Assembly (NCBI GenBank): GCA_016124335.1
Contig: WGNX01000005.1
Coordinates: 248,001 to 312,000, forward strand
DNA: 64,000 nt
Direction of reading: 5' to 3'
Source of the DNA: Alphaproteobacteria bacterium
GTDB taxonomy: Bacteria > Pseudomonadota > Alphaproteobacteria > CACIAM-22H2
Below, piece after piece: positions 1-64,000 of this stretch. Both the position numbers and the translations under genes were made by a program. The first letter of the stretch is position 1. The number at the start of each line of letters is the position of its first letter. Below the pieces are notes generated by a model that saw only the letters and a program-made list of their open reading frames with translations, had not been told where the DNA came from and did no database searches.

Positions 1-972
<972 letters not shown>

Positions 973-976
<4 letters not shown>

Positions 977-1686
977 TTCGCTCCGGCTGCCGCAAGGGCC
1001 GCGTCGATCTTCGCGCGATCCCATTCGCCCGCAGGATTTTCGCGCGTCGCAAGGAACGTGCGGAAGATCGCGAACCGCTCCTTGCTCTTCGCGTACAGCC
1101 GCCGAAGTTCGGGCAGCGGTGCCTCGTGATCGTCCACGCGGATGTCGAGATCGGGATATTCGTCGCGCGCATGGATGCGGATGGCCGCGGACTGGCGGCC
1201 GCGCTTGTCGCCGCCGGCCGCTTCGCCAGCATCGAACGCGTCAAGGAAGCGCTCGGCGAACGGCTTGCCCTTCGTGGCCGCGAAGACGCGCGCGGTCTCC
1301 TCGATGACCCTGGCGCCGGCCAGCATGTTCCCGGCCACCGAGAAATCGCCGAAGACGAGATGGCCAGCCCAGTCCACGCAGTTCTTGCCGGTGTGTGCGG
1401 CAAAGCGGCCGGCGGAATCCATGAGATGGACCTGACGCACCTCGCGGCCCGCATCGCGCGCGAGCAGGGCGGCAAGCGTTTCGGCGGCGGGGACGCCGCG
1501 GCCCATCAACTCGATCCCGTCGATCCCGTGCAGCGGATTGATCAGTGCCTGCGTGGCGACGGCACCCGCACCCGGCCGCACGTGCGGGCACAGCGATCCG
1601 ACCGCGAAAAACCGCGTGGCGACCGCGATTCCGATTTCACCTGTTTCGGGATCGCGGGCGACGACGGACCAAGTCATGGAAAACAA
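973..1686 (-). CDS. DUF1028 family protein (Ntn-hydrolase-like)
   Basis: 237 residues, full length for DUF1028. The start [17 protein letters not shown] and the following [12 protein letters not shown] and [12 protein letters not shown] segments are typical of the family. DUF1028 proteins have an Ntn-hydrolase-like fold, but no activity is firmly established. There is no signal peptide. The stop codon overlaps the start of an oligopeptide ABC ATPase, so the two are made together. A role in breaking down or modifying the imported peptide is an inference from this coupling. Confidence 0.85.
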
Positions 1687-1776
1687 CCTCTTGCGGAACT
1701 GCGCCCGGCATCCAGCGCGTTGGACGCCAAAGTAAACGCCGGGCGTTCGCAGAATGCAACGACGGGGCCAGAGGAG

Positions 1777-2496
1777 TCAGGCGGTTTCGCGCGAGAGCTT
1801 GTTGACCATCGCGTAGGCGAACGTGTCGAAGCCCATCACGGACAGCAGGAAGGCGCCGGCCCCGCCGATCACGTTTGCCCGGTACCATTCGTCGAGGCCG
1901 CCCGGCGGGTGCGTGTGCTGCGGGTTCCACGGGCTGGGCGTTTCGGAAAGGATCGCGAGGCCGTTGATCGTCACACCCGCTTCGACCGCCGCGTCGCGCG
2001 CGGAGCCGGCGGGCGTGCCGCTGGTGTTCGTCCCGTCGCCCGAAACGTCGATCGTGCGCCGCTCGGCCGGATAGGGGCAGCGGCGAAGTTCGTCCATCGC
2101 AAAGAGGATCGCTTCGCCGACTGCCGTGGAGCCCGCGAACGGGCGCGGCGGGCCGAGCAGGCGTGCGGCGAACGCTTCGGCACTCGCCTGACCGTCGATG
2201 AGCGACCAGTCGACCATCGTGCGCTGCGCGCCGGGACCGGACCATTCGCAGTAGGCAAGCGCCACGCGTTTGAGCCGCCCGCCGGTCATCGCGCGCACGA
2301 CGCGCGGATCGGCAAGTGCCGCAGCATAGCCCTGCCGCTGGAGCTGGAAACGGCCTTCGTCGATGCTGCGCGAAACGTCGGCAGCAAGGACAAGCTGAAG
2401 ATCGACCGGCTCGGCGGCCCGTGCCGGCAGGGCGGCGGCGGCAACCCCCGCACCGAGACCGGCAATGAAACGGCGGCGTCTTGGAGAGCGGACCAT
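1777..2496 (-). CDS. DUF1194 protein with Tat-type signal, von Willebrand A-like
   Basis: 239 residues from the ATG at 2496, which has GAGG about ten bases upstream. The frame stays open further upstream, but those residues look like non-coding translation. The N-terminus MVRSPRRRRFIAGLGAG followed by an alanine-rich stretch to ALPARA is a twin-arginine export signal. The mature part begins VDLQLVLAADVSRSID, a MIDAS-like D-x-S-x-S motif of vWA folds, and later has VSGDGTNTSGT. This matches the DUF1194 family of exported vWA-like proteins. The function is unknown. It is divergent from the methyltransferase at 2637. Confidence 0.85.
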   Translation of the reverse strand: MVRSPRRRRFIAGLGAGVAAAALPARAAEPVDLQLVLAADVSRSIDEGRFQLQRQGYAAALADPRVVRAMTGGRLKRVALAYCEWSGPGAQRTMVDWSLIDGQASAEAFAARLLGPPRPFAGSTAVGEAILFAMDELRRCPYPAERRTIDVSGDGTNTSGTPAGSARDAAVEAGVTINGLAILSETPSPWNPQHTHPPGGLDEWYRANVIGGAGAFLLSVMGFDTFAYAMVNKLSRETA

Positions 2497-2636
2497 CGCG
2501 GAACCTCGCAATCGGCGCAGTTCACGCAAAAACCTTGCCTTAAACCGGGATGTGGCGCCAACAGGTCCGGTTTTGTGGATAACTCGGGCTCGGTCCGGCG
2601 GGGCTTGGATTCCGGCACCGCGACGCCTAAACAGGA

Positions 2637-3644
2637 ATGACCATGTGTCCTGTCGACGATACCGCGCCACAGCCGGACCCCGTTTCGGGCGCAAGCCCGG
2701 CAACGCCCTCCTGGTGGAAGGGCGGCAAGATCGACCTGAAAACGCGGTTGCATGCCTGGTGGGACGGTTACCGCCTGCCGAGCGCGGAAAAGCGCCCGAA
2801 GACGAATGCGGCCGCGCCTGCCGCCAAGCCGGCGGCCGGATCTGCCGCAGCGGCCAAACCTGCCCAGCCGCCGGCGGATTTCTGGGGGCCGGAGCGGATT
2901 CTGGTTGCCCAGCTGATCTGGGGCGACGGATTCACGTTTCCCGGGGGTGGGGAATTTGCCGCCGAACTCGCGGCCTCGCTGATCGTCGACAAGCGCTCCA
3001 CGGTGATGGATGTCGGCTGCGGTCTTGGCGGCGGCACGCGCACGATCGTGCGCCGCTACGGGGCGGCGGCACACGGGTTCGATCTTTCGCCGGAACTGGC
3101 GAAAGCGGGGGATGGGCTCTCCGCGAAGGAAGGGCTCGACATGCGTGCACCCATCGCCGCACTCGATCTCGCCGATCCCGAATGGAAGCCGCGGTTTTAC
3201 GATGCGGCGCTGCTACGCAACGTCGTTTCGCTGGTCACCGACAAGTCGGGGCTGGTGCGCCGCGTGGGCGAATCGCTCAAGCCCGGCGGGCGTTTCCTGC
3301 TGCTCGATTGGGCGCTGTCCGAAGACGAGACGCGCGGGAACGCGTTTGCCAGCTATATCGAGGGCGAGCCGCGCCCGCCTTATCTGGGCACGGTCGCCCA
3401 GCTTACGTTCCTTGTCGAAAGTCTCGGCTACACGGTCAAGCGTACCGAGGATTTCACGAAAGATTTCCGGCCCGTCGTGCTCGAGGGCTGGCGGCGTATC
3501 GACACGATCGTCGCAAAAGGCATGCTCAATCTTGCCGAAGGCCGGGCGCTGATGGACGAGGCAAAGCTCTGGGCGCGCCGCATCGCCGCGATCGACGCGG
3601 GCGAACTGCGCGTGGCCCGTATCGAGGCGATGAAAAAGGCCTGA
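2637..3644 (+). CDS. Class I SAM-dependent methyltransferase
   Basis: 335 residues. The first 75 are a low-complexity Pro/Ala/Lys linker (AAAPAAKPAAGSAAAAKPAQPPA) after a tryptophan-containing start. The catalytic domain has the SAM motif I VMDVGCGLGGGTRT (about residues 122-135), an acidic motif ending FDLSPELAKAG and the post-motif LLLDWALSEDE. The layout resembles small-molecule methyltransferases of the phosphoethanolamine or sterol type, but the substrate cannot be read from sequence. An in-frame ATG at 2643 has AGGA close by and is an equally good start. No operon partner is seen. Confidence 0.8.
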   Translation: MTMCPVDDTAPQPDPVSGASPATPSWWKGGKIDLKTRLHAWWDGYRLPSAEKRPKTNAAAPAAKPAAGSAAAAKPAQPPADFWGPERILVAQLIWGDGFTFPGGGEFAAELAASLIVDKRSTVMDVGCGLGGGTRTIVRRYGAAAHGFDLSPELAKAGDGLSAKEGLDMRAPIAALDLADPEWKPRFYDAALLRNVVSLVTDKSGLVRRVGESLKPGGRFLLLDWALSEDETRGNAFASYIEGEPRPPYLGTVAQLTFLVESLGYTVKRTEDFTKDFRPVVLEGWRRIDTIVAKGMLNLAEGRALMDEAKLWARRIAAIDAGELRVARIEAMKKA

Positions 3645-3657
3645 GCCGGTTGGCGTC

Positions 3658-3879
3658 TCAGCGCGGCGTCGCCGGCCGCCAGATCATCTCGGACAAATAT
3701 CCGCCGGTACCGCCGACAGCCGCACCCAGGAGCGCACCCGTCGCGCCAGCTGTATAGCCGCCCAAGGCCGCGCCGGCGACGGCGCCCCCGGCAACGAAAG
3801 TCTGCTGTCGTGAAAGGTTCGAGCAGCCGCCGGCAAGCAGGGCGACCCCAGTCAAAAGCATCAACATCGTGCGGCGCAT
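3658..3879 (-). CDS. Small lipoprotein with glycine-zipper-like repeats
   Basis: 73 residues from the ATG at 3879. It starts MRRTMLMLLTGVALLAGGCSN, a lipoprotein signal peptide with lipobox LAGGC. The mature part is a Gly/Ala-rich zipper (AGGAVAGAALGGYTAGATGALLGAAVGGTGGY), as in YMGG/OmpA-like glycine-zipper proteins that insert into membranes. The open frame continues upstream through tRNA-Ser from a TTG codon; I reject that extension because the codons there are the tRNA. It may be co-transcribed with tRNA-Ser, whose gene ends 29 bases upstream of the ATG. Confidence 0.75.
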   Translation of the reverse strand: MRRTMLMLLTGVALLAGGCSNLSRQQTFVAGGAVAGAALGGYTAGATGALLGAAVGGTGGYLSEMIWRPATPR

Positions 3880-3908
3880 CGCGGATTCTCCGGTGCTGGG
3901 CGCGCCAG

Positions 3909-3998
3909 TGGCGGACAGGGTGAGATTCGAACTCACGATACCGTTGCCGGTATATCGGTTTTCGAGACCGACGCCTTCAGCCACTCGGCCACCTGTCC
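3909..3998 (-). tRNA. tRNA-Ser (CGA)
   Basis: Ninety nucleotides with CCA encoded. The acceptor arms GGACAGG and CCTGTCC pair fully, with discriminator G and then CCA. T8-G9 are followed by the D arm. The anticodon stem TCGGT/ACCGA encloses loop CTCGAAA, giving anticodon CGA. A long variable arm of the class II type and the T loop TTCGAAT confirm serine. Confidence 0.95.
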
Positions 3999-4025
3999 GC
4001 ACGATCTGGCTGTCGAAGGGCGCGG

Positions 4026-4054
4026 AACCTAAGCCCAAAACCGCCTTTAGGCAA
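4026..4054 (-). promoter_or_regulatory. Candidate sigma70-type promoter for tRNA-Ser
   Basis: On the minus strand, TTGCCT (4049-4054) and TAGGTT (4026-4031) are separated by 17 bases and lie about 28 bases before the tRNA 5' end. The -35 is a fair match and the -10 a weak one. It is placed mainly by position. Confidence 0.4.
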
Positions 4055-4068
4055 GACCTGCAAACCGG

Positions 4069-5112
4069 TCAGGCCGGTGGGTCGTCGCCCTCGGCCGCAG
4101 CCATGCTTTCCCGTGCGATTCGGCGCGGATCGAGGCCATTTCGAAGGGTCCAGACCCCGGCCACGGCCAGGCCCGTGAAAAGCGTCAGCGCGTGGGTCAA
4201 AAGCGCGAACGCGAGCGCCTTTTCCGCGGGAACCGCAAAGAACGAAAGTGCGAAGACGATCGCCGCATGGAAGATGCCGACGCCGCCCGGCGCGGCGGGG
4301 ACAAGGAACGCCATGGCGGTGACGCCAACGGTGAATGCGCCGGTCGCCAGCCCCACGTCGGGCCAAACGGCGCCGATCCCGAGCGTGAAGGAAGTGGCCG
4401 TTACCGCCCAGATGGCGGCCGACATCAACACCGCACGTGCGAGCACGGCGGGGCGCGCAAGGACCGAAAGGCCGACGAGCAGGGCCTCGCAGCGCGGCAG
4501 CACCGCGCCGTGCCATCGTTCCGGCAGGATGCGGCCGGCAAGCGCAATTGCCTGACGGCGCAGCCTTATGGCAATGGCGAGGAGAACGACGCCTGTGACA
4601 AGGGCCAATGCAATCGCCGAAAGCCCGTCGGCCACCGCTTGCGGGCGGTTCGGTACGGCAAGGATCGCAAGGCCGAGCAGGCAGACGGCGGCGACCAGAT
4701 CGCAGAGCCGGTCGAGCACGATTGCCGAAAGCGCGCCGGCGACAGGAACATGCGCGCGGCGATTGAGCACCCACAGCATCCCGAATTCGCCGGCTCGCAT
4801 CGGCAGCAGCCCGTTGAGCGCGTTGCCAAGCGCATGCGCCCCGAAAGTGTCGTTGTAGCCGACCGGCATTTCGGGCGCTGTCGCGTGCAGGAGCATGCGC
4901 ATGCGCACGGGTCGCAGCGCCAGCCACAGCAGCCACGTCGCCAGCATCCCGGCGATGCGCCAGAGATCGGCGGCCGCCAACTCGTGTCCGACCCTGTCGA
5001 TGTCGACGACGCGCAGCAGGACCACGACGATGACGATGGTGAGCGGAATCCACGCCCAGCGCAGCCAATGGCGTTTGGTAGGGCGGTGGCTCGAGACGGG
5101 GGGCACAGGCAT
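4069..5112 (-). CDS. Lysylphosphatidylglycerol synthase-like/UPF0104 membrane flippase domain protein
   Basis: 347 residues from the ATG at 5112; a GTG ten codons upstream (5142) is the alternative start. It is an inner-membrane protein with about eight hydrophobic segments, starting at WAWIPLTIVIVVVLLRVV. It carries family features: NALNGLLPMRAGEFGMLW in the first half and the glycine-rich PAAPGGVGIFHAA near the end. These match the MprF N-terminal flippase/AglD family (DUF0104). There is no synthase domain, so it is probably a lipid or glycolipid transporter-like protein. It stands alone between tRNA-Ser and rplU, divergent from rplU. The partner substrate is unknown. Confidence 0.75.
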   Translation of the reverse strand: MPVPPVSSHRPTKRHWLRWAWIPLTIVIVVVLLRVVDIDRVGHELAAADLWRIAGMLATWLLWLALRPVRMRMLLHATAPEMPVGYNDTFGAHALGNALNGLLPMRAGEFGMLWVLNRRAHVPVAGALSAIVLDRLCDLVAAVCLLGLAILAVPNRPQAVADGLSAIALALVTGVVLLAIAIRLRRQAIALAGRILPERWHGAVLPRCEALLVGLSVLARPAVLARAVLMSAAIWAVTATSFTLGIGAVWPDVGLATGAFTVGVTAMAFLVPAAPGGVGIFHAAIVFALSFFAVPAEKALAFALLTHALTLFTGLAVAGVWTLRNGLDPRRIARESMAAAEGDDPPA

Positions 5113-5211
5113 GGTTGCGGGCGGTGTAGCAGGCCGCGGCACGGGCCGTCATCCGTTAGACGCCGTTTTTTCCCTTCTCGGACGGGCATTTTCCGGGTGT
5201 CGGGCCGCCGC

Positions 5212-5239
5212 TTGACAGCGTGCGGCCGGTAAGTATATT
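5212..5239 (+). promoter_or_regulatory. Sigma70-type promoter of rplU-rpmA
   Basis: TTGACA (5212-5217, perfect consensus) and TATATT (5234-5239) are separated by 16 bases. Transcription would start near 5246, leaving an untranslated leader of about 100 bases before rplU. Confidence 0.75.
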
Positions 5240-5291
5240 GCGCCCTCTTCGTCCGGGGGCCCAGAAGGCCGCCGCGGCGGCACTCATTTTC

Positions 5292-5334
5292 GGGTTCGCG
5301 AGCTTTTTCAAGGGTTTGAAAGCTGACGGAACCC
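5292..5334 (+). promoter_or_regulatory. Nested hairpin in the rplU leader
   Basis: The outer stem GGGTTC (5292-5297) pairs with GAACCC (5329-5334). Inside it, AGCTTTTTCAA faces TTTGAAAGCT around a GGG loop. The structure ends two bases from the GGGG (5336-5339) that is the only Shine-Dalgarno-like sequence before the ATG at 5349. CCCC just before that GGGG can pair with it as an alternative fold. The geometry suits translational control of the L21-L27 operon, but that role is inferred. Confidence 0.5.
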
Positions 5335-5348
5335 CGGGGTAGCGGAAC

Positions 5349-5663
5349 ATGTACGCAGTCATTCGCACGGGCGGCAAGCAATACAAGGTCGCCAAGAACG
5401 ACGTGATCGTCGTCGAGAAGCTCGAAGCCGAGGCCGGCAAGACGGTCGAACTGGGCGACGTGCTGCTCGTGGCCGACGCCGGCAAGGCGACCGTCGGCTC
5501 GCCGACCGTCAAGGGCGCGAAGGTGACCGCCACTGTCCTCGCGCAGGGCAAGGGCGAGAAGGTCATCGTCTTCAAGAAGCGTCGCCGCCAGAATTACCGC
5601 CGCAAGAACGGGCACCGTCAGCCCGAGACGACGCTGCGGATCGTCGACATCAAGGTCGCCTGA
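5349..5663 (+). CDS. rplU: 50S ribosomal protein L21
   Basis: 104 residues, normal length. It begins [14 protein letters not shown] and contains the basic segment [17 protein letters not shown] that contacts 23S rRNA, followed by the usual TTLRIVDI end. It lies 13 bases before rpmA, the conserved bacterial pair. It is expressed from the promoter at 5212 through a structured leader. Confidence 0.98.
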
Positions 5664-5676
5664 GGAGTTACGGACC

Positions 5677-5946
5677 ATGGCGCATAAAAAAGCGGGCGGC
5701 TCTTCGCGCAACGGGCGCGACACCGAGGGCCGCCGTCTTGGACTGAAGCGTTCGGGCGGCCAGGCCGTTCTCGCCGGCAACATTCTCGTTCGCCAGCGCG
5801 GCACGGTTTACGTCGCCGGCAAGGAAGTCGGCATGGGCCGCGACCATACCCTGTTCGCGCTGAAGGCCGGCACGGTGCAGTTCCACAAGGCGGGCGGCAA
5901 GACGATCGTGTCGATCGTCCCGGCTCCGGCGGCTGCCGCCGAGTAA
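5677..5946 (+). CDS. rpmA: 50S ribosomal protein L27
   Basis: 89 residues. The start [22 protein letters not shown] is the diagnostic L27 N-terminus that reaches into the peptidyl-transferase centre. It also shows [17 protein letters not shown] and [11 protein letters not shown]. It is co-transcribed with rplU and followed by a strong terminator. Confidence 0.98.
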
Positions 5947-5983
5947 GCCGTTCCACGACGCGCCGCGAAAGCGGAACCGGATG

Positions 5984-8218
<2,235 letters not shown>

Positions 8219-8245
8219 TCGCGGCACGGCGCAAGAGGGGCTAGG

Positions 8246-9556
8246 ATGGCGCGCACGACCACGAAGGCGACGAACGCCATGGGCGAATCGGGCGACGGCG
8301 ACGAGTTGAAGGCGGCCATCGAAGCGATCGGCGTACGCGCTCGGACGGCGGCTCGTCTGCTCGCGGCGGCGCCCGCCAAGCGCAAGAGTGCCGCATTGCG
8401 CGCCGCCGCCGACCGTGTGCGCGCGGCAACCCAGGAACTGCTCGACGCAAATGCCGCCGATGTCGCGTTCGCCGTCGATGTCGGAAATTCGGCCGCGATG
8501 GTCGACCGTACGCGTCTCGATCCCAAGCGCATCGATGCGATAGCGCGGGGGCTCGAGGATGTCGCAGCACTGCCCGATCCCGTGGGATCGATCCTGCAGG
8601 GTTGGACCCGGCCGAACGGCCTGCTGATCAGCCGCGTGGCGGTGCCGATCGGCGTCATCGGCATCATCTACGAGGCACGGCCAAACGTGACGGCGGATGC
8701 GGGTGCGCTCTGCCTCAAATCCGGCAATGCCGTGATCCTGCGCGGCGGCCAGGAGAGCTTCCTTTCCTCGCAAGTGATCGTCGGCGCGATGCGCGCGGCG
8801 CTTCTCGCCCACGATCTGCCGGAAGACGCGATCCAGCTGATCCCCACGCGAGAGCGCGCCGCGGTTGGCCATCTGCTCGCCATGCACCAGCATGTCGACA
8901 CGATCGTGCCGCGCGGCGGGCGGTCGTTGATCGAGCGCGTGATGAAGGAAACGCGGATTCCCGTCATCGCGCATCTCGAGGGCCTCTGCCACACCTACAT
9001 CCACGAGTCCGCCGACATCGAAATGGCGCGAAAGGTGACGATGAACGCGAAAATGCGTCGCGTTTCGGTGTGCGGTGCCACGGAGACGCTGCTCGTCGAC
9101 CGTGCGGCAGCACCGACGCATCTTCCGGCAATCCTCGACGATCTTTTTGCCGCCGGATGCGAAATCCGGGGCGATGCCGACGTGCAGAAATTCGACCGGC
9201 GGGTCGTTCCGGCCGTCGACGCGGACTGGACGACCGAGTATCTCGATGCGATCCTTGCCGTGAAAGTCGTCGACGGGATCGAAGCGGCGATCGAACACGT
9301 CAATACGTTTGGTTCGCATCACACCGACGCGATCGTCGCAGGCGATTCGGCCGCGGCTGAGGCGTTCCTGGCCCGCGTCGATTCGGCGATCGTGCTTCAC
9401 AATGCCTCGACGCAATACGCCGACGGGGCCGAGTTCGGGTTCGGCGCGGAGATCGGCATCTCGACCGGCCGCCTGCCGCCGCGCGGACCCGTCGGTGCCG
9501 AACAGCTGACGACGTACAAGTACGTCATCCGCGGCCACGGACAGACCCGGCCCTGA
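8246..9556 (+). CDS. proA: Glutamate-5-semialdehyde dehydrogenase (gamma-glutamyl phosphate reductase)
   Basis: 436 residues. It reduces gamma-glutamyl phosphate to the semialdehyde with NADPH, the second proline-pathway step. The active-site cysteine lies in HLEGLCHTY. Also seen are YEARPNVTADAGALCLKSGN and the C-terminal STGRLPPRGPVGAEQLT. A good Shine-Dalgarno (AGGGGCTAGG) supports the ATG at 8246. It is about 20 residues longer than the E. coli enzyme at the N-terminus. Confidence 0.96.
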   Translation: MARTTTKATNAMGESGDGDELKAAIEAIGVRARTAARLLAAAPAKRKSAALRAAADRVRAATQELLDANAADVAFAVDVGNSAAMVDRTRLDPKRIDAIARGLEDVAALPDPVGSILQGWTRPNGLLISRVAVPIGVIGIIYEARPNVTADAGALCLKSGNAVILRGGQESFLSSQVIVGAMRAALLAHDLPEDAIQLIPTRERAAVGHLLAMHQHVDTIVPRGGRSLIERVMKETRIPVIAHLEGLCHTYIHESADIEMARKVTMNAKMRRVSVCGATETLLVDRAAAPTHLPAILDDLFAAGCEIRGDADVQKFDRRVVPAVDADWTTEYLDAILAVKVVDGIEAAIEHVNTFGSHHTDAIVAGDSAAAEAFLARVDSAIVLHNASTQYADGAEFGFGAEIGISTGRLPPRGPVGAEQLTTYKYVIRGHGQTRP

Positions 9557-9558
9557 TC

Positions 9559-10221
9559 TTGCGCCCGCCTGCGCCAACGGCACCGATATCGCGCCTCGGC
9601 TTCGTGCCCAAGCGGCGTGTGGGCCTGTTTGGCGGATCGTTCAATCCGGCGCATGACGGGCATGAACATGTCGCGCGCGAAGCATTGCGGCGGCTCGCGC
9701 TCGACGAAATCTGGCTGCTTGTCAGCCCGCAGAACCCCCTGAAGCCGGAAGCCGGCATGGCGCCCTTCAAGGCACGCATGGCGAGTGCGGTTGCGCTTTG
9801 TGCCGGCAACCCGCGTCTTCGGGTCGTGGCGCTTGAAGAATGGTTGGGGACCCGCTTTACCGCCGATACGCTCGCGGCCTGTCGCCGCCGGTTTCCGCGG
9901 ACCGACTTTGTCTGGATCATGGGGGCCGACAACCTCGCCCAGATCCATCGCTGGGAGCGGTGGAAATCGATCTTTCACAAGATCGTCATTGCCGTGTTCG
10001 CACGACCGGCGTACTCTACCAAAGCATTGGCCGGAAAGGCGGCGCGGGCGTTTTCCACAGCCCGGGTCGGTCCCAGACGGGTCCGACGCCTGGCAACGCA
10101 AACGCCGCCGGCATGGACGTTTTTTCACGTCCGGCTCAATCCGGCTTCTGCGACGCGCATCCGGGCCGTCCGCAGCGATTGGGCCGAAGGCGCGCCTTTA
10201 AAGTCGAGTTCGCAAGGTTAA
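9559..10221 (+). CDS. nadD: Nicotinate-nucleotide adenylyltransferase
   Basis: 220 residues from a TTG codon two bases after proA. It forms nicotinate adenine dinucleotide in NAD synthesis. It has GLFGGSFNPAHDGHEHVA with the H-x-G-H nucleotidyl-transferase motif, WIMGADNLAQIHRWERW, and SATRIR in place of the usual ISSTxIR. The real start could be slightly further in (GFVPKRRVGLF). The position between proA and rsfS is the conserved alphaproteobacterial order. Confidence 0.93.
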   Translation: MRPPAPTAPISRLGFVPKRRVGLFGGSFNPAHDGHEHVAREALRRLALDEIWLLVSPQNPLKPEAGMAPFKARMASAVALCAGNPRLRVVALEEWLGTRFTADTLAACRRRFPRTDFVWIMGADNLAQIHRWERWKSIFHKIVIAVFARPAYSTKALAGKAARAFSTARVGPRRVRRLATQTPPAWTFFHVRLNPASATRIRAVRSDWAEGAPLKSSSQG

Positions 10222-10250
10222 CCGAAGCACGCAACAGCGGGAGACACGCG

Positions 10251-10628
10251 ATCGCAACGACAAAGCGCAAGACCGTATCCGCGCCAAAGACGGTCCTGAA
10301 ACTCGTCGAAAAGACTCTCGACGACGACAAGGCAACCGACCCGGTCGTGATCGACCTGGCCGGCAAGAGCGCGATGGCCGACTACATGGTCGTCGCAAGC
10401 GGCCTTTCCAGCCGCCATATCCAGTCGATGGCCCAGCACGTTGTCGAAAAGCTGGAAGCCAAGGGCCTGAAGAGCATCCGGATCGAGGGTGCCGATCAAG
10501 GGGACTGGGTGCTTATCGACGGTGGCGACATCGTCATCCACCTGTTCAGACCCGAAATTCGTGCCCACTACGGCCTCGAGAAGATGTGGGCCGACAGTTG
10601 GGACGAACCGGTGGCGGCGCAGGCCTGA
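10251..10628 (+). CDS. rsfS: Ribosomal silencing factor RsfS, probable non-AUG start
   Basis: About 125 residues. RsfS binds L14 and blocks 50S-30S joining in starvation. The body is clear: LKLVEKTLDDDKATDPVVID, KSAMADYMVVASG, SSRHIQSMAQ, GDWVLIDGGDIVIHLF and YGLEKMW. No ATG, GTG or TTG exists in frame between the nadD stop and the conserved start of the domain. An ATC at 10251 sits six bases after GGGAGA and gives the expected length. CTG in KTVLKLVEK is a second candidate. The first in-frame ATG would remove most of the first 40 residues. Confidence 0.88.
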   Translation: MATTKRKTVSAPKTVLKLVEKTLDDDKATDPVVIDLAGKSAMADYMVVASGLSSRHIQSMAQHVVEKLEAKGLKSIRIEGADQGDWVLIDGGDIVIHLFRPEIRAHYGLEKMWADSWDEPVAAQA

Positions 10629-10666
10629 CGGAAGGCGGCGCCCGGTCATCGGGCGCCGGAGAGCGG

Positions 10667-11140
10667 ATGCGGATTATCGTGGTCGCGGCGGGGCGCGCGC
10701 GCGGCACGCCTGAAGATGCGCTGTTCGCCGAGTATGCCAAGCGCCTGAAGCCCTCGCCGGGAGGGATCGGCCCGCTCGAGTGTCGGGAAATCGAATCGAA
10801 AGCCAAGGTACCTTCGGCCCGTAAGGCCGATGAGGGCGAACGCCTTCTTGCCCAGATGCCGGATGGCGGATTTCTCGTGGCGCTCGATCCGCGCGGCAAG
10901 GCCCTCTCGACCGAAGATTTCTCGCGGCAATTGGCACGTTGGCGGGACGAATCCATCGGCACCGTCACATTCGCAATTGGCGGCGCGGACGGGCTCGATG
11001 GGGCGGTTCTGGATGCCGCGCGATTCCGGCTTTGCCTCGGTTCGATGACGTGGCCGCACCTGCTTGCGCGCGCAATGCTGGCTGAACAGATCTGGCGCGC
11101 GGCGTCGATTCTTGCCGGCCACCCCTACCATCGAGCGTAG
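10667..11140 (+). CDS. rlmH: 23S rRNA (pseudouridine1915-N3)-methyltransferase
   Basis: 157 residues, a standard-length SPOUT methyltransferase of the RlmH family. The ATG at 10667 begins MRIIVVAAGRARGTPED. Family features are FLVALDPRGKALSTEDF, FAIGGADGLD (the SAM-binding knot) and the end LRAMLAEQ-like LARAMLAEQIWRA with HPYHRA. It methylates the universally conserved pseudouridine in helix 69. It closes the rplU-rlmH housekeeping block. Confidence 0.94.
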   Translation: MRIIVVAAGRARGTPEDALFAEYAKRLKPSPGGIGPLECREIESKAKVPSARKADEGERLLAQMPDGGFLVALDPRGKALSTEDFSRQLARWRDESIGTVTFAIGGADGLDGAVLDAARFRLCLGSMTWPHLLARAMLAEQIWRAASILAGHPYHRA

Positions 11141-11238
11141 GACGAGGTTGCACCACTTGCCTCCGGCGACCGACCCCCGCCAATATCGGCATCCGACGCC
11201 CCGAGTCGGGCAATATTCTGCGCGAAAGGCCGAATGAA

Positions 11239-12222
11239 ATGGCCGCGACGAAAGCCGCTACCGCCAAACGCCCAAGCCGATCCGGCGCCGACGCCGGGCG
11301 AATCTACGGCGCGCTGCGCCGGATACGGCGCGCGGAAGAAGAAATTGCGCGAATCTATCCGACGGACAAGATCAAGAGCCCGGTCCACCTGTCGATCGGG
11401 CAGGAAGCGATCGCCGTCGGCGTTTGCGACCCGCTCGAGCCGCGCGATGCGGTGTCCGGCACGTATCGTGGTCACGCGACCTATCTCGCCAAAGGTGGTT
11501 CGTTGCCGGCGATGATGGCCGAGCTGTTCGGCAAGGACACCGGCTGCGCGCGCGGCAAGGGCGGGTCGATGCATCTCATCGACATGAAAGCGAACGTGTT
11601 GGGCACGTCCGCCGTCGTCGGCACGACGGTGCCTGTCGCGGTCGGTTTCGCGATGGCGCAGAAGATGCTGGGTACGGGGGCGGTCGTCGCCTGTTTCATG
11701 GGGGACGGCGCGACCGAGGAAGGCTGCTTCCCGGAGAGCCTGAACTTCGCGGCACTCCATAAGCTTCCCGTGATCTTCGTTTGCGAGAATAACGGTTTTG
11801 CGATTCACGAACCGATCGCCAAGCGTCAGGCGACGGACAGGCTTTGCGCGCGCGTAGCCACATATGGGATTCCGACGAAGCGCTTTGTCGATTCCGACAC
11901 GCGTGCCATCCGTTCGCATGTTGCTGCGGCCTTGCCGAAGATGCGCAAGGGCGGCGGCCCGATCTTCATCGAATGCATGACCTGGCGCTGGCGCGAGCAT
12001 GTCGGGCCGGGCGAGGACTATGACGCCGGCTTCCGCAGCATTTCGACGCTGAAGAAGTGGCAGAAGAAGGACCCGGTCGAAATCGCGGCAAAGGCGCTCA
12101 CCAGAGCGGCGCGCGCGGAAATCGACGCCGCCGTCGAGGCGGAAATCGCCGCCGCGGTGAGGTTCGCCGAAGAGTCGCCGTTCCCGCCGGTCGAGGAGCT
12201 TTATACCGATGTCTTCGCCTAA
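11239..12222 (+). CDS. Thiamine-diphosphate-dependent E1-type enzyme, alpha subunit (sugar cluster)
   Basis: 327 residues related to pyruvate/2-oxo-acid dehydrogenase E1 alpha. The ThDP-magnesium motif is GDGATEEG (155-162) to NN (184-185), and YRGHATYLAKGG (77-88) is the usual entry loop. The typical GHSxxDP loop is replaced by WRWREHVGPGEDYD. No lipoyl E2 or E3 gene is nearby, and the next genes make sugar nucleotides. It therefore probably decarboxylates a 2-oxo acid and donates the two-carbon unit to a sugar rather than feeding the TCA cycle. E1-like AviB1/AviB2 in avilamycin biosynthesis are a known precedent. The start of the beta gene overlaps it by 14 bases. Confidence 0.8.
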   Translation: MAATKAATAKRPSRSGADAGRIYGALRRIRRAEEEIARIYPTDKIKSPVHLSIGQEAIAVGVCDPLEPRDAVSGTYRGHATYLAKGGSLPAMMAELFGKDTGCARGKGGSMHLIDMKANVLGTSAVVGTTVPVAVGFAMAQKMLGTGAVVACFMGDGATEEGCFPESLNFAALHKLPVIFVCENNGFAIHEPIAKRQATDRLCARVATYGIPTKRFVDSDTRAIRSHVAAALPKMRKGGGPIFIECMTWRWREHVGPGEDYDAGFRSISTLKKWQKKDPVEIAAKALTRAARAEIDAAVEAEIAAAVRFAEESPFPPVEELYTDVFA

Positions 12223-13303
12223 CCTCGTCTGGCCGGGCCGCGCCGAGGAAGGCCGGCGCGTGTTGCGCTATGTCGACGCGCTGTCGGAATCCGTCGCGCT
12301 GGAGATGGCGCGCGATCCCAAGGTGTTCCTGTTCGGGCTCGACGTCGACGATCACAAGTCGATCCAGGGCTCGACCCGTGGCCTGCTCGAGAAATTCGGG
12401 GCGGGCCGGGTTTTCACGACGCCCCTCTCGGAAGACGCGATGACGGGCGTGGCGATCGGCGCGGCGATGGCCGGCATGCGCCCGATCCATGTGCATATCC
12501 GCATGGATTTCCTGATGCTGTGCATGAACCAGCTCGTCAATATCGCGGCCAAGGCCCGCTACATGTACGGCGGGCAGGTCAAGGTACCGCTGGTCGTGCG
12601 CACGATCATCGGAAAATCATGGGGGCAGGGCGCGCAGCACAGCCAGGGCCTCCATTCGATGTTCATGCATGTGCCTGGCCTGAAGGTCTGCGCGCCGTCG
12701 AACGCGCACGATGCGAAAGGGGCGCTTGCCGCGGCAATCCGCGACGACAATCCGGTCGTCTTCGTCGAACACCGCCTGCTCTACGCGACCGAGGCTTTCG
12801 TCGCCGAAGGTGCCTATGTCGTGCCGCCGGGCCGCTCGCGCGTGTGCCGCTGGGGCCGCGACGTCACGGTCGTCGGTATTTCCAACATGGTCGTCGAGGC
12901 TCTTCGCGCGGCCGAGCTTCTCAAGGAAGTGGGCGTCTCGGCCGAGGTCATCGATCCGATCTGGCTAGCCCCGCTCGACAGCGACACGATCATCGACAGC
13001 GTTCGCCGGACGCGCAAGCTCCTGATCGTCGACAATGGCTGGAACATGTGCGGTGCCGGAGCCGAGATCGCGGCGCGCGTTGCCGAAGCGTGCGCGGCCG
13101 ATGGACCGGTCGCGATCCGTCGCATGGGATTTGCGCCCACACCGTGCCCGCCTTCACCGATTCTCGAAAATGCCTTCTACCCGAATCCGGCGACGATCGC
13201 TGCGGAAGCATTTGCGCTCGCGCGCCCGGGTACGGCGCCGTGGGCACCGGATCCGTCGAGCGCAAAGCTCGCCTACCAGATGCAGTTCAAGGGCCCGTTC
13301 TGA
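12209..13303 (+). CDS. Thiamine-diphosphate-dependent E1-type enzyme, beta subunit (sugar cluster)
   Basis: 364 residues, the partner of the preceding alpha subunit. It shows TPLSEDAMTGVAIGAAMAG with the ThDP-activating glutamate (E75), and AQHSQGLHSMF with the E1 beta catalytic-site histidine (H144). PGLKVCAPSNAHDAKGAL and VVFVEHRLLY are also family segments. The C-terminal transketolase domain follows (about 200-330). The alpha/beta overlap points to a stoichiometric heterotetramer. It is immediately followed by the ColD-like dehydratase, whose start codon meets its stop, so the three are one translational unit. Confidence 0.8.
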   Translation: MSSPNLVWPGRAEEGRRVLRYVDALSESVALEMARDPKVFLFGLDVDDHKSIQGSTRGLLEKFGAGRVFTTPLSEDAMTGVAIGAAMAGMRPIHVHIRMDFLMLCMNQLVNIAAKARYMYGGQVKVPLVVRTIIGKSWGQGAQHSQGLHSMFMHVPGLKVCAPSNAHDAKGALAAAIRDDNPVVFVEHRLLYATEAFVAEGAYVVPPGRSRVCRWGRDVTVVGISNMVVEALRAAELLKEVGVSAEVIDPIWLAPLDSDTIIDSVRRTRKLLIVDNGWNMCGAGAEIAARVAEACAADGPVAIRRMGFAPTPCPPSPILENAFYPNPATIAAEAFALARPGTAPWAPDPSSAKLAYQMQFKGPF

Positions 13304-14478
13304 TGTTTTATGAGCTTGCCGCCCCGTCCTGGGGCCAGGAAGAAATCGACGCGCTGCAGGCGGTCATCGCATCGGGTCGCTTCACGATGGGCGAGCGGGT
13401 CGCCGCGATGGAGGCTGCCTTCGCGGCCTACCACGGCAAGAAGCACGGCGTGATGGTGAATTCCGGTTCGTCCGCGAACCTGATTTCGATTGCGGCGCTC
13501 GCCTATCACTCATCTCGGCCGCTTGCGCGCGGCGACGAAGTGATCGTGCCCGCGATCTCGTGGAGCACGACCTATCATCCGCTTCAGCAATACGGGCTGC
13601 GTTGCAGGTTCGTCGATGTCGATCTCGATACGCTCAACATGGATGTCGCAAAGCTCGAGCAGGCGCTGACGCCGAAGACGAAGGCGCTCCTTGCCGTCTC
13701 GATCCTCGGAAATCCGGCGCGTCTGGACGAAATGCGGGCCTTCTGCGACCGGCACGGATTGTGGTTCATCGAGGACAACTGCGAATCGATGGACGCGGAA
13801 CTGCCGTCGGGGCGCAAGGCCGGTACGCTCGGCGATCTCAACACGTTCAGTTTCTTTTTCTCGCACCACATCTCGACGATGGAAGGCGGGATGGTGCTGA
13901 CCGACGATCTCGAGCTTTTTCATCTGCTGAAATGCATGCGCGCTCATGGCTGGACGCGCGACATCCCTTCCGATTCGCCGCTCTACAAGCGCACTTCAAG
14001 TGACCATTTCGAAGCGTACCGCTTCCTATTCCCCGGCTACAACGTGCGGCCGCTGGAAATGGAGGCTGCCGTCGGTCTCGAGCAGCTCAAGAAATTGCCG
14101 GCAATGACGGCGGCCCGACGCAAGAATCTCGCGCTGTTCCAGAAGCTGTTTGCGGGTGACGAGAATTTCCTGATCCAGAAAGAACACGGGAAGAGCTCGT
14201 CATTCTGCTTCACGATGATTCTCAACCCGAAAAAAGCACTGGATCGCGAAAAGATCTTCGCGGCGCTCAAGAAGGCCGACATCGGCTTCCGGATCATCAC
14301 CGGCGGCTGCTTCCTGCGCCACGATACGATCAAGTATTACGACTACGATGTCGTCGGGAACGGTGTCCCGAATGCCGAACTCGCGCATGATCGCGGCTTC
14401 TTCGTAGGAAACCATCCGCACGACCTGACGGCGCAGATTGAAAAACTGCGCAGCGTACTCGACGAAGCGTTACGCTAA
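13303..14478 (+). CDS. ColD/RfbH-like PLP-dependent NDP-4-keto-6-deoxysugar 3-dehydratase
   Basis: 391 residues, DegT/DnrJ/EryC1 fold. The PLP lysine is replaced by histidine: SFFFSHHISTMEGG has H188 where the ordinary DegT enzyme in this window (24329-25456) has SFYATKNVTCGEGG with K178. From memory, E. coli ColD also uses His188 to remove the C3 hydroxyl of GDP-4-keto-6-deoxymannose. The four clustered iron-sulfur cysteines of RfbH/E1 are not evident, so ColD chemistry is favoured. The ATG begins at the last base of the E1 beta stop. It probably supplies a 4-keto-3,6-dideoxy sugar to the E1 pair. The nucleotide (GDP or CDP) is uncertain. Confidence 0.8.
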   Translation: MFYELAAPSWGQEEIDALQAVIASGRFTMGERVAAMEAAFAAYHGKKHGVMVNSGSSANLISIAALAYHSSRPLARGDEVIVPAISWSTTYHPLQQYGLRCRFVDVDLDTLNMDVAKLEQALTPKTKALLAVSILGNPARLDEMRAFCDRHGLWFIEDNCESMDAELPSGRKAGTLGDLNTFSFFFSHHISTMEGGMVLTDDLELFHLLKCMRAHGWTRDIPSDSPLYKRTSSDHFEAYRFLFPGYNVRPLEMEAAVGLEQLKKLPAMTAARRKNLALFQKLFAGDENFLIQKEHGKSSSFCFTMILNPKKALDREKIFAALKKADIGFRIITGGCFLRHDTIKYYDYDVVGNGVPNAELAHDRGFFVGNHPHDLTAQIEKLRSVLDEALR

Positions 14479-14482
14479 GCGC

Positions 14483-15523
14483 CTAGTCGGAAAGATCGGG
14501 CTCGTATACGACGATCCGGCTGCCGTCGGCGGCGGCCTTGACGTCGACCTCGGTCAGGTCTTTGAGCCGTTCGCGGATCGCCTGCTGTTTCTCCGGTGGT
14601 GCCACAAAGGCGACGAAGCCGCCGCCGCCGGCCCCCAGAAGCTTTCCGCCGACGGCCCCTGCCTCCATTCCCGCCTCGTAGATCTGGTCGATCACCGAAG
14701 TCGAGACGCCCTCGGCAAGTTCCTTCTTGAGCCGCCATGCGTCGTGCATGAGTGCGCCAAGCTCGATCATCGGGCGCGCCGGGCTTGCGATGATCGCCTC
14801 GGCCTCGTCGACCATCTCCCGCATGCGGTGAAGGTTCTTCTCCTTGGCGCCCATATTGGCGATCTGCTTGCTTGCGACCGTCAGGGCGAATCTCGACAGG
14901 CCTGTGAAGAACAGCATCAGATTGCCTTCGAGTTCCTCACGCCGTGCGCGGGTCAGGATCAGCGGCTTGACCGAAAACGTGCCGTCGGTTCGGAAATCGA
15001 TGCGGTTGAGGCCGCCGAATGCCGCCCAGACCTGGTCCTGGCTGCCGACTGGCTCGCGGATGACGTGCTGCTCGATTCGGATCGCCTCCTCGGCGAGCTT
15101 CTGCTTCGAGATCATCTGGCCGCGAAGCGCATAAAGCGCATTGAGAAGACCGACCGTGAACGCCGAAGACGAGCCAAGGCCCGAGCGAGCGGGAAGGTCG
15201 CCGTCGTGGTGAATCTCTAGGCCGCGTCGTTCCTTCTGGTCCAGAAGCACGGCACGAACCGCCGGATGCTCGATTTCGAGAAGGTCATTCACCAGTTCGA
15301 TCCGCGACCAGACGACGCGGTATCGGTGCTCGAAGAATGGTGGAAGCCGGCGCAGCGAGATATTGCAGTATTTGTCGATGGCCATGCCGATGACGGCGCC
15401 ACCATGTTGCAGATACCATTTCGGATAATCGGTTCCGCCGCCGAAGAACGACAGGCGATATGGGGTGCGGGAAATGATCACGGTGCCGCTTTCTCCCTCA
15501 CAGGCGCGAATCGAGACGATCAA
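14483..15523 (-). CDS. GHMP kinase, D-glycero-D-manno-heptose 7-phosphate kinase-like (HddA)
   Basis: 346 residues. The N-terminal part SRTPYRLSFFGGGTDYPKWY is characteristic of the HddA/dehydrogenase-linked GHMP kinases. The ATP motif is ARSGLGSSSAF and the third motif GGKLLGAGGGGF. HddA phosphorylates heptose 7-phosphate at C1 on the way to GDP-D-glycero-alpha-D-manno-heptose. The other enzymes of that route (GmhA, GmhB, HddC) are not in the window. It is convergent with the ColD-like gene (4 bases apart) and divergent from the SDR gene at 15600. Confidence 0.8.
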   Translation of the reverse strand: MIVSIRACEGESGTVIISRTPYRLSFFGGGTDYPKWYLQHGGAVIGMAIDKYCNISLRRLPPFFEHRYRVVWSRIELVNDLLEIEHPAVRAVLLDQKERRGLEIHHDGDLPARSGLGSSSAFTVGLLNALYALRGQMISKQKLAEEAIRIEQHVIREPVGSQDQVWAAFGGLNRIDFRTDGTFSVKPLILTRARREELEGNLMLFFTGLSRFALTVASKQIANMGAKEKNLHRMREMVDEAEAIIASPARPMIELGALMHDAWRLKKELAEGVSTSVIDQIYEAGMEAGAVGGKLLGAGGGGFVAFVAPPEKQQAIRERLKDLTEVDVKAAADGSRIVVYEPDLSD

Positions 15524-15599
15524 TTGCCACGACGAGAAATATCACCTATATCAGTCGCTTACCAGTTTCGAGACGGACGGTTGTGGGGGAACGGGAGCG

Positions 15600-16544
15600 A
15601 TGGCTGCAAAGACGCGCATTCTGATGACCGGTGGCGCCGGCTATCTGGGTTCGACGATGACCCCGGCCCTGCTCGACGCCGGCTATGCCGTTACTGTGTT
15701 GGATAACTTCATGTTCCGTCAGATGACGCTCGCGCATGTCTGCGTGCATCCGGATTTCGACATCGTTCGCGGCGATGCGCGCGATGAATCGGTCCTGAAG
15801 CCGCTTGTGGCAAAAGCCGATGTCGTGATCCCGCTCGCGGCTCTCGTCGGCGCCCCCCTTTGCAATGCCGACAAGATCGGTGCCGAGACGATCAACCGCG
15901 AAGCCGTGGTCACGGTCCTGAAGATGCTCTCGAAGGACCAGCGCGTGCTGATGCCCGTGACGAATTCCGGCTACGGCGTGGGCGAGAAGGGCAAGGAGTG
16001 CACCGAAGAGACGCCGTTGCGGCCGATCTCGCTCTACGGGCGCACGAAAGTCGAAGCCGAAGAAGCGGTACTGTCGCGCGGAAATTCCATTTCATTCCGC
16101 CTCGCGACGGTTTTCGGCATGAGCCCGCGCATGCGGATCGACCTGCTCGTCAACGATTTCGTCCATCGTGCCGTCACCGATCGTGCCGTCGTTCTGTTCG
16201 AGCCGCATTTCAAGCGCAACTACGTCCACGTCCGCGACGTGGCGAACGCGTTCCTGCATGGACTTTCGAAATTCGAATCGATGAAGGACCGGCCCTACAA
16301 CGTAGGTCTTTCGGACGCGAATCTGTCGAAGTTCGAGCTTTGCGAGCGGATCGCCAAGCACGTGCCGGGCTTCGTGTTCATGGAGGCGCCGATCGGCGAG
16401 GATCCGGACAAGCGGGACTACATCGTCTCGAATGCGCGCATCGAGGCGACCGGGTTCAAGCCGAAGCACTCGCTCGACTCCGGGATCGCGGAACTGATCA
16501 AGGGATTCCGGATGATCCGGAATTCGGTCTACGGAAACGTATGA
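15600..16544 (+). CDS. NAD-dependent epimerase/dehydratase or reductase (extended SDR), sugar nucleotide
   Basis: 314 residues from the ATG at 15600; upstream in-frame codons look non-coding. The Rossmann motif is TGGAGYLGS and the catalytic pair is YGRTK (Y-x3-K), preceded by NSGYG. The segment KRNYVHVRDVANAFLHGL is typical of NDP-sugar SDRs. It is shorter than a 4,6-dehydratase and lacks the S-T-DEVFG signature found in RfbB here. An epimerase or reductase is therefore likelier, for instance of a 4-keto or side-chain ketone. Its stop overlaps the rfbC start in an ATGA. Confidence 0.75.
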   Translation: MAAKTRILMTGGAGYLGSTMTPALLDAGYAVTVLDNFMFRQMTLAHVCVHPDFDIVRGDARDESVLKPLVAKADVVIPLAALVGAPLCNADKIGAETINREAVVTVLKMLSKDQRVLMPVTNSGYGVGEKGKECTEETPLRPISLYGRTKVEAEEAVLSRGNSISFRLATVFGMSPRMRIDLLVNDFVHRAVTDRAVVLFEPHFKRNYVHVRDVANAFLHGLSKFESMKDRPYNVGLSDANLSKFELCERIAKHVPGFVFMEAPIGEDPDKRDYIVSNARIEATGFKPKHSLDSGIAELIKGFRMIRNSVYGNV

Positions 16545-17083
16545 ACGTCGTCGACCTGCCGCTTCCGGGGCTCAAGCTGATCGAGCCGAAAGTCTTTGGC
16601 GACGCGCGCGGCCAATTTCTTGAAACCTGGAATGCCGAACGCTATGCGGCGGCAGGCATTCCAGGCCCGTTCATTCAAGACAACCTCTCGCGATCCCGTC
16701 GCAATACGATGCGCGGCCTGCACTGGCAAAATCCGAATGCGCAAGGAAAGCTCGTTTCGGTTGTCGCCGGCACCGTATGGGATGCGGTCGTCGACATAAG
16801 GCGGGCAAGCCCCACTTTCGGGAAATGGTACGGAGTGGAATTGACCGCCGAGAATCGCCGGCAACTCTGGGTGCCGGCCGGGTTTGCGCATGGGTTCGCC
16901 GTCTTGAGCGATTTCGCCGATTTCGCCTACAAGGTGACCGGACCGTACAGTCCGAAGGACGAGCATGTATTGCGTTGGGACGACCCTGCGATCGGCATCG
17001 ACTGGAAGATCGATCGGGCGGACGCGATATTGTCGCCGCGCGATGCGTCGGCGCCGGGATTTTCCGAAATCGCAGCCGTGTAG
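16541..17083 (+). CDS. rfbC: dTDP-4-dehydrorhamnose 3,5-epimerase
   Basis: 180 residues, normal for RfbC/RmlC. The cupin has the catalytic histidine in MRGLHWQ (H61), VVDIRRASPTFGKW, and the C-terminal FAYKVTGPYSPKDE tyrosine region. It converts dTDP-4-keto-6-deoxyglucose to the L-lyxo form. The ATG overlaps the stop of the SDR gene. It is the first of four contiguous rhamnose genes, in order C-A-B-D. Confidence 0.95.
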   Translation: MNVVDLPLPGLKLIEPKVFGDARGQFLETWNAERYAAAGIPGPFIQDNLSRSRRNTMRGLHWQNPNAQGKLVSVVAGTVWDAVVDIRRASPTFGKWYGVELTAENRRQLWVPAGFAHGFAVLSDFADFAYKVTGPYSPKDEHVLRWDDPAIGIDWKIDRADAILSPRDASAPGFSEIAAV

Positions 17084-17116
17084 CGACCCGAACCGGAACC
17101 GGATAGGCTGCGCGCG

Positions 17117-17998
17117 ATGAGCGAGAGATTGGGCATTGTTCTGGCCGGCGGCGCAGGTACGCGACTGCACCCGGCTACTCTTGCGACATCCAAGCAGCTC
17201 CTGCCCGTCTACGACAAGCCGATGGTCTATTACCCGCTGACCACGCTGATGTTGGCGGGAATCCGGCGAATTCTGCTGATTTCGACGCCGGTCGACCTTC
17301 CCGGCTTCCGTCGGCTTCTCGGCGACGGTCGTGGCTGGGGCATTGAAATTACGTATGCCGAACAGCCGAAACCGGACGGAATCGCTCAGTCGCTTGTCAT
17401 TGCCGAGCGGTTTCTCGAGGGCCGCCCGAGCGCGCTGATACTTGGCGACAATCTGTTCCATGGCGAAGGGCTGTCGCGTCGCCTCCAGGCCGCCAGCGTC
17501 GCATCAGGTCCAGGCGCAACCGTGTTTGCCTATACGGTTTCCGACCCGGAACGTTACGGCGTGCTCGAAATCGGTGCGGACGGTCGACCGACGGCGATCA
17601 TCGAGAAGCCGACGGCGCCACGTTCAGACCTTGCGGTGACCGGTCTCTATTTTTACGACTCCGATGCACCGCGCCGTGCGCGGACGCTCAAGCCCAGCGC
17701 GCGCGGCGAACTGGAAATCACCGATCTCAATCGCACCTACCTTGCCGACGGGACGCTGAAGGTGGAAACACTGCGGCGCGGCAACGCGTGGCTCGATACC
17801 GGCACGCAGGACTCGCTCCTTGATGCGTCGAACTTCATAGCCGCAGTTGAACGCCGCCAGGGTCTGAAAATCGGCTGCCCGGAGGAAGTGGCGTGGCGTC
17901 AGGGGTGGATCGACGATGCGGCGCTTGCAAGGCTTGCCGAACCGCTTCGGAAGAGCGGTTATGGCGAATATCTCCTGCGACTGGTCGGCAGGCGCTAG
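17117..17998 (+). CDS. rfbA: Glucose-1-phosphate thymidylyltransferase
   Basis: 293 residues. It activates glucose 1-phosphate with dTTP. The nucleotide-binding start is GIVLAGGAGTRLHPAT and TSKQLLPVYDKPMVYYPL follows. LILGDNLFHGEGL holds the metal-binding aspartate, and NAWLDTGTQDSLLDASNF is the usual C-terminal segment. It lies 33 bases after rfbC and 3 bases before rfbB. Confidence 0.96.
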   Translation: MSERLGIVLAGGAGTRLHPATLATSKQLLPVYDKPMVYYPLTTLMLAGIRRILLISTPVDLPGFRRLLGDGRGWGIEITYAEQPKPDGIAQSLVIAERFLEGRPSALILGDNLFHGEGLSRRLQAASVASGPGATVFAYTVSDPERYGVLEIGADGRPTAIIEKPTAPRSDLAVTGLYFYDSDAPRRARTLKPSARGELEITDLNRTYLADGTLKVETLRRGNAWLDTGTQDSLLDASNFIAAVERRQGLKIGCPEEVAWRQGWIDDAALARLAEPLRKSGYGEYLLRLVGRR

Positions 17999-18001
17999 AC
18001 C

Positions 18002-19060
18002 GTGCGCACGATCCTCGTCACCGGTGGCTGTGGATTTATCGGCTCGGCCTTCGTGCGGCGTGTCGTCGGCGGAAATCTTGCGCGGATTGTCAATGTCGAC
18101 AAGCTGACCTATGCCGCCAATCCGGATGCGGTTGCCGGTGTGGCCTCCCGGCCCGGGTACGCGTTTGTCCAAGCCGATATCGGCGATCGTGCTGCGATGC
18201 GTGACATATTCGCGACCCATCGGCCGGATGCGATCGTCAATTTCGCCGCCGAAACACATGTCGACCGTTCGATCGACGGGCCGCTTGCTTTCGTCGAGAC
18301 GAACGTCGCCGCGACGGTGCGGCTCCTCGTCGAGACGCTCGACTTCTGGCGCAGCCTTCCGGAGGGCGCCCGCGCCGGCTTCCGCTTTCTGCATGTTTCG
18401 ACGGACGAAGTGTTCGGTGCCTTGGGCACGGACGACCCGCCATTCATCGAGTCGACGCCCTATGCGCCGAACTCGCCCTATGCAGCGACGAAGGCGGCAT
18501 CCGATCATCTCGTCCGCGCGTGGATGCACACATACGGCCTGCCGGCAATCGTCACGAACTGCTCGAACAACTATGGTCCGTGGCAGTTTCCCGAAAAGCT
18601 CATTCCGCTGATGATCGCACGAGCCACGGCCGGCGAGCGGCTTCCCGTATACGGCGCAGGAACGAACATCCGCGACTGGCTGCATGTTGACGATCATGCG
18701 GCGGGGCTCTGGCTCGCCCTCACGCGCGGCCGGCCGGGCGAGACATATGCGTTTGGCGGCGGAGCCGAGCGGCCGAACCTCGATGTCGTTCATTTGATTT
18801 GCGACCGGCTCGATGCGCGGCTTGGCGAGCTTTCAGGCAGCCCGCGCCGCGCACTCGTCGAATTCGTCGTCGATCGGCCCGGCCACGACTTTCGCTATGC
18901 CATCGACGCGACGAAGGCACGCACGGAGCTTGCGTGGACGCCGGCGCACGACTTCGAAGATGGTCTATCCGGAACGATAGATTGGTATCTTGACCACAGC
19001 GACTGGGTTGAAGCGATCCGTCGTCGGCGCTATGCGCTGGGGCGTCTCGGGACGGGTTAG
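18002..19060 (+). CDS. rfbB: dTDP-glucose 4,6-dehydratase
   Basis: 352 residues from a GTG start. It makes dTDP-4-keto-6-deoxyglucose with bound NAD. The motifs are TGGCGFIGS (NAD), STDEVFGALG (catalytic Asp-Glu), YAATKAASDH (Y-x3-K) and NCSNNYGPWQFPEKLIPL. It is full length and follows rfbA directly. Confidence 0.96.
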   Translation: MRTILVTGGCGFIGSAFVRRVVGGNLARIVNVDKLTYAANPDAVAGVASRPGYAFVQADIGDRAAMRDIFATHRPDAIVNFAAETHVDRSIDGPLAFVETNVAATVRLLVETLDFWRSLPEGARAGFRFLHVSTDEVFGALGTDDPPFIESTPYAPNSPYAATKAASDHLVRAWMHTYGLPAIVTNCSNNYGPWQFPEKLIPLMIARATAGERLPVYGAGTNIRDWLHVDDHAAGLWLALTRGRPGETYAFGGGAERPNLDVVHLICDRLDARLGELSGSPRRALVEFVVDRPGHDFRYAIDATKARTELAWTPAHDFEDGLSGTIDWYLDHSDWVEAIRRRRYALGRLGTG

Positions 19061-19068
19061 GCCGCTCG

Positions 19069-19956
19069 ATGCCGCTTGCTCTCGTATTTGGGGCGTCCGG
19101 CCAGATCGGGCGCGCGCTCTTGGAAGCAGCCCCGGCCGCCGGATGGCGTGTTCGTGCGCTTGCGCGTTCCGACGTCGATATTTTCGACGTCGGTGCCGTC
19201 GCGGCGGCGACGGCGGCGAATTCACCCGACGCGATCGTCAATGCCGCCGCCTATACCGCTGTCGATCGCGCGGAAACCGACGAGGCGCAGGCCATGCGCG
19301 TCAACGCAGAAGCTCCGGGGACGTTTGCCGCAGCCGCTGCGGCCGCAGAAATTCCATTCGTGCATCTGTCGACCGACTATGTCTTCGATGGCACGTCGCG
19401 CGTTCCGTACAAGGAAGCCGATCCCGTTGCACCGCTGAATGTCTATGGGCGGACGAAGCGTGCGGGCGAGATCGCTGCCTACCGGGCCGGCGGACGCTGC
19501 GTGATCCTTCGGACCTCCTGGGTTTTCGCGCCTTGGGGAAACAATTTCGTGCGGACGGTTCTGCGTCTGGCAAGAGAGCGGCCCGAATTGCGTATCGTCG
19601 ACGACCAGCGCGGCGCACCGACCGGTGCGGAGGATATCGCGAAGACGATTTTCAGAATTCTCGATCGGCTGTCGGGCGCGGATGTCGGCAACCGGACCGG
19701 TCTGTTCCACTATCAGGGACGGCCACCGACGACTTGGGCGGACTTTGCCGAAGCCGCGCTGGACGAAGCGGCGGCATTTGGTCATCCGCGGCCGAAACTT
19801 GTCCGGATCCCGACATCCGAATACCCGACACCGGCCAAACGCCCCGCGAACGGAATCTTGGATTGCGCACGCATAGCCCGAGACTTCGACGTCACGCCGC
19901 CGGATTGGCGTCCGGCACTGGCTCGCGCGGTACGCGGATTGCTCGAATCGCTCTAG
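19069..19956 (+). CDS. rfbD: dTDP-4-dehydrorhamnose reductase
   Basis: 295 residues. It performs the last step to dTDP-L-rhamnose, reducing the 4-keto group. It has GASGQIGRAL, VNAAAYTAVDRAE, STDYVFDG and VYGRTKRAGE (Y-x3-K). Its TAG shares the palindrome CTAG (19953-19956) with the stop codon of the convergent capD-like gene, so the two genes overlap by four bases. Confidence 0.95.
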   Translation: MPLALVFGASGQIGRALLEAAPAAGWRVRALARSDVDIFDVGAVAAATAANSPDAIVNAAAYTAVDRAETDEAQAMRVNAEAPGTFAAAAAAAEIPFVHLSTDYVFDGTSRVPYKEADPVAPLNVYGRTKRAGEIAAYRAGGRCVILRTSWVFAPWGNNFVRTVLRLARERPELRIVDDQRGAPTGAEDIAKTIFRILDRLSGADVGNRTGLFHYQGRPPTTWADFAEAALDEAAAFGHPRPKLVRIPTSEYPTPAKRPANGILDCARIARDFDVTPPDWRPALARAVRGLLESL

Positions 19957-21857
19957 CCCACTTGAAATTCGGGAACCAGATCGCGTAGAGCTGCGAGCGC
20001 CGCCTCGTCGTCACCGGCCCGGGCGATACGCTCAAGCGAGTCGATCGCGGCGCGAAGCGTCGCGTAGTTCGCCGGGCGGGATTTGGCGATCTTGATCCCG
20101 GCGACTTCGGTCTGCGTGGCAAGTTCCTCGGCGTGGAACAGCTCCTCGTAGAGCTTCTCGCCCGGCCGCAAGCCCGTGAACTCGATTTTTACGTCGATGT
20201 CGGGTCGTCGGCCGGCCAGGCGGATGATCCTACGGGCCATGTCTTGAATCCGGACGGGTTCGCCCATCTCGAGCACGAGGATGCCGCCGCGGGCATCTTC
20301 CTGGGCAGTCGTGGCGAGCACGCTTGCCTGCAGGACCAATTCGACCGCTTCTCGGATCGTCATGAAATACCGCTCGATGTCGGGATGCGTCACGGTAAGA
20401 GGACCGCCGGCCGCGAGCTGACGCTGGAATAGCGGAACGACGGAACCCGACGAACCGAGCACGTTGCCGAACCGCACGGTCACGAACCGCGTGGTTCCGC
20501 CACCGGCATCAAGCGCCTGGCAAAGCATTTCCGCGACGCGCTTGCTGGCACCCAATACGTTCGTCGGGTTGACCGCCTTGTCGGTTGAAATGAGGACGAC
20601 CGCCTGAGCGCCGGCGGCCATCGCCGCATCGGCGACGTTCCGCGTGCCGACCGCGTTTGTCAGAATCCCTTCGGAGGGATTCGCCTCAAGCAGTGGCACG
20701 TGCTTGAGGGCGGCCGCGTGGAATACGATTTCCGGACGGCGATCGCCCATGATCCCGGCCAATCGGGCCGGATCGCGGACATCCGCGATGGTCGTATCGC
20801 GAGCGACGGTGGGCCAGGTTTCCGAAACCTCCCGGTCGATCGCGTAGAGCTGGAATTCCGAATTGTCGAGGAGCACAAGCGCGGCAGGCTCGCGCGCGGC
20901 GATCTGCCGGACGAGCTCGCTGCCAATGCTGCCGCCAGCCCCGGTGACGAGAACGCGGCGGCCGCGAACGAGCCTGTCCATCGATTCGCGATCGAGCACG
21001 GTCTGTGGACGCCCAAGCAGATCTTCGATCGCGATCGGGTTTACCTCGAGTGCAGCATCGCCGCCGCCGGTCGCCAAGGCGTTGATCCGCGGCAGTCGAA
21101 CGGTCGTCATGCCGCATCGCTCGGCCCGGTCCACGAGTGCAGCAAGCACCCCTCCGTCAGTGATCTGCGTCGCGACGACAAGCCTTTGCGGATGCAGGCC
21201 GCGCTGTTTGAGGCGAGCGACGATGCTCTCCAGTGCGCTCGGAGCGCCAAGAACTTCCACGCCGCCCATCCTGCGACCCTGCCGCCTTTCGGCCTCGTCG
21301 AGGATTCCCACGACGTAATAGGGGGCACGCCGCCTCCGGCGGTTTGCTTGCAGGAACAACTCCGCACCGTCGTTCGCACCGACGATCAGAACCTGGACCT
21401 GATCGTCGCGCGGCCCGCCGGTCGACAGGTCGATGCGTCCTTCTCGGACGCTTCGATAGATGAGGCGAGGGGCTACGAGCAGCGCGAAAAGGACAAACCA
21501 ATTTATGAGAAGCGTTGCGCGCGGCATGTCTGCAAGCCGCAGCCAGAAGAACATCGCCGGAAGAAATAGGAGGATGGCGAGCGTCACCGCGCGTGCAATC
21601 AGCACCATGTCGTCGATCGCAACGTAGCGCCAGACGCCGCGCGGAAGCCCGGTGAACCAGAATGCGACCACGGACACAAGCGCAAAAGTAACAGTGCCGC
21701 TGACAAGAAGGCCGCTCGCGTATCCGAATAGATCGTCGCCGATGCGCAGGTACAGTGAAATGCAAAACGAAATCGCCGCCATCGCGACGTCGTGAGCCAT
21801 CGAAAGCGTCACGCGATCGAAGCGCTGAATAATCCCGCCGATGCCGGGTTTTGCCAT
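19953..21857 (-). CDS. CapD/WbpM/FlaA1-type membrane nucleotide-sugar 4,6-dehydratase
   Basis: 634 residues from the ATG at 21857, 15 bases after the tviB-like stop. Four hydrophobic segments fill residues 20-130. A first nucleotide-binding domain carries VLIVGANDGAE. The SDR domain follows, with VTGAGGSIGSELVRQI, FHAAALKHVPLLEANP and STDKAVNPTNVLGASKR, the S-M/L-K-type active site of WbpM enzymes. These act on UDP-GlcNAc at the inner membrane to make UDP-4-keto-6-deoxy sugars for LPS or capsule. It is cotranscribed with the dehydrogenase gene. A DegT aminotransferase suited to its product lies at 24329. Confidence 0.92.
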   Translation of the reverse strand: MAKPGIGGIIQRFDRVTLSMAHDVAMAAISFCISLYLRIGDDLFGYASGLLVSGTVTFALVSVVAFWFTGLPRGVWRYVAIDDMVLIARAVTLAILLFLPAMFFWLRLADMPRATLLINWFVLFALLVAPRLIYRSVREGRIDLSTGGPRDDQVQVLIVGANDGAELFLQANRRRRRAPYYVVGILDEAERRQGRRMGGVEVLGAPSALESIVARLKQRGLHPQRLVVATQITDGGVLAALVDRAERCGMTTVRLPRINALATGGGDAALEVNPIAIEDLLGRPQTVLDRESMDRLVRGRRVLVTGAGGSIGSELVRQIAAREPAALVLLDNSEFQLYAIDREVSETWPTVARDTTIADVRDPARLAGIMGDRRPEIVFHAAALKHVPLLEANPSEGILTNAVGTRNVADAAMAAGAQAVVLISTDKAVNPTNVLGASKRVAEMLCQALDAGGGTTRFVTVRFGNVLGSSGSVVPLFQRQLAAGGPLTVTHPDIERYFMTIREAVELVLQASVLATTAQEDARGGILVLEMGEPVRIQDMARRIIRLAGRRPDIDVKIEFTGLRPGEKLYEELFHAEELATQTEVAGIKIAKSRPANYATLRAAIDSLERIARAGDDEAALAALRDLVPEFQVG

Positions 21858-21871
21858 TCGCAATCCCGCTT

Positions 21872-23152
21872 TCACAGTGTCAGATACAGAAATCCGCCTG
21901 GCATCTTGGCCTCGCGCCACAGCCCTTTGACGTCGTAGACGACCGCGCCCGGTTGTCCGATGTTCGCAAGCCCGATATCAGGCAATTTGACGAACGCCTC
22001 GTGCGCGACGGCAAGGATAATGGCGTCGTATCGCTTTCCGCTTGGCATGCTTCCGAGAACGGTTTGACCATATTCATGTTGCGATTCGGCTGGATCGACA
22101 ACCGGGTCATGAACGTCGACTCGATGTCCCAGGGATTCGATTTCCCGGATGACGTCGATGACCTTGGTGTTGCGCAGATCGGGCACATTCTCTTTGAAGG
22201 CCAGACCGAGCACGAGCACGTCGGCGGGCCCTGGCTTTCGAACAGCTATTGCGCGCGCAACCTGCGCGGCAACGTACGATGCCATACCGTCATTGATTCG
22301 GCGCCCGGCAAGGATGACTTCCGGGTGATGGCGCAGGCGAGTTGCGGCCTCGGCAAGATAGTAGGGATCGACGCTGATGCAGTGTCCGCCGACTAGCCCT
22401 GGCGTAAAGGGCAGGAAGTTCCACTTCGTACGGGCGGCCGCCAATACGTCGTGGATGGACAGACCCATCTTGTTGAAGATCATCGTGACTTCGTTGATGA
22501 ACGCGATATTGATGTCGCGCTGAGCGTTTTCGATGACCTTTGCCGCTTCGGCCGTCCGGATGTTGCGCGCGATGAAAATGTTGCCGCCGTTGAGCGAGCC
22601 GTACATCTCGCCGAGCGCCTTTGCGACAGTCTCCGTCTGCCCTGCGACAACCTTCGTGATGCGCGCAACCGTGTGGGTTTTGTCGCCGGGATTAATCCGC
22701 TCCGGGCTGTATCCGATGAAAAAGTCGCGTCCGGACTCCAGCCCCGACGCTTTCGCGATCTCGGGTCCGACGATCTCTTCGGTCACGCCGGGATAGACCG
22801 TGCTTTCGAGAACGACGATGGCGCCCTTCCGGATTGCCTTGCCCACGGTTCGGCTCGCGGCGGTGACCGCGCCGAGATCCGGTCGGTTCGCTTCGTCAAC
22901 CGGTGTCGGGACGGTGATGATGTATACATCGGCGCCGACAATCGCGGCCGGGTCGGTTGTCGCTGTCAGCTTGGCGGACTTGAGATCCGCAGCAGCGATT
23001 TCGCCGGTCCTGTCGGTGCCGGAATTCAATTCGTCGACACGACCGCGGTCAAGATCGAAGCCGGTTACCGAGTAGCGTTTGGCAAGACCGATCGCCAGCG
23101 GCAGCCCGACATAGCCGAGGCCGATGACGACGATTCGTGATATAGGATTCAT
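21872..23152 (-). CDS. Nucleotide-sugar dehydrogenase of the TviB/WbpO (UDP-HexNAc 6-dehydrogenase) type
   Basis: 426 residues. It starts with the NAD motif VVIGLGYVGLPLA and has VPTPVDEANRPDL and STVYPGVTEE. The thiohemiacetal cysteine is C258 in LVGGHCISVDPYYL. The GGHCISVDPYYL form fits TviB/WbpO/WbpA-like enzymes that oxidise UDP-GlcNAc or UDP-GalNAc to the uronic acid, rather than Ugd. It is the upstream partner of the CapD-like gene and divergent from the aldo/keto reductase. Confidence 0.9.
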   Translation of the reverse strand: MNPISRIVVIGLGYVGLPLAIGLAKRYSVTGFDLDRGRVDELNSGTDRTGEIAAADLKSAKLTATTDPAAIVGADVYIITVPTPVDEANRPDLGAVTAASRTVGKAIRKGAIVVLESTVYPGVTEEIVGPEIAKASGLESGRDFFIGYSPERINPGDKTHTVARITKVVAGQTETVAKALGEMYGSLNGGNIFIARNIRTAEAAKVIENAQRDINIAFINEVTMIFNKMGLSIHDVLAAARTKWNFLPFTPGLVGGHCISVDPYYLAEAATRLRHHPEVILAGRRINDGMASYVAAQVARAIAVRKPGPADVLVLGLAFKENVPDLRNTKVIDVIREIESLGHRVDVHDPVVDPAESQHEYGQTVLGSMPSGKRYDAIILAVAHEAFVKLPDIGLANIGQPGAVVYDVKGLWREAKMPGGFLYLTL

Positions 23153-23314
23153 ATCTTACACCGGGTCGATTGAACGCATTTCGTAGCGGCGTTGGTCGGC
23201 GCGCGCAAGTGTCGGCGATTTTAAGCAAATCGTTCTCCGGTCGTTGACTTGGCAACGCCGCCGGGAACGCACTAGTGTCGCGGCTTCACGGCCAAGCCGA
23301 GAATCGGAAGGGAT

Positions 23315-24319
23315 ATGCGAACTCGTAAATTCGGCCGTTCAGGCTTCGTGGTCTCCGAAATTGGTTTCGGAACGTGGGGCATCGGCGGTTTCATTGCCGG
23401 CGCGTCCTATGGCGCGACCGACGACGGCGTTTCGCGGGCGGCATTGCATCGCGCCTTTGAACTCGGCGTCACGTTCTTTGACACTGCCGATTCTTACGGC
23501 GACGGGCGCGCCGAAATGCTGCTCGGGGAATGCTTCGGGGCCGGGTCGGCGATCGACCCGACGGCCGTCGTGATCGCGACGAAAGCCGGCCATCCGCGCT
23601 TCGGGGGGCCACAGGATTTCGAGCCTGCCCATCTGGTGGAGTCGCTCGAGGGCTCGCTGCGTCGTCTCCGGCGCGAGCGGGTCGAACTCCTCCAGCTCCA
23701 CAATCCGACAATGGATCTCCTCCGTGCGCGGCCGGAGATACTTGGCGCACTTGAAGATCTGAAGCGGACCGGAAAGATCGCCGCTTGGGGCCTTTCAATG
23801 AAGACCCCGGACGAAGCGGCCGATGCGATCCGCGCCTTCGCGCCGGCAAGCGTGCAAGCCAACTTCAATCTCGCCGACCAGCGTGCGCTTGAAAACGGCC
23901 TGCTTGATCTCGCGAAATCGAGCGGCACGGCTCTGATTGCGCGCACGCCGCTGGCATTCGGATTCCTGTCAGGACGGCTTTCGGCCGATGTCGAGTTCCC
24001 CGAGGGCGATCATCGCCGGAACTGGTCGAAGGAGCGAATAGCCCAATGGGCGCGCGCAAGCCGGACGCTTGCCGGCGACATCGCCGAGCGCGATGGCCAA
24101 AGCCTTGCCCAGATCGCCTTGCGTTTCTGCCTCACCCACCCCGGAATCTCGACGACCATTCCCGGCATGATGAGGCCCGACGAAGTCGATGAAAATGCGG
24201 CCGCCTCCGATTTTGGCCCGCTCACGAGCGATGATTTTGCGCGAATTCGCGCACTTTATGCCGGCAGCGAATTTGCGGCGGCACCCGTCGTCACGCCCAA
24301 GTCACCGATCCGGAAGTAA
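23315..24319 (+). CDS. Aldo/keto reductase
   Basis: 334 residues of the AKR fold. The start MRTRKFGRSGFVVSEIGFGTWGIGG and the catalytic aspartate/tyrosine region FFDTADSYGDGRAE are typical. VIATKAGH supplies the lysine, and SVQANFNLADQRAL and LTHPGISTTIPGMM form the cofactor end. NADPH-linked reduction of a carbonyl is expected. The substrate is unknown; in this setting a keto-sugar or sugar aldehyde is possible. A Shine-Dalgarno-like GGGAT adjoins the ATG. Confidence 0.88.
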   Translation: MRTRKFGRSGFVVSEIGFGTWGIGGFIAGASYGATDDGVSRAALHRAFELGVTFFDTADSYGDGRAEMLLGECFGAGSAIDPTAVVIATKAGHPRFGGPQDFEPAHLVESLEGSLRRLRRERVELLQLHNPTMDLLRARPEILGALEDLKRTGKIAAWGLSMKTPDEAADAIRAFAPASVQANFNLADQRALENGLLDLAKSSGTALIARTPLAFGFLSGRLSADVEFPEGDHRRNWSKERIAQWARASRTLAGDIAERDGQSLAQIALRFCLTHPGISTTIPGMMRPDEVDENAAASDFGPLTSDDFARIRALYAGSEFAAAPVVTPKSPIRK

Positions 24320-24328
24320 TCGGGTGCC

Positions 24329-25456
24329 TTAGCGGCAGAGCGGCACCACTGCCGCTTTCACGGTGTCGATGACCTTCTGTTGGTCTTCGTCCGGCATTCC
24401 GGGCCAGAGCGGAAGCGATATTTCGCCCTCGCCCCATTCCCACGAATTGGCGAAGTCCTTCGGGCCATAGCCGTATTTTTCGCGATAGTACGTGAGCGTG
24501 GGAACTGATCGGTAATTGACGGTGACAGGCACGCCGGCGGCATTGAGTGCGGCAATCGCCGCGTCCCGCGCGGACGGCCGAACGTGGATGGGGAACAGGT
24601 GTTCGGCCGAAACGCAATTCGACTCGAGCCGCTGGAGACGGATGGGAAGATTGGCGAACGCATCGCGGTAACGATCTGCCAAGGCCGTCCGCTGCGGCAG
24701 GCGTTCGCGTATCGTCTCGATTTGCTGTGGCAGCAGGGCGGCAAGAAGGTCGGGCAAGTTCGCCTTCACGCCAAGTCGTCCCATGTCCCAGTGCCTGTAC
24801 TGTCCGGCCTTGAACCGGTCTGCGGCGACGGCGCTCATTCCATGCTGACGCGTCTGTTGCAGCTTAGCAAAGAGATCGGAGTCCCGCAGGACGACCGCGC
24901 CGCCCTCTCCGCAGGTCACGTTTTTCGTCGCGTAGAATGAAAAAATCGACATGTCCGAATGGCGGCCCGGAAGTTCGCCGTCGCGCGTACCTTCAAAACA
25001 ATGGGCGCAGTCCTCGATGATCTTGATCGACGAAGGAAGCGCCGCACGCAGCCCCTTCATGTCGCACATCAGTCCGTACATATGAACCGGAATGCAGGCC
25101 TTCGTCTTCGGCGTGACCGCGCGGGCAGCCATATCGGGCGTCATCAGAAGCGTATCGGGATCGACATCGACGAAGACGGGCTTTGCGCCGACAAGTTCGA
25201 CCATGTTGGCGGTCGCGATGAATGTCTGCGCGGGCACGATCACTTCGTCACCCGGGCCTATATCCATCGCAAGAAGGGCCGCCAGCGCGCCATTCGTCCA
25301 TGAATTCACCAGGAGCGCATGCGGCATTTCGAAGAACGAGGCCAGCATGGCCTCGACCTTTTTCCCGACCGCGCCCGACGTCAGAAACGGCGTGTCGAGG
25401 ACGTCGGCGATCGCCTTGGCATCGGCGCCGGTGAGCCCGTGACGGTAGAAATGCAT
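24329..25456 (-). CDS. DegT/DnrJ/EryC1 aminotransferase (PLP)
   Basis: 375 residues. The PLP lysine is K178 in SFYATKNVTCGEGG. DEVIVPAQTFIATANMVELVGAKPVFVD and PVHMYGLMCDM are family segments. Members usually aminate 4- or 3-keto NDP-sugars with glutamate. A partner for the CapD-like 4,6-dehydratase, giving a 4-amino sugar, is the simplest reading. It is convergent with the aldo/keto reductase, nine bases apart. Confidence 0.88.
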   Translation of the reverse strand: MHFYRHGLTGADAKAIADVLDTPFLTSGAVGKKVEAMLASFFEMPHALLVNSWTNGALAALLAMDIGPGDEVIVPAQTFIATANMVELVGAKPVFVDVDPDTLLMTPDMAARAVTPKTKACIPVHMYGLMCDMKGLRAALPSSIKIIEDCAHCFEGTRDGELPGRHSDMSIFSFYATKNVTCGEGGAVVLRDSDLFAKLQQTRQHGMSAVAADRFKAGQYRHWDMGRLGVKANLPDLLAALLPQQIETIRERLPQRTALADRYRDAFANLPIRLQRLESNCVSAEHLFPIHVRPSARDAAIAALNAAGVPVTVNYRSVPTLTYYREKYGYGPKDFANSWEWGEGEISLPLWPGMPDEDQQKVIDTVKAAVVPLCR

Positions 25457-25599
25457 GAGGCGGAAATCCCAAAGTCGTTGCGCGTTCGACCGTCTTTGTC
25501 GGTGCGGATCGGGGCGCTGTCAACTGCGGCCGTCGGTTGGCCTACCTCGCCTCCAGATGCCCCGATATGATACAGCCTTCCCCGGGAGGAGATGCCGAC

Positions 25600-25908
25600 A
25601 TGATCCACGTCGTTGCGATTATCACGGCCAAGCCGGGCATGCGGGAGAATATCCTGAAGGAGTTCCGGCTCAATATGCCCAACGTGCACGCGGAAAAAGG
25701 GTGCATCGAATATGTTCCGGTCGTCGATGCCGAGGGTATCGGGCCGTTCCAGACGAAATTTGGACCGGACACGTTTGTGGTCGTCGAGAAATGGGAAAGT
25801 GCCGAAACACTTGCGGCCCATGCCGCGGCGCCGCACATGGCGGCATATGGGGCGAAGGTCCGCGACTGGATCGGCACACGTTCGGTCCATGTCCTGCGCC
25901 CGGCCTGA
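25600..25908 (+). CDS. Antibiotic biosynthesis monooxygenase (ABM/YgiN-like) domain protein
   Basis: 102 residues from the ATG at 25600, with GGGAGGA nine bases upstream. The single ABM domain has the start MIHVVAIITAKPGMRE, the CIEYVPV strand and VVEKWESAETLAAHAAAPHMAAY. Such dimeric ferredoxin-fold proteins include cofactor-free quinol monooxygenases and many with no known activity. It sits between an aminotransferase on the other strand and the cytidylyltransferase 70 bases downstream, and may share its transcript. Confidence 0.8.
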   Translation: MIHVVAIITAKPGMRENILKEFRLNMPNVHAEKGCIEYVPVVDAEGIGPFQTKFGPDTFVVVEKWESAETLAAHAAAPHMAAYGAKVRDWIGTRSVHVLRPA

Positions 25909-25978
25909 AAGCGAACCGGACGGTGCGGGTGCATTCGCAACGCGCTAGGATCGATCCGCAGCATCGATTCGGGGAATC

Positions 25979-26776
25979 ATGATGGGCGCTGACGAAATGG
26001 AAGCGGTAATTCTCGCCGGCGGCATGGGAACGCGCCTGCGTGAGGAAACCGGAATACGTCCCAAGCCGATGATCGAGATCGGCGGAGTCCCGATCCTCAT
26101 TCACATCATGCGGCTGTATCGCCATTTCGGCGTGCGGCGATTCGTCGTCTGCCTTGGCTATAAAGGCGACGTCATCCGCGACTACTTCATCAATTATCGG
26201 CTGCACAATGCCGATCTGGAAGTGGACCTGTCGACGAATGCGGTGCGCGTCCTTGGCGACGTGGCACCGCTCGACTGGACCGTCACTCTCGTGGAAACCG
26301 GCGCGGACGCGCAGACCGGCAGCCGCATCCGCCGCGCGCTGCGCCATGTCCGCGGTCAGGCGTTTTTCGCGACTTATGGCGATGGCGTTGCCAATGTCGA
26401 CATGTCGGCATTGCTTGAAACGCACATGCGTTCGGGGCGGCTCGGCACGGTAACCGCGGTCCACCCGCCCTCGCGCTTCGGCGAGATCGATATCGACGGT
26501 GGAGAAGTGCGGACGTTCCGCGAAAAGCCACAGATTGGCGAAGGCTGGATCAACGGCGGCTTCATGGTGATCGACAAGCGCGCGATCGAGCCGATCGCGC
26601 CCGACGATCCGGCGAACAGCCTGGAGGTTGACGTGCTTCCGCGTCTTGCCCATGAAGGCCAACTCGCGGTTCATCGCCATGGCGGCTTCTGGCAGTGCAT
26701 GGACACATATCGCGACATGACGCTGCTCAACGAGATGTGGGCGGACGGAAAGGCGCCTTGGAAGATCTGGAAATGA
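25979..26776 (+). CDS. rfbF: Glucose-1-phosphate cytidylyltransferase
   Basis: 265 residues. The start EAVILAGGMGTRLREETG and RPKPMIEIGGVPILIHIM are the nucleotidyl-transferase motifs. The end HGGFWQCMDTYRDMTLLNEMW is the distinctive C-terminus of RfbF/AscA-type CDP-glucose synthases. CDP-glucose is the entry to 3,6-dideoxyhexoses. The next enzyme, CDP-glucose 4,6-dehydratase (RfbG), is absent from the window. Its TGA overlaps the next gene in an ATGA. Confidence 0.88.
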   Translation: MMGADEMEAVILAGGMGTRLREETGIRPKPMIEIGGVPILIHIMRLYRHFGVRRFVVCLGYKGDVIRDYFINYRLHNADLEVDLSTNAVRVLGDVAPLDWTVTLVETGADAQTGSRIRRALRHVRGQAFFATYGDGVANVDMSALLETHMRSGRLGTVTAVHPPSRFGEIDIDGGEVRTFREKPQIGEGWINGGFMVIDKRAIEPIAPDDPANSLEVDVLPRLAHEGQLAVHRHGGFWQCMDTYRDMTLLNEMWADGKAPWKIWK

Positions 26777-27168
26777 GCGATTCGATCATCCGGAAATACT
26801 ATGCGGCGTTCGACGCGCGCGACTGGGACGGCATGTGCGCCCTTTTGACCGACGATGTCGCGCATGATGTAAGCCAGGGAGGCCGGCAAACCGGACGTGA
26901 TGCCTTTCGCAAATTCCTCGATCACATGGATCGCTGCTATCGCGAGAAAACGCGCAATCTCGTCGTGATGGCCGCCGGAGACGGCGTGCATGCGGCTGCC
27001 GAATTCGATCTCGATGGAACCTATCTGGCAACGGATGCGCCGCACCCGCCTGCAAGCGGGCAGACCTATTCGCTGCGCGTCGGCGCTTTCTTCGAGATTC
27101 GCGACGGCCTGATCGCGCGCATTTCGAACCACTACAATGTCGCCGATTGGCTTGCTCAAGTGAAATGA
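26773..27168 (+). CDS. SnoaL/NTF2-like (ketosteroid-isomerase-related) protein
   Basis: 131 residues from the ATG at 26773. A cone-shaped NTF2-like fold is indicated by IIRKYYAAFDARDWDGMCALLTDDVAHD at the start and SLRVGAFFEIRDGLIARISNHYN at the end. Members include isomerases, hydrolases and polyketide cyclases. No substrate can be inferred. It overlaps rfbF upstream and the GNAT gene downstream by ATGA, so all three are translated together, which ties it to CDP-sugar metabolism by context only. Confidence 0.8.
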   Translation: MSDSIIRKYYAAFDARDWDGMCALLTDDVAHDVSQGGRQTGRDAFRKFLDHMDRCYREKTRNLVVMAAGDGVHAAAEFDLDGTYLATDAPHPPASGQTYSLRVGAFFEIRDGLIARISNHYNVADWLAQVK

Positions 27169-27755
27169 CGGAGGTTTCGCTCGAGACGCTTTCAGGCGCG
27201 GCAATCGCCGCCGTCGTTGAAGATCTCGCGCAGTTGCGCGTCCGCGTATTCCGCGACTGGCCCTATCTCTACGAGGGCAGTATCGAATATGAACGCAAGT
27301 ACCTTGTGAAATATGCCGGCATCGAGACCGCGACGGTTGTCGTTGCCCGCGCCGATTCGACGATCGTGGGCGCATCGACCGCATTGCCGTTGCTGCGTGC
27401 GGAAGAGGAGTTGCAGGCACCTTTCCGCCGTACCGGTCTGGACCCGGCAGAATTCTATTACTACGGCGAGTCCGTCCTTCTTCCGGAATGGCGCGGTCGC
27501 GGGACCGGCGTCGCCTTCTTCACGGCCCGCGAGACACGTGCAAGAGCACTTGGCTTTCGCTTCGGAACATTCTGTGGCGTCGTGCGGGCCGCCGATCACC
27601 CGGCGCGGCCTGCCGGGTACGTACCCCTCGACGGCTTCTGGGGGCACCGCGGCTATGCCAAGCTGCCGGGCGTGACCGCTTCCTTCAGCTGGCGCGACGT
27701 CGGCGATACCGAGGCCACATCGAAACCGATGGAATTCTGGTCGAAGCGGCTCTGA
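27165..27755 (+). CDS. GNAT family N-acetyltransferase
   Basis: 196 residues from the ATG at 27165. The acetyl-CoA pyrophosphate loop appears as LLPEWRGRGTGVAFF (residues about 106-120), preceded by a YYYGES strand. The preceding residues IVGASTALPLL form the central sheet. GNATs in sugar clusters often acylate amino sugars, but other targets cannot be excluded. It is last in the ABM-rfbF-NTF2-GNAT run. Confidence 0.8.
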   Translation: MTEVSLETLSGAAIAAVVEDLAQLRVRVFRDWPYLYEGSIEYERKYLVKYAGIETATVVVARADSTIVGASTALPLLRAEEELQAPFRRTGLDPAEFYYYGESVLLPEWRGRGTGVAFFTARETRARALGFRFGTFCGVVRAADHPARPAGYVPLDGFWGHRGYAKLPGVTASFSWRDVGDTEATSKPMEFWSKRL

Positions 27756-27815
27756 CCGGCTTCCCGCCGGAGGACGCAACCTTTATTGTTCGCCCGTCGC
27801 ATCTGCGGGGGAACC

Positions 27816-28751
27816 GTGCCGGAAATCGATATTCACATCTGCGAAGTCGGACCGCGGGACGGGCTTCAGAACACGAAGACGTTCATGCCGACCGAAGCGA
27901 AGAAGGCCTGGATTTCGGCGTTGGCCGCTTCCGGCCTTCCCGAGATCGAAGCCTGTTCTTTCGTGAACCCCAAGCTGATCGCACAATTCACCGATGCGGC
28001 AGAAGTCGCCGCGCACGCTTTGACGTTGCCGGGCGTGGAGGTTTCTGCCCTTGTGCCGAACCTCAAGGGCGCCGAACGTGCCGCAGCGGCCGGAATCCGG
28101 CGGATCATCCTGCCGATTTCGGCAAGCGAGGCACATTCGCATTCGAACGTCCGCAAATCGGTCGACGAGCAGGTCGCCGAACTCGAGCGGATCGTCGCGC
28201 TACGGGATGGCCAAGCCGGGGCTGGCCGCCTGCGTGTCGTCGCCGGCATCTCGACGGCGTTTGGCTGTACGTTGCAGGGTGCCGTTCCCGAGGCGGATGT
28301 GATCCGGCTTTGTGCCCGGACGGCCGCCACGGGCGTCAATGGCGTTTCGATTGCCGACACGGTCGGCTATGCGAATCCCGTGCAGGTCCGCCGGCTGATC
28401 TCTGCGGTACGCGCCGAAATCGGCCTGAAGCTCGCGACGGCGCATTTTCACAACACGCGGGGCCTTGGCCTCGCCAATTGCCTTGCCGCGATCGAGGCCG
28501 GGGTGATGTCGCTCGACAGCTCGATGGCCGGCCTTGGCGGTTGCCCGTACGCGCCCGGCGCTTCCGGAAACGTGATCACCGAAGATCTTGTCTTCATGCT
28601 CGAAGCGATGGGGCTCAGGACCGGCGTGAACATCGGCCGCCTTCTCGAGGCGCGCGCGATTCTTGAGGCGGCGCTGCCCGGGGCCGAGTTCTACGGCCAT
28701 CTTTCGAAGGCCGGGCTGCCGAAGGGTTTTCGACCGGCGGAGGCCGCCTGA
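27816..28751 (+). CDS. Hydroxymethylglutaryl-CoA lyase family enzyme
   Basis: 311 residues from a GTG at 27816 (a TTG ten codons upstream is the alternative). The TIM-barrel start EVGPRDGLQN holds the catalytic aspartate. HFHNTRGLGLAN gives the metal-binding His-x-His, and GLGGCPYAPGASGN contains the active-site cysteine loop. The family splits HMG-CoA into acetyl-CoA and acetoacetate, or related 3-hydroxyacyl-CoAs. Its TGA overlaps the ATG of the CoA-transferase, so the two probably work in sequence: activation, then cleavage. Confidence 0.88.
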   Translation: MPEIDIHICEVGPRDGLQNTKTFMPTEAKKAWISALAASGLPEIEACSFVNPKLIAQFTDAAEVAAHALTLPGVEVSALVPNLKGAERAAAAGIRRIILPISASEAHSHSNVRKSVDEQVAELERIVALRDGQAGAGRLRVVAGISTAFGCTLQGAVPEADVIRLCARTAATGVNGVSIADTVGYANPVQVRRLISAVRAEIGLKLATAHFHNTRGLGLANCLAAIEAGVMSLDSSMAGLGGCPYAPGASGNVITEDLVFMLEAMGLRTGVNIGRLLEARAILEAALPGAEFYGHLSKAGLPKGFRPAEAA

Positions 28752-29953
28752 TGACCGCCCTGCCGCTCGAAGGCCTTCGCGTCGTCGAATTCGTCCACAT
28801 GGTCATGGGGCCCAGTTGCGGCCTCATTCTCGGCGATCTCGGCGCGGACGTGATCAAGGTCGAGCCGGTTCCCGCCGGCGACAATACGCGCAGGCTGTCG
28901 TCGTCGGGGGCGGGGTTCTTCGTCGCGTTCAACCGGAACAAGCGCTCGATCGCGCTCGACATGAAATCGCCCGACGGCATGGCGATCGCACGCAAGCTCG
29001 TCGCGTCCGCCGACGTCGTCACCGAGAATTTCCGGCCCGGCGCGATGGACAAGCTCGGCCTTGGTTACAAGGATGTCAGCGCGCTCAACCCGCGCACGGT
29101 CTATTGCTCGCTGAAGGGATTTCTCGAAGGGCCTTACGAACATCGCACCGCACTCGACGAGGTCGTGCAGATGATGGCCGGCCTTGCCTACATGACTGGC
29201 CCGGCTGGACGCCCGCTTCGCGCGGGAAGCTCCGTGAACGACATCATGGGCGGGATGTTCGCCGCGATCGGCATTCTCGCCGCGATCGAGGAGCGGCATC
29301 GGACCGGCACGGGCCGCTATGTGAAATCGGCGCTCTACGAGAACTGTGCGTTCCTGTCCGCCCAACATATCGCGCAATACTGCGTGACCGGCGAAGACCC
29401 GCCGCCGATGCCGGTCCGGCGCGGTGCCTGGGGCATATACGACATTTTCGAGACGGCGGATTCCCAGCAGCTTTTCGTCGGTGTCGTCAGCGACACGCAG
29501 TGGGGCCCGTTTTGCGACGAATTCGGGCTGTCCGCGCAGAACGCGGATGGCGCGCTGGCGACCAATCGCCAACGTTTCGATGCGCGCGATACGCTCATTC
29601 CGGCGGTTGCCGAAGTGTTGCGCAAATTCACGAAGGCGGAGCTTGTCGAGCGTTGCGAGCGGCTTGGAATTCCCTTTGCGCCCATCGTGCGCCCGGTCGA
29701 GCTGCTCGACGATCCGCACCTCAACGCCAGCAATGGCCTCGTCGATCTGACGACACCGGATGGCAAGCGGGTCCGGATCCCCGGTCTGCCGGTGAGCTTC
29801 GATGGCGAGAGATTGGCCGTCCGGCGCGATGCACCGGGTCTTGGCGCCCACAGTCGGTCGATTCTGGCCGATCTTGGCTATGCGCCGGCCGAAATCGACC
29901 GTTTGGTCGCGAACGGCACGCTCGTCGATGGCGCGATGCGCGCGACCGAATAG
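28751..29953 (+). CDS. CaiB/BaiF family III CoA-transferase
   Basis: 400 residues. It starts with LEGLRVVEFVHMVMGPSCG and has ADVIKVEP, NKRSIALDMKSPDG and SADVVTENFRPGAMDKLGLGY. The likely catalytic aspartate is D136 in HRTALDEVVQMMAG. It moves CoA between a donor thioester and a carboxylic acid. Coupling to the lyase, and the TRAP transporter downstream, suggest that it activates an imported dicarboxylate. Confidence 0.9.
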   Translation: MTALPLEGLRVVEFVHMVMGPSCGLILGDLGADVIKVEPVPAGDNTRRLSSSGAGFFVAFNRNKRSIALDMKSPDGMAIARKLVASADVVTENFRPGAMDKLGLGYKDVSALNPRTVYCSLKGFLEGPYEHRTALDEVVQMMAGLAYMTGPAGRPLRAGSSVNDIMGGMFAAIGILAAIEERHRTGTGRYVKSALYENCAFLSAQHIAQYCVTGEDPPPMPVRRGAWGIYDIFETADSQQLFVGVVSDTQWGPFCDEFGLSAQNADGALATNRQRFDARDTLIPAVAEVLRKFTKAELVERCERLGIPFAPIVRPVELLDDPHLNASNGLVDLTTPDGKRVRIPGLPVSFDGERLAVRRDAPGLGAHSRSILADLGYAPAEIDRLVANGTLVDGAMRATE

Positions 29954-30065
29954 AACGTTGCGACCTGGGTTCCTTGACGCTCCGACGAGGGGCAGCCTAA
30001 CCTTCCGGCCAATCCGGGAAAATCCCGGGCAAGCCGAAACCTCAATCCGACAGGGGACCCTGAGC

Positions 30066-31064
30066 ATGACAAAGTTCTCCCGCCGCCAACTCGGCGGCGT
30101 CGCCGCCGGCCTCGCCGCAGCCGCGATCGTCCGGCCCGCCGCCGCACAGGCGAAGTGGAAATGGGACCTCCCGGCCGGCTATCCGGCAACCAATTTTCAT
30201 TCCGTCAACCTGATCCAGTTTGCCAAGGACGTTAAGGACGCGACGGCAGGAAAGCTCGAGATCACGGTCCATCCCGGTGCTTCGCTGTTCAAGGTGCCCG
30301 AAATCATGCGCGCGGTTCAGACGAACCAGGCGCAGGCGGGCGAATTGCTGATGGTCGTCCTCGAAAACGAGGATGCGATTTTCGGCGCCGACAACGTTCC
30401 CTTCCTTGCGACATCCTTCAAGGAGGCCAAGCGCCTCGCCGTCGCCCAACAGCCCTATGTCGACAAGCGCCTGATGGCGCGCGGCGTCCGGCAGCTGTTT
30501 TCGGTGCCGTGGCCGCCGCAGGGCTTCTACAGCCCCAAGGCCCTCAACGTTCCCGACGATCTCAAGGGCCTGTCGTTCCGCTCCTATGGCGCTTCGGCCG
30601 GCCGGTTCGCCGAGCTCGCGGGCATGCGCGTGACGACAATCCAGGCCGCCGAGCTCGTGCAGGCGCTCGCCGCCGGCCGCGTCAACTCGATGATCTCGTC
30701 GGGCGCAACCGGCTACGATTCGAAGATCTGGGAACACATCAAGTTTTTCTACGACGTGCAGGCGTGGCTCCCGAAGAACGTGACGATGGTCAACCAGCGT
30801 TCGTGGGCGGCACTCGACGATGCGACGCGCGCCGCCGTGACGAAGGCAGCGGAAGTCGCTGAAGCGCGTGGCTGGGCCGAATCCGAGCGGCTTGCCAATT
30901 TCTACCTCGAACAGTTCAAGAAGAACGGCATGACCGTCGAAGCGCCGTCGCCCGCACTCAAGGCCGGTTTCCAGCGCTGGGGCGAGGAACTCGCGAAGGA
31001 CTGGCTCGGCCGCGCCGGCGCGGACGGACAGGCCTTGATCGCGAAATACAAGGCCAGCGCGTGA
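30066..31064 (+). CDS. dctP: TRAP transporter periplasmic binding protein, DctP type
   Basis: 332 residues from the ATG at 30066. The signal is twin-arginine-like (FSRRQLGGVAAGLAAAA, cleavage near AAAQA). The mature protein has the DctP pattern NFHSVNLIQFAKDVKDATAGKLEI and PQGFYSPKALNVPDDLKGLSFRSYG, including the conserved arginine that binds carboxylates. It captures an organic acid for DctQM. A candidate promoter (TTGACG, 18-base gap, TAACCT) lies in the 112-base gap before it. Confidence 0.9.
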   Translation: MTKFSRRQLGGVAAGLAAAAIVRPAAAQAKWKWDLPAGYPATNFHSVNLIQFAKDVKDATAGKLEITVHPGASLFKVPEIMRAVQTNQAQAGELLMVVLENEDAIFGADNVPFLATSFKEAKRLAVAQQPYVDKRLMARGVRQLFSVPWPPQGFYSPKALNVPDDLKGLSFRSYGASAGRFAELAGMRVTTIQAAELVQALAAGRVNSMISSGATGYDSKIWEHIKFFYDVQAWLPKNVTMVNQRSWAALDDATRAAVTKAAEVAEARGWAESERLANFYLEQFKKNGMTVEAPSPALKAGFQRWGEELAKDWLGRAGADGQALIAKYKASA

Positions 31065-31095
31065 CGTGCGGCGCACCTATTGCTAGTTGACGGAC

Positions 31096-31123
31096 GGGCC
31101 GGCTCCGGTGACGGGGCCGGCCC
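31096..31123 (+). promoter_or_regulatory. GC hairpin between dctP and dctQ
   Basis: GGGCCGGC (31096-31103) pairs with GCCGGCCC (31116-31123), eight uninterrupted GC pairs with a 12-base loop and no T run. Such intercistronic stems usually protect the binding-protein mRNA, so that it is made in excess over the permeases. Confidence 0.55.
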
Positions 31124-31148
31124 GGAACTTTCTAAGGGCAGCTCGGAA

Positions 31149-31664
31149 ATGCGGCGGTTTCTCGACAGGCTATACGAAGCAAGCGCTTGGGCCGCAGGCC
31201 TCAGCATGGTCGCGATCCTCGTCGCAACGCTATTGCAGATCCTCGGCGGTCTTTCGGATCTTTATGTCCGCGGCACAGACGCCTACGCCGGCTATGCGAT
31301 GGCGGCATCGTCGTTTTTTGCACTGGCAAGCACGCTCAAGCGCGGCGAGCACATCCGCGTCACATTGATCCTCCAGCGCTTCAAGGGTCGTGTCCGGCGC
31401 GCACTCGAGTTCTGGTGCCTGTCGGTCGCGGTCGTCATGTCGGCGTTCTTCGCATGGTACGCCTGGGACATGGTCTACTGGTCGTGGGAATTCGAATCCC
31501 GCTCCGACTCGATGGATGCGACGCTGCTGTGGATTCCGCAGACCGCGATGGCCTTGGGCATGACCGTTCTTGCGATCGCGTTCCTGGACGAATTCGTCGA
31601 AATCGCCCGCGGCCGGGATCTGGCGCAGAGCGACATGTCGGCCGACCTCCAGCACACCGAATAG
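31149..31664 (+). CDS. dctQ: TRAP transporter small permease, DctQ type
   Basis: 171 residues from the ATG at 31149. Four membrane segments: 15-35 (GLSMVAILVATLLQILGGL), 50-65, 90-110 and 130-150. It has the DctQ pattern AASSFFALASTLKRGEHIRVTLI. It joins the large permease in the inner membrane. It lies between dctP and dctM, 13 bases before the latter. Confidence 0.88.
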   Translation: MRRFLDRLYEASAWAAGLSMVAILVATLLQILGGLSDLYVRGTDAYAGYAMAASSFFALASTLKRGEHIRVTLILQRFKGRVRRALEFWCLSVAVVMSAFFAWYAWDMVYWSWEFESRSDSMDATLLWIPQTAMALGMTVLAIAFLDEFVEIARGRDLAQSDMSADLQHTE

Positions 31665-31677
31665 AAGGCGACCGACG

Positions 31678-32976
31678 ATGCAGAGTATCGAAGTTGCCGG
31701 GTTGCTGATCGCGCTGATGTTCGCGATCCTCGGTTCGGGCGTGTGGATCGGTCTGGCGCTTCTTGCGACCGGATGGCTCGCGATGGAGCTGTTCACGGCC
31801 CGCCCCGTCGGCCCCGCGATGGTCACGACGATCTGGGGTTCGTCGTCGTCGTGGACGCTGACCGCACTCCCGATGTTCATCTGGATGGGCGAGATCCTGT
31901 TCCGCACGCGGCTGTCGCAGGACCTTTTCCGTGGCCTTGCACCATGGATGCAGCGCCTGCCGGGCCGGCTTTTGCACACCAACGTGATCGGCTGCACGAT
32001 CTTCGCGGCGATTTCCGGCTCTTCCGCGGCCACATGCGCCACGATCGGGAAGATGTCGATCCCGGAGCTTCGCAAGCGCGGCTACCCGGAGAGCATGATC
32101 GTGGGCTCCCTCGCGGGATCGGGGACGCTCGGATTGCTGATCCCCCCGTCGCTGATCATGATCGTCTATGGCGTGCAGACGAATACCTCGATCGCGCAGC
32201 TTTTCATCGCGGGCGTCATCCCGGGCCTCGGCCTTGCGCTTCTCTTCATGGGCTGGGTCGTGGGCTGGTCGGTCTTCAATGCCGACCGCATCCCGCCGGC
32301 GGACATGGAGATGACGTTCGTCGAGAAACTGCTTGCGGCACGCCACCTGATCCCGGCCGTCGCGTTGATCGTCATCGTGCTCGGGTCGATCTATGCCGGA
32401 ATCGCGACGGCGACCGAGGCGGCCGCCGTCGGCGTCACGGGCGCGCTCATCGTGTCGACCGTGCAGGGCGACATGAACTGGAAGGTCTTCCAGGAGAGCC
32501 TGATGGGCGCCACGCGCCTGTCGTGCATGATCGCGCTCATTCTGGCCGGCGCGTCGTTCCTGACGCTCGCGATGGGCTTTACCGGGCTTCCCCGGCAGCT
32601 CGCCGAGTGGATCGATCAGCTCAATCTCGGGCCCGGCATGCTGATCCTGATCCTGACGATCTTTTACGCGATCCTCGGGTGCTTTCTCGACGGGATTTCG
32701 ATGGTCGTCCTGACGATGGCGGTCGTGATGCCGACGATCGAGCGGGCGGGTTTCGACCTGGTCTGGTTCGGCATTTTTGTCGTTATCGTGGTCGAGATGG
32801 CGCAGATCACCCCGCCGGTCGGTTTCAACCTGTTCGTCCTCCAGGGCATGACGGGCCACCAGATCACCTATATCGGATGGGTCGCTTTTCCATTCTTCCT
32901 GCTCATGTGTGCGATGGTGGCACTTCTGTATTTCGTCCCCGAGCTCGCGCTCTGGCTTCCGAAGAAAATGATCTGA
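31678..32976 (+). CDS. dctM: TRAP transporter large permease, DctM type
   Basis: 432 residues, about twelve membrane segments. Conserved segments include MFIWMGEILFRTRLSQDLFRGLAPW, FAAISGSSAATCATIG, LAGSGTLGLLIPPSLIMIVYG and EMAQITPPVGFNLFV. It carries out sodium-driven solute import. The complete dctP-Q-M set is present, directly downstream of the lyase and CoA-transferase genes. Confidence 0.93.
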   Translation: MQSIEVAGLLIALMFAILGSGVWIGLALLATGWLAMELFTARPVGPAMVTTIWGSSSSWTLTALPMFIWMGEILFRTRLSQDLFRGLAPWMQRLPGRLLHTNVIGCTIFAAISGSSAATCATIGKMSIPELRKRGYPESMIVGSLAGSGTLGLLIPPSLIMIVYGVQTNTSIAQLFIAGVIPGLGLALLFMGWVVGWSVFNADRIPPADMEMTFVEKLLAARHLIPAVALIVIVLGSIYAGIATATEAAAVGVTGALIVSTVQGDMNWKVFQESLMGATRLSCMIALILAGASFLTLAMGFTGLPRQLAEWIDQLNLGPGMLILILTIFYAILGCFLDGISMVVLTMAVVMPTIERAGFDLVWFGIFVVIVVEMAQITPPVGFNLFVLQGMTGHQITYIGWVAFPFFLLMCAMVALLYFVPELALWLPKKMI

Positions 32977-33071
32977 TTCGCGCGCCGCCGGGCCGCCATG
33001 TCGAATCGGCGGATGACGTGACGGGCATCCCGCGTTAAAACAAAGCTTGTCCGCTTTTTTTGGCGTGCACG

Positions 33072-34085
33072 ATGGCACGACTTGGTCGACGACAGGTATT
33101 GTCCGGTTTCGCAAGCGCTGCGGCGCTCGGGGGGCTGGTGCGTCCTGCGTCAGCCCAAGAGGCGAGCTTTTTCAGGATTGCCTCCGGCCCGACCGAATCC
33201 AGCATGTTTCAGGCGGCAACCCTGATCGGCCAGGTCGTCAGTTCACCGCCCGGTGCGCGGGACTGCGCCCGCGGCGGTTCCTGCGGCGTTCCCGGGATGA
33301 TCGTCGTGAACCAGACGACCGCAGGCTCGCTCGCCAATATCGAGCTTGTCGGCGGCGGCCGGACCGATTCGGCCCTCTGCAAGGCCGATCTCGCATACTG
33401 GGCGTTCCACGGGACCGGTCCGTGGGCAAAGCGCGAGGCCGTCCGCAATCTGCGTGCGATTGCAAATCTCTACCCGGAAACGCTTCATCTGATCGTCCGG
33501 CGTGCGTCGAACATCGGCGATTTGCGCGGCCTGCGCGGCAAGTCGGTCGCTTTGGGCGAGCGTGAGTCGGGCACGGCAATCGCGGCCCGGGCGGTCCTGC
33601 AGGCCGGCGGGCTGGGGGACAGGGATATCCGGCCGCAATATCTGACCTCGGCCCAGGCAGCCGAAGCCCTTGGCGATGGCAAGATCGATGCGTTTTTCAT
33701 GACCGCTGGCGTGCCTTCCCAACTCGTCGCCGATCTTGCCGAGCAGCTCGAAATTTCGATCCTTCCGCTCTCTGCCTATGCACAGCGCCTGCGTGCCACG
33801 CAGCCGTTCCTCACCGAGTCCGTCATTCCTGCCAGCGCGTATCGCGGGATCGGCGCAACGGAATCCCTGTCGGTCGGTATCGTGTGGATCGTCAGTGAAC
33901 GCGTCGACGACAAAATCGTCTACGGGCTGACACGTGCACTTTGGCATCCGAACAGCCGGCGCACGCTCGAAGCCAATCCGGTTTTCGGCCGCTTCCTGAG
34001 GCCGGAAACGGCGGTCGAGGGGCTTGGATTCCAGCTCCACCCGGGGGCCGCGCTCTACTATACGGAAAGCGGGCTGCTGCGCTGA
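33072..34085 (+). CDS. TAXI-family TRAP transporter solute-binding protein
   Basis: 337 residues from the ATG at 33072. The Tat-type leader is ARLGRRQVLSGFASAAALGGL with cleavage near ASAQ. The mature part begins SFFRIASGPTESSMFQAA and contains GGRTDSALCKADLAYWAF and LRGKSVALGERESGTAIAARAVL, as in TAXI (TRAP-associated extracytoplasmic immunogenic) proteins. A fused TAXI permease normally accompanies it, but none is here. It may use permeases elsewhere or act as a sensor. It is convergent with the next gene. Confidence 0.85.
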   Translation: MARLGRRQVLSGFASAAALGGLVRPASAQEASFFRIASGPTESSMFQAATLIGQVVSSPPGARDCARGGSCGVPGMIVVNQTTAGSLANIELVGGGRTDSALCKADLAYWAFHGTGPWAKREAVRNLRAIANLYPETLHLIVRRASNIGDLRGLRGKSVALGERESGTAIAARAVLQAGGLGDRDIRPQYLTSAQAAEALGDGKIDAFFMTAGVPSQLVADLAEQLEISILPLSAYAQRLRATQPFLTESVIPASAYRGIGATESLSVGIVWIVSERVDDKIVYGLTRALWHPNSRRTLEANPVFGRFLRPETAVEGLGFQLHPGAALYYTESGLLR

Positions 34086-34087
34086 TC

Positions 34088-34816
34088 CTAGTCCTCGGCG
34101 GCCTCAAGCAGGCCGGCGCGCTGGCGAAGTGCCGCAAGGACCGCGAGCCAATGCTCGAATGCGGCCCTGTCGCCGCGGGTCTCGGCAACATCGAGCAGGT
34201 GGCCTGCATGCGGGCGCGCCCGTACGCCCATTCGTTCATCAAGGATCTCCGCTGCCGTGTCGGCGCGCTGCCAACGGATCTCGCAGTCGAACGGGTCGAA
34301 GGACGGGTCGGGTCGACGGATCGGCGCACCCTGCCGATGGAGCAGCAAGACCAGATATTCGAACGGCACTGGCAGGCCAGCGGCAGACGCCGACGGCAGC
34401 CCGATGCGCTCGCCGCCTTCGCCAGCGGCAAGGCACGCGACGAGGCCGGCCGGTCTGCCATCGCAATCAAGGCAGATCTCAAGCCTTTCCATGCGCCACC
34501 AGGGGATCGGCGGCCTTCGCAGCAGGCCGTCGCGAATCCCGGCCCGGTCGAAATTCAGGCCTGCCGATCCGCGCCGCCGGGCAAATGAAAACAAGCCGGC
34601 GCCGCCCGCCGCAAGCAGCGCCGCGTCGATCCAGGTCGGCGTTCGCGGCGCGTAGGCGGCAAGGACGATCGCCGCAAAGAACGTGGCGACCGACAGCGCA
34701 AGGAGCATGATGCGGCGCGGGCCGCCGCTCGGGCGCATGCGGATGCGCACGCCGCCATTGGGCAGGTCGGTCTCGAATTCGCCCCCGATCAGGGGCTGTA
34801 CGGTCGGCTGGATCAC
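34088..34816 (-). CDS. Hypothetical membrane-anchored protein
   Basis: 242 residues from a GTG at 34816. Two hydrophobic segments near residues 33-50 (IMLLALSVATFFAAIVLAAYA) and 58-72 anchor it. The remaining 165 residues are soluble and rich in Arg/Asp. I do not recognise a family. The gene begins 60 bases downstream of the end of the GST gene on the same strand and may share its transcript. Confidence 0.6.
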   Translation of the reverse strand: MIQPTVQPLIGGEFETDLPNGGVRIRMRPSGGPRRIMLLALSVATFFAAIVLAAYAPRTPTWIDAALLAAGGAGLFSFARRRGSAGLNFDRAGIRDGLLRRPPIPWWRMERLEICLDCDGRPAGLVACLAAGEGGERIGLPSASAAGLPVPFEYLVLLLHRQGAPIRRPDPSFDPFDCEIRWQRADTAAEILDERMGVRARPHAGHLLDVAETRGDRAAFEHWLAVLAALRQRAGLLEAAED

Positions 34817-34875
34817 GGTCCTGGTCCCTGCGACAAGTCTGGCACGGGTCCGGGCCGCTTTCCTAGGGGGCGGGC

Positions 34876-35538
34876 CTAGGGGTCGGGATTTTCGTATTTC
34901 GCAAGGGTCCAGGGTTCGGCCTTCGCGTCGGCCACCCATTGCGCCATGAACGGGTGGTTCCAGACCGCATCGACATAAGCGCGCGACCGGGCGGTCAGTG
35001 CCGGCTGCCATGTGTGGAACCGCGCGACGACAGGTGCGTACATCGCGTCTGCAAAGCCGAAGCGTGCACCAAAAAGAAACGGGCCGTCGCCAGCGTAGCG
35101 TTGGCGCGTTCCTTCCCACAGGGCTTCGATCCGGGCGATGTCGGCCAACGCCCCGGCGGTGCGGCCTTTTCCGGGGAAACTGCGGCGCAAATTCATCCAC
35201 ATCGCCTTGCGCAGCTCGCCGAACCCGGCGTGCATTTCCGCAGCGATTGAGCGCGCATGCGCGCGGGCGGCGGCCTTCTCGGGCCAGAATTGTCCCGGAT
35301 TGAGTTCGGCGAGTTGTTCGCCGATCGCGAGCGATTCCCAAAGCGGCGCGCCGTCGAGCGTGACATATGGAACCTTTCCCGACGGGCTTCGCGCCGAAAT
35401 CCACGGCTTCCACTCCGGCGTATCCATCGGATGGACCTCCTCCCGGAACGGCAATCCCGTCAGTTTGCACGCGAGCCAGCCGCGCAGCGACCACGACGAA
35501 TACGATTTGTTGCCAAGATAGGTGACGATTTCGGGCAT
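34876..35538 (-). CDS. Glutathione S-transferase family protein
   Basis: 220 residues from the ATG at 35538, with GGGAG eight bases upstream. The thioredoxin-like N-domain has GNKSYSSWSLRGWLACKLTGLPF (a serine-based active site is likely), SPSGKVPYVTLDG and LWESLAIGEQLAELNP. An all-helical C-domain follows. It probably conjugates or reduces with glutathione; the substrate is unknown. It is divergent from the M17 peptidase. Confidence 0.88.
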   Translation of the reverse strand: MPEIVTYLGNKSYSSWSLRGWLACKLTGLPFREEVHPMDTPEWKPWISARSPSGKVPYVTLDGAPLWESLAIGEQLAELNPGQFWPEKAAARAHARSIAAEMHAGFGELRKAMWMNLRRSFPGKGRTAGALADIARIEALWEGTRQRYAGDGPFLFGARFGFADAMYAPVVARFHTWQPALTARSRAYVDAVWNHPFMAQWVADAKAEPWTLAKYENPDP

Positions 35539-35653
35539 CCGCAAACTCCCTTCTGGAATGCGAAGCGCAGCTTTCCAGCCCGGCGCCGTTGGGGCAAGCT
35601 CCTTGGCGGTCCGCGCCGACCGCCCGAGTCCCTTTCGTGAGGATTGTGCCCGA

Positions 35654-37063
35654 ATGTCAGAGCGTCTCCCGTTCCGCCCGAAAAAGCTGGCTTCCACGAT
35701 TCGGTTGACGGCGATCGCGCGATCCGAGCTGCCGAAATTCCTGAAGGCGGTATCCGCAGCACAGCGCCGATATGCCGAACAGAGCGACTTCAAGGCCGGG
35801 ACCGGCGAATTTCTCGCGCTTCCGGCGCGTACGGGCGGGATCGACAGGATCGTCGTCGGCATCCCCGAGCGCGAATCCCCCGATGGCAACGGTTCCCAAT
35901 TCTGGGCATGGGCAGGATTGCCCATGCGGCTTCCGGCCGGCAGCTATCGCCTTGATCCCGAACCGCAAGGCGCGGAAACGGCAACGCGCATCGCCGCGGC
36001 GTGGGGGATCGGCAGCTATGTCTTCGATCGCTACCGCAAGGCGGCGCGCGCGCCTGCGCAGCTTGTCTGGCCTGCGCGAGCCGACCGCGCGGCCGTGACG
36101 GCACTTGTCGAGTCGGACGCGTTTGCGCGTGATCTCATAAACACGCCTGCTGAAGATATGGGCCCAGGCGAACTGGCTGAGGCGGCGCGCGATATGGCGC
36201 GCGAACTCGGCATGCAGGCAAAAGTCATCGTCGGCGATGCCTTGCGCACGCAAGGCTACAATCTTGTTCATGCCGTCGGGCGTGCGGCAGCGCGCGATCC
36301 GCGCCTGATCGAGCTGACATGGGGCGATGCGCGCCACCCGCGCGTCGCGATCGTCGGCAAGGGCGTTTGTTTCGACACCGGCGGGCTCGGCATCAAGCCG
36401 GATGCCGGCATGAAGCTGATGAAAAAGGACATGGGTGGTGCCGCACACGCATTGGCGCTCGCGCGTCTCGTCGTGCAGGCCAAACTCAAGGTGCGGCTGC
36501 AGGTTCTGGTCCCGGCGGTCGAAAACAGCGTGTCGGGAAATTCCGTGCGACCGCTCGACGTCATCCGCTCCAAAGCCGGGCTGACTGTCGAGATCGGCCA
36601 TACCGATGCCGAGGGCCGCCTTATTCTCGCCGACGCGTTTGCGCGTGCGGGCGAGGAAAAGCCCGAGCTGATGATCGACTTCGCGACATTGACGGGGGCG
36701 GCGCGCGTGGCGCTCGGGCCCGATCTTCCCGCGCTTTTCTGCAACGACGACGCGCTGGCCCACGAACTGCTGACGACGGGCCTCGCCCAGAGCGACCCGA
36801 TGTGGCTGATGCCGCTTTGGCAGGCCTACCGTCAACGCATCGAGAGCAAGGTCGCCGATCTCAACAACGTGTCGGACAGCCCGTTCGCGGGCGCCGCAAT
36901 CGCCGCGCTGTTCCTACAGGCGTTCGTGCCTGCCGGCGTAAAATGGGCCCACATCGATCTTCTCGCGTGGAGCCCGTGGCCGCGTCCGGGACGTCCGGAA
37001 GGCGCGATGTTGCAGACGGTCCGCTCGACATTCGCGCTGCTGGCCCGGCGGTATCCGGCCTAG
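35654..37063 (+). CDS. Leucyl aminopeptidase family (M17) metallopeptidase
   Basis: 469 residues from the ATG at 35654. It removes N-terminal residues using two metal ions. VGKGVCFDTGGLGIKP and KDMGGAAH carry ligand residues. The family signature appears as GHTDAEGRLILAD, with His where Asn is usual (NTDAEGRL); the ligand Asp and Glu are kept. NTPAEDMGPGELAEAA and the C-terminal ADLNNVSDSPFAGA are also normal. Cytosolic. Confidence 0.92.
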   Translation: MSERLPFRPKKLASTIRLTAIARSELPKFLKAVSAAQRRYAEQSDFKAGTGEFLALPARTGGIDRIVVGIPERESPDGNGSQFWAWAGLPMRLPAGSYRLDPEPQGAETATRIAAAWGIGSYVFDRYRKAARAPAQLVWPARADRAAVTALVESDAFARDLINTPAEDMGPGELAEAARDMARELGMQAKVIVGDALRTQGYNLVHAVGRAAARDPRLIELTWGDARHPRVAIVGKGVCFDTGGLGIKPDAGMKLMKKDMGGAAHALALARLVVQAKLKVRLQVLVPAVENSVSGNSVRPLDVIRSKAGLTVEIGHTDAEGRLILADAFARAGEEKPELMIDFATLTGAARVALGPDLPALFCNDDALAHELLTTGLAQSDPMWLMPLWQAYRQRIESKVADLNNVSDSPFAGAAIAALFLQAFVPAGVKWAHIDLLAWSPWPRPGRPEGAMLQTVRSTFALLARRYPA

Positions 37064-37082
37064 CCGCCGGCGCGCACGGCCT

Positions 37083-38072
37083 TCAGCGTGTCAGGCTCCA
37101 CTCGGAGTCTTGCGGGAAATGTCGGGCGATGAAGCGGTAGGTAATGCGCACGAGCTTGTCCATGCGGCCGTCGCGCTCAAGCGCCACGCCGTCCCATGCA
37201 ACGAGAATCTCGTCCCAAAGCATGAAGCGCTGGTGCAATTCGTCACGCTTGTTTCGGATGTAGCTGATCGTCTCGCGCAGGCGCTTCAGTGCATTGAAGA
37301 CTTCGCCGGTATTGGCATCGATCTGCAGGAAGATGCCGGAAATGTCTTCGACCGGCTTCTTCATCAGGATGCGGATGCGGCCGATCTCGTCCTGGACGCC
37401 GCGTTCGCGCTTGTAGGCCGCGAACAGCACGTTGAAGCCGGAATAGATCTTCTGGATCTTCTGGAACCGCTCGCGCAGCGCCTCGATATAGGAGGATTCG
37501 CGCGCGAGCTGCTCGATCATCTCGACGATCTGGTTCTTGTTCGCGCGGCCAAGCCCGAGCTTTTCGGCGAGCAGCTCGAAGGCTTCCTGGATCTTCTTTT
37601 TCGTGTCGGGATTGCTGGCGAGCGACTCAAGCTCCGAGGATTCCGAAACGTCGACGGGCTTGCCCGACATCCAGCTGATGATCTGCATCGAGATGCGCGC
37701 ATTGGCGCGCGCGATGTGGTGGGGTTCGACGCGCCAGGAAGCCGATCCGTCGAGGATTTCGGCGGGGATCGAATCGCCGGGCAGGATGCGCTTGACGTAG
37801 CGCATCGACTTCTCGACGACGTCCAGGAGCTTGGCGTCCTCGCTGTCCTTCGGGATCTGGAACTGGATTTTTACAGCCTCGATCGGCAAGGCGGCCATGA
37901 TGTCGCCGAGCGGGACATGCAGGCACACCGAATCGCCGTCTTTGCCGAAGCCGAAATAGGCGCCCTTCACCTGAAATACCGCGTGGTCGAAGGCGAACGT
38001 CTTCGACTTGTCCGCCTTTTTCGGCGGCGGCAGGTCGGCGGGAAGTTCAGCTTTTGCTTCGGCCTCTGACAT
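37083..38072 (-). CDS. Uncharacterised 329-residue protein with PilZ-like N-terminal half and helical C-terminus
   Basis: I do not recognise this protein with certainty. Residues 20-125 look like a beta-rich domain (FAFDHAVFQVKGAYFGFGKDGDSVCLHVPLGDI; VKIQFQIPKDSED). Residues 140-310 are strongly helical and charged, with coiled-coil potential (LARESSYIEALRERFQKIQKI). There is no signal or membrane segment. It ends 20 bases from the M17 gene, convergent. A signalling or scaffold role is possible but not shown. Confidence 0.6.
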   Translation of the reverse strand: MSEAEAKAELPADLPPPKKADKSKTFAFDHAVFQVKGAYFGFGKDGDSVCLHVPLGDIMAALPIEAVKIQFQIPKDSEDAKLLDVVEKSMRYVKRILPGDSIPAEILDGSASWRVEPHHIARANARISMQIISWMSGKPVDVSESSELESLASNPDTKKKIQEAFELLAEKLGLGRANKNQIVEMIEQLARESSYIEALRERFQKIQKIYSGFNVLFAAYKRERGVQDEIGRIRILMKKPVEDISGIFLQIDANTGEVFNALKRLRETISYIRNKRDELHQRFMLWDEILVAWDGVALERDGRMDKLVRITYRFIARHFPQDSEWSLTR

Positions 38073-38153
38073 CTGACAACGGTATATTTTTGCGCCAGAA
38101 CGAGGATATAGCCGCCTTCCGGCCCCGGCACAATGGAAAGCCCGGGGCGGCCA

Positions 38154-39083
38154 TCAGTACCCGTTCTCGCGGTCGACCCGGTTTACAAGCGGTTGGCCGG
38201 AAATAAAGCGGCGAATATTGTCGACGACTTGGGGCACGGCGGTCCGGGGGTCCGTCAGGCTTGCGACATGCGGGGTTATGGTGACCCGCGTATGGCGCCA
38301 GTACGCATGGTCGGCGGGCAAGGGCTCGGGCGTGGTCACGTCCAAAGTCGCATGCGCCAATTGGCCGCAATCGAGTGCCGCCAGCAGGTCGCGATCCACC
38401 ACATGGCCGCCCCGGGCGATATTGATGACATACGCTCCTTTGGGCAGGGCGGCGAATGCCCGCGCGTCGAGAATTCCCTTCGTGCCGGCCGTCAGTGGCA
38501 GGACGCAGACAAGGATATCGGTCCTCGCGAGGAATGGAACCCAACCTTCCGCGCCGGCAAACGCTTGTACGCCGTCGATTGCCCGGCCGCGACGCGACCA
38601 TCCCGCGACGTCAAAACCAAGGCCGGCAAAGGCTTTCGCAATGGCACTCCCGATCTCGCCGGTTCCGGCGATGCCGATGCGCCTTTCGGCCGTCGACGGG
38701 GCGGGCAACTGGTGCCATTCGGCCGCGCGCTGGAAGGTCTCGTATTCGAGAATCTGCCTGTGATAGCGCAGTGCCGCCCAAAGGGCGTACTCGACCATCC
38801 CGCTCGTCAGCGTCGGATCGACAAGCCGGACGAACGGGACATGCTTCGGAAAATCGGGATCGCCGAGAAGATGGTCGATGCCGGCACCCAGCGAGGAAAC
38901 GAACTTCAGGTTCCGGAACCGCTTCAGTTCGCCGGGCGGATATTTCCAGACCGCGGCAAACTCGATCGCATCGGGGTCGGGCACGTCGGGCCAGGCCACC
39001 AATTCGATATCCGGTGCGAACTCGGAAAACGCCTTGCGCCACGGTTCGATGCGGTCGGTCGTCGATACGAAAAGCAGCTTCAC
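38154..39083 (-). CDS. ghrA: Glyoxylate/hydroxypyruvate reductase A-type D-2-hydroxyacid dehydrogenase
   Basis: 309 residues. The NAD(P) motif GIAGTGEIGSAIAKAFAGLG lies near residue 140. GSLGAG-like SSLGAGIDHLL binds substrate, NIARGGHVVDRDLL holds the catalytic arginine region, and TPHVASLTDP gives the histidine. The form matches GhrA, which reduces glyoxylate and hydroxypyruvate. Its ATG overlaps the yejF stop (ATGA), so it is translated with the peptide transporter. The metabolic link is not obvious. Confidence 0.85.
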   Translation of the reverse strand: MKLLFVSTTDRIEPWRKAFSEFAPDIELVAWPDVPDPDAIEFAAVWKYPPGELKRFRNLKFVSSLGAGIDHLLGDPDFPKHVPFVRLVDPTLTSGMVEYALWAALRYHRQILEYETFQRAAEWHQLPAPSTAERRIGIAGTGEIGSAIAKAFAGLGFDVAGWSRRGRAIDGVQAFAGAEGWVPFLARTDILVCVLPLTAGTKGILDARAFAALPKGAYVINIARGGHVVDRDLLAALDCGQLAHATLDVTTPEPLPADHAYWRHTRVTITPHVASLTDPRTAVPQVVDNIRRFISGQPLVNRVDRENGY

Positions 39084-40720
39084 TGGCGAACCTCGCGGAT
39101 GTCGGCGACTTCGTGCGAAAACGCGGCGGCCATCAACGCACGGGTATAGGGCGCCTCGGGTGCTTCGAAAATGCGGGCGGCGGTTCCCTGCTCGACGACA
39201 TGGCCGTCCTTCAGGACGAGAACGTCATCCGCGAGCGCGCGCACGACCTTCAGGTCGTGGCTAATGAAGACATAGGCCAGCCCGTGACGCGACTGAAGTT
39301 CGCGCAGCAGATCCACGATCTGCGCCTGGACCGACATGTCGAGCGCCGACGTCGGCTCATCGAGCACGAGAAGCTTCGGCTTGAGGACAAGTGCGCGCGC
39401 GATCGCGATGCGCTGCCGCTGTCCGCCGGAAAATTCATGTGGATAGCGATGACGGGTCGCCGGGTCGATCCGCACTTCCTCGAGCGCACGCACGACGGTC
39501 TCGTCCCGTTCGGCGGCATCCCTGCCGATACCGTGGATTTTAAGGCCTTCCGCGACGATCTCGGCGACGGACATTCGCGGGCTGAGCGATCCGTACGGGT
39601 CCTGGAATACGATCTGCATTTCGCGCCGCAGGTCGCGCAGCGCCTGTCCCCGAAGCGAATCGATCGTCCGCCCCTCGAACCGGATCGTGCCTTTCGAGCC
39701 GACGAGGCGCAGCATCGCAAGCCCCAGCGTTGTTTTCCCCGAGCCCGATTCGCCGACGATGCCCAACGTGTGGCCGGCCTGCAGCTCGATCGATACACCG
39801 TCGACGGCCTTCACGTAGCCCGTCGTGCGGCGCAACAGGCCGGACCGGATCGGGAACCAGACCCGGATGTCGCTTGCGGAAGCCACGACCGGCGCATCGC
39901 CCTGGCGGGTCGGCGGCCGCCCCCTGGGCTCGGCGGCCAGCAGATGGCGCGTATATTCATGCTTGGGCGCCTCGAAAACCTCGGCGACCGGGCCATGTTC
40001 GACGATGCGGCCGCGGCTCATCACGCAGACTCGGTTTGCGAGCTTCCGCACGATCCCGAGGTCGTGGGTGATGAACAGGATCGCCATGCCAAGCTTCTGC
40101 TGCAACTCGCGCAGCAGCTTCAGGAGCTGTGCCTGGATCGTCACGTCGACGGCGGTGGTCGGCTCGTCGGCGATCAGGATGTCCGGCTCGTTCGCAAGGG
40201 CCATCGCGATCATGACGCGCTGACGTTGACCGCCGGAAAGCTGGTGCGGGAAGGCATCAAGACGGCTTTCGGCCTGCGCGCCAAGACCGACGAGCTTCAA
40301 CAGCTCGACGACGCGTTCGCGCGCGGCAGTACCCGTCAGGCCCTTGTGGATCGTCAGTGCCTCACCGACCTGCTTTTCGATCGTGTGGAGCGGGTTCAGC
40401 GACGTCATCGGCTCCTGGAAGATCATCGCAATCCGGTTCCCGCGGACCGTGCGCAGCTCGGCTTCGGAAGCTCCGACGAGCTCGCGGCCGGCAAACCGGA
40501 CCGACGACCCGGCGGGGTGACTTGCGACCGGGTAGGGAAGGAGCTGGAGGATCGAAAGTGCCGTGACCGACTTGCCCGAACCCGATTCGCCCACGAGTGC
40601 GAGCGTCTCGCCACGATGAAGATCGAACGACACGCCCGTGACCGCCGCGTTCTTCCCGCGGCCGGGCAGGGCGAAGTCGACGCCAAGATCGCGCACGCTG
40701 AGAACGGGGCCGTCGTTCAT
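39080..40720 (-). CDS. yejF: Peptide ABC transporter, fused double ATP-binding subunit (YejF type)
   Basis: 546 residues with two complete ABC domains. The first has Walker A GESGSGKS, signature LSGGQRQR and [11 protein letters not shown]. The second starts near residue 290, with [16 protein letters not shown] and [11 protein letters not shown]. The fused form and the order after B and E subunits fit YejF, which drives uptake of microcin C-like and other peptides. It overlaps yejE and ghrA by four bases on each side. Confidence 0.92.
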
Positions 40721-41757
40721 CTGTCGATCTCGATCCGGAATGTCTTGCGGGGGTCGAAGGCGTCGCGCACGGCCTCGCCGATGAACACAAGCAGGGAGAG
40801 CATGATCGCCAGCGAGAAGAACGCGGTCAGGGCAAGCCACGGCGCCTGCAGGTTGGCCTTGCCCTGCGACAAGAGTTCACCCAGCGACGGTGAACCTGGC
40901 GGCAGTCCGAATCCAAGAAAGTCGAGCGACGTGAGTGCCACGACCGATCCCGACAGAATGAACGGCATGAACGTGAGCGTGGCGACCATCGCGTTGGGCA
41001 GGACATGCCGGAACATGATCAGCAGATCGGACGCGCCAAGCGCACGCGCCGCGCGCACATAGTCGAAATTGCGCGCGCGCAGGAATTCCGCCCGGACGAC
41101 GCCGACGAGTCCCATCCACTGGAACAGCAGCAGCAGGCCGAGCAGCCACCAGAAATTCGGCTGCACGAAGGCCGAAAGGATGATCAGCATGTAGAGCTGC
41201 GGCAGCCCGTCCCAGATCTCGATGAAGCGCTGAAAGAGCAGATCGACCAGGCCGCCGTAATAGCCCTGCACCGCACCGGCGGCGACCCCGACGATCGAGG
41301 ACAGGACCGTCAACGTCATGCCGAATAGTACCGATATCCGGAACCCGTAGAGAAGCCGCGCCACGACGTCGCGGCCCTGATCGTCCGTCCCAAGCCAGTT
41401 ATCCGCCGTCGGCGGCGACGGCGCGGGAACGGGCAGGTCGAGATTGACGGTGCGGTACGAAAACCGGATCGGCGGCCAGACCATCCAACCCTTTGCGTTG
41501 ATGAGATCGGCGACATGCGGATCGCGGTAATCGGCCTCGGTCTCGAATTCGCCGCCGAACGCCGTTTCCGGATAGGCCTTCGCGAAGGGCGTATAGAAGG
41601 CGCCGTCGAAGCGCACGAGGATCGGCCGATCGTTCGCGACGATTTCAGCGGCGAGCGAAATCGTGAACAGCGTCAGAAATATCCATAGCGACCACCAGCC
41701 CCGGCGGTTTGCGCGGAAATTGGCGAGGCGGCGCCGATTGAGTTCGCTCAATTTCAT
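40717..41757 (-). CDS. yejE: Peptide ABC transporter permease (YejE type)
   Basis: 346 residues from the ATG at 41757, which overlaps the yejB stop. The first membrane segment ([21 protein letters not shown]) precedes a large periplasmic insert (residues 45-120) typical of YejE. The DppC-like core has [19 protein letters not shown], and the EAA loop is [21 protein letters not shown]. Five or six membrane segments. Confidence 0.92.
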
Positions 41758-42842
41758 CCGCGCCCCTCGAAATCGATGCGCGGATCGATCAGCGTGTACG
41801 TCACGTCCGACACGATCTTCATCACGAGTCCAAGCAACGTGAAGAAATAGAGGGTTGCGAACATCAGCGGATAATCGCGATTCACCGCGGCTTCGAAGCC
41901 CAGCAGGCCGAGCCCGTCGAGCGAGAAGATGATCTCGATCAGCAGGGATCCGGTGAAGAAGATCGAAACGAAGGCTGCCGGGAAGCCGGCGACGACGATC
42001 AGCATCGCGTTGCGGAAGACGTGTCCGTAAAGCACGCGACGTTCTGGGAGGCCCTTGGCGCGTGCCGTCACGACATACTGCTTTCCGATTTCGTCGAGGA
42101 ACGAGTTCTTCGTCAGCATCGTCAGGCTTGCAAAACCGCCCACGACCATCGCGAAGACCGGCAAGGTCATGTGCCAGGCATAGTCGAGCGCCTGACGCCA
42201 CCACGGCATTCCCGCAAATCCTTCCGACGTCAGCCCCCGCAGCGGAAACCATTCGAGGTATCGCCCGCCGGCAAAGACCACGATCAGCAGCACCGCCAGC
42301 AGGAAACTCGGTACGGCATAGCCGACGATGATCACGCCGGACGTCCAGATATCGAAACGCGATCCATCGCGCACGGCCTTGCGGATGCCCAGCGGTATCG
42401 ACACGAAATAGACGATGAGCGTCGTCCAGAGCCCCAGCGATATCGACACCGGCATTTTCTCGAGGACGAGCTCGACCACGGGACGGCCCTTGAAGAAGGA
42501 ATTGCCGAAGTCGAAGGTCGCGTATTTTCCGAGCATCGAGACGAACCGCTCGACCGGCGGCTTGTCGAAGCCGAACTCGCGCTCGAGCTGCTTGATGTAG
42601 GCCGGGTCGATCCCGCGTGCGCCGCGATAGCCTTGCTCGCCAGATCGCGTCTCGCGGGCCTGCAGATCGCTGCCGCCGCCGGAAAGGCGGACCGTCGGGT
42701 CCGTCGACAGACCGCGCAGTTCGGCGAGCACGACGTCGATGGGGCCGCCGGGCGCCGCCTGGATGATCGCGAAATTGACGATCATGATGCCGAGCAGCGT
42801 CGGCACGATCAGCAGCAGGCGGCGGAGGAGATAGCCGGCCAT
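41754..42842 (-). CDS. yejB: Peptide ABC transporter permease (YejB type)
   Basis: 362 residues. The start [32 protein letters not shown] is the DppB-family N-terminus. The EAA region is [30 protein letters not shown] soluble insert after the first segment (about residues 40-90) is longer than in DppB, as in YejB. It lies nine bases after yejA. Confidence 0.92.
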
Positions 42843-42851
42843 TCGGGCCCG

Positions 42852-44693
42852 TCAGCGTCCGGTGCGCGTGCGCAGGGCGGCATCCTTCGCCGGATTGACC
42901 CACCAGGTCGACCAGTCGAACCCGGTCTTGCCGCCCGTCGCCGGCCAGCCAAACCGGTCCCACGCCGCGACGCGGTCGACGGCCAGATACCAGTTCGGGA
43001 TCACCCAGAAGCCCCATTGCAGCACGCGATCAAGCGCCCGCGTGCGCTGGACGAGGCTCGCCCTGTCCGATGCCGAGATCACAAGCTCGACGAGCGCGTC
43101 GACGACGGGATCCTTGATGCCGGCCGTGTTGCGCGACCCCTTCTGGTCGGCGCGCGACGAAGACCAGAATTCCCGCTGCTCGTTGCCCGGCGATTCCGAT
43201 TGCCCCCAGCCGCCGACGATCATGTCGAAATCGAAATCGTCGACGCGCGTCTGATACTGCGCCAGATCGACATTGCGGATGCGCGCCTCGATGCCGATGC
43301 GCTTCAGGTTCGCGATGAAAGGCCCGAGCACGCGTTCGAATGCGCCTTGGCTCTGGGTCAGCAGGATTTCGAAGGTGAGCGGCTTACCCGACGCGTCGAC
43401 GAGCTTCTGGTCGGCAATGTGCCAGCCGGCATCGCGCAGAATTCGCGTGGCCTCGCGGATGCCGTCGCGGATGTTGCCGCTGCCGTCGGTCTTCGGCGGC
43501 TGGTACTCCTTGGTGAACACTTCGGGCGGGAGCTTGTCCTTGAAGCGTTCGAGGATGGCCTTTTCCTCGCCCTGCGGCAGACCGCGCGCGGCAAGTTCGG
43601 AATTGTCGAAATAGCTGCGCGTGCGTGTGTAGGAGTCGAAGAACAGGTTCTTGTTCGACCATTCGAAATCGAACGCGTAGCCCAGCGCCTGTCGGACGCG
43701 CCGGTCGTCAAACGGCTTGCGCCGCGAATTCATCACCAGCGCCTGCATGCCGGCGACGCGCTGCTCGGGAATTTCCAGCTTGCGGAAAAGCCCGTCGCGA
43801 AATGCCGGCGTATCGTAGCTCTGCGCCCAATAGCGCGCCGTGTTTTCGAGCCGGAAATCGTATCCGCCGGCAAGGAAGGATTCGAGTGCAACCGTCGGAT
43901 CGCGGAACCACTCGAACCGGATGCTGTCGAAATTGTAGCGGCCGCGATTGACCGGCAGGTCGCGACCCCAATAGTCGCCAACGCGCTTCAGCGTCGTCGT
44001 GCGGCCCATCTCGAAGCTGTCGATGCGGTAGGGGCCCGAACCCAGCGGCGGCTCGCCGAGTGGCCGGTCGAATTCGCGCCCCTGCCACCATTTGCGCGAC
44101 AGGACCGGCACCTGCCCGGTGATCAGTGCAAGTTCCCGGTTCTCGCCGTTCTGGAAGACGAAGCGCACCTTGCGCGGGCCGGTCTTTTCGGCCTTCACGA
44201 CATCGGCGTAGTAGGCGCGATAGAACGGACGGCCCTTTTCCTTGAGCGTCTCGAACGTCCAGATCACGTCCTCGGGTTCGATCGGGCTGCCGTCGTGAAA
44301 TTTCGCCTGCGGGCGCAGCGAGAATTCGACCCACGAACGGTCGGCCGGCGTTTCGACCGTCTCGCAGATTTGACAGTACATCGTGAAGGGTTCGTCCGGC
44401 GAACCAGCCATCAGGGTTTCGACGGTCAGGCCGACGACGCCGTTGGCCGTGCCGCGGATGATGTAGGGATTGAAACTGTCGAAAGTTCCCAGCACGCTCT
44501 GCCGGACTTCGCCGCCTTTGGGCGCATCGGGATTGACGTTGGCGAAATTGCGGAAATCGGCGGGATACTTGATGTCGCCGTGCATCGCGATGGCGTGTTT
44601 CGGCCCAGTTCCGGGCGCAAGCGTCTGCGCGCCGGCGGGCAGGGCAATCAAGGCGATCAGGGTTGCGGCGATGATCGGCGGGCGGCAGGTCAC
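42852..44693 (-). CDS. yejA: Periplasmic peptide-binding protein, family 5 (YejA type)
   Basis: 613 residues from a GTG start; no ATG occurs before the signal peptide PIIAATLIALIALPAGAQT. The mature protein is an SBP_bac_5 lobe pair: GGEVRQSVLGTFDSFNPYI, SPIEPEDVIWTFETLKEKG and PLGSGPYRIDSFEMGR. Its length and the YejABEF order support the YejA assignment. It is the first gene of a five-gene operon that ends with ghrA. Confidence 0.92.
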   Translation of the reverse strand: MTCRPPIIAATLIALIALPAGAQTLAPGTGPKHAIAMHGDIKYPADFRNFANVNPDAPKGGEVRQSVLGTFDSFNPYIIRGTANGVVGLTVETLMAGSPDEPFTMYCQICETVETPADRSWVEFSLRPQAKFHDGSPIEPEDVIWTFETLKEKGRPFYRAYYADVVKAEKTGPRKVRFVFQNGENRELALITGQVPVLSRKWWQGREFDRPLGEPPLGSGPYRIDSFEMGRTTTLKRVGDYWGRDLPVNRGRYNFDSIRFEWFRDPTVALESFLAGGYDFRLENTARYWAQSYDTPAFRDGLFRKLEIPEQRVAGMQALVMNSRRKPFDDRRVRQALGYAFDFEWSNKNLFFDSYTRTRSYFDNSELAARGLPQGEEKAILERFKDKLPPEVFTKEYQPPKTDGSGNIRDGIREATRILRDAGWHIADQKLVDASGKPLTFEILLTQSQGAFERVLGPFIANLKRIGIEARIRNVDLAQYQTRVDDFDFDMIVGGWGQSESPGNEQREFWSSSRADQKGSRNTAGIKDPVVDALVELVISASDRASLVQRTRALDRVLQWGFWVIPNWYLAVDRVAAWDRFGWPATGGKTGFDWSTWWVNPAKDAALRTRTGR

Positions 44694-44777
44694 GTTGCTG
44701 GCTCCGTCGTGGCTTTGGCGGCACCCATCATGGCGCGAAGCTGCCGGAAATAAAGGCCGAATTTGATCGGCGGGCGC

Positions 44778-45560
44778 TCAACCGCCCAACAGGCCGAGCG
44801 CCGCCGCATGCGTGCGGCTGTCGCCGGCCGCGACCACCCGGCCGTCGCTGTTCACGTCCAGCGGTTTTCCCCGCCAGTCAGTCATGATTCCGCCGGCACC
44901 CTCGATGACGGGCGCCACCGCCGCGTAGTCGTAGACCTGGAGGCCCGCCTCGATATCGATGTCGGCGAAGCCCGAGGCGACAAGGCCGTAGGCGTAGCAG
45001 TCGCCGCCATACATCGGCAGTTTGACCTTCTCGCGCACGCGCTCGAATGCCGGAAAGTGCTCCTTGAACATCAGCGGCGAGGAGCAATAGAGCGTTGCCA
45101 GCCCAAGCTCGGCGCACGCGCGCACGCGGACATCGCGCACGCTGCCGTCCTTGAGCCGGTGCGTCGTCCTCCGGCCCTTGACGCCGACCCAGCGTTCGCC
45201 GACGGCCGAGCAATCGATGACGCCCAGCTGCGGAACGCCTTCGACGGCCAATGCCACGAGCGTGCCGAACATCGGGCGGCCGGAAATGAACGATTTCGTC
45301 CCGTCGATCGGATCGAGAATCCACACGCGCCCCGCCCCGGAACGCTCGCGGCCGAATTCCTCGCCGATGATGCCGTCGTCGGGCCGTTCGCGTGCGATCA
45401 ATTCGCGCATGACCTGTTCGGCCGTGCGGTCGGCGATCGTGACGGGCGAGGCGTCTTCCTTGTCGTCGACCGCGACGGCCGTGCGGAAATAGCGCAGCGC
45501 AATCTCGCCCGCCGCGTCGGCCAGCCGGCCGGCGAACGCGATGTCGTCCTCGCGGATCAT
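44778..45560 (-). CDS. hisN: Histidinol-phosphatase / inositol-monophosphatase family
   Basis: 260 residues from the ATG at 45560, one base after the hbd stop. The metal sites are GIIGEEFG and WILDPIDGTKSFISGRP, with YDYAAVAPVIEGAGG at the end. The WILDPIDGTKSF form is that of alphaproteobacterial HisN-type histidinol phosphatases. A 3'(2'),5'-bisphosphatase or inositol phosphatase role remains possible. It lies downstream of fatty-acyl genes rather than his genes. Confidence 0.8.
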   Translation of the reverse strand: MIREDDIAFAGRLADAAGEIALRYFRTAVAVDDKEDASPVTIADRTAEQVMRELIARERPDDGIIGEEFGRERSGAGRVWILDPIDGTKSFISGRPMFGTLVALAVEGVPQLGVIDCSAVGERWVGVKGRRTTHRLKDGSVRDVRVRACAELGLATLYCSSPLMFKEHFPAFERVREKVKLPMYGGDCYAYGLVASGFADIDIEAGLQVYDYAAVAPVIEGAGGIMTDWRGKPLDVNSDGRVVAAGDSRTHAAALGLLGG

Positions 45561-45561
45561 G

Positions 45562-46434
45562 TCAGCGCGTGGGAACGGGCTTGGGCCCCGAATAGTCGTA
45601 GAAGCCGCGCTTGGTCTTGCGGCCAAGCCACCCGGCTTCGACATATTTCACCAGCAGCGGGCACGGGCGGTATTTCGAGTCCGAAAGACCGTCGTAGAGC
45701 ACGTGCATGACCGCAAGGCAGGTGTCGAGGCCGATGAAGTCGGCGAGTTCGAGTGGACCCATCGGATGGTTCGTGCCGAGCTTCATGGCCGTGTCGATCG
45801 ATTCGACCGAACCGACACCTTCATAGAGCGTATAGACGGCTTCGTTGATCATCGGCAGCAGGATGCGGTTGACGATGAAGGCCGGGAAGTCCTCGGCGGT
45901 CGCCGACGTCTTGCCGAGCTTTGCCGTCAGTTCCTTGACCTGCTCGTAGGTCTCGTTCGATGTCGCGATGCCGCGGATCAGCTCGACCAGTTGCATGACC
46001 GGCACCGGGTTCATGAAATGCATTCCCATGAACTGGGAAGGGCGGTCGGTCGATGCGCCAAGGCGCGTGATCGAGATCGACGACGTGTTCGAGGCAAGCA
46101 GCGCGCTTTTCTTGAGGTGCGGGCAGAGTTTCTTGAAGATCTCGCGCTTGACCGCCTCGTTCTCGGTCGCCGCTTCGATGACGAGATCGGCATTCGCGAA
46201 AGCCGCAAGGTCGGTTCCGGTCGCGATCTTGGAGATCGCCGCGTCCTTTGCGGCCTGCGTCATGGCGCCTTTCTTGATCTGGCGGTCCATGTTGGCGCCG
46301 ATCGTGGCGATCGCCTTGGGCAGCGCTTCGGCATTGGCGTCGACGAGGCTCACCTCGAAGCCGTTCATCGCACAGACATGGGCGATGCCGTTGCCCATCT
46401 GGCCCGCGCCGATAACGCCGATCTTCTGGATCAT
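45562..46434 (-). CDS. hbd: 3-hydroxybutyryl-CoA dehydrogenase
   Basis: 290 residues. It interconverts acetoacetyl-CoA and (S)-3-hydroxybutyryl-CoA with NAD(P). The Rossmann motif is [13 protein letters not shown], and the catalytic His is in [29 protein letters not shown] and [19 protein letters not shown] are the C-domain. The etfB-etfA-hbd order is common in butyryl-CoA-type and ethylmalonyl-CoA-type metabolism. Confidence 0.95.
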
Positions 46435-46458
46435 TCTAGAATCCCCTGGGTGTCTGGT

Positions 46459-47400
46459 TCACTTGCGCGCCGGAAGTGCGGCGGTGAGTTCGGGCACGAG
46501 CTTGAAGAGGTCGCCCACGAGGCCGAAATCGGCGATCTGGAAGATCGGCGCCTCCTCGTCCTTGTTGATGGCGACGATGACCTTCGAGCCGGACATGCCC
46601 GCGAGATGCTGGATGGCGCCCGAAATGCCGACCGCGACGTAGAGATCGGGTGCAACAACCTTGCCGGTCTGGCCGACCTGGTAGTCGTTGGGCGCGAAAC
46701 CCGCATCGACGGCGGCACGGCTGGCGCCGACGGCGGCCCCCAGCTTGTCGGCGAGCGGCTCGAGATACGTCTTGAAGTTCTCGCCCGACGCCATGCCGCG
46801 GCCGCCGGAAACGACGATCTTAGCTGCCGTCAGCTCGGGGCGCTCGGATTTCGACAGCTCCTGCTTCACGAACTTCGAAAGGCCCGTGTCGGCCGCACCG
46901 GAAACGGCTTCCACGGGCGCGGGGCCGCCGAGGGCGGCCGCCGGGAAGGCGGTCACGCGCACGGTAATGACCTTGACGGCGTCCTTCGACTGGACCGTCG
47001 CCAGCGCGTTGCCAGCGTAGATCGGGCGCACGAACGTATCGGCGCTTTCGACCGCGATGATGTCGGAAACCTGCATCACGTCGAGCAGCGCGGCCACGCG
47101 CGGCATCAGGTTCTTGCCCTGCGTGGTCGCGGCCATCAGAACATGGCTGCGGCCGGCGGCGAGCTTCACGACGAGCGGGGCCACGTTCTCGGGCAGCCCG
47201 TTGGCAAGAGAAGCATCGTCGGCATGCAGCACCTTGCCGATGCCGGCGATCTTGGCGGCTTCGGCCGCCGCTGTCGCGCAACCGGATCCCGCGACCAGCA
47301 CGTCGACCGGCACGCCCAGCTTGAGCGCGGCGGTGACGGCGTTGAGCGTGGCGGGGCGAAGGGTCGTGCCGTCGTGTTCGGCGATGACGAGTGCGGACAT
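46459..47400 (-). CDS. etfA: Electron transfer flavoprotein alpha subunit
   Basis: 313 residues. The C-terminal FAD domain has the signature [20 protein letters not shown], then [25 protein letters not shown] takes electrons from acyl-CoA dehydrogenases and hands them to ETF:ubiquinone oxidoreductase. It starts one base after the etfB stop. Confidence 0.97.
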
Positions 47401-47401
47401 C

Positions 47402-48151
47402 TCAGATCACCTTCGCTTCGGTCTGCAGCTTGGTCACGAGCGTGGCGACGTCGGGCACCTTGATGCCGCCCGCGCGCTTGGGAGGCTCTTCCACCTTCAG
47501 CGTGACGAGGCGCGGGCTCACGTCCACGCCCAGCGCGTCGGGTGCCAGCGTCTCGATGGGCTTCTTCTTCGCCTTCATGATGTTGGGAAGGCTCGCGTAG
47601 CGTGGCTCGTTCAGGCGCAGGTCGGTCGTGACGACCGCCGGCAGCTTCGTCGTGATCGTCTCGAGGCCGCCGTCGACCTCGCGGATCACTTCCATCGTGT
47701 CGCCGGCGGGCGAAATCTTCGAGGCGAAGGTCGCCTGCGGCCAGCCCAGCAATGCGGCCAGCATCTGGCCCGTCTGGTTGCAGTCGTCGTCGATCGCCTG
47801 CTTGCCGAGGATGACGAGCCCGGGCTGTTCCTTGTCGATCACGGCCTTCAGGCACTTGGCGACCGAAAGGGGCTGAAGCTCGGCATCGGTCTGCACGAGT
47901 ATGCCGCGGTCGGCCCCCATCGCCAGCGCGGTTCGCAGCGTTTCCTGGCACTGGGCCACGCCCAGCGAAACGGCGATCACTTCGGTCGCCGTGCCCTTTT
48001 CCTTGAGACGGACAGCTTCCTCGACCCCGATCTCGTCGAACGGGTTCATCGACATCTTGACGTTGGCGAGCTCGACGCCCGACTTGTCGGCCTTCACGCG
48101 GATCTTGACGTTGTAATCAACGACCCGCTTGACCGCGACCAGCACTTTCAT
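47402..48151 (-). CDS. etfB: Electron transfer flavoprotein beta subunit
   Basis: 249 residues. It has the AMP-binding ETF beta fold, with the start [60 protein letters not shown]-type core and the recognition loop of acyl-CoA dehydrogenases ([18 protein letters not shown]). It is the first gene of etfB-etfA-hbd-hisN. Confidence 0.97.
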
Positions 48152-48232
48152 CGCAGAATTCCGTACCTTTCCGGCGAAATACGAAGGTGCCGGACAATAG
48201 GATTTGGGCCGCCTTGCGTCAATGCGCAGGGG

Positions 48233-48799
48233 CTAGCGGCGATTCTTGCCGGGAACCCATAGGATATCGGCCTTTCCGTCACCGTTCACATGTCGCGAAA
48301 CGACGAAAAGATGGTCGGAAAGCCGGTTGACGTAGCGGATGGCCGCGGGATTCACCTTCTCGCGCGTGGCAAGTTCGACGATCTCGCGCTCCGCCCGGCG
48401 CGCGACCGTGCGCGCGAGATGGAGGTGGGCCGCCGCCGCCGAGCCGCCGGGCAGGATGAACGAGTCGAGTGGTGCAAGCCGCTCGTTGAGCGCGTCGATC
48501 TCGCGCTCGAGGCGCTCGACCTGCGCATCGGATATGCGCAAAGCCTCATGCTTGGGGGCAGGCGCCTCGGGCGTGCACAAATCGGCACCCAGATCGAACA
48601 GATCGTTCTGGATTGCCGCCAGCATCGTGTCGACGGAGGCGTCCACATGCAGGCGCGCGAGCCCGATGCAGGCGTTTGTTTCGTCCACGCTGCCATAGGC
48701 GGCCACGCGCAGGTCGAACTTCGGCACGCGCGCGCCGTTGCCCAGCGACGTTTCGCCACCGTCACCGCCCTTGGTGTAGATGCGCGTGAGCTTAACCAT
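48233..48799 (-). CDS. Cob(I)yrinic acid a,c-diamide adenosyltransferase (PduO/ATR type)
   Basis: 188 residues from the ATG at 48799. The N-terminal ATP loop YTKGGDGGETSLGNG and VDETNACIGLA are diagnostic, as is HLARTVARRAERE. It makes adenosylcobalamin, the cofactor needed by ethylmalonyl-CoA and methylmalonyl-CoA mutases. That fits the probable mcd gene nearby. The start overlaps the end of the 70-residue membrane protein by eight bases. Confidence 0.94.
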   Translation of the reverse strand: MVKLTRIYTKGGDGGETSLGNGARVPKFDLRVAAYGSVDETNACIGLARLHVDASVDTMLAAIQNDLFDLGADLCTPEAPAPKHEALRISDAQVERLEREIDALNERLAPLDSFILPGGSAAAAHLHLARTVARRAEREIVELATREKVNPAAIRYVNRLSDHLFVVSRHVNGDGKADILWVPGKNRR

Positions 48800-49004
48800 G
48801 CGTGTTGCGCAGCCACGCATAAAAGGCCAACAGCGCCAGCGCCAGCCCCTGCAGGCCCACGCGCCAGCGCATCATCTTGTTGCCGTGGCGGCGATTGAAA
48901 TCCCCGCCATGCGCCACGCCGCCAAGCCCGGTGAACAGCGAGATCACCACGCCGAGAACGACCAGGCCGATGACGTAAGGCAGCACTTTCAGGAGCAGGT
49001 CCAT
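48792..49004 (-). CDS. Twin transmembrane protein, HIG1-domain-like
   Basis: 70 residues with two membrane helices (VLPYVIGLVVLGVVISLFTG and GLQGLALALLAFYAWL) joined by GGDFNRRHGNKMMRWRVG. The NKMMRWRVGLQG turn resembles the conserved HIG1 (hypoxia-induced) region. The function in bacteria is unknown. It is coupled by overlap to the adenosyltransferase gene, an association I recall from other alphaproteobacteria. Confidence 0.75.
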   Translation of the reverse strand: MDLLLKVLPYVIGLVVLGVVISLFTGLGGVAHGGDFNRRHGNKMMRWRVGLQGLALALLAFYAWLRNTHG

Positions 49005-49045
49005 CGTCCTTACCTAGTGCGCGGCGCGCCCGGCGGCAAGCGCCG

Positions 49046-50677
49046 TCAGTTCCGCTTCTCCAAGAGGCCCCGCACGATGACCTGCGCCTGAATTTCGGCG
49101 GCCCCCTCGAAGATGTTGAGGATGCGGGCATCCGCAAGCAGGCGCGAGGCGGCATATTCGCTCGCATAGCCGTTGCCGCCGTGGATCTGCACGCAGTCGT
49201 CGGCCGCCGCCCACGCGGCGCGGGCGGCAAAAAGCTTGGCCATGCCCGCCTCGACGTCGCAGCGTCGGCCGGCATCCTTGGCGCGCGCGGCGGCCCGCGT
49301 CAGGCAGCGCGCGATCGTCGTCTCGACCGCCATCGCCGCGATCTTCGCGTAAACGCGGGGGAACGAAATGATCGCCTTGCCGAACTGCCGGCGTTGGCGC
49401 GCATAGGACAGGGCGGCGAACGTCGCCGCCTCGGCAACGCCGACCGCGCGCGCGGCGGTCTGGATGCGCGCGGACTCGAACGTCGCCATCAGCTGGCGGA
49501 AGCCCTCGCCCTCGACACCGCCAAGAAGCCCGTCGGCCGGCACGGCAAAGCCGTCGAAGGAAAGCTCGAATTCCTGCATGCCGCGATAGCCGAGCGTGCG
49601 GATCTCGCTGCCCTTGAGGCCCGCGACGGGGAAGGGGTCGTTCGCGGTTCCGCGCGGCTTGGGGGCAAGAAACATCGAAAGCCCGCGATGGTCGCTCGAG
49701 CGCGGATCGGTGCGTGCAAGCACGGTCATCAGGTCGGCCCGCGCGGCATGGGTGATCCAGGTTTTCGATCCCGTGATCCGCCAGATATCGCCCTCGCGCA
49801 CGGCGCGCGTGCGGATCGAGCCGAGGTCGGAGCCCGTATCGGGTTCCGTGAACACGGCCGTCGGCAGGCACGATCCGTCCGCGATTTTCGGCAACCACTC
49901 AAGGCGCTGTGCCTCGGTTCCGCCCAGGCGCACGAGCTCGCCCGCGATTTCCGAACGGGTCGCCAGCGAACCCGTCGCGAGGTGCGCGCGCGACAGCGTC
50001 TCGCTTGCGGCACACATCGCGATCTTGCCAAGCCCCAGCCCGCCATCCGCCTCGGGGATCGTCAGTCCGAAAACACCCATTTCGGCCAACCCCTCGACGA
50101 CACCGATCGGTATCAGCGTGTCTTCGTTGTGCCAGCGCTGTGCGTGCGGATCGATCTCGGCCGCCGCGAAGCGCTGCAATTGCCGGCGCATCTCCACCAA
50201 GACCGGATCGCCGTCATCGGCATCGGGCGCGATCTCGTCCTCGATGGCCGCGGCAAGCCGTGCGCGGCGCATGTCGAGATCTTCGGATTGAAGAAATCGC
50301 GCGACCGCCGGATCGGCGGCAAGCCGGTCTGCTTCCTTCGTGAGGCCCATGTCCGCCGGTCGCAAGGTTTCGCCCTGCGAGAGCGGCAGGCCATGGACAA
50401 GGCGCGCCAGATGCTCGGCGAAGCCAAGATGCACGATGTCGCGGCTACGCTCGTCGGCGCGACCCTGACGTTCCACTTCGTCCAGCCACTGCGCAAGGGC
50501 GGCAAGGCCCGCGACGCTTGCGGCAAGCCAGGCAAAGCCGTGCGCCGCACTCTGGCCGGCTTCGAGCAGTTTTGGATCGACACGGCCGTCGCGGACGAGC
50601 CGGTCGGTGAAATGGCGCCGTGCGGCCGTTTCGTAACGGCGCGCGGCGGCGAGTGCTTCCTCGGTGCTGCGGTCCAT
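49046..50677 (-). CDS. mcd: Acyl-CoA dehydrogenase, probable (2S)-methylsuccinyl-CoA dehydrogenase
   Basis: 543 residues, against about 380 for ordinary acyl-CoA dehydrogenases. The extra N-terminal 150 residues contain HGFAWLAASVAGLAALAQW and HGLPLSQGETLRPADMGL, a pattern I know from Mcd of the ethylmalonyl-CoA pathway. The catalytic domain has TAVFTEPDTGSDLGSIRTRA, ITGSKTWITHA and QIHGGNGYASEYAASRLLADARILNIFEGAAEIQ. Mcd oxidises methylsuccinyl-CoA to mesaconyl-CoA and passes electrons to ETF. Nearby etfBA, hbd and the adenosyltransferase support this. A different branched acyl-CoA remains possible. Confidence 0.75.
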   Translation of the reverse strand: MDRSTEEALAAARRYETAARRHFTDRLVRDGRVDPKLLEAGQSAAHGFAWLAASVAGLAALAQWLDEVERQGRADERSRDIVHLGFAEHLARLVHGLPLSQGETLRPADMGLTKEADRLAADPAVARFLQSEDLDMRRARLAAAIEDEIAPDADDGDPVLVEMRRQLQRFAAAEIDPHAQRWHNEDTLIPIGVVEGLAEMGVFGLTIPEADGGLGLGKIAMCAASETLSRAHLATGSLATRSEIAGELVRLGGTEAQRLEWLPKIADGSCLPTAVFTEPDTGSDLGSIRTRAVREGDIWRITGSKTWITHAARADLMTVLARTDPRSSDHRGLSMFLAPKPRGTANDPFPVAGLKGSEIRTLGYRGMQEFELSFDGFAVPADGLLGGVEGEGFRQLMATFESARIQTAARAVGVAEAATFAALSYARQRRQFGKAIISFPRVYAKIAAMAVETTIARCLTRAAARAKDAGRRCDVEAGMAKLFAARAAWAAADDCVQIHGGNGYASEYAASRLLADARILNIFEGAAEIQAQVIVRGLLEKRN

Positions 50678-50726
50678 GCGCGCATGCTATAGAGCCGATC
50701 AGCGCCCGGCCACAAGCGGACCCGCC

Positions 50727-51572
50727 ATGTCGTTTCTCGATCGTATCGCCGAATGCAATGCCCATGATCCATCGGCCTATCGTGCCCTCGTCTGCGCCGG
50801 GCACAGTGTGGGTGCCGTTCGCCACCGGATGGCCGAACGGCTGCGCGATTTTCCTGCGATTTTCTCGGTTTCCGACGAACGCGTCGTCCTGTCGGATGCC
50901 CTGACGGACGGCGACCAGCGCAGCGCGGCAATCGAACGCGTCGTGCGCGTGCTGGAAGCCGACGGTATCGTCACCGGCCGGCGGGACGAGGCCTACCCGG
51001 TGCTCGTCAACTGGGGCGACCAGCCGATATTCCGCATCGAAAGGGCCGCCGCCCCGCATTTCGGCATCCGGTCGTACGGTGTCCACATGACCGGCTACGT
51101 GCCGTCGCCCGACGGTCCGAAAATCTGGGTCGCGCGCCGCGCGAAAACGAAGCCGACTTTTCCCGGCATGCTCGACAACACGGTTGCCGGCGGCCAGCCT
51201 GTCGGCCTCGGGCTGCACGACAACATGGTCAAGGAATGCTGGGAAGAAGCCGGCATCCCCGCCGAGATCGCGCGCCGAGCGATCTGCACGGGTGCCATCA
51301 CCTACCGCATGGACGGCGAGGACGGGCTGAAGCCGGACGTGCAGTTCTGCTTCGATCTCGAGCTACCCGCCGATTTCGTTCCGCGCAATACCGACGGCGA
51401 GATCGACGAATTTTTCTGGTGGCCCTGGCAGAAGGTCGCCGAAGTGGTCGCCGAAACGCGCGAATTCAAGTTCAACTGCAATCTCGTGCTGATCGATTTT
51501 TTCGTCCGCCACGGCCTGATCGATCCGGGCCGTCCGGACTATCTCGACATTGTCGCCGGTCTCCGGCGCTGA
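50727..51572 (+). CDS. DUF4743 plus Nudix hydrolase (TNR3/YJR142W-like)
   Basis: 281 residues from the ATG at 50727. The N-terminal DUF4743 domain (1-105) precedes a Nudix domain with DNTVAGGQPVGLGLHDNMVKECWEEAGIP, in which the Nudix box G-x5-E-x7-REuxEExG is partly degenerate (KECWEEAG keeps EE). Eukaryotic relatives act on damaged thiamine diphosphates such as oxo- and oxythiamine diphosphate. The bacterial role is inferred from that. It is divergent from mcd. Confidence 0.82.
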   Translation: MSFLDRIAECNAHDPSAYRALVCAGHSVGAVRHRMAERLRDFPAIFSVSDERVVLSDALTDGDQRSAAIERVVRVLEADGIVTGRRDEAYPVLVNWGDQPIFRIERAAAPHFGIRSYGVHMTGYVPSPDGPKIWVARRAKTKPTFPGMLDNTVAGGQPVGLGLHDNMVKECWEEAGIPAEIARRAICTGAITYRMDGEDGLKPDVQFCFDLELPADFVPRNTDGEIDEFFWWPWQKVAEVVAETREFKFNCNLVLIDFFVRHGLIDPGRPDYLDIVAGLRR

Positions 51573-51606
51573 TAGCGTTTCCGGAAATACTGTTCCGGGA
51601 GACGCC

Positions 51607-52431
51607 ATGCAGACCGCCGACATGAGCCTGACGCAGGCCGAAATCGAGGCGTATCGCCGCGACGGGTATGTACTGCGGCGCGGCCTTTTTTCTCCGGATG
51701 AGATCGCGCTGGTTGACGAGGCGATCCGCACCGATCCGGCGATCGCGGCGAACACCTATGCCCGCATGGACAGCAAGGGTGCTTCGACCGAACTTGCGCT
51801 GTGGAACCATCCCGGCGACGACGTGTTCGGCGCGATCGCGCGTTGCACGCGGATCGTCGACTCGATGGAGAAGCTTCTGGGCGGCGAGGTCTACCACTGG
51901 CACTCGAAGCTGACGATGAAGCGCCCGAAGGTGGGTGGCGCATGGGACTGGCATCAGGATTACGGCTATTGGTACCGCAACGGCTGCCTGTTCCCGCAGA
52001 TGGCGAGCGTTTTCATCTCGGTCGATCCGTCCACGCGCGAGAATGGCTGCCTTGAGGTGCTTCGCGGTTCGCATCTTCTTGGCCGGCTCGAGCATGGCGT
52101 CGTGGGTGGGCAGGTGGGCGCCGATATCGAGCGTGTCGAGGCGGCGATGAAGGTGCTCGATCACGTATTCGTCGAGCAGGCACCGGGCGATGCGCTGTTC
52201 TTCGATTGCAACACCCTTCACACGTCCGGGCAGAACCTGTCCGAGAAGTCGCGCAACGTACTGCTGTGCTGCTACAACGCCGCGCGCAACAGCCCGTACA
52301 AACAGTCGGGCCATCCGTCCTATACGCGCCTCGAGAAGCTGCCGGACTCTGCGGTCGGTTCGGCGCGCGCGCAGGCGGTACACGAATTCTTCAAGCCGGA
52401 GCCGCGCATACCCGAGCCGGCGAAGAGTTAG
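51607..52431 (+). CDS. Phytanoyl-CoA dioxygenase (PhyH) family protein
   Basis: 274 residues from the ATG at 51607. Fe(II)/2-oxoglutarate oxygenase fold: the iron ligands are His and Asp in AWDWHQDYGYWY and the distal His in CNTLHTSGQNLSEKSRN, whose Arg can bind 2-oxoglutarate. The start LTQAEIEAYRRDGYVLRRGLFS is typical. It hydroxylates a small molecule of unknown identity. It lies between the Nudix gene and the type III polyketide synthase on the same strand; co-expression is possible. Confidence 0.88.
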   Translation: MQTADMSLTQAEIEAYRRDGYVLRRGLFSPDEIALVDEAIRTDPAIAANTYARMDSKGASTELALWNHPGDDVFGAIARCTRIVDSMEKLLGGEVYHWHSKLTMKRPKVGGAWDWHQDYGYWYRNGCLFPQMASVFISVDPSTRENGCLEVLRGSHLLGRLEHGVVGGQVGADIERVEAAMKVLDHVFVEQAPGDALFFDCNTLHTSGQNLSEKSRNVLLCCYNAARNSPYKQSGHPSYTRLEKLPDSAVGSARAQAVHEFFKPEPRIPEPAKS

Positions 52432-52516
52432 CAGCCGCAATCATTGTGGCGGATCTGCGGTAAATCGAGCCGCGATCCCGCTTGATGCCGACGGTTCTAT
52501 TGCGGATTGTGGGCGG

Positions 52517-53569
52517 ATGAGCGCTTCCGTTCGCCTTGTTTCCATCGCGACTGCTGTTCCACCAAATATTCTCACGCAGGATGTTGCCGTGCGCGCGGCC
52601 GAACGGGCGTTCGGCGCGCAAGTGCGCGACTTCAAGCGTCTCGCGCGCGTCTTCGAAACGGCCGGCATCAACCGCCGCCGGCTGGCCCGACCGGTCGACT
52701 GGTATTTCAAGCCGCTCGGCTGGCCCGAGCGCACCCGCGCGTTCGTCGAGGCCGGCGGCGAATTGTTCGTCGACGCCGCAAATCTCGCTCTTGCCCGGGC
52801 GGGGCTTTCGCCGGCGGATGTCGACTGTGTCGTGAGCGTATCCTCGACGGGAATTGCGACACCGAGCCTTGAGGCACAGGTCGCCGGTCGGCTTGGATTT
52901 CGCGCCGATGTCGAGCGCGTGCCGGTCTTCGGGCTTGGCTGTGCGGGCGGCGTATCGGGGTTGGCGATCGCGCGGCGGTTTGCGGCCGCGCGGCCAGGTG
53001 CGGTGGTGCTGATGGTCACCGTCGAACTCTGCTCGCTTGCGTTCCGCCCGGACCTGTCGACCAAAGCCAACGTCGTGGCGACCGCGCTGTTCGCCGACGG
53101 TGCCGCCGCCTGCGTCGTTCGCACTGGTGCGCCGGGCCTCGCCGACATCGAGGCGGACGGGCAGCATTTATGGCCGGATACGCTCGATACGATGGGGTGG
53201 TCGGTCGATCCGGTAGGGCTCGGCGTGATCCTCGATCGGGAAATTCCGCCTTTTGTCGGCACGCATCTGGCGCCGGCCGTCGCCGGAATTCTTGCGCGCG
53301 CCGGGCTTGGGCTCGATGCGATCGGCGGTTTCGCGTTCCATCCGGGCGGTCGCAAGGTCGTCGATGCGCTCGAGCGGGCTTTCGATCTGCCGCAAGGGAA
53401 CCTCGCGCATGAACGCGCGGTGCTTGCGGATTTCGGCAACATGTCGGCGCCGACCGCCTTTTTCGTGCTTGAGCGCGCGCTTGCGGCCGGTCTGGCGCCC
53501 CGCACGCTGCTTGCTGCACTGGGGCCCGGTTTCACCGCAAGCTGTCTTACGCTCAAGATGGCGTCATGA
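52517..53569 (+). CDS. Type III polyketide synthase (chalcone/stilbene synthase-like)
   Basis: 350 residues from the ATG at 52517. The catalytic triad is readable as C142 (GLGCAGGVSGLA), H275 (FHPGGRK) and N308 (FGNMSAPTAF). The enzyme condenses a starter acyl-CoA with malonyl-CoA to give alkylresorcinols or alkylpyrones. Its stop overlaps the ICMT-family methyltransferase by four bases, the same pairing as srsA-srsB of Streptomyces phenolic lipids. The product is therefore probably a methylated phenolic lipid for the membrane. Confidence 0.9.
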   Translation: MSASVRLVSIATAVPPNILTQDVAVRAAERAFGAQVRDFKRLARVFETAGINRRRLARPVDWYFKPLGWPERTRAFVEAGGELFVDAANLALARAGLSPADVDCVVSVSSTGIATPSLEAQVAGRLGFRADVERVPVFGLGCAGGVSGLAIARRFAAARPGAVVLMVTVELCSLAFRPDLSTKANVVATALFADGAAACVVRTGAPGLADIEADGQHLWPDTLDTMGWSVDPVGLGVILDREIPPFVGTHLAPAVAGILARAGLGLDAIGGFAFHPGGRKVVDALERAFDLPQGNLAHERAVLADFGNMSAPTAFFVLERALAAGLAPRTLLAALGPGFTASCLTLKMAS

Positions 53570-54063
53570 CAGCGGCCGTTTTCCTGCTCGGGTTTGTGAC
53601 CGTGCAGCGCCTGCTGGAAGTCTTGGCCGCCGCGCGCAACACGGCGGCATTGCGCGAGCGCGGCGCGGTCGAGTATGGCGCATCGCACTATCCGTTCATG
53701 ATCGCGCTGCACACGAGTTGGCTGGGCGGGCTCTGGCTACTGGGGCACGGCGTAGCGCCGGATATGGGCTGGTTAGCGGTCTACGCAGTCCTCCAGGTCG
53801 TGCGCATCTGGATAAGGGCGACGCTTGGCCGGCGATGGACGACGCGAATTCTCGTCGTTCCGGGCGAACGCCTTGTGCGGGCCGGACCGTATCGGTTCAT
53901 CGCGCATCCGAACTATGTCGTCGTCGTGGGCGAGATCGCCGTGCTGCCGCTTTGCCTCGGCTTGCCGGTCTATGCGCTGGTCTTCTCGCTGCTCAATGCG
54001 GTGATGCTGGCCGTCCGGATTCGCGTCGAGAATGCCGCCCTGGCTGCGGCAAAAGATCAGTAG
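53566..54063 (+). CDS. Isoprenylcysteine carboxyl methyltransferase (ICMT) family membrane methyltransferase
   Basis: 165 residues with about four hydrophobic segments. It carries RAGPYRFIAHPNYVVVVGEI, the ICMT/PEMT SAM-binding signature, then a final membrane helix. It is translationally coupled to the type III polyketide synthase, so it probably methylates the phenolic or pyrone product. It converges on a small membrane-protein gene with a seven-base overlap. Confidence 0.88.
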   Translation: MTAAVFLLGFVTVQRLLEVLAAARNTAALRERGAVEYGASHYPFMIALHTSWLGGLWLLGHGVAPDMGWLAVYAVLQVVRIWIRATLGRRWTTRILVVPGERLVRAGPYRFIAHPNYVVVVGEIAVLPLCLGLPVYALVFSLLNAVMLAVRIRVENAALAAAKDQ

Positions 54064-54263
54064 CCGCCGACTTTCGGCAGGTGCATCGGTGGATAGCGCG
54101 GGGGTGGCGGAGCCACGCGCACCGGTTCCGGCGCGGCATGTGCCGGCGCGCCGGCCACGATTCGGGCCATGAAATCGACAAGCGCGCCGAGCGTCCGCGA
54201 AAGCAGACCCAGCACGAACGCCGAAGCGGCGTAGATCGCGAGAATGATTAAGACCGTCTCCAT
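54057..54263 (-). CDS. Small hypothetical single-span membrane protein
   Basis: 68 residues. A hydrophobic N-terminal segment (VLIILAIYAASAFVLGLLS) is followed by a short proline-rich tail (PEPVRVAPPPPRYPPMHLP). No family recognised. The upstream 45 bases are unusually AT-rich for this genome and probably hold its promoter. Confidence 0.5.
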   Translation of the reverse strand: METVLIILAIYAASAFVLGLLSRTLGALVDFMARIVAGAPAHAAPEPVRVAPPPPRYPPMHLPKVGGY

Positions 54264-54308
54264 TACGCGCTATTTGTAGTAAATTTTATTTAATTTGTCT
54301 TAAATTGC

Positions 54309-55139
54309 CTAAAAATCCAGTTCTTTCAATATACTGGCTGCAGTTTTCCCGGCCTCCCGAAGTTCCTTGAGAGCCATTCCGCCGGCCCGCTTGGCCAGTC
54401 GCTGGCCCTTTTCATCGAGGACAAGCCGGTGGTGCCAATAGGCGGGTGCCGCGTAGCCGAGCAGCGCCTGCAGAAGCCGGTGGATATGGGTTGCCTCGAA
54501 CAGGTCGACGCCCCGCGTGACGAGATCGATCTGCTGGAGACGGTCGTCATGGACGACGGCAAGGTGGTAGCTCGCCGGAAATTCCTTGCGGGCGAGCACG
54601 ACATCGCCGAGCCGCTCGGGCGCGGCTCGCTGTCGGCCGGCCGCACGATCGATCCATTCGAGCGGTCCCGTAACCTCCAACGCCTTGCGCACGTCGAGAC
54701 GCAACGCATAGGGAGCGCCCGAAGCGACACGCGTCGCGACATCGTCGGCCGCGCGATGGCGGCACGTTCCCGGATAGAGCGCGCCGCTCTCATGTGGTGC
54801 ACCCCCGGCAGCCTCGATCTCGCGCATGATTTCGGCACGCGTACAAAAGCATTTGTAGAGCAGACCCATGCCTTCAAGCCGTGCGAGCGCGGCCGCATAG
54901 TCGGCCATGTGCTCGGACTGGCGGCGCACCGGCTTTTCCCAATCCAGCCCCAGCCAGGCGAGATCTTCGTAGATCCCGGCTTCGAATTCGGGGCGGCAGC
55001 GGCCGCGATCCGTGTCTTCGATGCGAAGGAGGAAACGCCCGCCCGCGGCATGCGCCGCGCGCTGCGCGAACAGGGCCGAAAAGGCGTGGCCCAGATGAAG
55101 CCGGCCGGTCGGCGAAGGCGCAAATCGCGTGACGGTCAT
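54309..55139 (-). CDS. gluQ: Glutamyl-Q tRNA(Asp) synthetase
   Basis: 276 residues, a truncated class I synthetase without the anticodon-binding domain. It has FAPSPTGRLHLGHAFSAL (HIGH-type), LRIEDTDRGRCRPEFE, the zinc-site cysteines CFCTR and YPGTCRH, and RLAKRAGGM in place of KMSKS. It attaches glutamate to the queuosine of tRNA-Asp. Nothing in the immediate neighbourhood concerns queuosine. Confidence 0.93.
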   Translation of the reverse strand: MTVTRFAPSPTGRLHLGHAFSALFAQRAAHAAGGRFLLRIEDTDRGRCRPEFEAGIYEDLAWLGLDWEKPVRRQSEHMADYAAALARLEGMGLLYKCFCTRAEIMREIEAAGGAPHESGALYPGTCRHRAADDVATRVASGAPYALRLDVRKALEVTGPLEWIDRAAGRQRAAPERLGDVVLARKEFPASYHLAVVHDDRLQQIDLVTRGVDLFEATHIHRLLQALLGYAAPAYWHHRLVLDEKGQRLAKRAGGMALKELREAGKTAASILKELDF

Positions 55140-55204
55140 TGCAGTCTCGACAGTCGCATGTCGGCACTGCTACCAGATGACGCGCTGGCAATCGAGGATC
55201 GCGC

Positions 55205-55876
55205 ATGCAGTTTTTCGAACTGGACGGCCCGCGCCTGCCCCCGGCATCGGGCGGCAAGACCAAGAGCGTCGTCGTGCTGCTGCATGGCCTCGGGGCCGAC
55301 GGCAACGACCTCATTTCGCTCGCACCGCTCTGGGCGCGCGTGCTGCCCGATACCGAATTCGTCTCGCCGCATGCGCCGTTCCCGTGCGACATGGCACCTT
55401 ATGGCCGGCAATGGTTCAGCCTTCTCGACCGCACGCCGGCGCGCGTCCTCGCCGGCGTCCAGGCGGCGGCACCCATCCTCGATGCGTTTCTCGATGAAGA
55501 ACTTGCGCGCCACGATCTTCCGCCCGAACGGCTGGCGCTTGTCGGGTTCAGCCAGGGCACGATGATGTCGCTGTTCGTGGCGCCCCGCCGCCCGGTCGCC
55601 ATAGCCGGTGTCGTCGGCTATTCGGGTGCGCTGGTTGGTGCCGAACTTCTCGCGAACGAGTTGCGTGCCCGCCCGCCGGTTCTGCTTGTTCACGGCGACG
55701 CCGATCCGATCGTGCCGTACGAGCGGATGGCCGCTGCGGCATCCGCGCTCGATGCCGCCGGAATTTCTGTCGAGACGTTGACCTGCCCGGGCCTGCCGCA
55801 TTCGATCGACGAAGCGGGCCTGCAGGCTGGAGCGGAATTCCTCGTCGACCGTCTGGACAGGACGCTCGTCGGCTGA
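55205..55876 (+). CDS. Alpha/beta hydrolase, phospholipase/carboxylesterase family (YpfH-like)
   Basis: 223 residues. The catalytic triad is S116 in GFSQGTM, D167 in HGDADPIVP and H199 in CPGLPHSID. VVVLLHGLGADGNDLISLAP is the family start. It hydrolyses carboxylic esters, with thioester activity possible. Cytosolic. It is divergent from gluQ. Confidence 0.9.
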   Translation: MQFFELDGPRLPPASGGKTKSVVVLLHGLGADGNDLISLAPLWARVLPDTEFVSPHAPFPCDMAPYGRQWFSLLDRTPARVLAGVQAAAPILDAFLDEELARHDLPPERLALVGFSQGTMMSLFVAPRRPVAIAGVVGYSGALVGAELLANELRARPPVLLVHGDADPIVPYERMAAAASALDAAGISVETLTCPGLPHSIDEAGLQAGAEFLVDRLDRTLVG

Positions 55877-55979
55877 AATCGCGCGGAGCGTCATCGCGCC
55901 GCAACATCCCGGATATTGTGTTTGGGCGCCGGATGTCCTATCTAGGAATAGCTATTGTGACGTCGAATCTCGTGCCGCG

Positions 55980-56011
55980 GCTTGCCCGGACTTGAACGAC
56001 CAAGGGCAAGC
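55980..56011 (+). promoter_or_regulatory. Stem-loop upstream of the HNH gene
   Basis: GCTTGCCC (55980-55987) pairs perfectly with GGGCAAGC (56004-56011) around a 16-base loop. It is followed by GGAGG and the GTG start at 56044. There is no T run. It may be a leader structure or a terminator-like element for the esterase; the role is unknown. Confidence 0.4.
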
Positions 56012-56043
56012 GCTGCACCCCGAACGGAGGCGAAGGGTCGCGC

Positions 56044-56682
56044 GTGAGCCTTGGAGAGTCCGATACGCTGAGCGAACCGCTCGACCCGGCGTCCGTACCC
56101 TTCGTTCCCGCGCATTCGCACGCGATCAACGCCGACGCGTGCCCGGCGCTTGTCCTCAACGCCGATTTCCGGCCGCTGTCCTATTTCCCGCTTTCGCTGT
56201 GGTCCTGGCAGGATGCGATCAAGGCCGTCTACCAGGAGCGGGTCAACGTCGTTTCGCAGTACGACCGCATCGTGCGCTCGCCCTCGCAGGCGATCCGCCT
56301 GCCGTCAGTGATCTCACTGAAGGAATACGTGCCGGCGGCGCGCCGGCCGGCCTTCACGCGCTTCAACGTGTTCCTGCGCGACCGGTTCGAATGCCAGTAT
56401 TGCGGCAGCGGTTTCCCGGCGCCCGAACTGACCTTCGATCACGTGATCCCGCGCTCGCGCGGCGGGCGTACGACATGGGCAAACGTCGTCACGGCCTGCT
56501 CGTGCTGCAATCTCGTGAAAGGCAGCCGCCTGCCCCGGGAGGCGAAGATGTTCCCGCGCAACGCGCCGGTCCAGCCGACTTCGACCGTGTTGCAGGAAAA
56601 CGGGCGCGCATTCCCGCCGAACTACCTGCATGAGAGTTGGCGCGACTTCCTCTACTGGGACACCGAACTCGATCCCATCTAG
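56044..56682 (+). CDS. HNH endonuclease family protein
   Basis: 212 residues from a GTG. The HNH/beta-beta-alpha-metal motif is complete: CQYCGSGFPAPELTFDHVIPRSRGG, then TTWANVVTACSCCNLVKGSR, with two CxxC zinc pairs. The N-terminal 110 residues (ALVLNADFRPLSYFPLSLWSWQDAIKAVYQERVNVVS) are the usual partner region of this widespread cellular family. There is no phage or defence context. Its TAG shares CTAG with the convergent PL5 gene. Confidence 0.9.
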   Translation: MSLGESDTLSEPLDPASVPFVPAHSHAINADACPALVLNADFRPLSYFPLSLWSWQDAIKAVYQERVNVVSQYDRIVRSPSQAIRLPSVISLKEYVPAARRPAFTRFNVFLRDRFECQYCGSGFPAPELTFDHVIPRSRGGRTTWANVVTACSCCNLVKGSRLPREAKMFPRNAPVQPTSTVLQENGRAFPPNYLHESWRDFLYWDTELDPI

Positions 56683-58106
56683 CGCTTCGCCGGGCCGAAG
56701 CGCAGCGTCAGATTCCCGCCAAGCCAGGTCGAGCCGAGGCCCTTGCCGCGCACCCGCTCGAGGATCGCCGATAGCGCTTCATCCTCGTGCCGCGCGGCGT
56801 AGATTTCGGCCCACGCATAATTGCCCGGCGCGACATTGCCTTCCGACGCGCCTTCCTGGGCCACACCGGCAACCTTCGCGACCGCATCGGGGTTGTCGTA
56901 GCCGGTCCGCACATAGGCCGCGAGCCGGGCAAGCGCGCCGCCGTTCTCGCCAGACAGGTCGATCCCGTTTGCCGCCGCGATCGCGTCGATCAATGTCAAT
57001 GGCTCGAGCGCGAAGCGGTGATAGTGCAGGGCGCGCTGGCGACGGGCGAGTTCGCGCGGCAGCGAGCCATCGGCGGCGACCGAGTCCAGCGCCCCGCGCG
57101 CCGCGGAAATCGACCAGTCGAATAGCGCCTTGTCGCCGGTCGCGACCGCTGCGGCCAATGCGGCAAGCGATGCCCAGTTGAGATGGTTGTTCTGCTCGGC
57201 GAACGGCTTTCGCGCATAGTCGGCGACCGTTTCCCAGGCGAGATCCTCGATCCAGCCTTCGATGCGCGCGCGCGTATCGGCGCCGATCTCCTCGGCGTCG
57301 GCAATGAGCGCGTAGTTGAGCGCGACGGTGGCAAGCGTCCATTTGCGCTCGTATGTGCCTTGCTGCGTGACGCGGCCCAGCATCGCGCCTTCATCGGCCC
57401 AGCGCTTCAGCCAGTCGGCCATGCAGCGGGCGGGGGCCGAATCGCGCGGGCTTGCCGCGATATAGCGATCCCCCATCCGGGCGATGCCGGCGGCAAACGC
57501 CGCCAGTGGCGCCGTCTGCCGTCCGCGCGCGGCATAGGCTTCCGGATCGACGATGGAAAAGCTCGGATCGTCGCGCCGGTAGAACGACTCGACGATCAGG
57601 TCGCGCGGCGCTGCCGGCGGCTCTCCGCAGGCATACGCGCCGGCGATACGTGCGCCAACAGTCGCGCGCCTTTCGGCGGCGTCCGGAGCGATCTTGTACG
57701 GCGGCTCGATGCCTGCCGGGGGCGGCCCTTCGAGCGTCATGCGGCATTCGCGCGGGCCGCGTTTTCCGCTCGCGAGGATCCGGCTCTCCGCGACGCGCCC
57801 TTCGTAACGGATCGCCTTTTCGATGTCGGCGCGATAGCTGCCGGTGACGACGAGGGCGCCCTGCGGGTCGATTTCCCCGTTCAGCGATTCCGAGCCGTCC
57901 TCGCCGGGCTTGCCGCGCTGGAGCGCGAAATGTCCCTCGCGCACGATCACGGCAAGCGTCTGCCGGAATGCCGGCGACGCGCCGATCGGTCCGCAATCGA
58001 CGGTGCCGCGATAGGCGCCGTCGCCGGCCTGCGGGGCTGCCGCGGCGGGTGCCGCGAGAGCGACAAGGGCGATCGGGAGGAACAAGGCGCGCATCATGCG
58101 CGCCAC
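56679..58106 (-). CDS. Alginate-lyase-like protein (PL5 family) with extra N-terminal domain, secreted
   Basis: 475 residues. The Sec signal peptide is MRALFLPIALVALAAPAAAA. Residues 25-130 form a separate beta-rich domain with a Cys pair (C38, C121) not found in AlgL. The alpha/alpha-toroid domain from about 150 shows NNHLNWA (306-312) and RALHYHRFALEPL (358-370), which match the AlgL active-site Asn-His and Arg/His-Tyr motifs. Cleavage of a uronic-acid polymer in the periplasm is likely. Whether the polymer is alginate is unknown, since no alginate genes are here. Two Cys in the toroid could also pair. Confidence 0.8.
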   Translation of the reverse strand: MARMMRALFLPIALVALAAPAAAAPQAGDGAYRGTVDCGPIGASPAFRQTLAVIVREGHFALQRGKPGEDGSESLNGEIDPQGALVVTGSYRADIEKAIRYEGRVAESRILASGKRGPRECRMTLEGPPPAGIEPPYKIAPDAAERRATVGARIAGAYACGEPPAAPRDLIVESFYRRDDPSFSIVDPEAYAARGRQTAPLAAFAAGIARMGDRYIAASPRDSAPARCMADWLKRWADEGAMLGRVTQQGTYERKWTLATVALNYALIADAEEIGADTRARIEGWIEDLAWETVADYARKPFAEQNNHLNWASLAALAAAVATGDKALFDWSISAARGALDSVAADGSLPRELARRQRALHYHRFALEPLTLIDAIAAANGIDLSGENGGALARLAAYVRTGYDNPDAVAKVAGVAQEGASEGNVAPGNYAWAEIYAARHEDEALSAILERVRGKGLGSTWLGGNLTLRFGPAKR

Positions 58107-58130
58107 GTTAGCGGCTGGGACCGGGCCGGT

Positions 58131-58301
58131 CTACGGCGCGGCCGCGAGCCTTTCGCGCAAGGCGGCGATATGGGCGAGCAGTTCCTCGCGCGTCACCCGG
58201 TCGCGCGCCATGACGGCGTGCATGACGGGATCGTCGAGCATCTCGCTCAGGCGCGGTTCCTCGTCGCTGCGAAGGATGCGTGATTTGCGTCGGATCGGCA
58301 T
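58131..58301 (-). CDS. Small hypothetical protein (56 residues)
   Basis: The ATG at 58301 gives PIRRKSRILRSDEEPRLSEM, then DDPVMHAVMARDRVTREELL and a helical end. The pattern DDPVxxAxMARDxVxxEEL recurs in small alphaproteobacterial proteins, but I cannot name the family. The upstream in-frame start at 58397 would overlap the coq7 end and is less likely. Confidence 0.5.
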   Translation of the reverse strand: MPIRRKSRILRSDEEPRLSEMLDDPVMHAVMARDRVTREELLAHIAALRERLAAAP

Positions 58302-58368
58302 GCGCGGGTTATCGCCGCGAAGCGTGGCAAAATCGCGGCGATCCCGAGAAATTTTGTCACCGTTTCTT

Positions 58369-58923
58369 TCAGATCCGTGACGACAGCCAGATCGCAAGCC
58401 GCGAGCCGGCCTTGATGGCGCTCGTCAGCAGCTCATAGCCCGGTGCGGCATGCGGTTCATGCGCGATCGCCGTATCGCGATGCTCGACCTCTTCGCGCCG
58501 GAATTCCTCCAATGTGGACTTCAATTCGGCTTCGTCGTCGGGCAGTGCGGCGATCTGTTCGCGATAGTGCGCGTCGATCACTTCTTCGACGGCCACCGTG
58601 CAGGCCATCGCGGCCTTCTCGCCGAGCATGGCGGTGGCCGCCCCCAGCGCAAACCCGGCCGCATGCCAGACGGGCTGCAACAGCGTGGGTCGCGCGCGGC
58701 GCGCCGGCAGCATTTTCTCGAACGCTTCGAGGTGGCGGCGCTCCTGTTCGGCCATGTGCGCGATCGTCTGGCCTGCCGTCCCGTTTCGGCCGAGAACCGC
58801 AAGCTGGCCTTCGTAGATTCGCACGGCCCCGTATTCGCCGGCATGATCCACGCGCAGCACGCGGTCGATCAGGCGTTCACCGGCCGGTTCGCCGGGCAGG
58901 CCCATCTTTCGCGCATCGTCCAT
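58369..58923 (-). CDS. coq7: Demethoxyubiquinone hydroxylase (Coq7)
   Basis: 184 residues from the ATG at 58923. A di-iron four-helix protein: RVDHAGEYGAVRIYEGQ, AEQERRHLEAF, AVEEVIDAHYREQ and REEVEHRDTA supply the Glu/His ligands. It hydroxylates demethoxyubiquinone in aerobic ubiquinone synthesis. Its start overlaps the dsbB stop (TGATG), so the two are cotranslated. Confidence 0.93.
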   Translation of the reverse strand: MDDARKMGLPGEPAGERLIDRVLRVDHAGEYGAVRIYEGQLAVLGRNGTAGQTIAHMAEQERRHLEAFEKMLPARRARPTLLQPVWHAAGFALGAATAMLGEKAAMACTVAVEEVIDAHYREQIAALPDDEAELKSTLEEFRREEVEHRDTAIAHEPHAAPGYELLTSAIKAGSRLAIWLSSRI

Positions 58924-59441
58924 CAGGTGTTTCCCTTCGCCAGTCCCCGCGCGCCCCACGCCGAAAATGCGGCAAGGGCGAGCGCTGCGAGGAAATTGTA
59001 GCCGGCCATCGAGATGCCGAACAGGCTCCAGGCCGGCTCGTCGCAGCGCACGATCGGGGCGGCGAGAAGGCGCGCGCGCAGTTCTTCGAGGCTGCCCGAG
59101 GCCGGGCGCGTGCCGCCGCATTCGGCCGTACCCGCCCACCAATGCTGTTCGACACCGACATGGAAGGCCGCAATACCCGCATCGGCCACGAAGAAGCCGG
59201 CCGCAAGACCCAGCAGCAGTGCGGCTGCCCGCGGTGAACGGGGTGCCGCAAGTGCCGCAGCCGCGGCAAGCGGGATCGCCGCCCAATACGGATAGCGCTG
59301 CCAGTAGCAGAGCACGCACGGCGCCAGCCCGCCGATATGCTGGAAGGCGAGAGCACCGCCGAGAACCGCCGCGGCCCCCAGGGCGACGGCAAAAGCGGCT
59401 AGGCGTGGCGGGATCGGGCCGGATTCCATCGTCAGGAACAT
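58923..59441 (-). CDS. dsbB: Disulfide bond formation protein B
   Basis: About 172 residues from the Met of MFLTMESG; the ATG at 59429 is an alternative. Four membrane segments. The quinone-linked pair is CVLC in GGLAPCVLCYWQRYPYW, and the periplasmic pair is C in AECGG and C in IVRCDEP. It re-oxidises DsbA with ubiquinone, a functional echo of coq7 next door. Confidence 0.92.
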   Translation of the reverse strand: MFLTMESGPIPPRLAAFAVALGAAAVLGGALAFQHIGGLAPCVLCYWQRYPYWAAIPLAAAAALAAPRSPRAAALLLGLAAGFFVADAGIAAFHVGVEQHWWAGTAECGGTRPASGSLEELRARLLAAPIVRCDEPAWSLFGISMAGYNFLAALALAAFSAWGARGLAKGNT

Positions 59442-59477
59442 AGGCTGCCCGTTCCCCGATCCCAAGTCCGGCGGCTG

Positions 59478-59505
59478 TTGACCGCGGAAAAATCGACCCT
59501 ATGAT
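59478..59505 (+). promoter_or_regulatory. Sigma70-type promoter of tRNA-Leu
   Basis: TTGACC (59478-59483) and TATGAT (59500-59505), 16 bases apart, end 22 bases before the tRNA 5' end. Good match and position. Confidence 0.7.
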
Positions 59506-59527
59506 CCGCGCCACCGTTCGGCCCGGT

Positions 59528-59613
59528 GCCCCAGTGGCGAAACGGTAGACGCGGCAGACTCAAAATCTGTTGCCCGCAAGGGCATGCTGGTTCAAGTCCG
59601 GCCTGGGGCACCA
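59528..59613 (+). tRNA. tRNA-Leu (CAA)
   Basis: Eighty-six nucleotides with encoded CCA. Acceptor GCCCCAG/CTGGGGC is fully paired, with discriminator A. The anticodon stem GCAGA/TCTGT encloses CTCAAAA, anticodon CAA. The long variable arm TGCCC-GCAA-GGGCA and the T loop TTCAAGT are typical of leucine class II tRNAs. Confidence 0.96.
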
Positions 59614-59662
59614 TCCGACGAGGGCCGATGACGCGGCCGCTGCCGGAACGTATGATTTCCGG

Positions 59663-60184
59663 GTGGCCGCCGATCTCCCCATCGAACTGCCCGGGATGCC
59701 CGCCGACGCGACGCACCCCGATTTCAGGATCTTCTACGATTACTGGCGCGCCTGCGCGCCGGCGGGGCTGCTGCCCGGCCGCCAGCATATCGACCCGGTG
59801 ATCGACATTCCCTCGCTCGTGCCGCGGCTGGCGCTCTACGACGTCGTCGACACGCCCGAGGGGCTGCGCTTTCGCGTGCGCGTGGCGGGCGAGGTGCTGA
59901 TCGAGGTGATGGGCCTGGCTCCGGCGGGGCATTTCGTGGACGACTTCATCGTGCCCGAGCGCCGCGCGACGGTGAACGGCGCTTTCCGGCAAGTCGCGCG
60001 CGAACGCACCGCGCACTACTGGGAAAAACAGATGTGGACGGCCGGCCGCCAGTACGTCCGCATGCAGCGCATGGCGCTGCCGCTGGCGCGCGACGGGCGC
60101 ACGGTGGACATGATCTTCGCCTGCCACATCCGCGTGCCGGGCGATGCGACCTTCGCGCAGGAAAGCGACGCGCCGGCACCCTGA
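59663..60184 (+). CDS. PAS-domain protein (PAS_5-like)
   Basis: 173 residues from a GTG at 59663. No ATG or good Shine-Dalgarno is available, so the start is uncertain. HPDFRIFYDYWRACAPAGLLPGRQHIDP, IDIPSLVPRLALYDVVDTPEGLRFRVRVAGEVL and the MALPLARDG-MIFACHI end match the single-domain PAS_5 proteins common in Rhodospirillales. These have no output domain. The ligand and partner are unknown. It follows tRNA-Leu by 49 bases. Confidence 0.78.
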   Translation: MAADLPIELPGMPADATHPDFRIFYDYWRACAPAGLLPGRQHIDPVIDIPSLVPRLALYDVVDTPEGLRFRVRVAGEVLIEVMGLAPAGHFVDDFIVPERRATVNGAFRQVARERTAHYWEKQMWTAGRQYVRMQRMALPLARDGRTVDMIFACHIRVPGDATFAQESDAPAP

Positions 60185-60276
60185 AGCCCGCCGACGCGCC
60201 GTTTTCGCGTTGCCTTGGCGCTTGCGGCGGCTAGAGTGCGCCCGACAGTTCCCGCAACGGAAATCCGGACCCGCGC

Positions 60277-61356
60277 ATGACGAACCGCACCCACCGCATT
60301 GCCGTGATCCCCGGCGACGGCATCGGCAAGGAAGTCGTGCCCGAGGGCGTGCGAGCACTTCGCGCGGCCTCGGCGAAATTCGGCTTCCGGCTCGAACTCG
60401 ACGAATTCGATTTCGCGAGCTGCGACTACTACGCCGAACACGGCCGCATGATGCCCGAGGACTGGAAGGCCAGGATCGGCGGCCACGACGCGCTGTTCTT
60501 CGGCGCCGTCGGCTGGCCTGCCACCGTGCCCGATCACGTCTCGCTGTGGGGCTCGCTGCTGCAGTTCCGGCGCGAGTTCGACCAGTACGTGAACCTGCGC
60601 CCCGTGCGCCTGATGCCCGGCGTGCCGTGCCCGCTGGCCGGCCGCAAGCCCGGCGACATCGATTTCTACGTCGTGCGCGAGAATACCGAGGGCGAATACA
60701 CCTCGCTGGGCGGAACGATCTTTCCCGGTACCGAACGCGAAACGGTGGTGCAGGAAACCGTGTTCACGCGCATCGGCGTCGACCGCGTGCTGCGCTATGC
60801 CTTCGATCTTGCGATGAAGCGCCCGCGCCGCAAGCTCACCTCGGCCACCAAGTCCAACGGCATCTCGATCTCGATGCCCTATTGGGATGGCCGCGTGAAG
60901 GAGATGGCGAAGAACTATCCCGACATCGCCGTCGACCAGTACCATATCGACATCCTCACCGCGCATTTCGTGCTGAACCCCGACCGCTTCGACGTGGTCG
61001 TGGCGTCCAACCTGTTCGGCGACATCCTTTCCGACCTCGGCCCCGCCTGCACGGGCACGATCGGCATCGCGCCATCGGCCAACATCAACCCGGAGCGGAA
61101 ATTCCCCTCGCTGTTCGAGCCCGTGCACGGCTCGGCACCCGATATCGCCGGCAAGGGCATCGCCAACCCGGTGGGCCAGATCTGGACGGCGGCGATGATG
61201 CTCGAGCATCTGGGCGAGATCGACGCCGCGCGCGCCATCGAGCGCGCGGTCGAACGCTCGCTTGCCGATGCCGCCACGCGCACGCGCGACCTTGGCGGGC
61301 GCATGGGCACGCGCGAATGCGGCGAAGCGCTTGTCGCACTTATCGGGAACGTCTGA
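60277..61356 (+). CDS. Tartrate/D-malate dehydrogenase-type beta-decarboxylating dehydrogenase
   Basis: 359 residues. It begins HRIAVIPGDGIGKEVVPEG, with NLRPVRLMPGVPCPL (substrate arginines), DFYVVRENTEGEYTSLGG, TSATKSNG and the metal-binding SDLGPACTGTIGIAPSANI and FEPVHGSAPDIAGK. The pattern fits TtuC/DmlA (tartrate or D-malate dehydrogenase) rather than LeuB. It oxidises a 2-hydroxy acid at a carbon next to a carboxylate and may decarboxylate the product. Its TGA overlaps the BKACE ATG. Confidence 0.88.
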   Translation: MTNRTHRIAVIPGDGIGKEVVPEGVRALRAASAKFGFRLELDEFDFASCDYYAEHGRMMPEDWKARIGGHDALFFGAVGWPATVPDHVSLWGSLLQFRREFDQYVNLRPVRLMPGVPCPLAGRKPGDIDFYVVRENTEGEYTSLGGTIFPGTERETVVQETVFTRIGVDRVLRYAFDLAMKRPRRKLTSATKSNGISISMPYWDGRVKEMAKNYPDIAVDQYHIDILTAHFVLNPDRFDVVVASNLFGDILSDLGPACTGTIGIAPSANINPERKFPSLFEPVHGSAPDIAGKGIANPVGQIWTAAMMLEHLGEIDAARAIERAVERSLADAATRTRDLGGRMGTRECGEALVALIGNV

Positions 61357-62303
61357 TGGCTGAAAAACCGAAACGCAAGGACCGCAAGGTCATCATCACC
61401 TGTGCCGTGACGGGTGCGATCCACACGCCGTCGATGTCGCCCCACCTGCCGGTGACGCCGCAGGAAATCGCCGCGGCCGCGATCGGTGCGGCCGAAGCGG
61501 GGGCCGCCATCGTCCACCTGCATGCCCGCGACCCGAAGACCGGCAAGCCCGACCAGTCGCCCGAGGCCTTCGCCCCGTTCCTCAAGGTCATCAAGCAGTC
61601 GTCGGACTGCGTCATCAACCTCACGACCGGCGGCGCGCCCACGATGCTGGTGGAAGAGCGCGTGCGCCCCGCGGCCACGTTCAAGCCCGAGGTCGCCTCG
61701 CTCAACATGGGAACGATGAACTTCGCGCTGTTCCCGATGCTGGAACGCTTCAAGGAATTCAGGCACGACTGGGAGCGGCCGTATCTGGAAGGTTCGCGCA
61801 CCGGCTTCTTCAAGAACACGTTCGCCGATATCGAATTCATCCTGCGCACCTGTGCGGACAACGGCACGCGCTTCGAGATCGAGTGCTACGACATCGGCCA
61901 TCTCTACGCGCTGTCCCATTTCGTCGAGCGCGGGCTGGTGAAGCCGCCCTTCTTCGTGCAGTCGGTCTTCGGCATCCTGGGCGGGATCGGCACGCATCCC
62001 GAGGACGTGGCCCACATGAAGCGCACGGCCGACCGGCTTTTCGGCGATGCCTACCGCTGGTCGGTGCTGGGCGCGGGCCGCCACCAGCTGGCGATCGCCG
62101 CACAGGCGGCCGCGATGGGCGGCAACGTTCGCGTGGGGCTGGAGGATTCGCTGTGGATCGGGCCCGGCCAGCTTGCGAAATCCAACGCCGAGCAGGTCGC
62201 CCGCGCGCGCGCGATCATCGAGGGGCTTGGCCTTGCGGTCGCCACGCCGGCCGAGGCGCGCGAGATCCTCGATCTCAAGGGCGGCGACAAGGTGGCGTTC
62301 TAG
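61356..62303 (+). CDS. Beta-keto acid cleavage enzyme (BKACE, DUF849)
   Basis: 315 residues from the ATG at 61356. The zinc ligands His54 and His56 lie in AAIVHLHARDPKTG. LTTGGAPTMLVEERV, SLNMGTMNF, FEIECYDIGHL and GGNVRVGLEDSLWIGPG are family segments; the usual His before VRVGLED is Asn here. BKACEs react a beta-keto acid with acetyl-CoA to give acetoacetate plus a new acyl-CoA, as 3-keto-5-aminohexanoate cleavage enzyme does in lysine fermentation. The gene is coupled on both sides, to a beta-decarboxylating dehydrogenase and a nitrilase-fold hydrolase. Confidence 0.9.
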   Translation: MAEKPKRKDRKVIITCAVTGAIHTPSMSPHLPVTPQEIAAAAIGAAEAGAAIVHLHARDPKTGKPDQSPEAFAPFLKVIKQSSDCVINLTTGGAPTMLVEERVRPAATFKPEVASLNMGTMNFALFPMLERFKEFRHDWERPYLEGSRTGFFKNTFADIEFILRTCADNGTRFEIECYDIGHLYALSHFVERGLVKPPFFVQSVFGILGGIGTHPEDVAHMKRTADRLFGDAYRWSVLGAGRHQLAIAAQAAAMGGNVRVGLEDSLWIGPGQLAKSNAEQVARARAIIEGLGLAVATPAEAREILDLKGGDKVAF

Positions 62304-62304
62304 G

Positions 62305-63189
62305 ATGACGGCATTGCGCAAGCGCGCGCGGGTGGCGTGCGTCCAGTACGGCCTGTCGGCGATCGCAAGCTATGCCGAGTTCGAGGCGAAGGTGGCGCAC
62401 TTCGTTTCGGTCGCGGCGAGCTACGGCGCGGATTTCGTCGTCTTCCCCGAGATGTTCACGTTGCAACTGTTGACCATCGAGCATCGCGACATGCCGATGG
62501 CGCGCACGGTCGATGCGCTGGACATGTACACCGCGCGCATCCAGGCGACCTTCGCCGAGCTTGCGCGCCGCCACCGCCTGCACGTGGTGGGCGGCACGCA
62601 TTTCATGCGCGACGAAGCGGGCGTGGCGCGCAATATCTGCTTCACCGCCATGCCGGATGGCACGCTGCATGCGCAGGCCAAGATCCACGTCACCCCCAGC
62701 GAGCGCGAGGCGTGGGGCATCGTGGGCGGCACGGCGGCCGAGCCTTTCGAGACCGACTTCGGCCAGGTCGCGGTCACGGTCTGCTACGACGTGGAATTCC
62801 CCGAACTTCAGCGCCATCTCGCGCGCACGGGTGCACGCATCGTGTTCGTGCCGTTCTGCACCGACGACCGGCGCGGCTACATGCGCGTGCGCCACTGCGC
62901 GCAGGCCCGCGCGGTCGAAAACCAGTGCTATCTGGCGCTGGCGGGCACCGTGGGCGTGCTGCCGCACGTGCCCAACGCGGATATCCAGTACGCCGAAAGC
63001 TGCCTGCTCACGCCGTGCGACGTGCCGTTCCCGCGCGACGGGCTCCTTGAGGCGGCACCGGCCGGGGCCGAGACGCTCGTCTTCGCCGATTTCGATCTCG
63101 AGACGCTCGATGCGATGCGCAAGGCCGGCACGGTGCGCAACCTTGCCGACCGGCGCGACGATCTTTACCGCGTCGACTGGCGCGGGTAG
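62305..63189 (+). CDS. Carbon-nitrogen hydrolase (nitrilase superfamily)
   Basis: 294 residues from the ATG at 62305, one base after the BKACE stop. The Glu-Lys-Cys triad is E49 (FPEMFT), K126 (HAQAKIHVT) and C160 (VCYDVEFPE). It hydrolyses an amide, nitrile or carbamoyl bond. Which branch it belongs to cannot be settled by eye. It is the third gene of a dehydrogenase-BKACE-hydrolase operon, so an amide-bearing precursor or product is likely. Confidence 0.88.
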   Translation: MTALRKRARVACVQYGLSAIASYAEFEAKVAHFVSVAASYGADFVVFPEMFTLQLLTIEHRDMPMARTVDALDMYTARIQATFAELARRHRLHVVGGTHFMRDEAGVARNICFTAMPDGTLHAQAKIHVTPSEREAWGIVGGTAAEPFETDFGQVAVTVCYDVEFPELQRHLARTGARIVFVPFCTDDRRGYMRVRHCAQARAVENQCYLALAGTVGVLPHVPNADIQYAESCLLTPCDVPFPRDGLLEAAPAGAETLVFADFDLETLDAMRKAGTVRNLADRRDDLYRVDWRG

Positions 63190-63516
63190 TCGGCGACAAA
63201 CATGGGGTCCGTCATGCCCACAACAAGTGCGGGCATGCCGTAGCGGATGGAGCCGCTGGAATTGGCGACTAACAGGTTACGTAACCAGTTTATCGCCTTG
63301 AAATCGCACGCAGGTAACCTGCAACGCGTTTTCGCACCGATGTAACCCAGCCCGTCAAGCCCGGGGGTGACGCCGTTTCAAATGTCACGACGCGTGGGCG
63401 GGGATCGCCGCCGCGCGTCGGCGCGGGGTCGGGGTGTTCTTCTTCACGATTTCAAACAGCACGTCCCTGCTGTCGGCAGCGTGAAAGAACCCGTTCCGGT
63501 TGTCAAGAAAATAGAC
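63190..63516. promoter_or_regulatory. 327-base intergenic region with related palindromes
   Basis: No coding frame is convincing here. The stretch holds GGTTACGTAACC (63275-63286, a perfect 12-base palindrome), GCAGGTAACCTGC (63310-63322, arms of six) and TGTAACCC about twenty bases further. Twenty bases after that, GTGAC and GTCAC form an inverted repeat with a 12-base gap (63367-63388). The shared GGTTAC/GTAACC core suggests binding sites for one dimeric regulator, identity unknown. Confidence 0.4.
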
Positions 63517-64000
63517 CTATACGCTCGTCCCGCCGCTGGGCAGCGGCGCGGGGCGCGGGGCCGGGGTGGCGGCCTTTGCCGGAGCGGGCTTGGCTGCCGG
63601 TGCCTTGGCGGATTGTGCCGCCGCGGGCGCCGGGGCCGGCTGGGCAACCGGCTTCAGGCGCGCGCGGGCCTTTTCGGCATCCTCGTCCTCGGGCGGCGGG
63701 GCGAGGCGGCGCTTGGCTTCGAAGACGATCTGTTCGGCCACCATGTCGACCAGCTCGTCGCCGGTCTGCGCGAGCGATTTGCCGAAATCGGAATCGAGCA
63801 TCGCGCGGACCTTGGATTCGACTTCCAGGGCCACCATGCCGACGACGCGGCGGCCGTCGGCGTCATGCAGCGGCACGCGATGGACGAAGATGTGCAGGTT
63901 GCGCAACGCCCGCGCGAGGGCGGGATCGATCTTCGTCAGCCGGTGGTTATAGTCGCGCCGGTCGATCGCGTAGCATTCGCTGCCCGTCGTGGCGATGGCG
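63517..64000 (-). CDS. C-terminal part of an uncharacterised protein, cyclic-nucleotide-binding-domain-like, N-terminus outside window
   Basis: The frame is open from the window edge to the TAG at 63517. The first visible residues, ATTGSECYAIDRRDYNHRLT and then IDPALARALRNLHIF, resemble the end of a cyclic-nucleotide-binding domain. A helical region follows (FGKSLAQTGDELVDMVAEQIVFEAKRRL). The last 55 residues are an Ala/Pro/Lys-rich low-complexity tail. A regulator or scaffold is possible; the call rests on a short similarity. Confidence 0.45.
   Translation of the reverse strand, partial: AIATTGSECYAIDRRDYNHRLTKIDPALARALRNLHIFVHRVPLHDADGRRVVGMVALEVESKVRAMLDSDFGKSLAQTGDELVDMVAEQIVFEAKRRLAPPPEDEDAEKARARLKPVAQPAPAPAAAQSAKAPAAKPAPAKAATPAPRPAPLPSGGTSV

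Follow-up and report, generated by a model that had tools for sequence, protein, structure and literature searches.

What does an E1 alpha/beta enzyme pair do among nucleotide-sugar genes, when its reading frames overlap each other by 14 nt and the second of them overlaps that of a ColD-type 3-dehydratase by 1 nt? The three genes lie within the 64,000-nucleotide stretch of DNA analysed here (the window; Table 1). The first-pass annotation had described these overlapping genes, with sugar-nucleotide genes following, and the reading frames bear this out; the downstream genes were identified as a kinase, an SDR, RmlC, RmlA, RmlB and RmlD. The dTDP-rhamnose pathway, to which RmlC belongs, probably serves a separate sugar.

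Table 1. Features of the window, with positions counted from its first nucleotide.
Feature	Position	Strand	Details
E1 alpha, ThDP-dependent, predicted ketone carboligase	11239..12222	+	327 aa; PF00676 (E1_dh) 1.6e-59
E1 beta	12209..13303	+	364 aa; PF02779 (Transket_pyr) 1.2e-35 and PF02780 (Transketolase_C)
ColD-type PLP/PMP 3-dehydratase, His188 for Lys	13303..14478	+	391 aa; DegT_DnrJ_EryC1 3.8e-81; ATG at 13303, stop at 14478
GHMP sugar kinase, HddA-like	14483..15481	-	GTG start at 15481 is our choice; the ORF extends to 15523
SDR, predicted GDP-heptose C4-dehydrogenase	15600..16544	+	6vo6 match 1.3e-113
RmlC, dTDP-rhamnose pathway	16541..17083	+	TIGR01221 228.1 bits (cut-off 155.75)
RmlA	17117..17998	+	TIGR01207 443.3 bits (cut-off 360.65)
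RmlB	18002..19060	+	TIGR01181 438.2 bits (cut-off 365.1)
RmlD	19069..19956	+	TIGR01214 296.8 bits (cut-off 224.05)
Aldo/keto reductase	23315..24319	+	PF00248 6.6e-59
Glucose-1-phosphate cytidylyltransferase	25979..26776	+	TIGR02623 328.8 bits (cut-off 300.25); bears only on the CDP-sugar alternative

According to Pfam, the pair is a two-subunit E1 with ThDP-binding domains, as are the sugar carboligases of the AviB/Pau/KbDH kind. The closest solved chain to E1 beta is 1ni4_B (1.1e-64), and E1 beta conserves the S-E and A-Q-H-S-Q stretches, which we take to be the site of the catalytic Glu and His in human E1 beta. E1 alpha scores below the NCBIfam cut-offs for PDH E1 alpha (289.7 vs 393.85 bits and 190.8 vs 411.35 bits) and lacks the GH-type loop preceding Asp-Pro that is typical of PDH and acetoin E1, having EHVGPGED instead. 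This replacement of GHSxxDP had been read at first as a sign of a non-dehydrogenase role. In the alignment it is a genuine marker of the E1 group, [E/Q/D]H[V/C]G being present in 45 of 45 E1 alphas of the group and in none of the 37 controls or 30 PDH sequences.

The first-pass annotation had also proposed a tree of the pair with AviB1/B2 and with acetoin and pyruvate E1 families. In our tree of 102 rows, which included 10 of the 30 PDH loci and 40 control rows and was built without AviB and Pau sequences, the window pair falls within a clade of 44 (support 100/99) that carries labels from ten phyla and stands apart from PDH and acetoin-type E1. Outside this clade but on its side of the tree are six loci (L045-L047, L090, L148, L165), two Streptomyces plasmid pairs and, on long branches, the control rows L052 and L152 (two of 40), so the E1 group of 50 as we defined it does not form one branch. 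The two Streptomyces plasmid relatives have the same loop, and no clear sugar genes were seen in their stretches (by annotation in one case, by ORF reading in the other).

No lipoyl E2 gene was found near the E1 pair in the fetched DNA of any of the 45 group loci, compared with 29 of 38 controls. The claim that the window pair has no E2 nearby held as well: the pair sits among nucleotide-sugar genes, and the single PF00198 match in the source genome (74.6% complete) is beside OGDH on another contig (C15). A PDH-class E1 alpha coexists with the module in nine out of ten genus relatives; none was found in the 74.6% of the source genome that is available, most likely owing to this incompleteness. 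The prediction that the pair is a ketone carboligase is well supported by its gene context.

The dehydratase is closest to ColD among solved structures (2gms, 1e-114; 3bcx, 1.9e-46). Its residue 188, the first His of an SHH stretch, aligns to the first SHH His of 2gms (chain index 190), presumably the H188 of the ColD papers; the earlier reading that His188 replaces the PLP lysine was thus correct. As in ColD, the Asp is kept, and the sequence has no C-x-C-x7-C, the Fe-S motif of the RfbH/DDH type. The RfbH model scores 258.4 bits against a cut-off of 423, which together with the missing motif rules out a CDP-sugar Fe-S dehydratase of the RfbH type. Since the dehydratase was found in all 11 genus genomes at 89-100% identity, the gene module is more than chance. 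A His-type dehydratase is present at 34 of the 45 group loci, at 29 of them within 1.7 kb of E1 beta, and at none of the controls. Of 36 loci at which 3.5 kb of room was available, L043-L046 lacked a His-type dehydratase under the criterion used; at L045, Asn takes the place of the dehydratase His.

The nature of the substrate is suggested by the next two genes. The SDR aligns to PDB 6vo6 over 308 residues without gaps at 54.5% identity, i.e., over its full length; we take this structure to be Cj1427, the Campylobacter GDP-heptose C4-dehydrogenase. The closest solved chains to the kinase are the sugar kinase 4usm/4usk and the heptose phosphate kinases 3k85 and 4n3o. HddA is its best NCBIfam model, yet at 124.5 bits against a cut-off of 600, so we call it HddA-like rather than HddA. 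The SDR is present in 11/11 genus genomes and the kinase in 9/9 of those searched; across 23 genomes, the SDR and the dehydratase are confined to the same 12. GmhA, GmhB and a guanylyltransferase-like gene are located elsewhere in the source genome, and genus genomes contain GmhB (11/11), GmhA (10/11) and HddC-model matches (11/11). The curated cut-offs are not reached by the kinase, GmhA or HddC-type genes, the transferases of the source genome and of L021 match mannose-1-phosphate guanylyltransferase best, and GmhA and GmhB may instead serve ADP-heptose.

From these genes we propose, with confidence evenly balanced, that GDP-heptose would be oxidised at C4, deoxygenated at C3 and acetylated at C4 from pyruvate, the three overlapping genes probably cooperating with the kinase and the SDR. 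The SDR would oxidise GDP-heptose at C4, with alpha-ketoglutarate if it works like Cj1427, and the C3 hydroxyl would be taken off by the His188 dehydratase using glutamate-derived PMP; both reactions have been carried out in vitro on GDP-heptose with Campylobacter enzymes (PMC10680097). The E1 pair would then decarboxylate pyruvate on ThDP and transfer the remaining two carbons to the ketone at C4 rather than to lipoamide; C4 would thereby become a tertiary alcohol bearing a 4-C-acetyl branch. A reductase may convert the acetyl to hydroxyethyl; speculatively, the aldo/keto reductase of the window is a candidate by analogy to Pau7, an AKR (PMC4753412). The resulting 3-deoxy C4-branched nine-carbon sugar is probably destined for a surface polysaccharide. 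The first-pass annotation stands in pairing a non-housekeeping E1 with a ColD-type 3-dehydratase, which the tree, the loop, the absence of E2 and His188 all back. Its 3,6-dideoxy product is not supported: the adjoining HddA-like kinase and the SDR nearest to 6vo6 point to GDP-heptose, and as the 4-ketone would form without loss of O6, a C4-branched 3-deoxyheptose would be expected.

Closest to that original idea is a hexose route, in which GDP-mannose, GMD, the ColD-type dehydratase and E1 branching would yield a GDP-linked, yersiniose-like 3,6-dideoxy-4-C-branched octose. We consider it unlikely, and demoted it from first choice since it leaves the HddA-like kinase and the 6vo6-like SDR unexplained. 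In its favour, ColD, the closest solved structure, acts on a hexose, and the source genome carries GMD and an Fcl-like gene. At one locus, from a Legionella sp. MAG (L017), GMD (595.6 bits, above cut-off), Fcl-like and ColD-like genes adjoin the E1 pair; the stretch examined contains no HddA-like kinase. Against it, GMD is below cut-off in three genomes that bear the module: G002 (98% complete), G003 (97% complete) and G008. GMD was rejected as a required partner, being above cut-off in only 8 of 11 genus genomes, and its presence says little, given how commonly relatives that lack the module have it too.

The GDP-heptose reading can be followed beyond the genus through the 45 group loci. Selection followed the rank of E1 alpha, with three plasmid loci added, which makes the neighbour counts descriptive and not a test; several loci are also identical DNA to parts of genus genomes, and the two sets therefore lack independence. 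An HddA-like kinase occurs at 31/45 loci and at none of the controls, GmhA at only 10 and GmhB at 3. A close SDR was found at 22 loci and a close GMD or GMD-like 4,6-dehydratase at 15, with a single locus having both, as if either could supply the 4-ketone. Some of these neighbour matches are distant kin with another function, and the counts drop at a threshold of at least 40% identity. Tentatively, and just short of even confidence, we suggest an as yet undescribed, widespread pathway: GDP-heptose would be 4-oxidised (or 4,6-dehydrated), 3-deoxygenated and C4-acetylated by a lipoamide-independent E1 alpha/beta carboligase, giving branched nine-carbon surface sugars in bacteria labelled with ten phyla, and in some of them a B12 radical-SAM modification may follow.

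The E1 pair might also act in the same sugar pathway in a different role, with another keto-acid donor, position or acceptor, which we regard as improbable. The sequence fixes neither donor nor position, the plasmid relatives share the loop away from clear sugar genes, and reviewed E1-type enzymes branch sugars at C3 or C4 (PMC12247030); however, the reviewed enzymes yield two-carbon branches (PMC12247030), and the partner enzymes would leave the ketone at C4. Distinctly improbable is a CDP route resembling that of yersiniose, in which CDP-glucose would be made, 4,6-dehydrated, 3-dehydrated and branched, the E1 pair replacing YerE. The window does contain a cytidylyltransferase, 11 kb downstream, and RfbG is above cut-off in 8 of the 9 genus genomes searched, but not in the source genome (74.6% complete), and the dehydratase is of the ColD rather than the RfbH type. 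Finally, although the fold family, the ThDP motif and the finding of the sole E2 on another contig of an incomplete genome would suit a PDH or acetoin-type dehydrogenase with its E2 encoded elsewhere, this is very improbable, a housekeeping E1 being ruled out by the tree, the loop, the absence of E2 and coexistence with PDH.

If true, the proposed pathway would unite E1-type ketone branching, known from antibiotics, with a Campylobacter-type GDP-heptose toolkit, and would be present in many environmental bacteria, where its genes are annotated merely as pyruvate dehydrogenase and aminotransferase. The proposal predicts a specific branched nine-carbon sugar, offers a candidate set of ketone-accepting E1 biocatalysts and would make the EHVGP-type loop a sequence marker separating carboligases from dehydrogenases. 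It would be a variant joining known chemistries, E1-type branching and GDP-heptose modification, and the survey of E1-type sugar branchers by Krug 2024 (cited by PMC12247030) may already include Gram-negative E1 clusters.

Among known systems, the yersiniose pathway likewise 3-deoxygenates a 4-keto sugar and then adds a pyruvate-derived two-carbon branch at C4. It differs in using a CDP-hexose, a dehydratase (RfbH type) that is an Fe-S enzyme, and YerE, a single-chain flavoprotein that depends on ThDP and belongs to a different superfamily. The window dehydratase shares with ColD about 50% identity (in the first three alignment blocks), the His at the lysine place and the lack of C-x-C-x7-C. 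Unlike in colitose synthesis, it is translationally coupled to E1 genes and adjoins the kinase and the SDR, with no ColC-type reductase next to it.

E1-type (alpha-KADH2) sugar branchers of antibiotics include AviB1/B2, Pau11/Pau12 and KbDH-alpha/beta (PMC4753412; PMC4425429). Compared with these, the window module differs in its GDP-sugar setting, its ColD-type 3-dehydratase and its mostly Gram-negative lineages. With the GDP-heptose toolkit of Campylobacter jejuni (HddA, HddC, Cj1427 and the HS:5 C3-dehydratase) the window has in common a 6vo6-like SDR, an HddA-like kinase and a C3-dehydratase. Cj1427 and the HS:5 dehydratase form GDP-4-keto-3-deoxy-heptose in vitro (PMC10680097). In Campylobacter the 4-ketone is reduced, whereas the window has the E1 pair in place of a C4-reductase.

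The three genes described in the first-pass annotation, coding for E1 alpha, E1 beta and a ColD-type 3-dehydratase, were recovered with overlaps of 14 nt and 1 nt. The source genome of the window is 2.9 Mb long and 74.6% complete. RmlC, RmlA, RmlB and RmlD genes, all above cut-offs, come after the SDR gene and are followed, in this order, by genes for a Polysacc_synt_2 protein, a nucleotide-sugar dehydrogenase, an aldo/keto reductase, a Lys-type DegT enzyme and a cytidylyltransferase.

Coordinates of features in the window and in other fetched loci
Locus	Feature	Coordinates	Remark
Window	aldehyde-dehydrogenase-family (read as proA), CTP_transf_like (read as nadD), RsfS, SPOUT_MTase (read as rlmH)	8246-11140	directly precede the module
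Window	E1 alpha	11239-12222	loop EHVGPGED
Window	E1 beta	12209-13303	
Window	ColD-type 3-dehydratase	13303-14478	His188 for PLP Lys
Window	GHMP kinase	14483-15481	opposite strand to dehydratase, ends four bases past it
Window	SDR	15600-16544	divergent from GHMP kinase
Window	glucose-1-phosphate cytidylyltransferase	25979-26776	above cut-off
L052 (Pelagibacteraceae)	E1 alpha	9001-9936	loop AHCGQGED
L088 (Streptomyces plasmid)	E1 pair	11884-13958	EHVGPG loop
L089 (Streptomyces plasmid)	E1 pair	14920-16966	EHVGPG loop

The E1 pair is distinct from housekeeping dehydrogenases, as had been proposed: the window E1 alpha scores below the NCBIfam PDH cut-offs, and E2 context, loop and tree agree. Loci came from a contig search for E1 alpha relatives (the best 80 of at least 557), to which three Azospirillum plasmid loci were added; 45 putative carboligase-type clade loci (L006-L047 and the three plasmid loci) were compared with 38 controls (L048-L085). 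An E2 homologue was found in none of the 45 clade loci versus 29/38 controls (Fisher p 8e-15, the rows not being independent). The altered loop, cited earlier in support of a non-dehydrogenase role, does mark this E1 group: [E/Q/D]H[V/C]G occurs in 45/45 clade loci, in 0/37 aligned controls (one of the 38 was unaligned) and in 0/30 PDH-class E1 alphas, all 30 of which (one per genome) carry GHSMSDP. The sole E2 found in the source genome adjoins OGDH. A PDH-class E1 alpha (1e-97 or better) is present in 9/10 genus relatives and was not seen in the incomplete source genome, probably owing to that incompleteness. Modules were fetched from eight genus relatives, and in each of them an E1 alpha of the window type (78-91%) adjoins the dehydratase.

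An IQ-TREE phylogeny built from 102 E1 alphas places the window protein inside a clade of 44 (support 100/99) with ten phylum labels, single ones of which may be wrong because many rows are MAGs. This clade belongs to a larger side of the tree with 54 rows (50 chosen, 2 Streptomyces, 2 control), which separates from the remaining 48 (38 control, 10 PDH) with support 100/100. The L052 protein forms a long branch on the carboligase side. The Streptomyces pair in L089 neighbours condensation-domain, SARP and ScbR-type genes. More distant E1 pairs were seen in Azospirillum oryzae (L090, with SIS and PfkB genes) and, as second pairs, in two genus relatives (L148 in G008, L165 in G002), with SDR and GmhA- or GmhB-like genes nearby.

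The proposed coupling of E1 to a ColD-family dehydratase with His for Lys extends beyond the window, to 34 of the 45 clade loci; in 29 of these the dehydratase lies at most 1.7 kb from the E1 beta end, and 4/36 loci having 3.5 kb of room are without it. L010 and L090 carry a Lys-type copy in addition to a His-type one, and the ColD-family protein of L045 has Asn at this place. All ten neighbour queries had zero matches in the 38 controls.

Neighbour genes in the 45 clade loci (query proteins from L013, L017, L021, L024 and L026)
Query	Any match	At least 40% identity
ColD	34/45	23/45
HddA-like	31/45	31/45
SDR	26/45	22/45
HddC-like	23/45	9/45
GMD-like	20/45	14/45
GMD	3/45	1/45
Fcl-like	18/45	10/45
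B12 radical SAM	14/45	12/45
GmhA	10/45	6/45
GmhB	3/45	1/45

Close SDR (22 loci) and close GMD or GMD-like genes (15 loci) overlap in L024 only, and 9 loci, some of them short contigs, have neither. Such a near-exclusive pattern would be expected from two alternative routes to a 4-ketone. For the L024 GMD-like protein, the models for GDP-hexulose reductase (194.6 bits) and GDP-heptose 4,6-dehydratase (190.9) give similar scores, both above GMD (145.1). The B12-binding radical SAM protein (PF02310, PF04055; L013, L019-L023, L025-L027, L031, L032, L038-L040), which is not encoded in the window, is possibly involved in C-methylation of the same sugar.

Dehydratase and SDR were each found in 11/11 genus genomes and the kinase in all 9 searched. 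Of 23 genomes compared, 12 have the SDR, and exactly these also have the dehydratase, a pattern to be expected of linked genes. The window SDR matches PDB 6vo6 (1.3e-113, 54.5% identity over 308 gapless residues), titled putative sugar-nucleotide epimerase/dehydratase, which we take to be Cj1427. Among solved chains, the window kinase comes closest to sugar kinases and heptose phosphate kinases. For the L021 transferase the closest structure is 6jq8, whose deposition names a 6-deoxy-D-mannoheptose pathway protein; in NCBIfam, mannose-1-phosphate guanylyltransferase is best and HddC behind, both below cut-off. In the source genome, a transferase 50% identical to that of L021 is on contig C9, a GmhB match on C10 and a GmhA match on C15. 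Genus genomes have matches to GmhB (11/11, five above cut-off), the HddC model (11/11) and GmhA (10/11), none of the latter two above cut-off. Relative G013 has radical SAM, HddC-like, HddA-like, SDR, ColD-like and E1 genes inside ~18 kb, and Azospirillum plasmids L086 and L087 combine in one stretch a SIS gene, a HAD-IIIA gene having a transferase-like part, SDR, E1 and ColD-like genes. GDP-heptose C3-dehydratases share 62-67% identity with their E. coli O55:H7 and Y. pseudotuberculosis IVA counterparts, according to PMC10440746.

A GDP-hexose substrate is suggested by GMD and Fcl-like genes in the source genome and by L017 (Legionella sp. MAG), whose 14.6 kb stretch combines E1 with GMD, an Fcl-like gene and a ColD-like gene and shows no HddA-like kinase; some members of the clade therefore probably act on hexoses. 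For the CDP route speak a cytidylyltransferase 11 kb from the module and RfbG above cut-off in 8/9 genus genomes searched; against it, the dehydratase is nearest to ColD (1e-114 vs 1.9e-46 for the CDP enzyme) and lacks the C-x-C-x7-C motif. RfbG sits away from the cytidylyltransferase in genus relatives, and no 4,6-dehydratase gene was read adjoining the window cytidylyltransferase.

We tentatively favour, at slightly less than an even chance, a widespread pathway in which GDP-heptose would be 4-oxidised (or 4,6-dehydrated), 3-deoxygenated and C4-acetylated by a lipoamide-independent E1; two points lower our estimate, the uncertain family of the transferase and the presumed identity of 6vo6 as Cj1427. 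The 4-ketone remaining after dehydration would be the acceptor for the E1 pair, with pyruvate as the presumed donor. The kept E1 beta stretches are consistent with ordinary ThDP activation, and E2 loss together with the altered loop with a different acceptor.

No report of an E1 pair combined with a 3-dehydratase and GDP-heptose was found in the open-licence full-text literature, outside which most subscription journals lie. What is new is the combination, while the chemistry of each step has precedent. Campylobacter enzymes oxidise GDP-heptose at C4 and dehydrate it at C3 in vitro (PMC10680097), pau11 is needed for paulomycin synthesis (PMC4425429), and KbDH performs E1-type acyl transfer onto ketones in vitro (PMC12247030).
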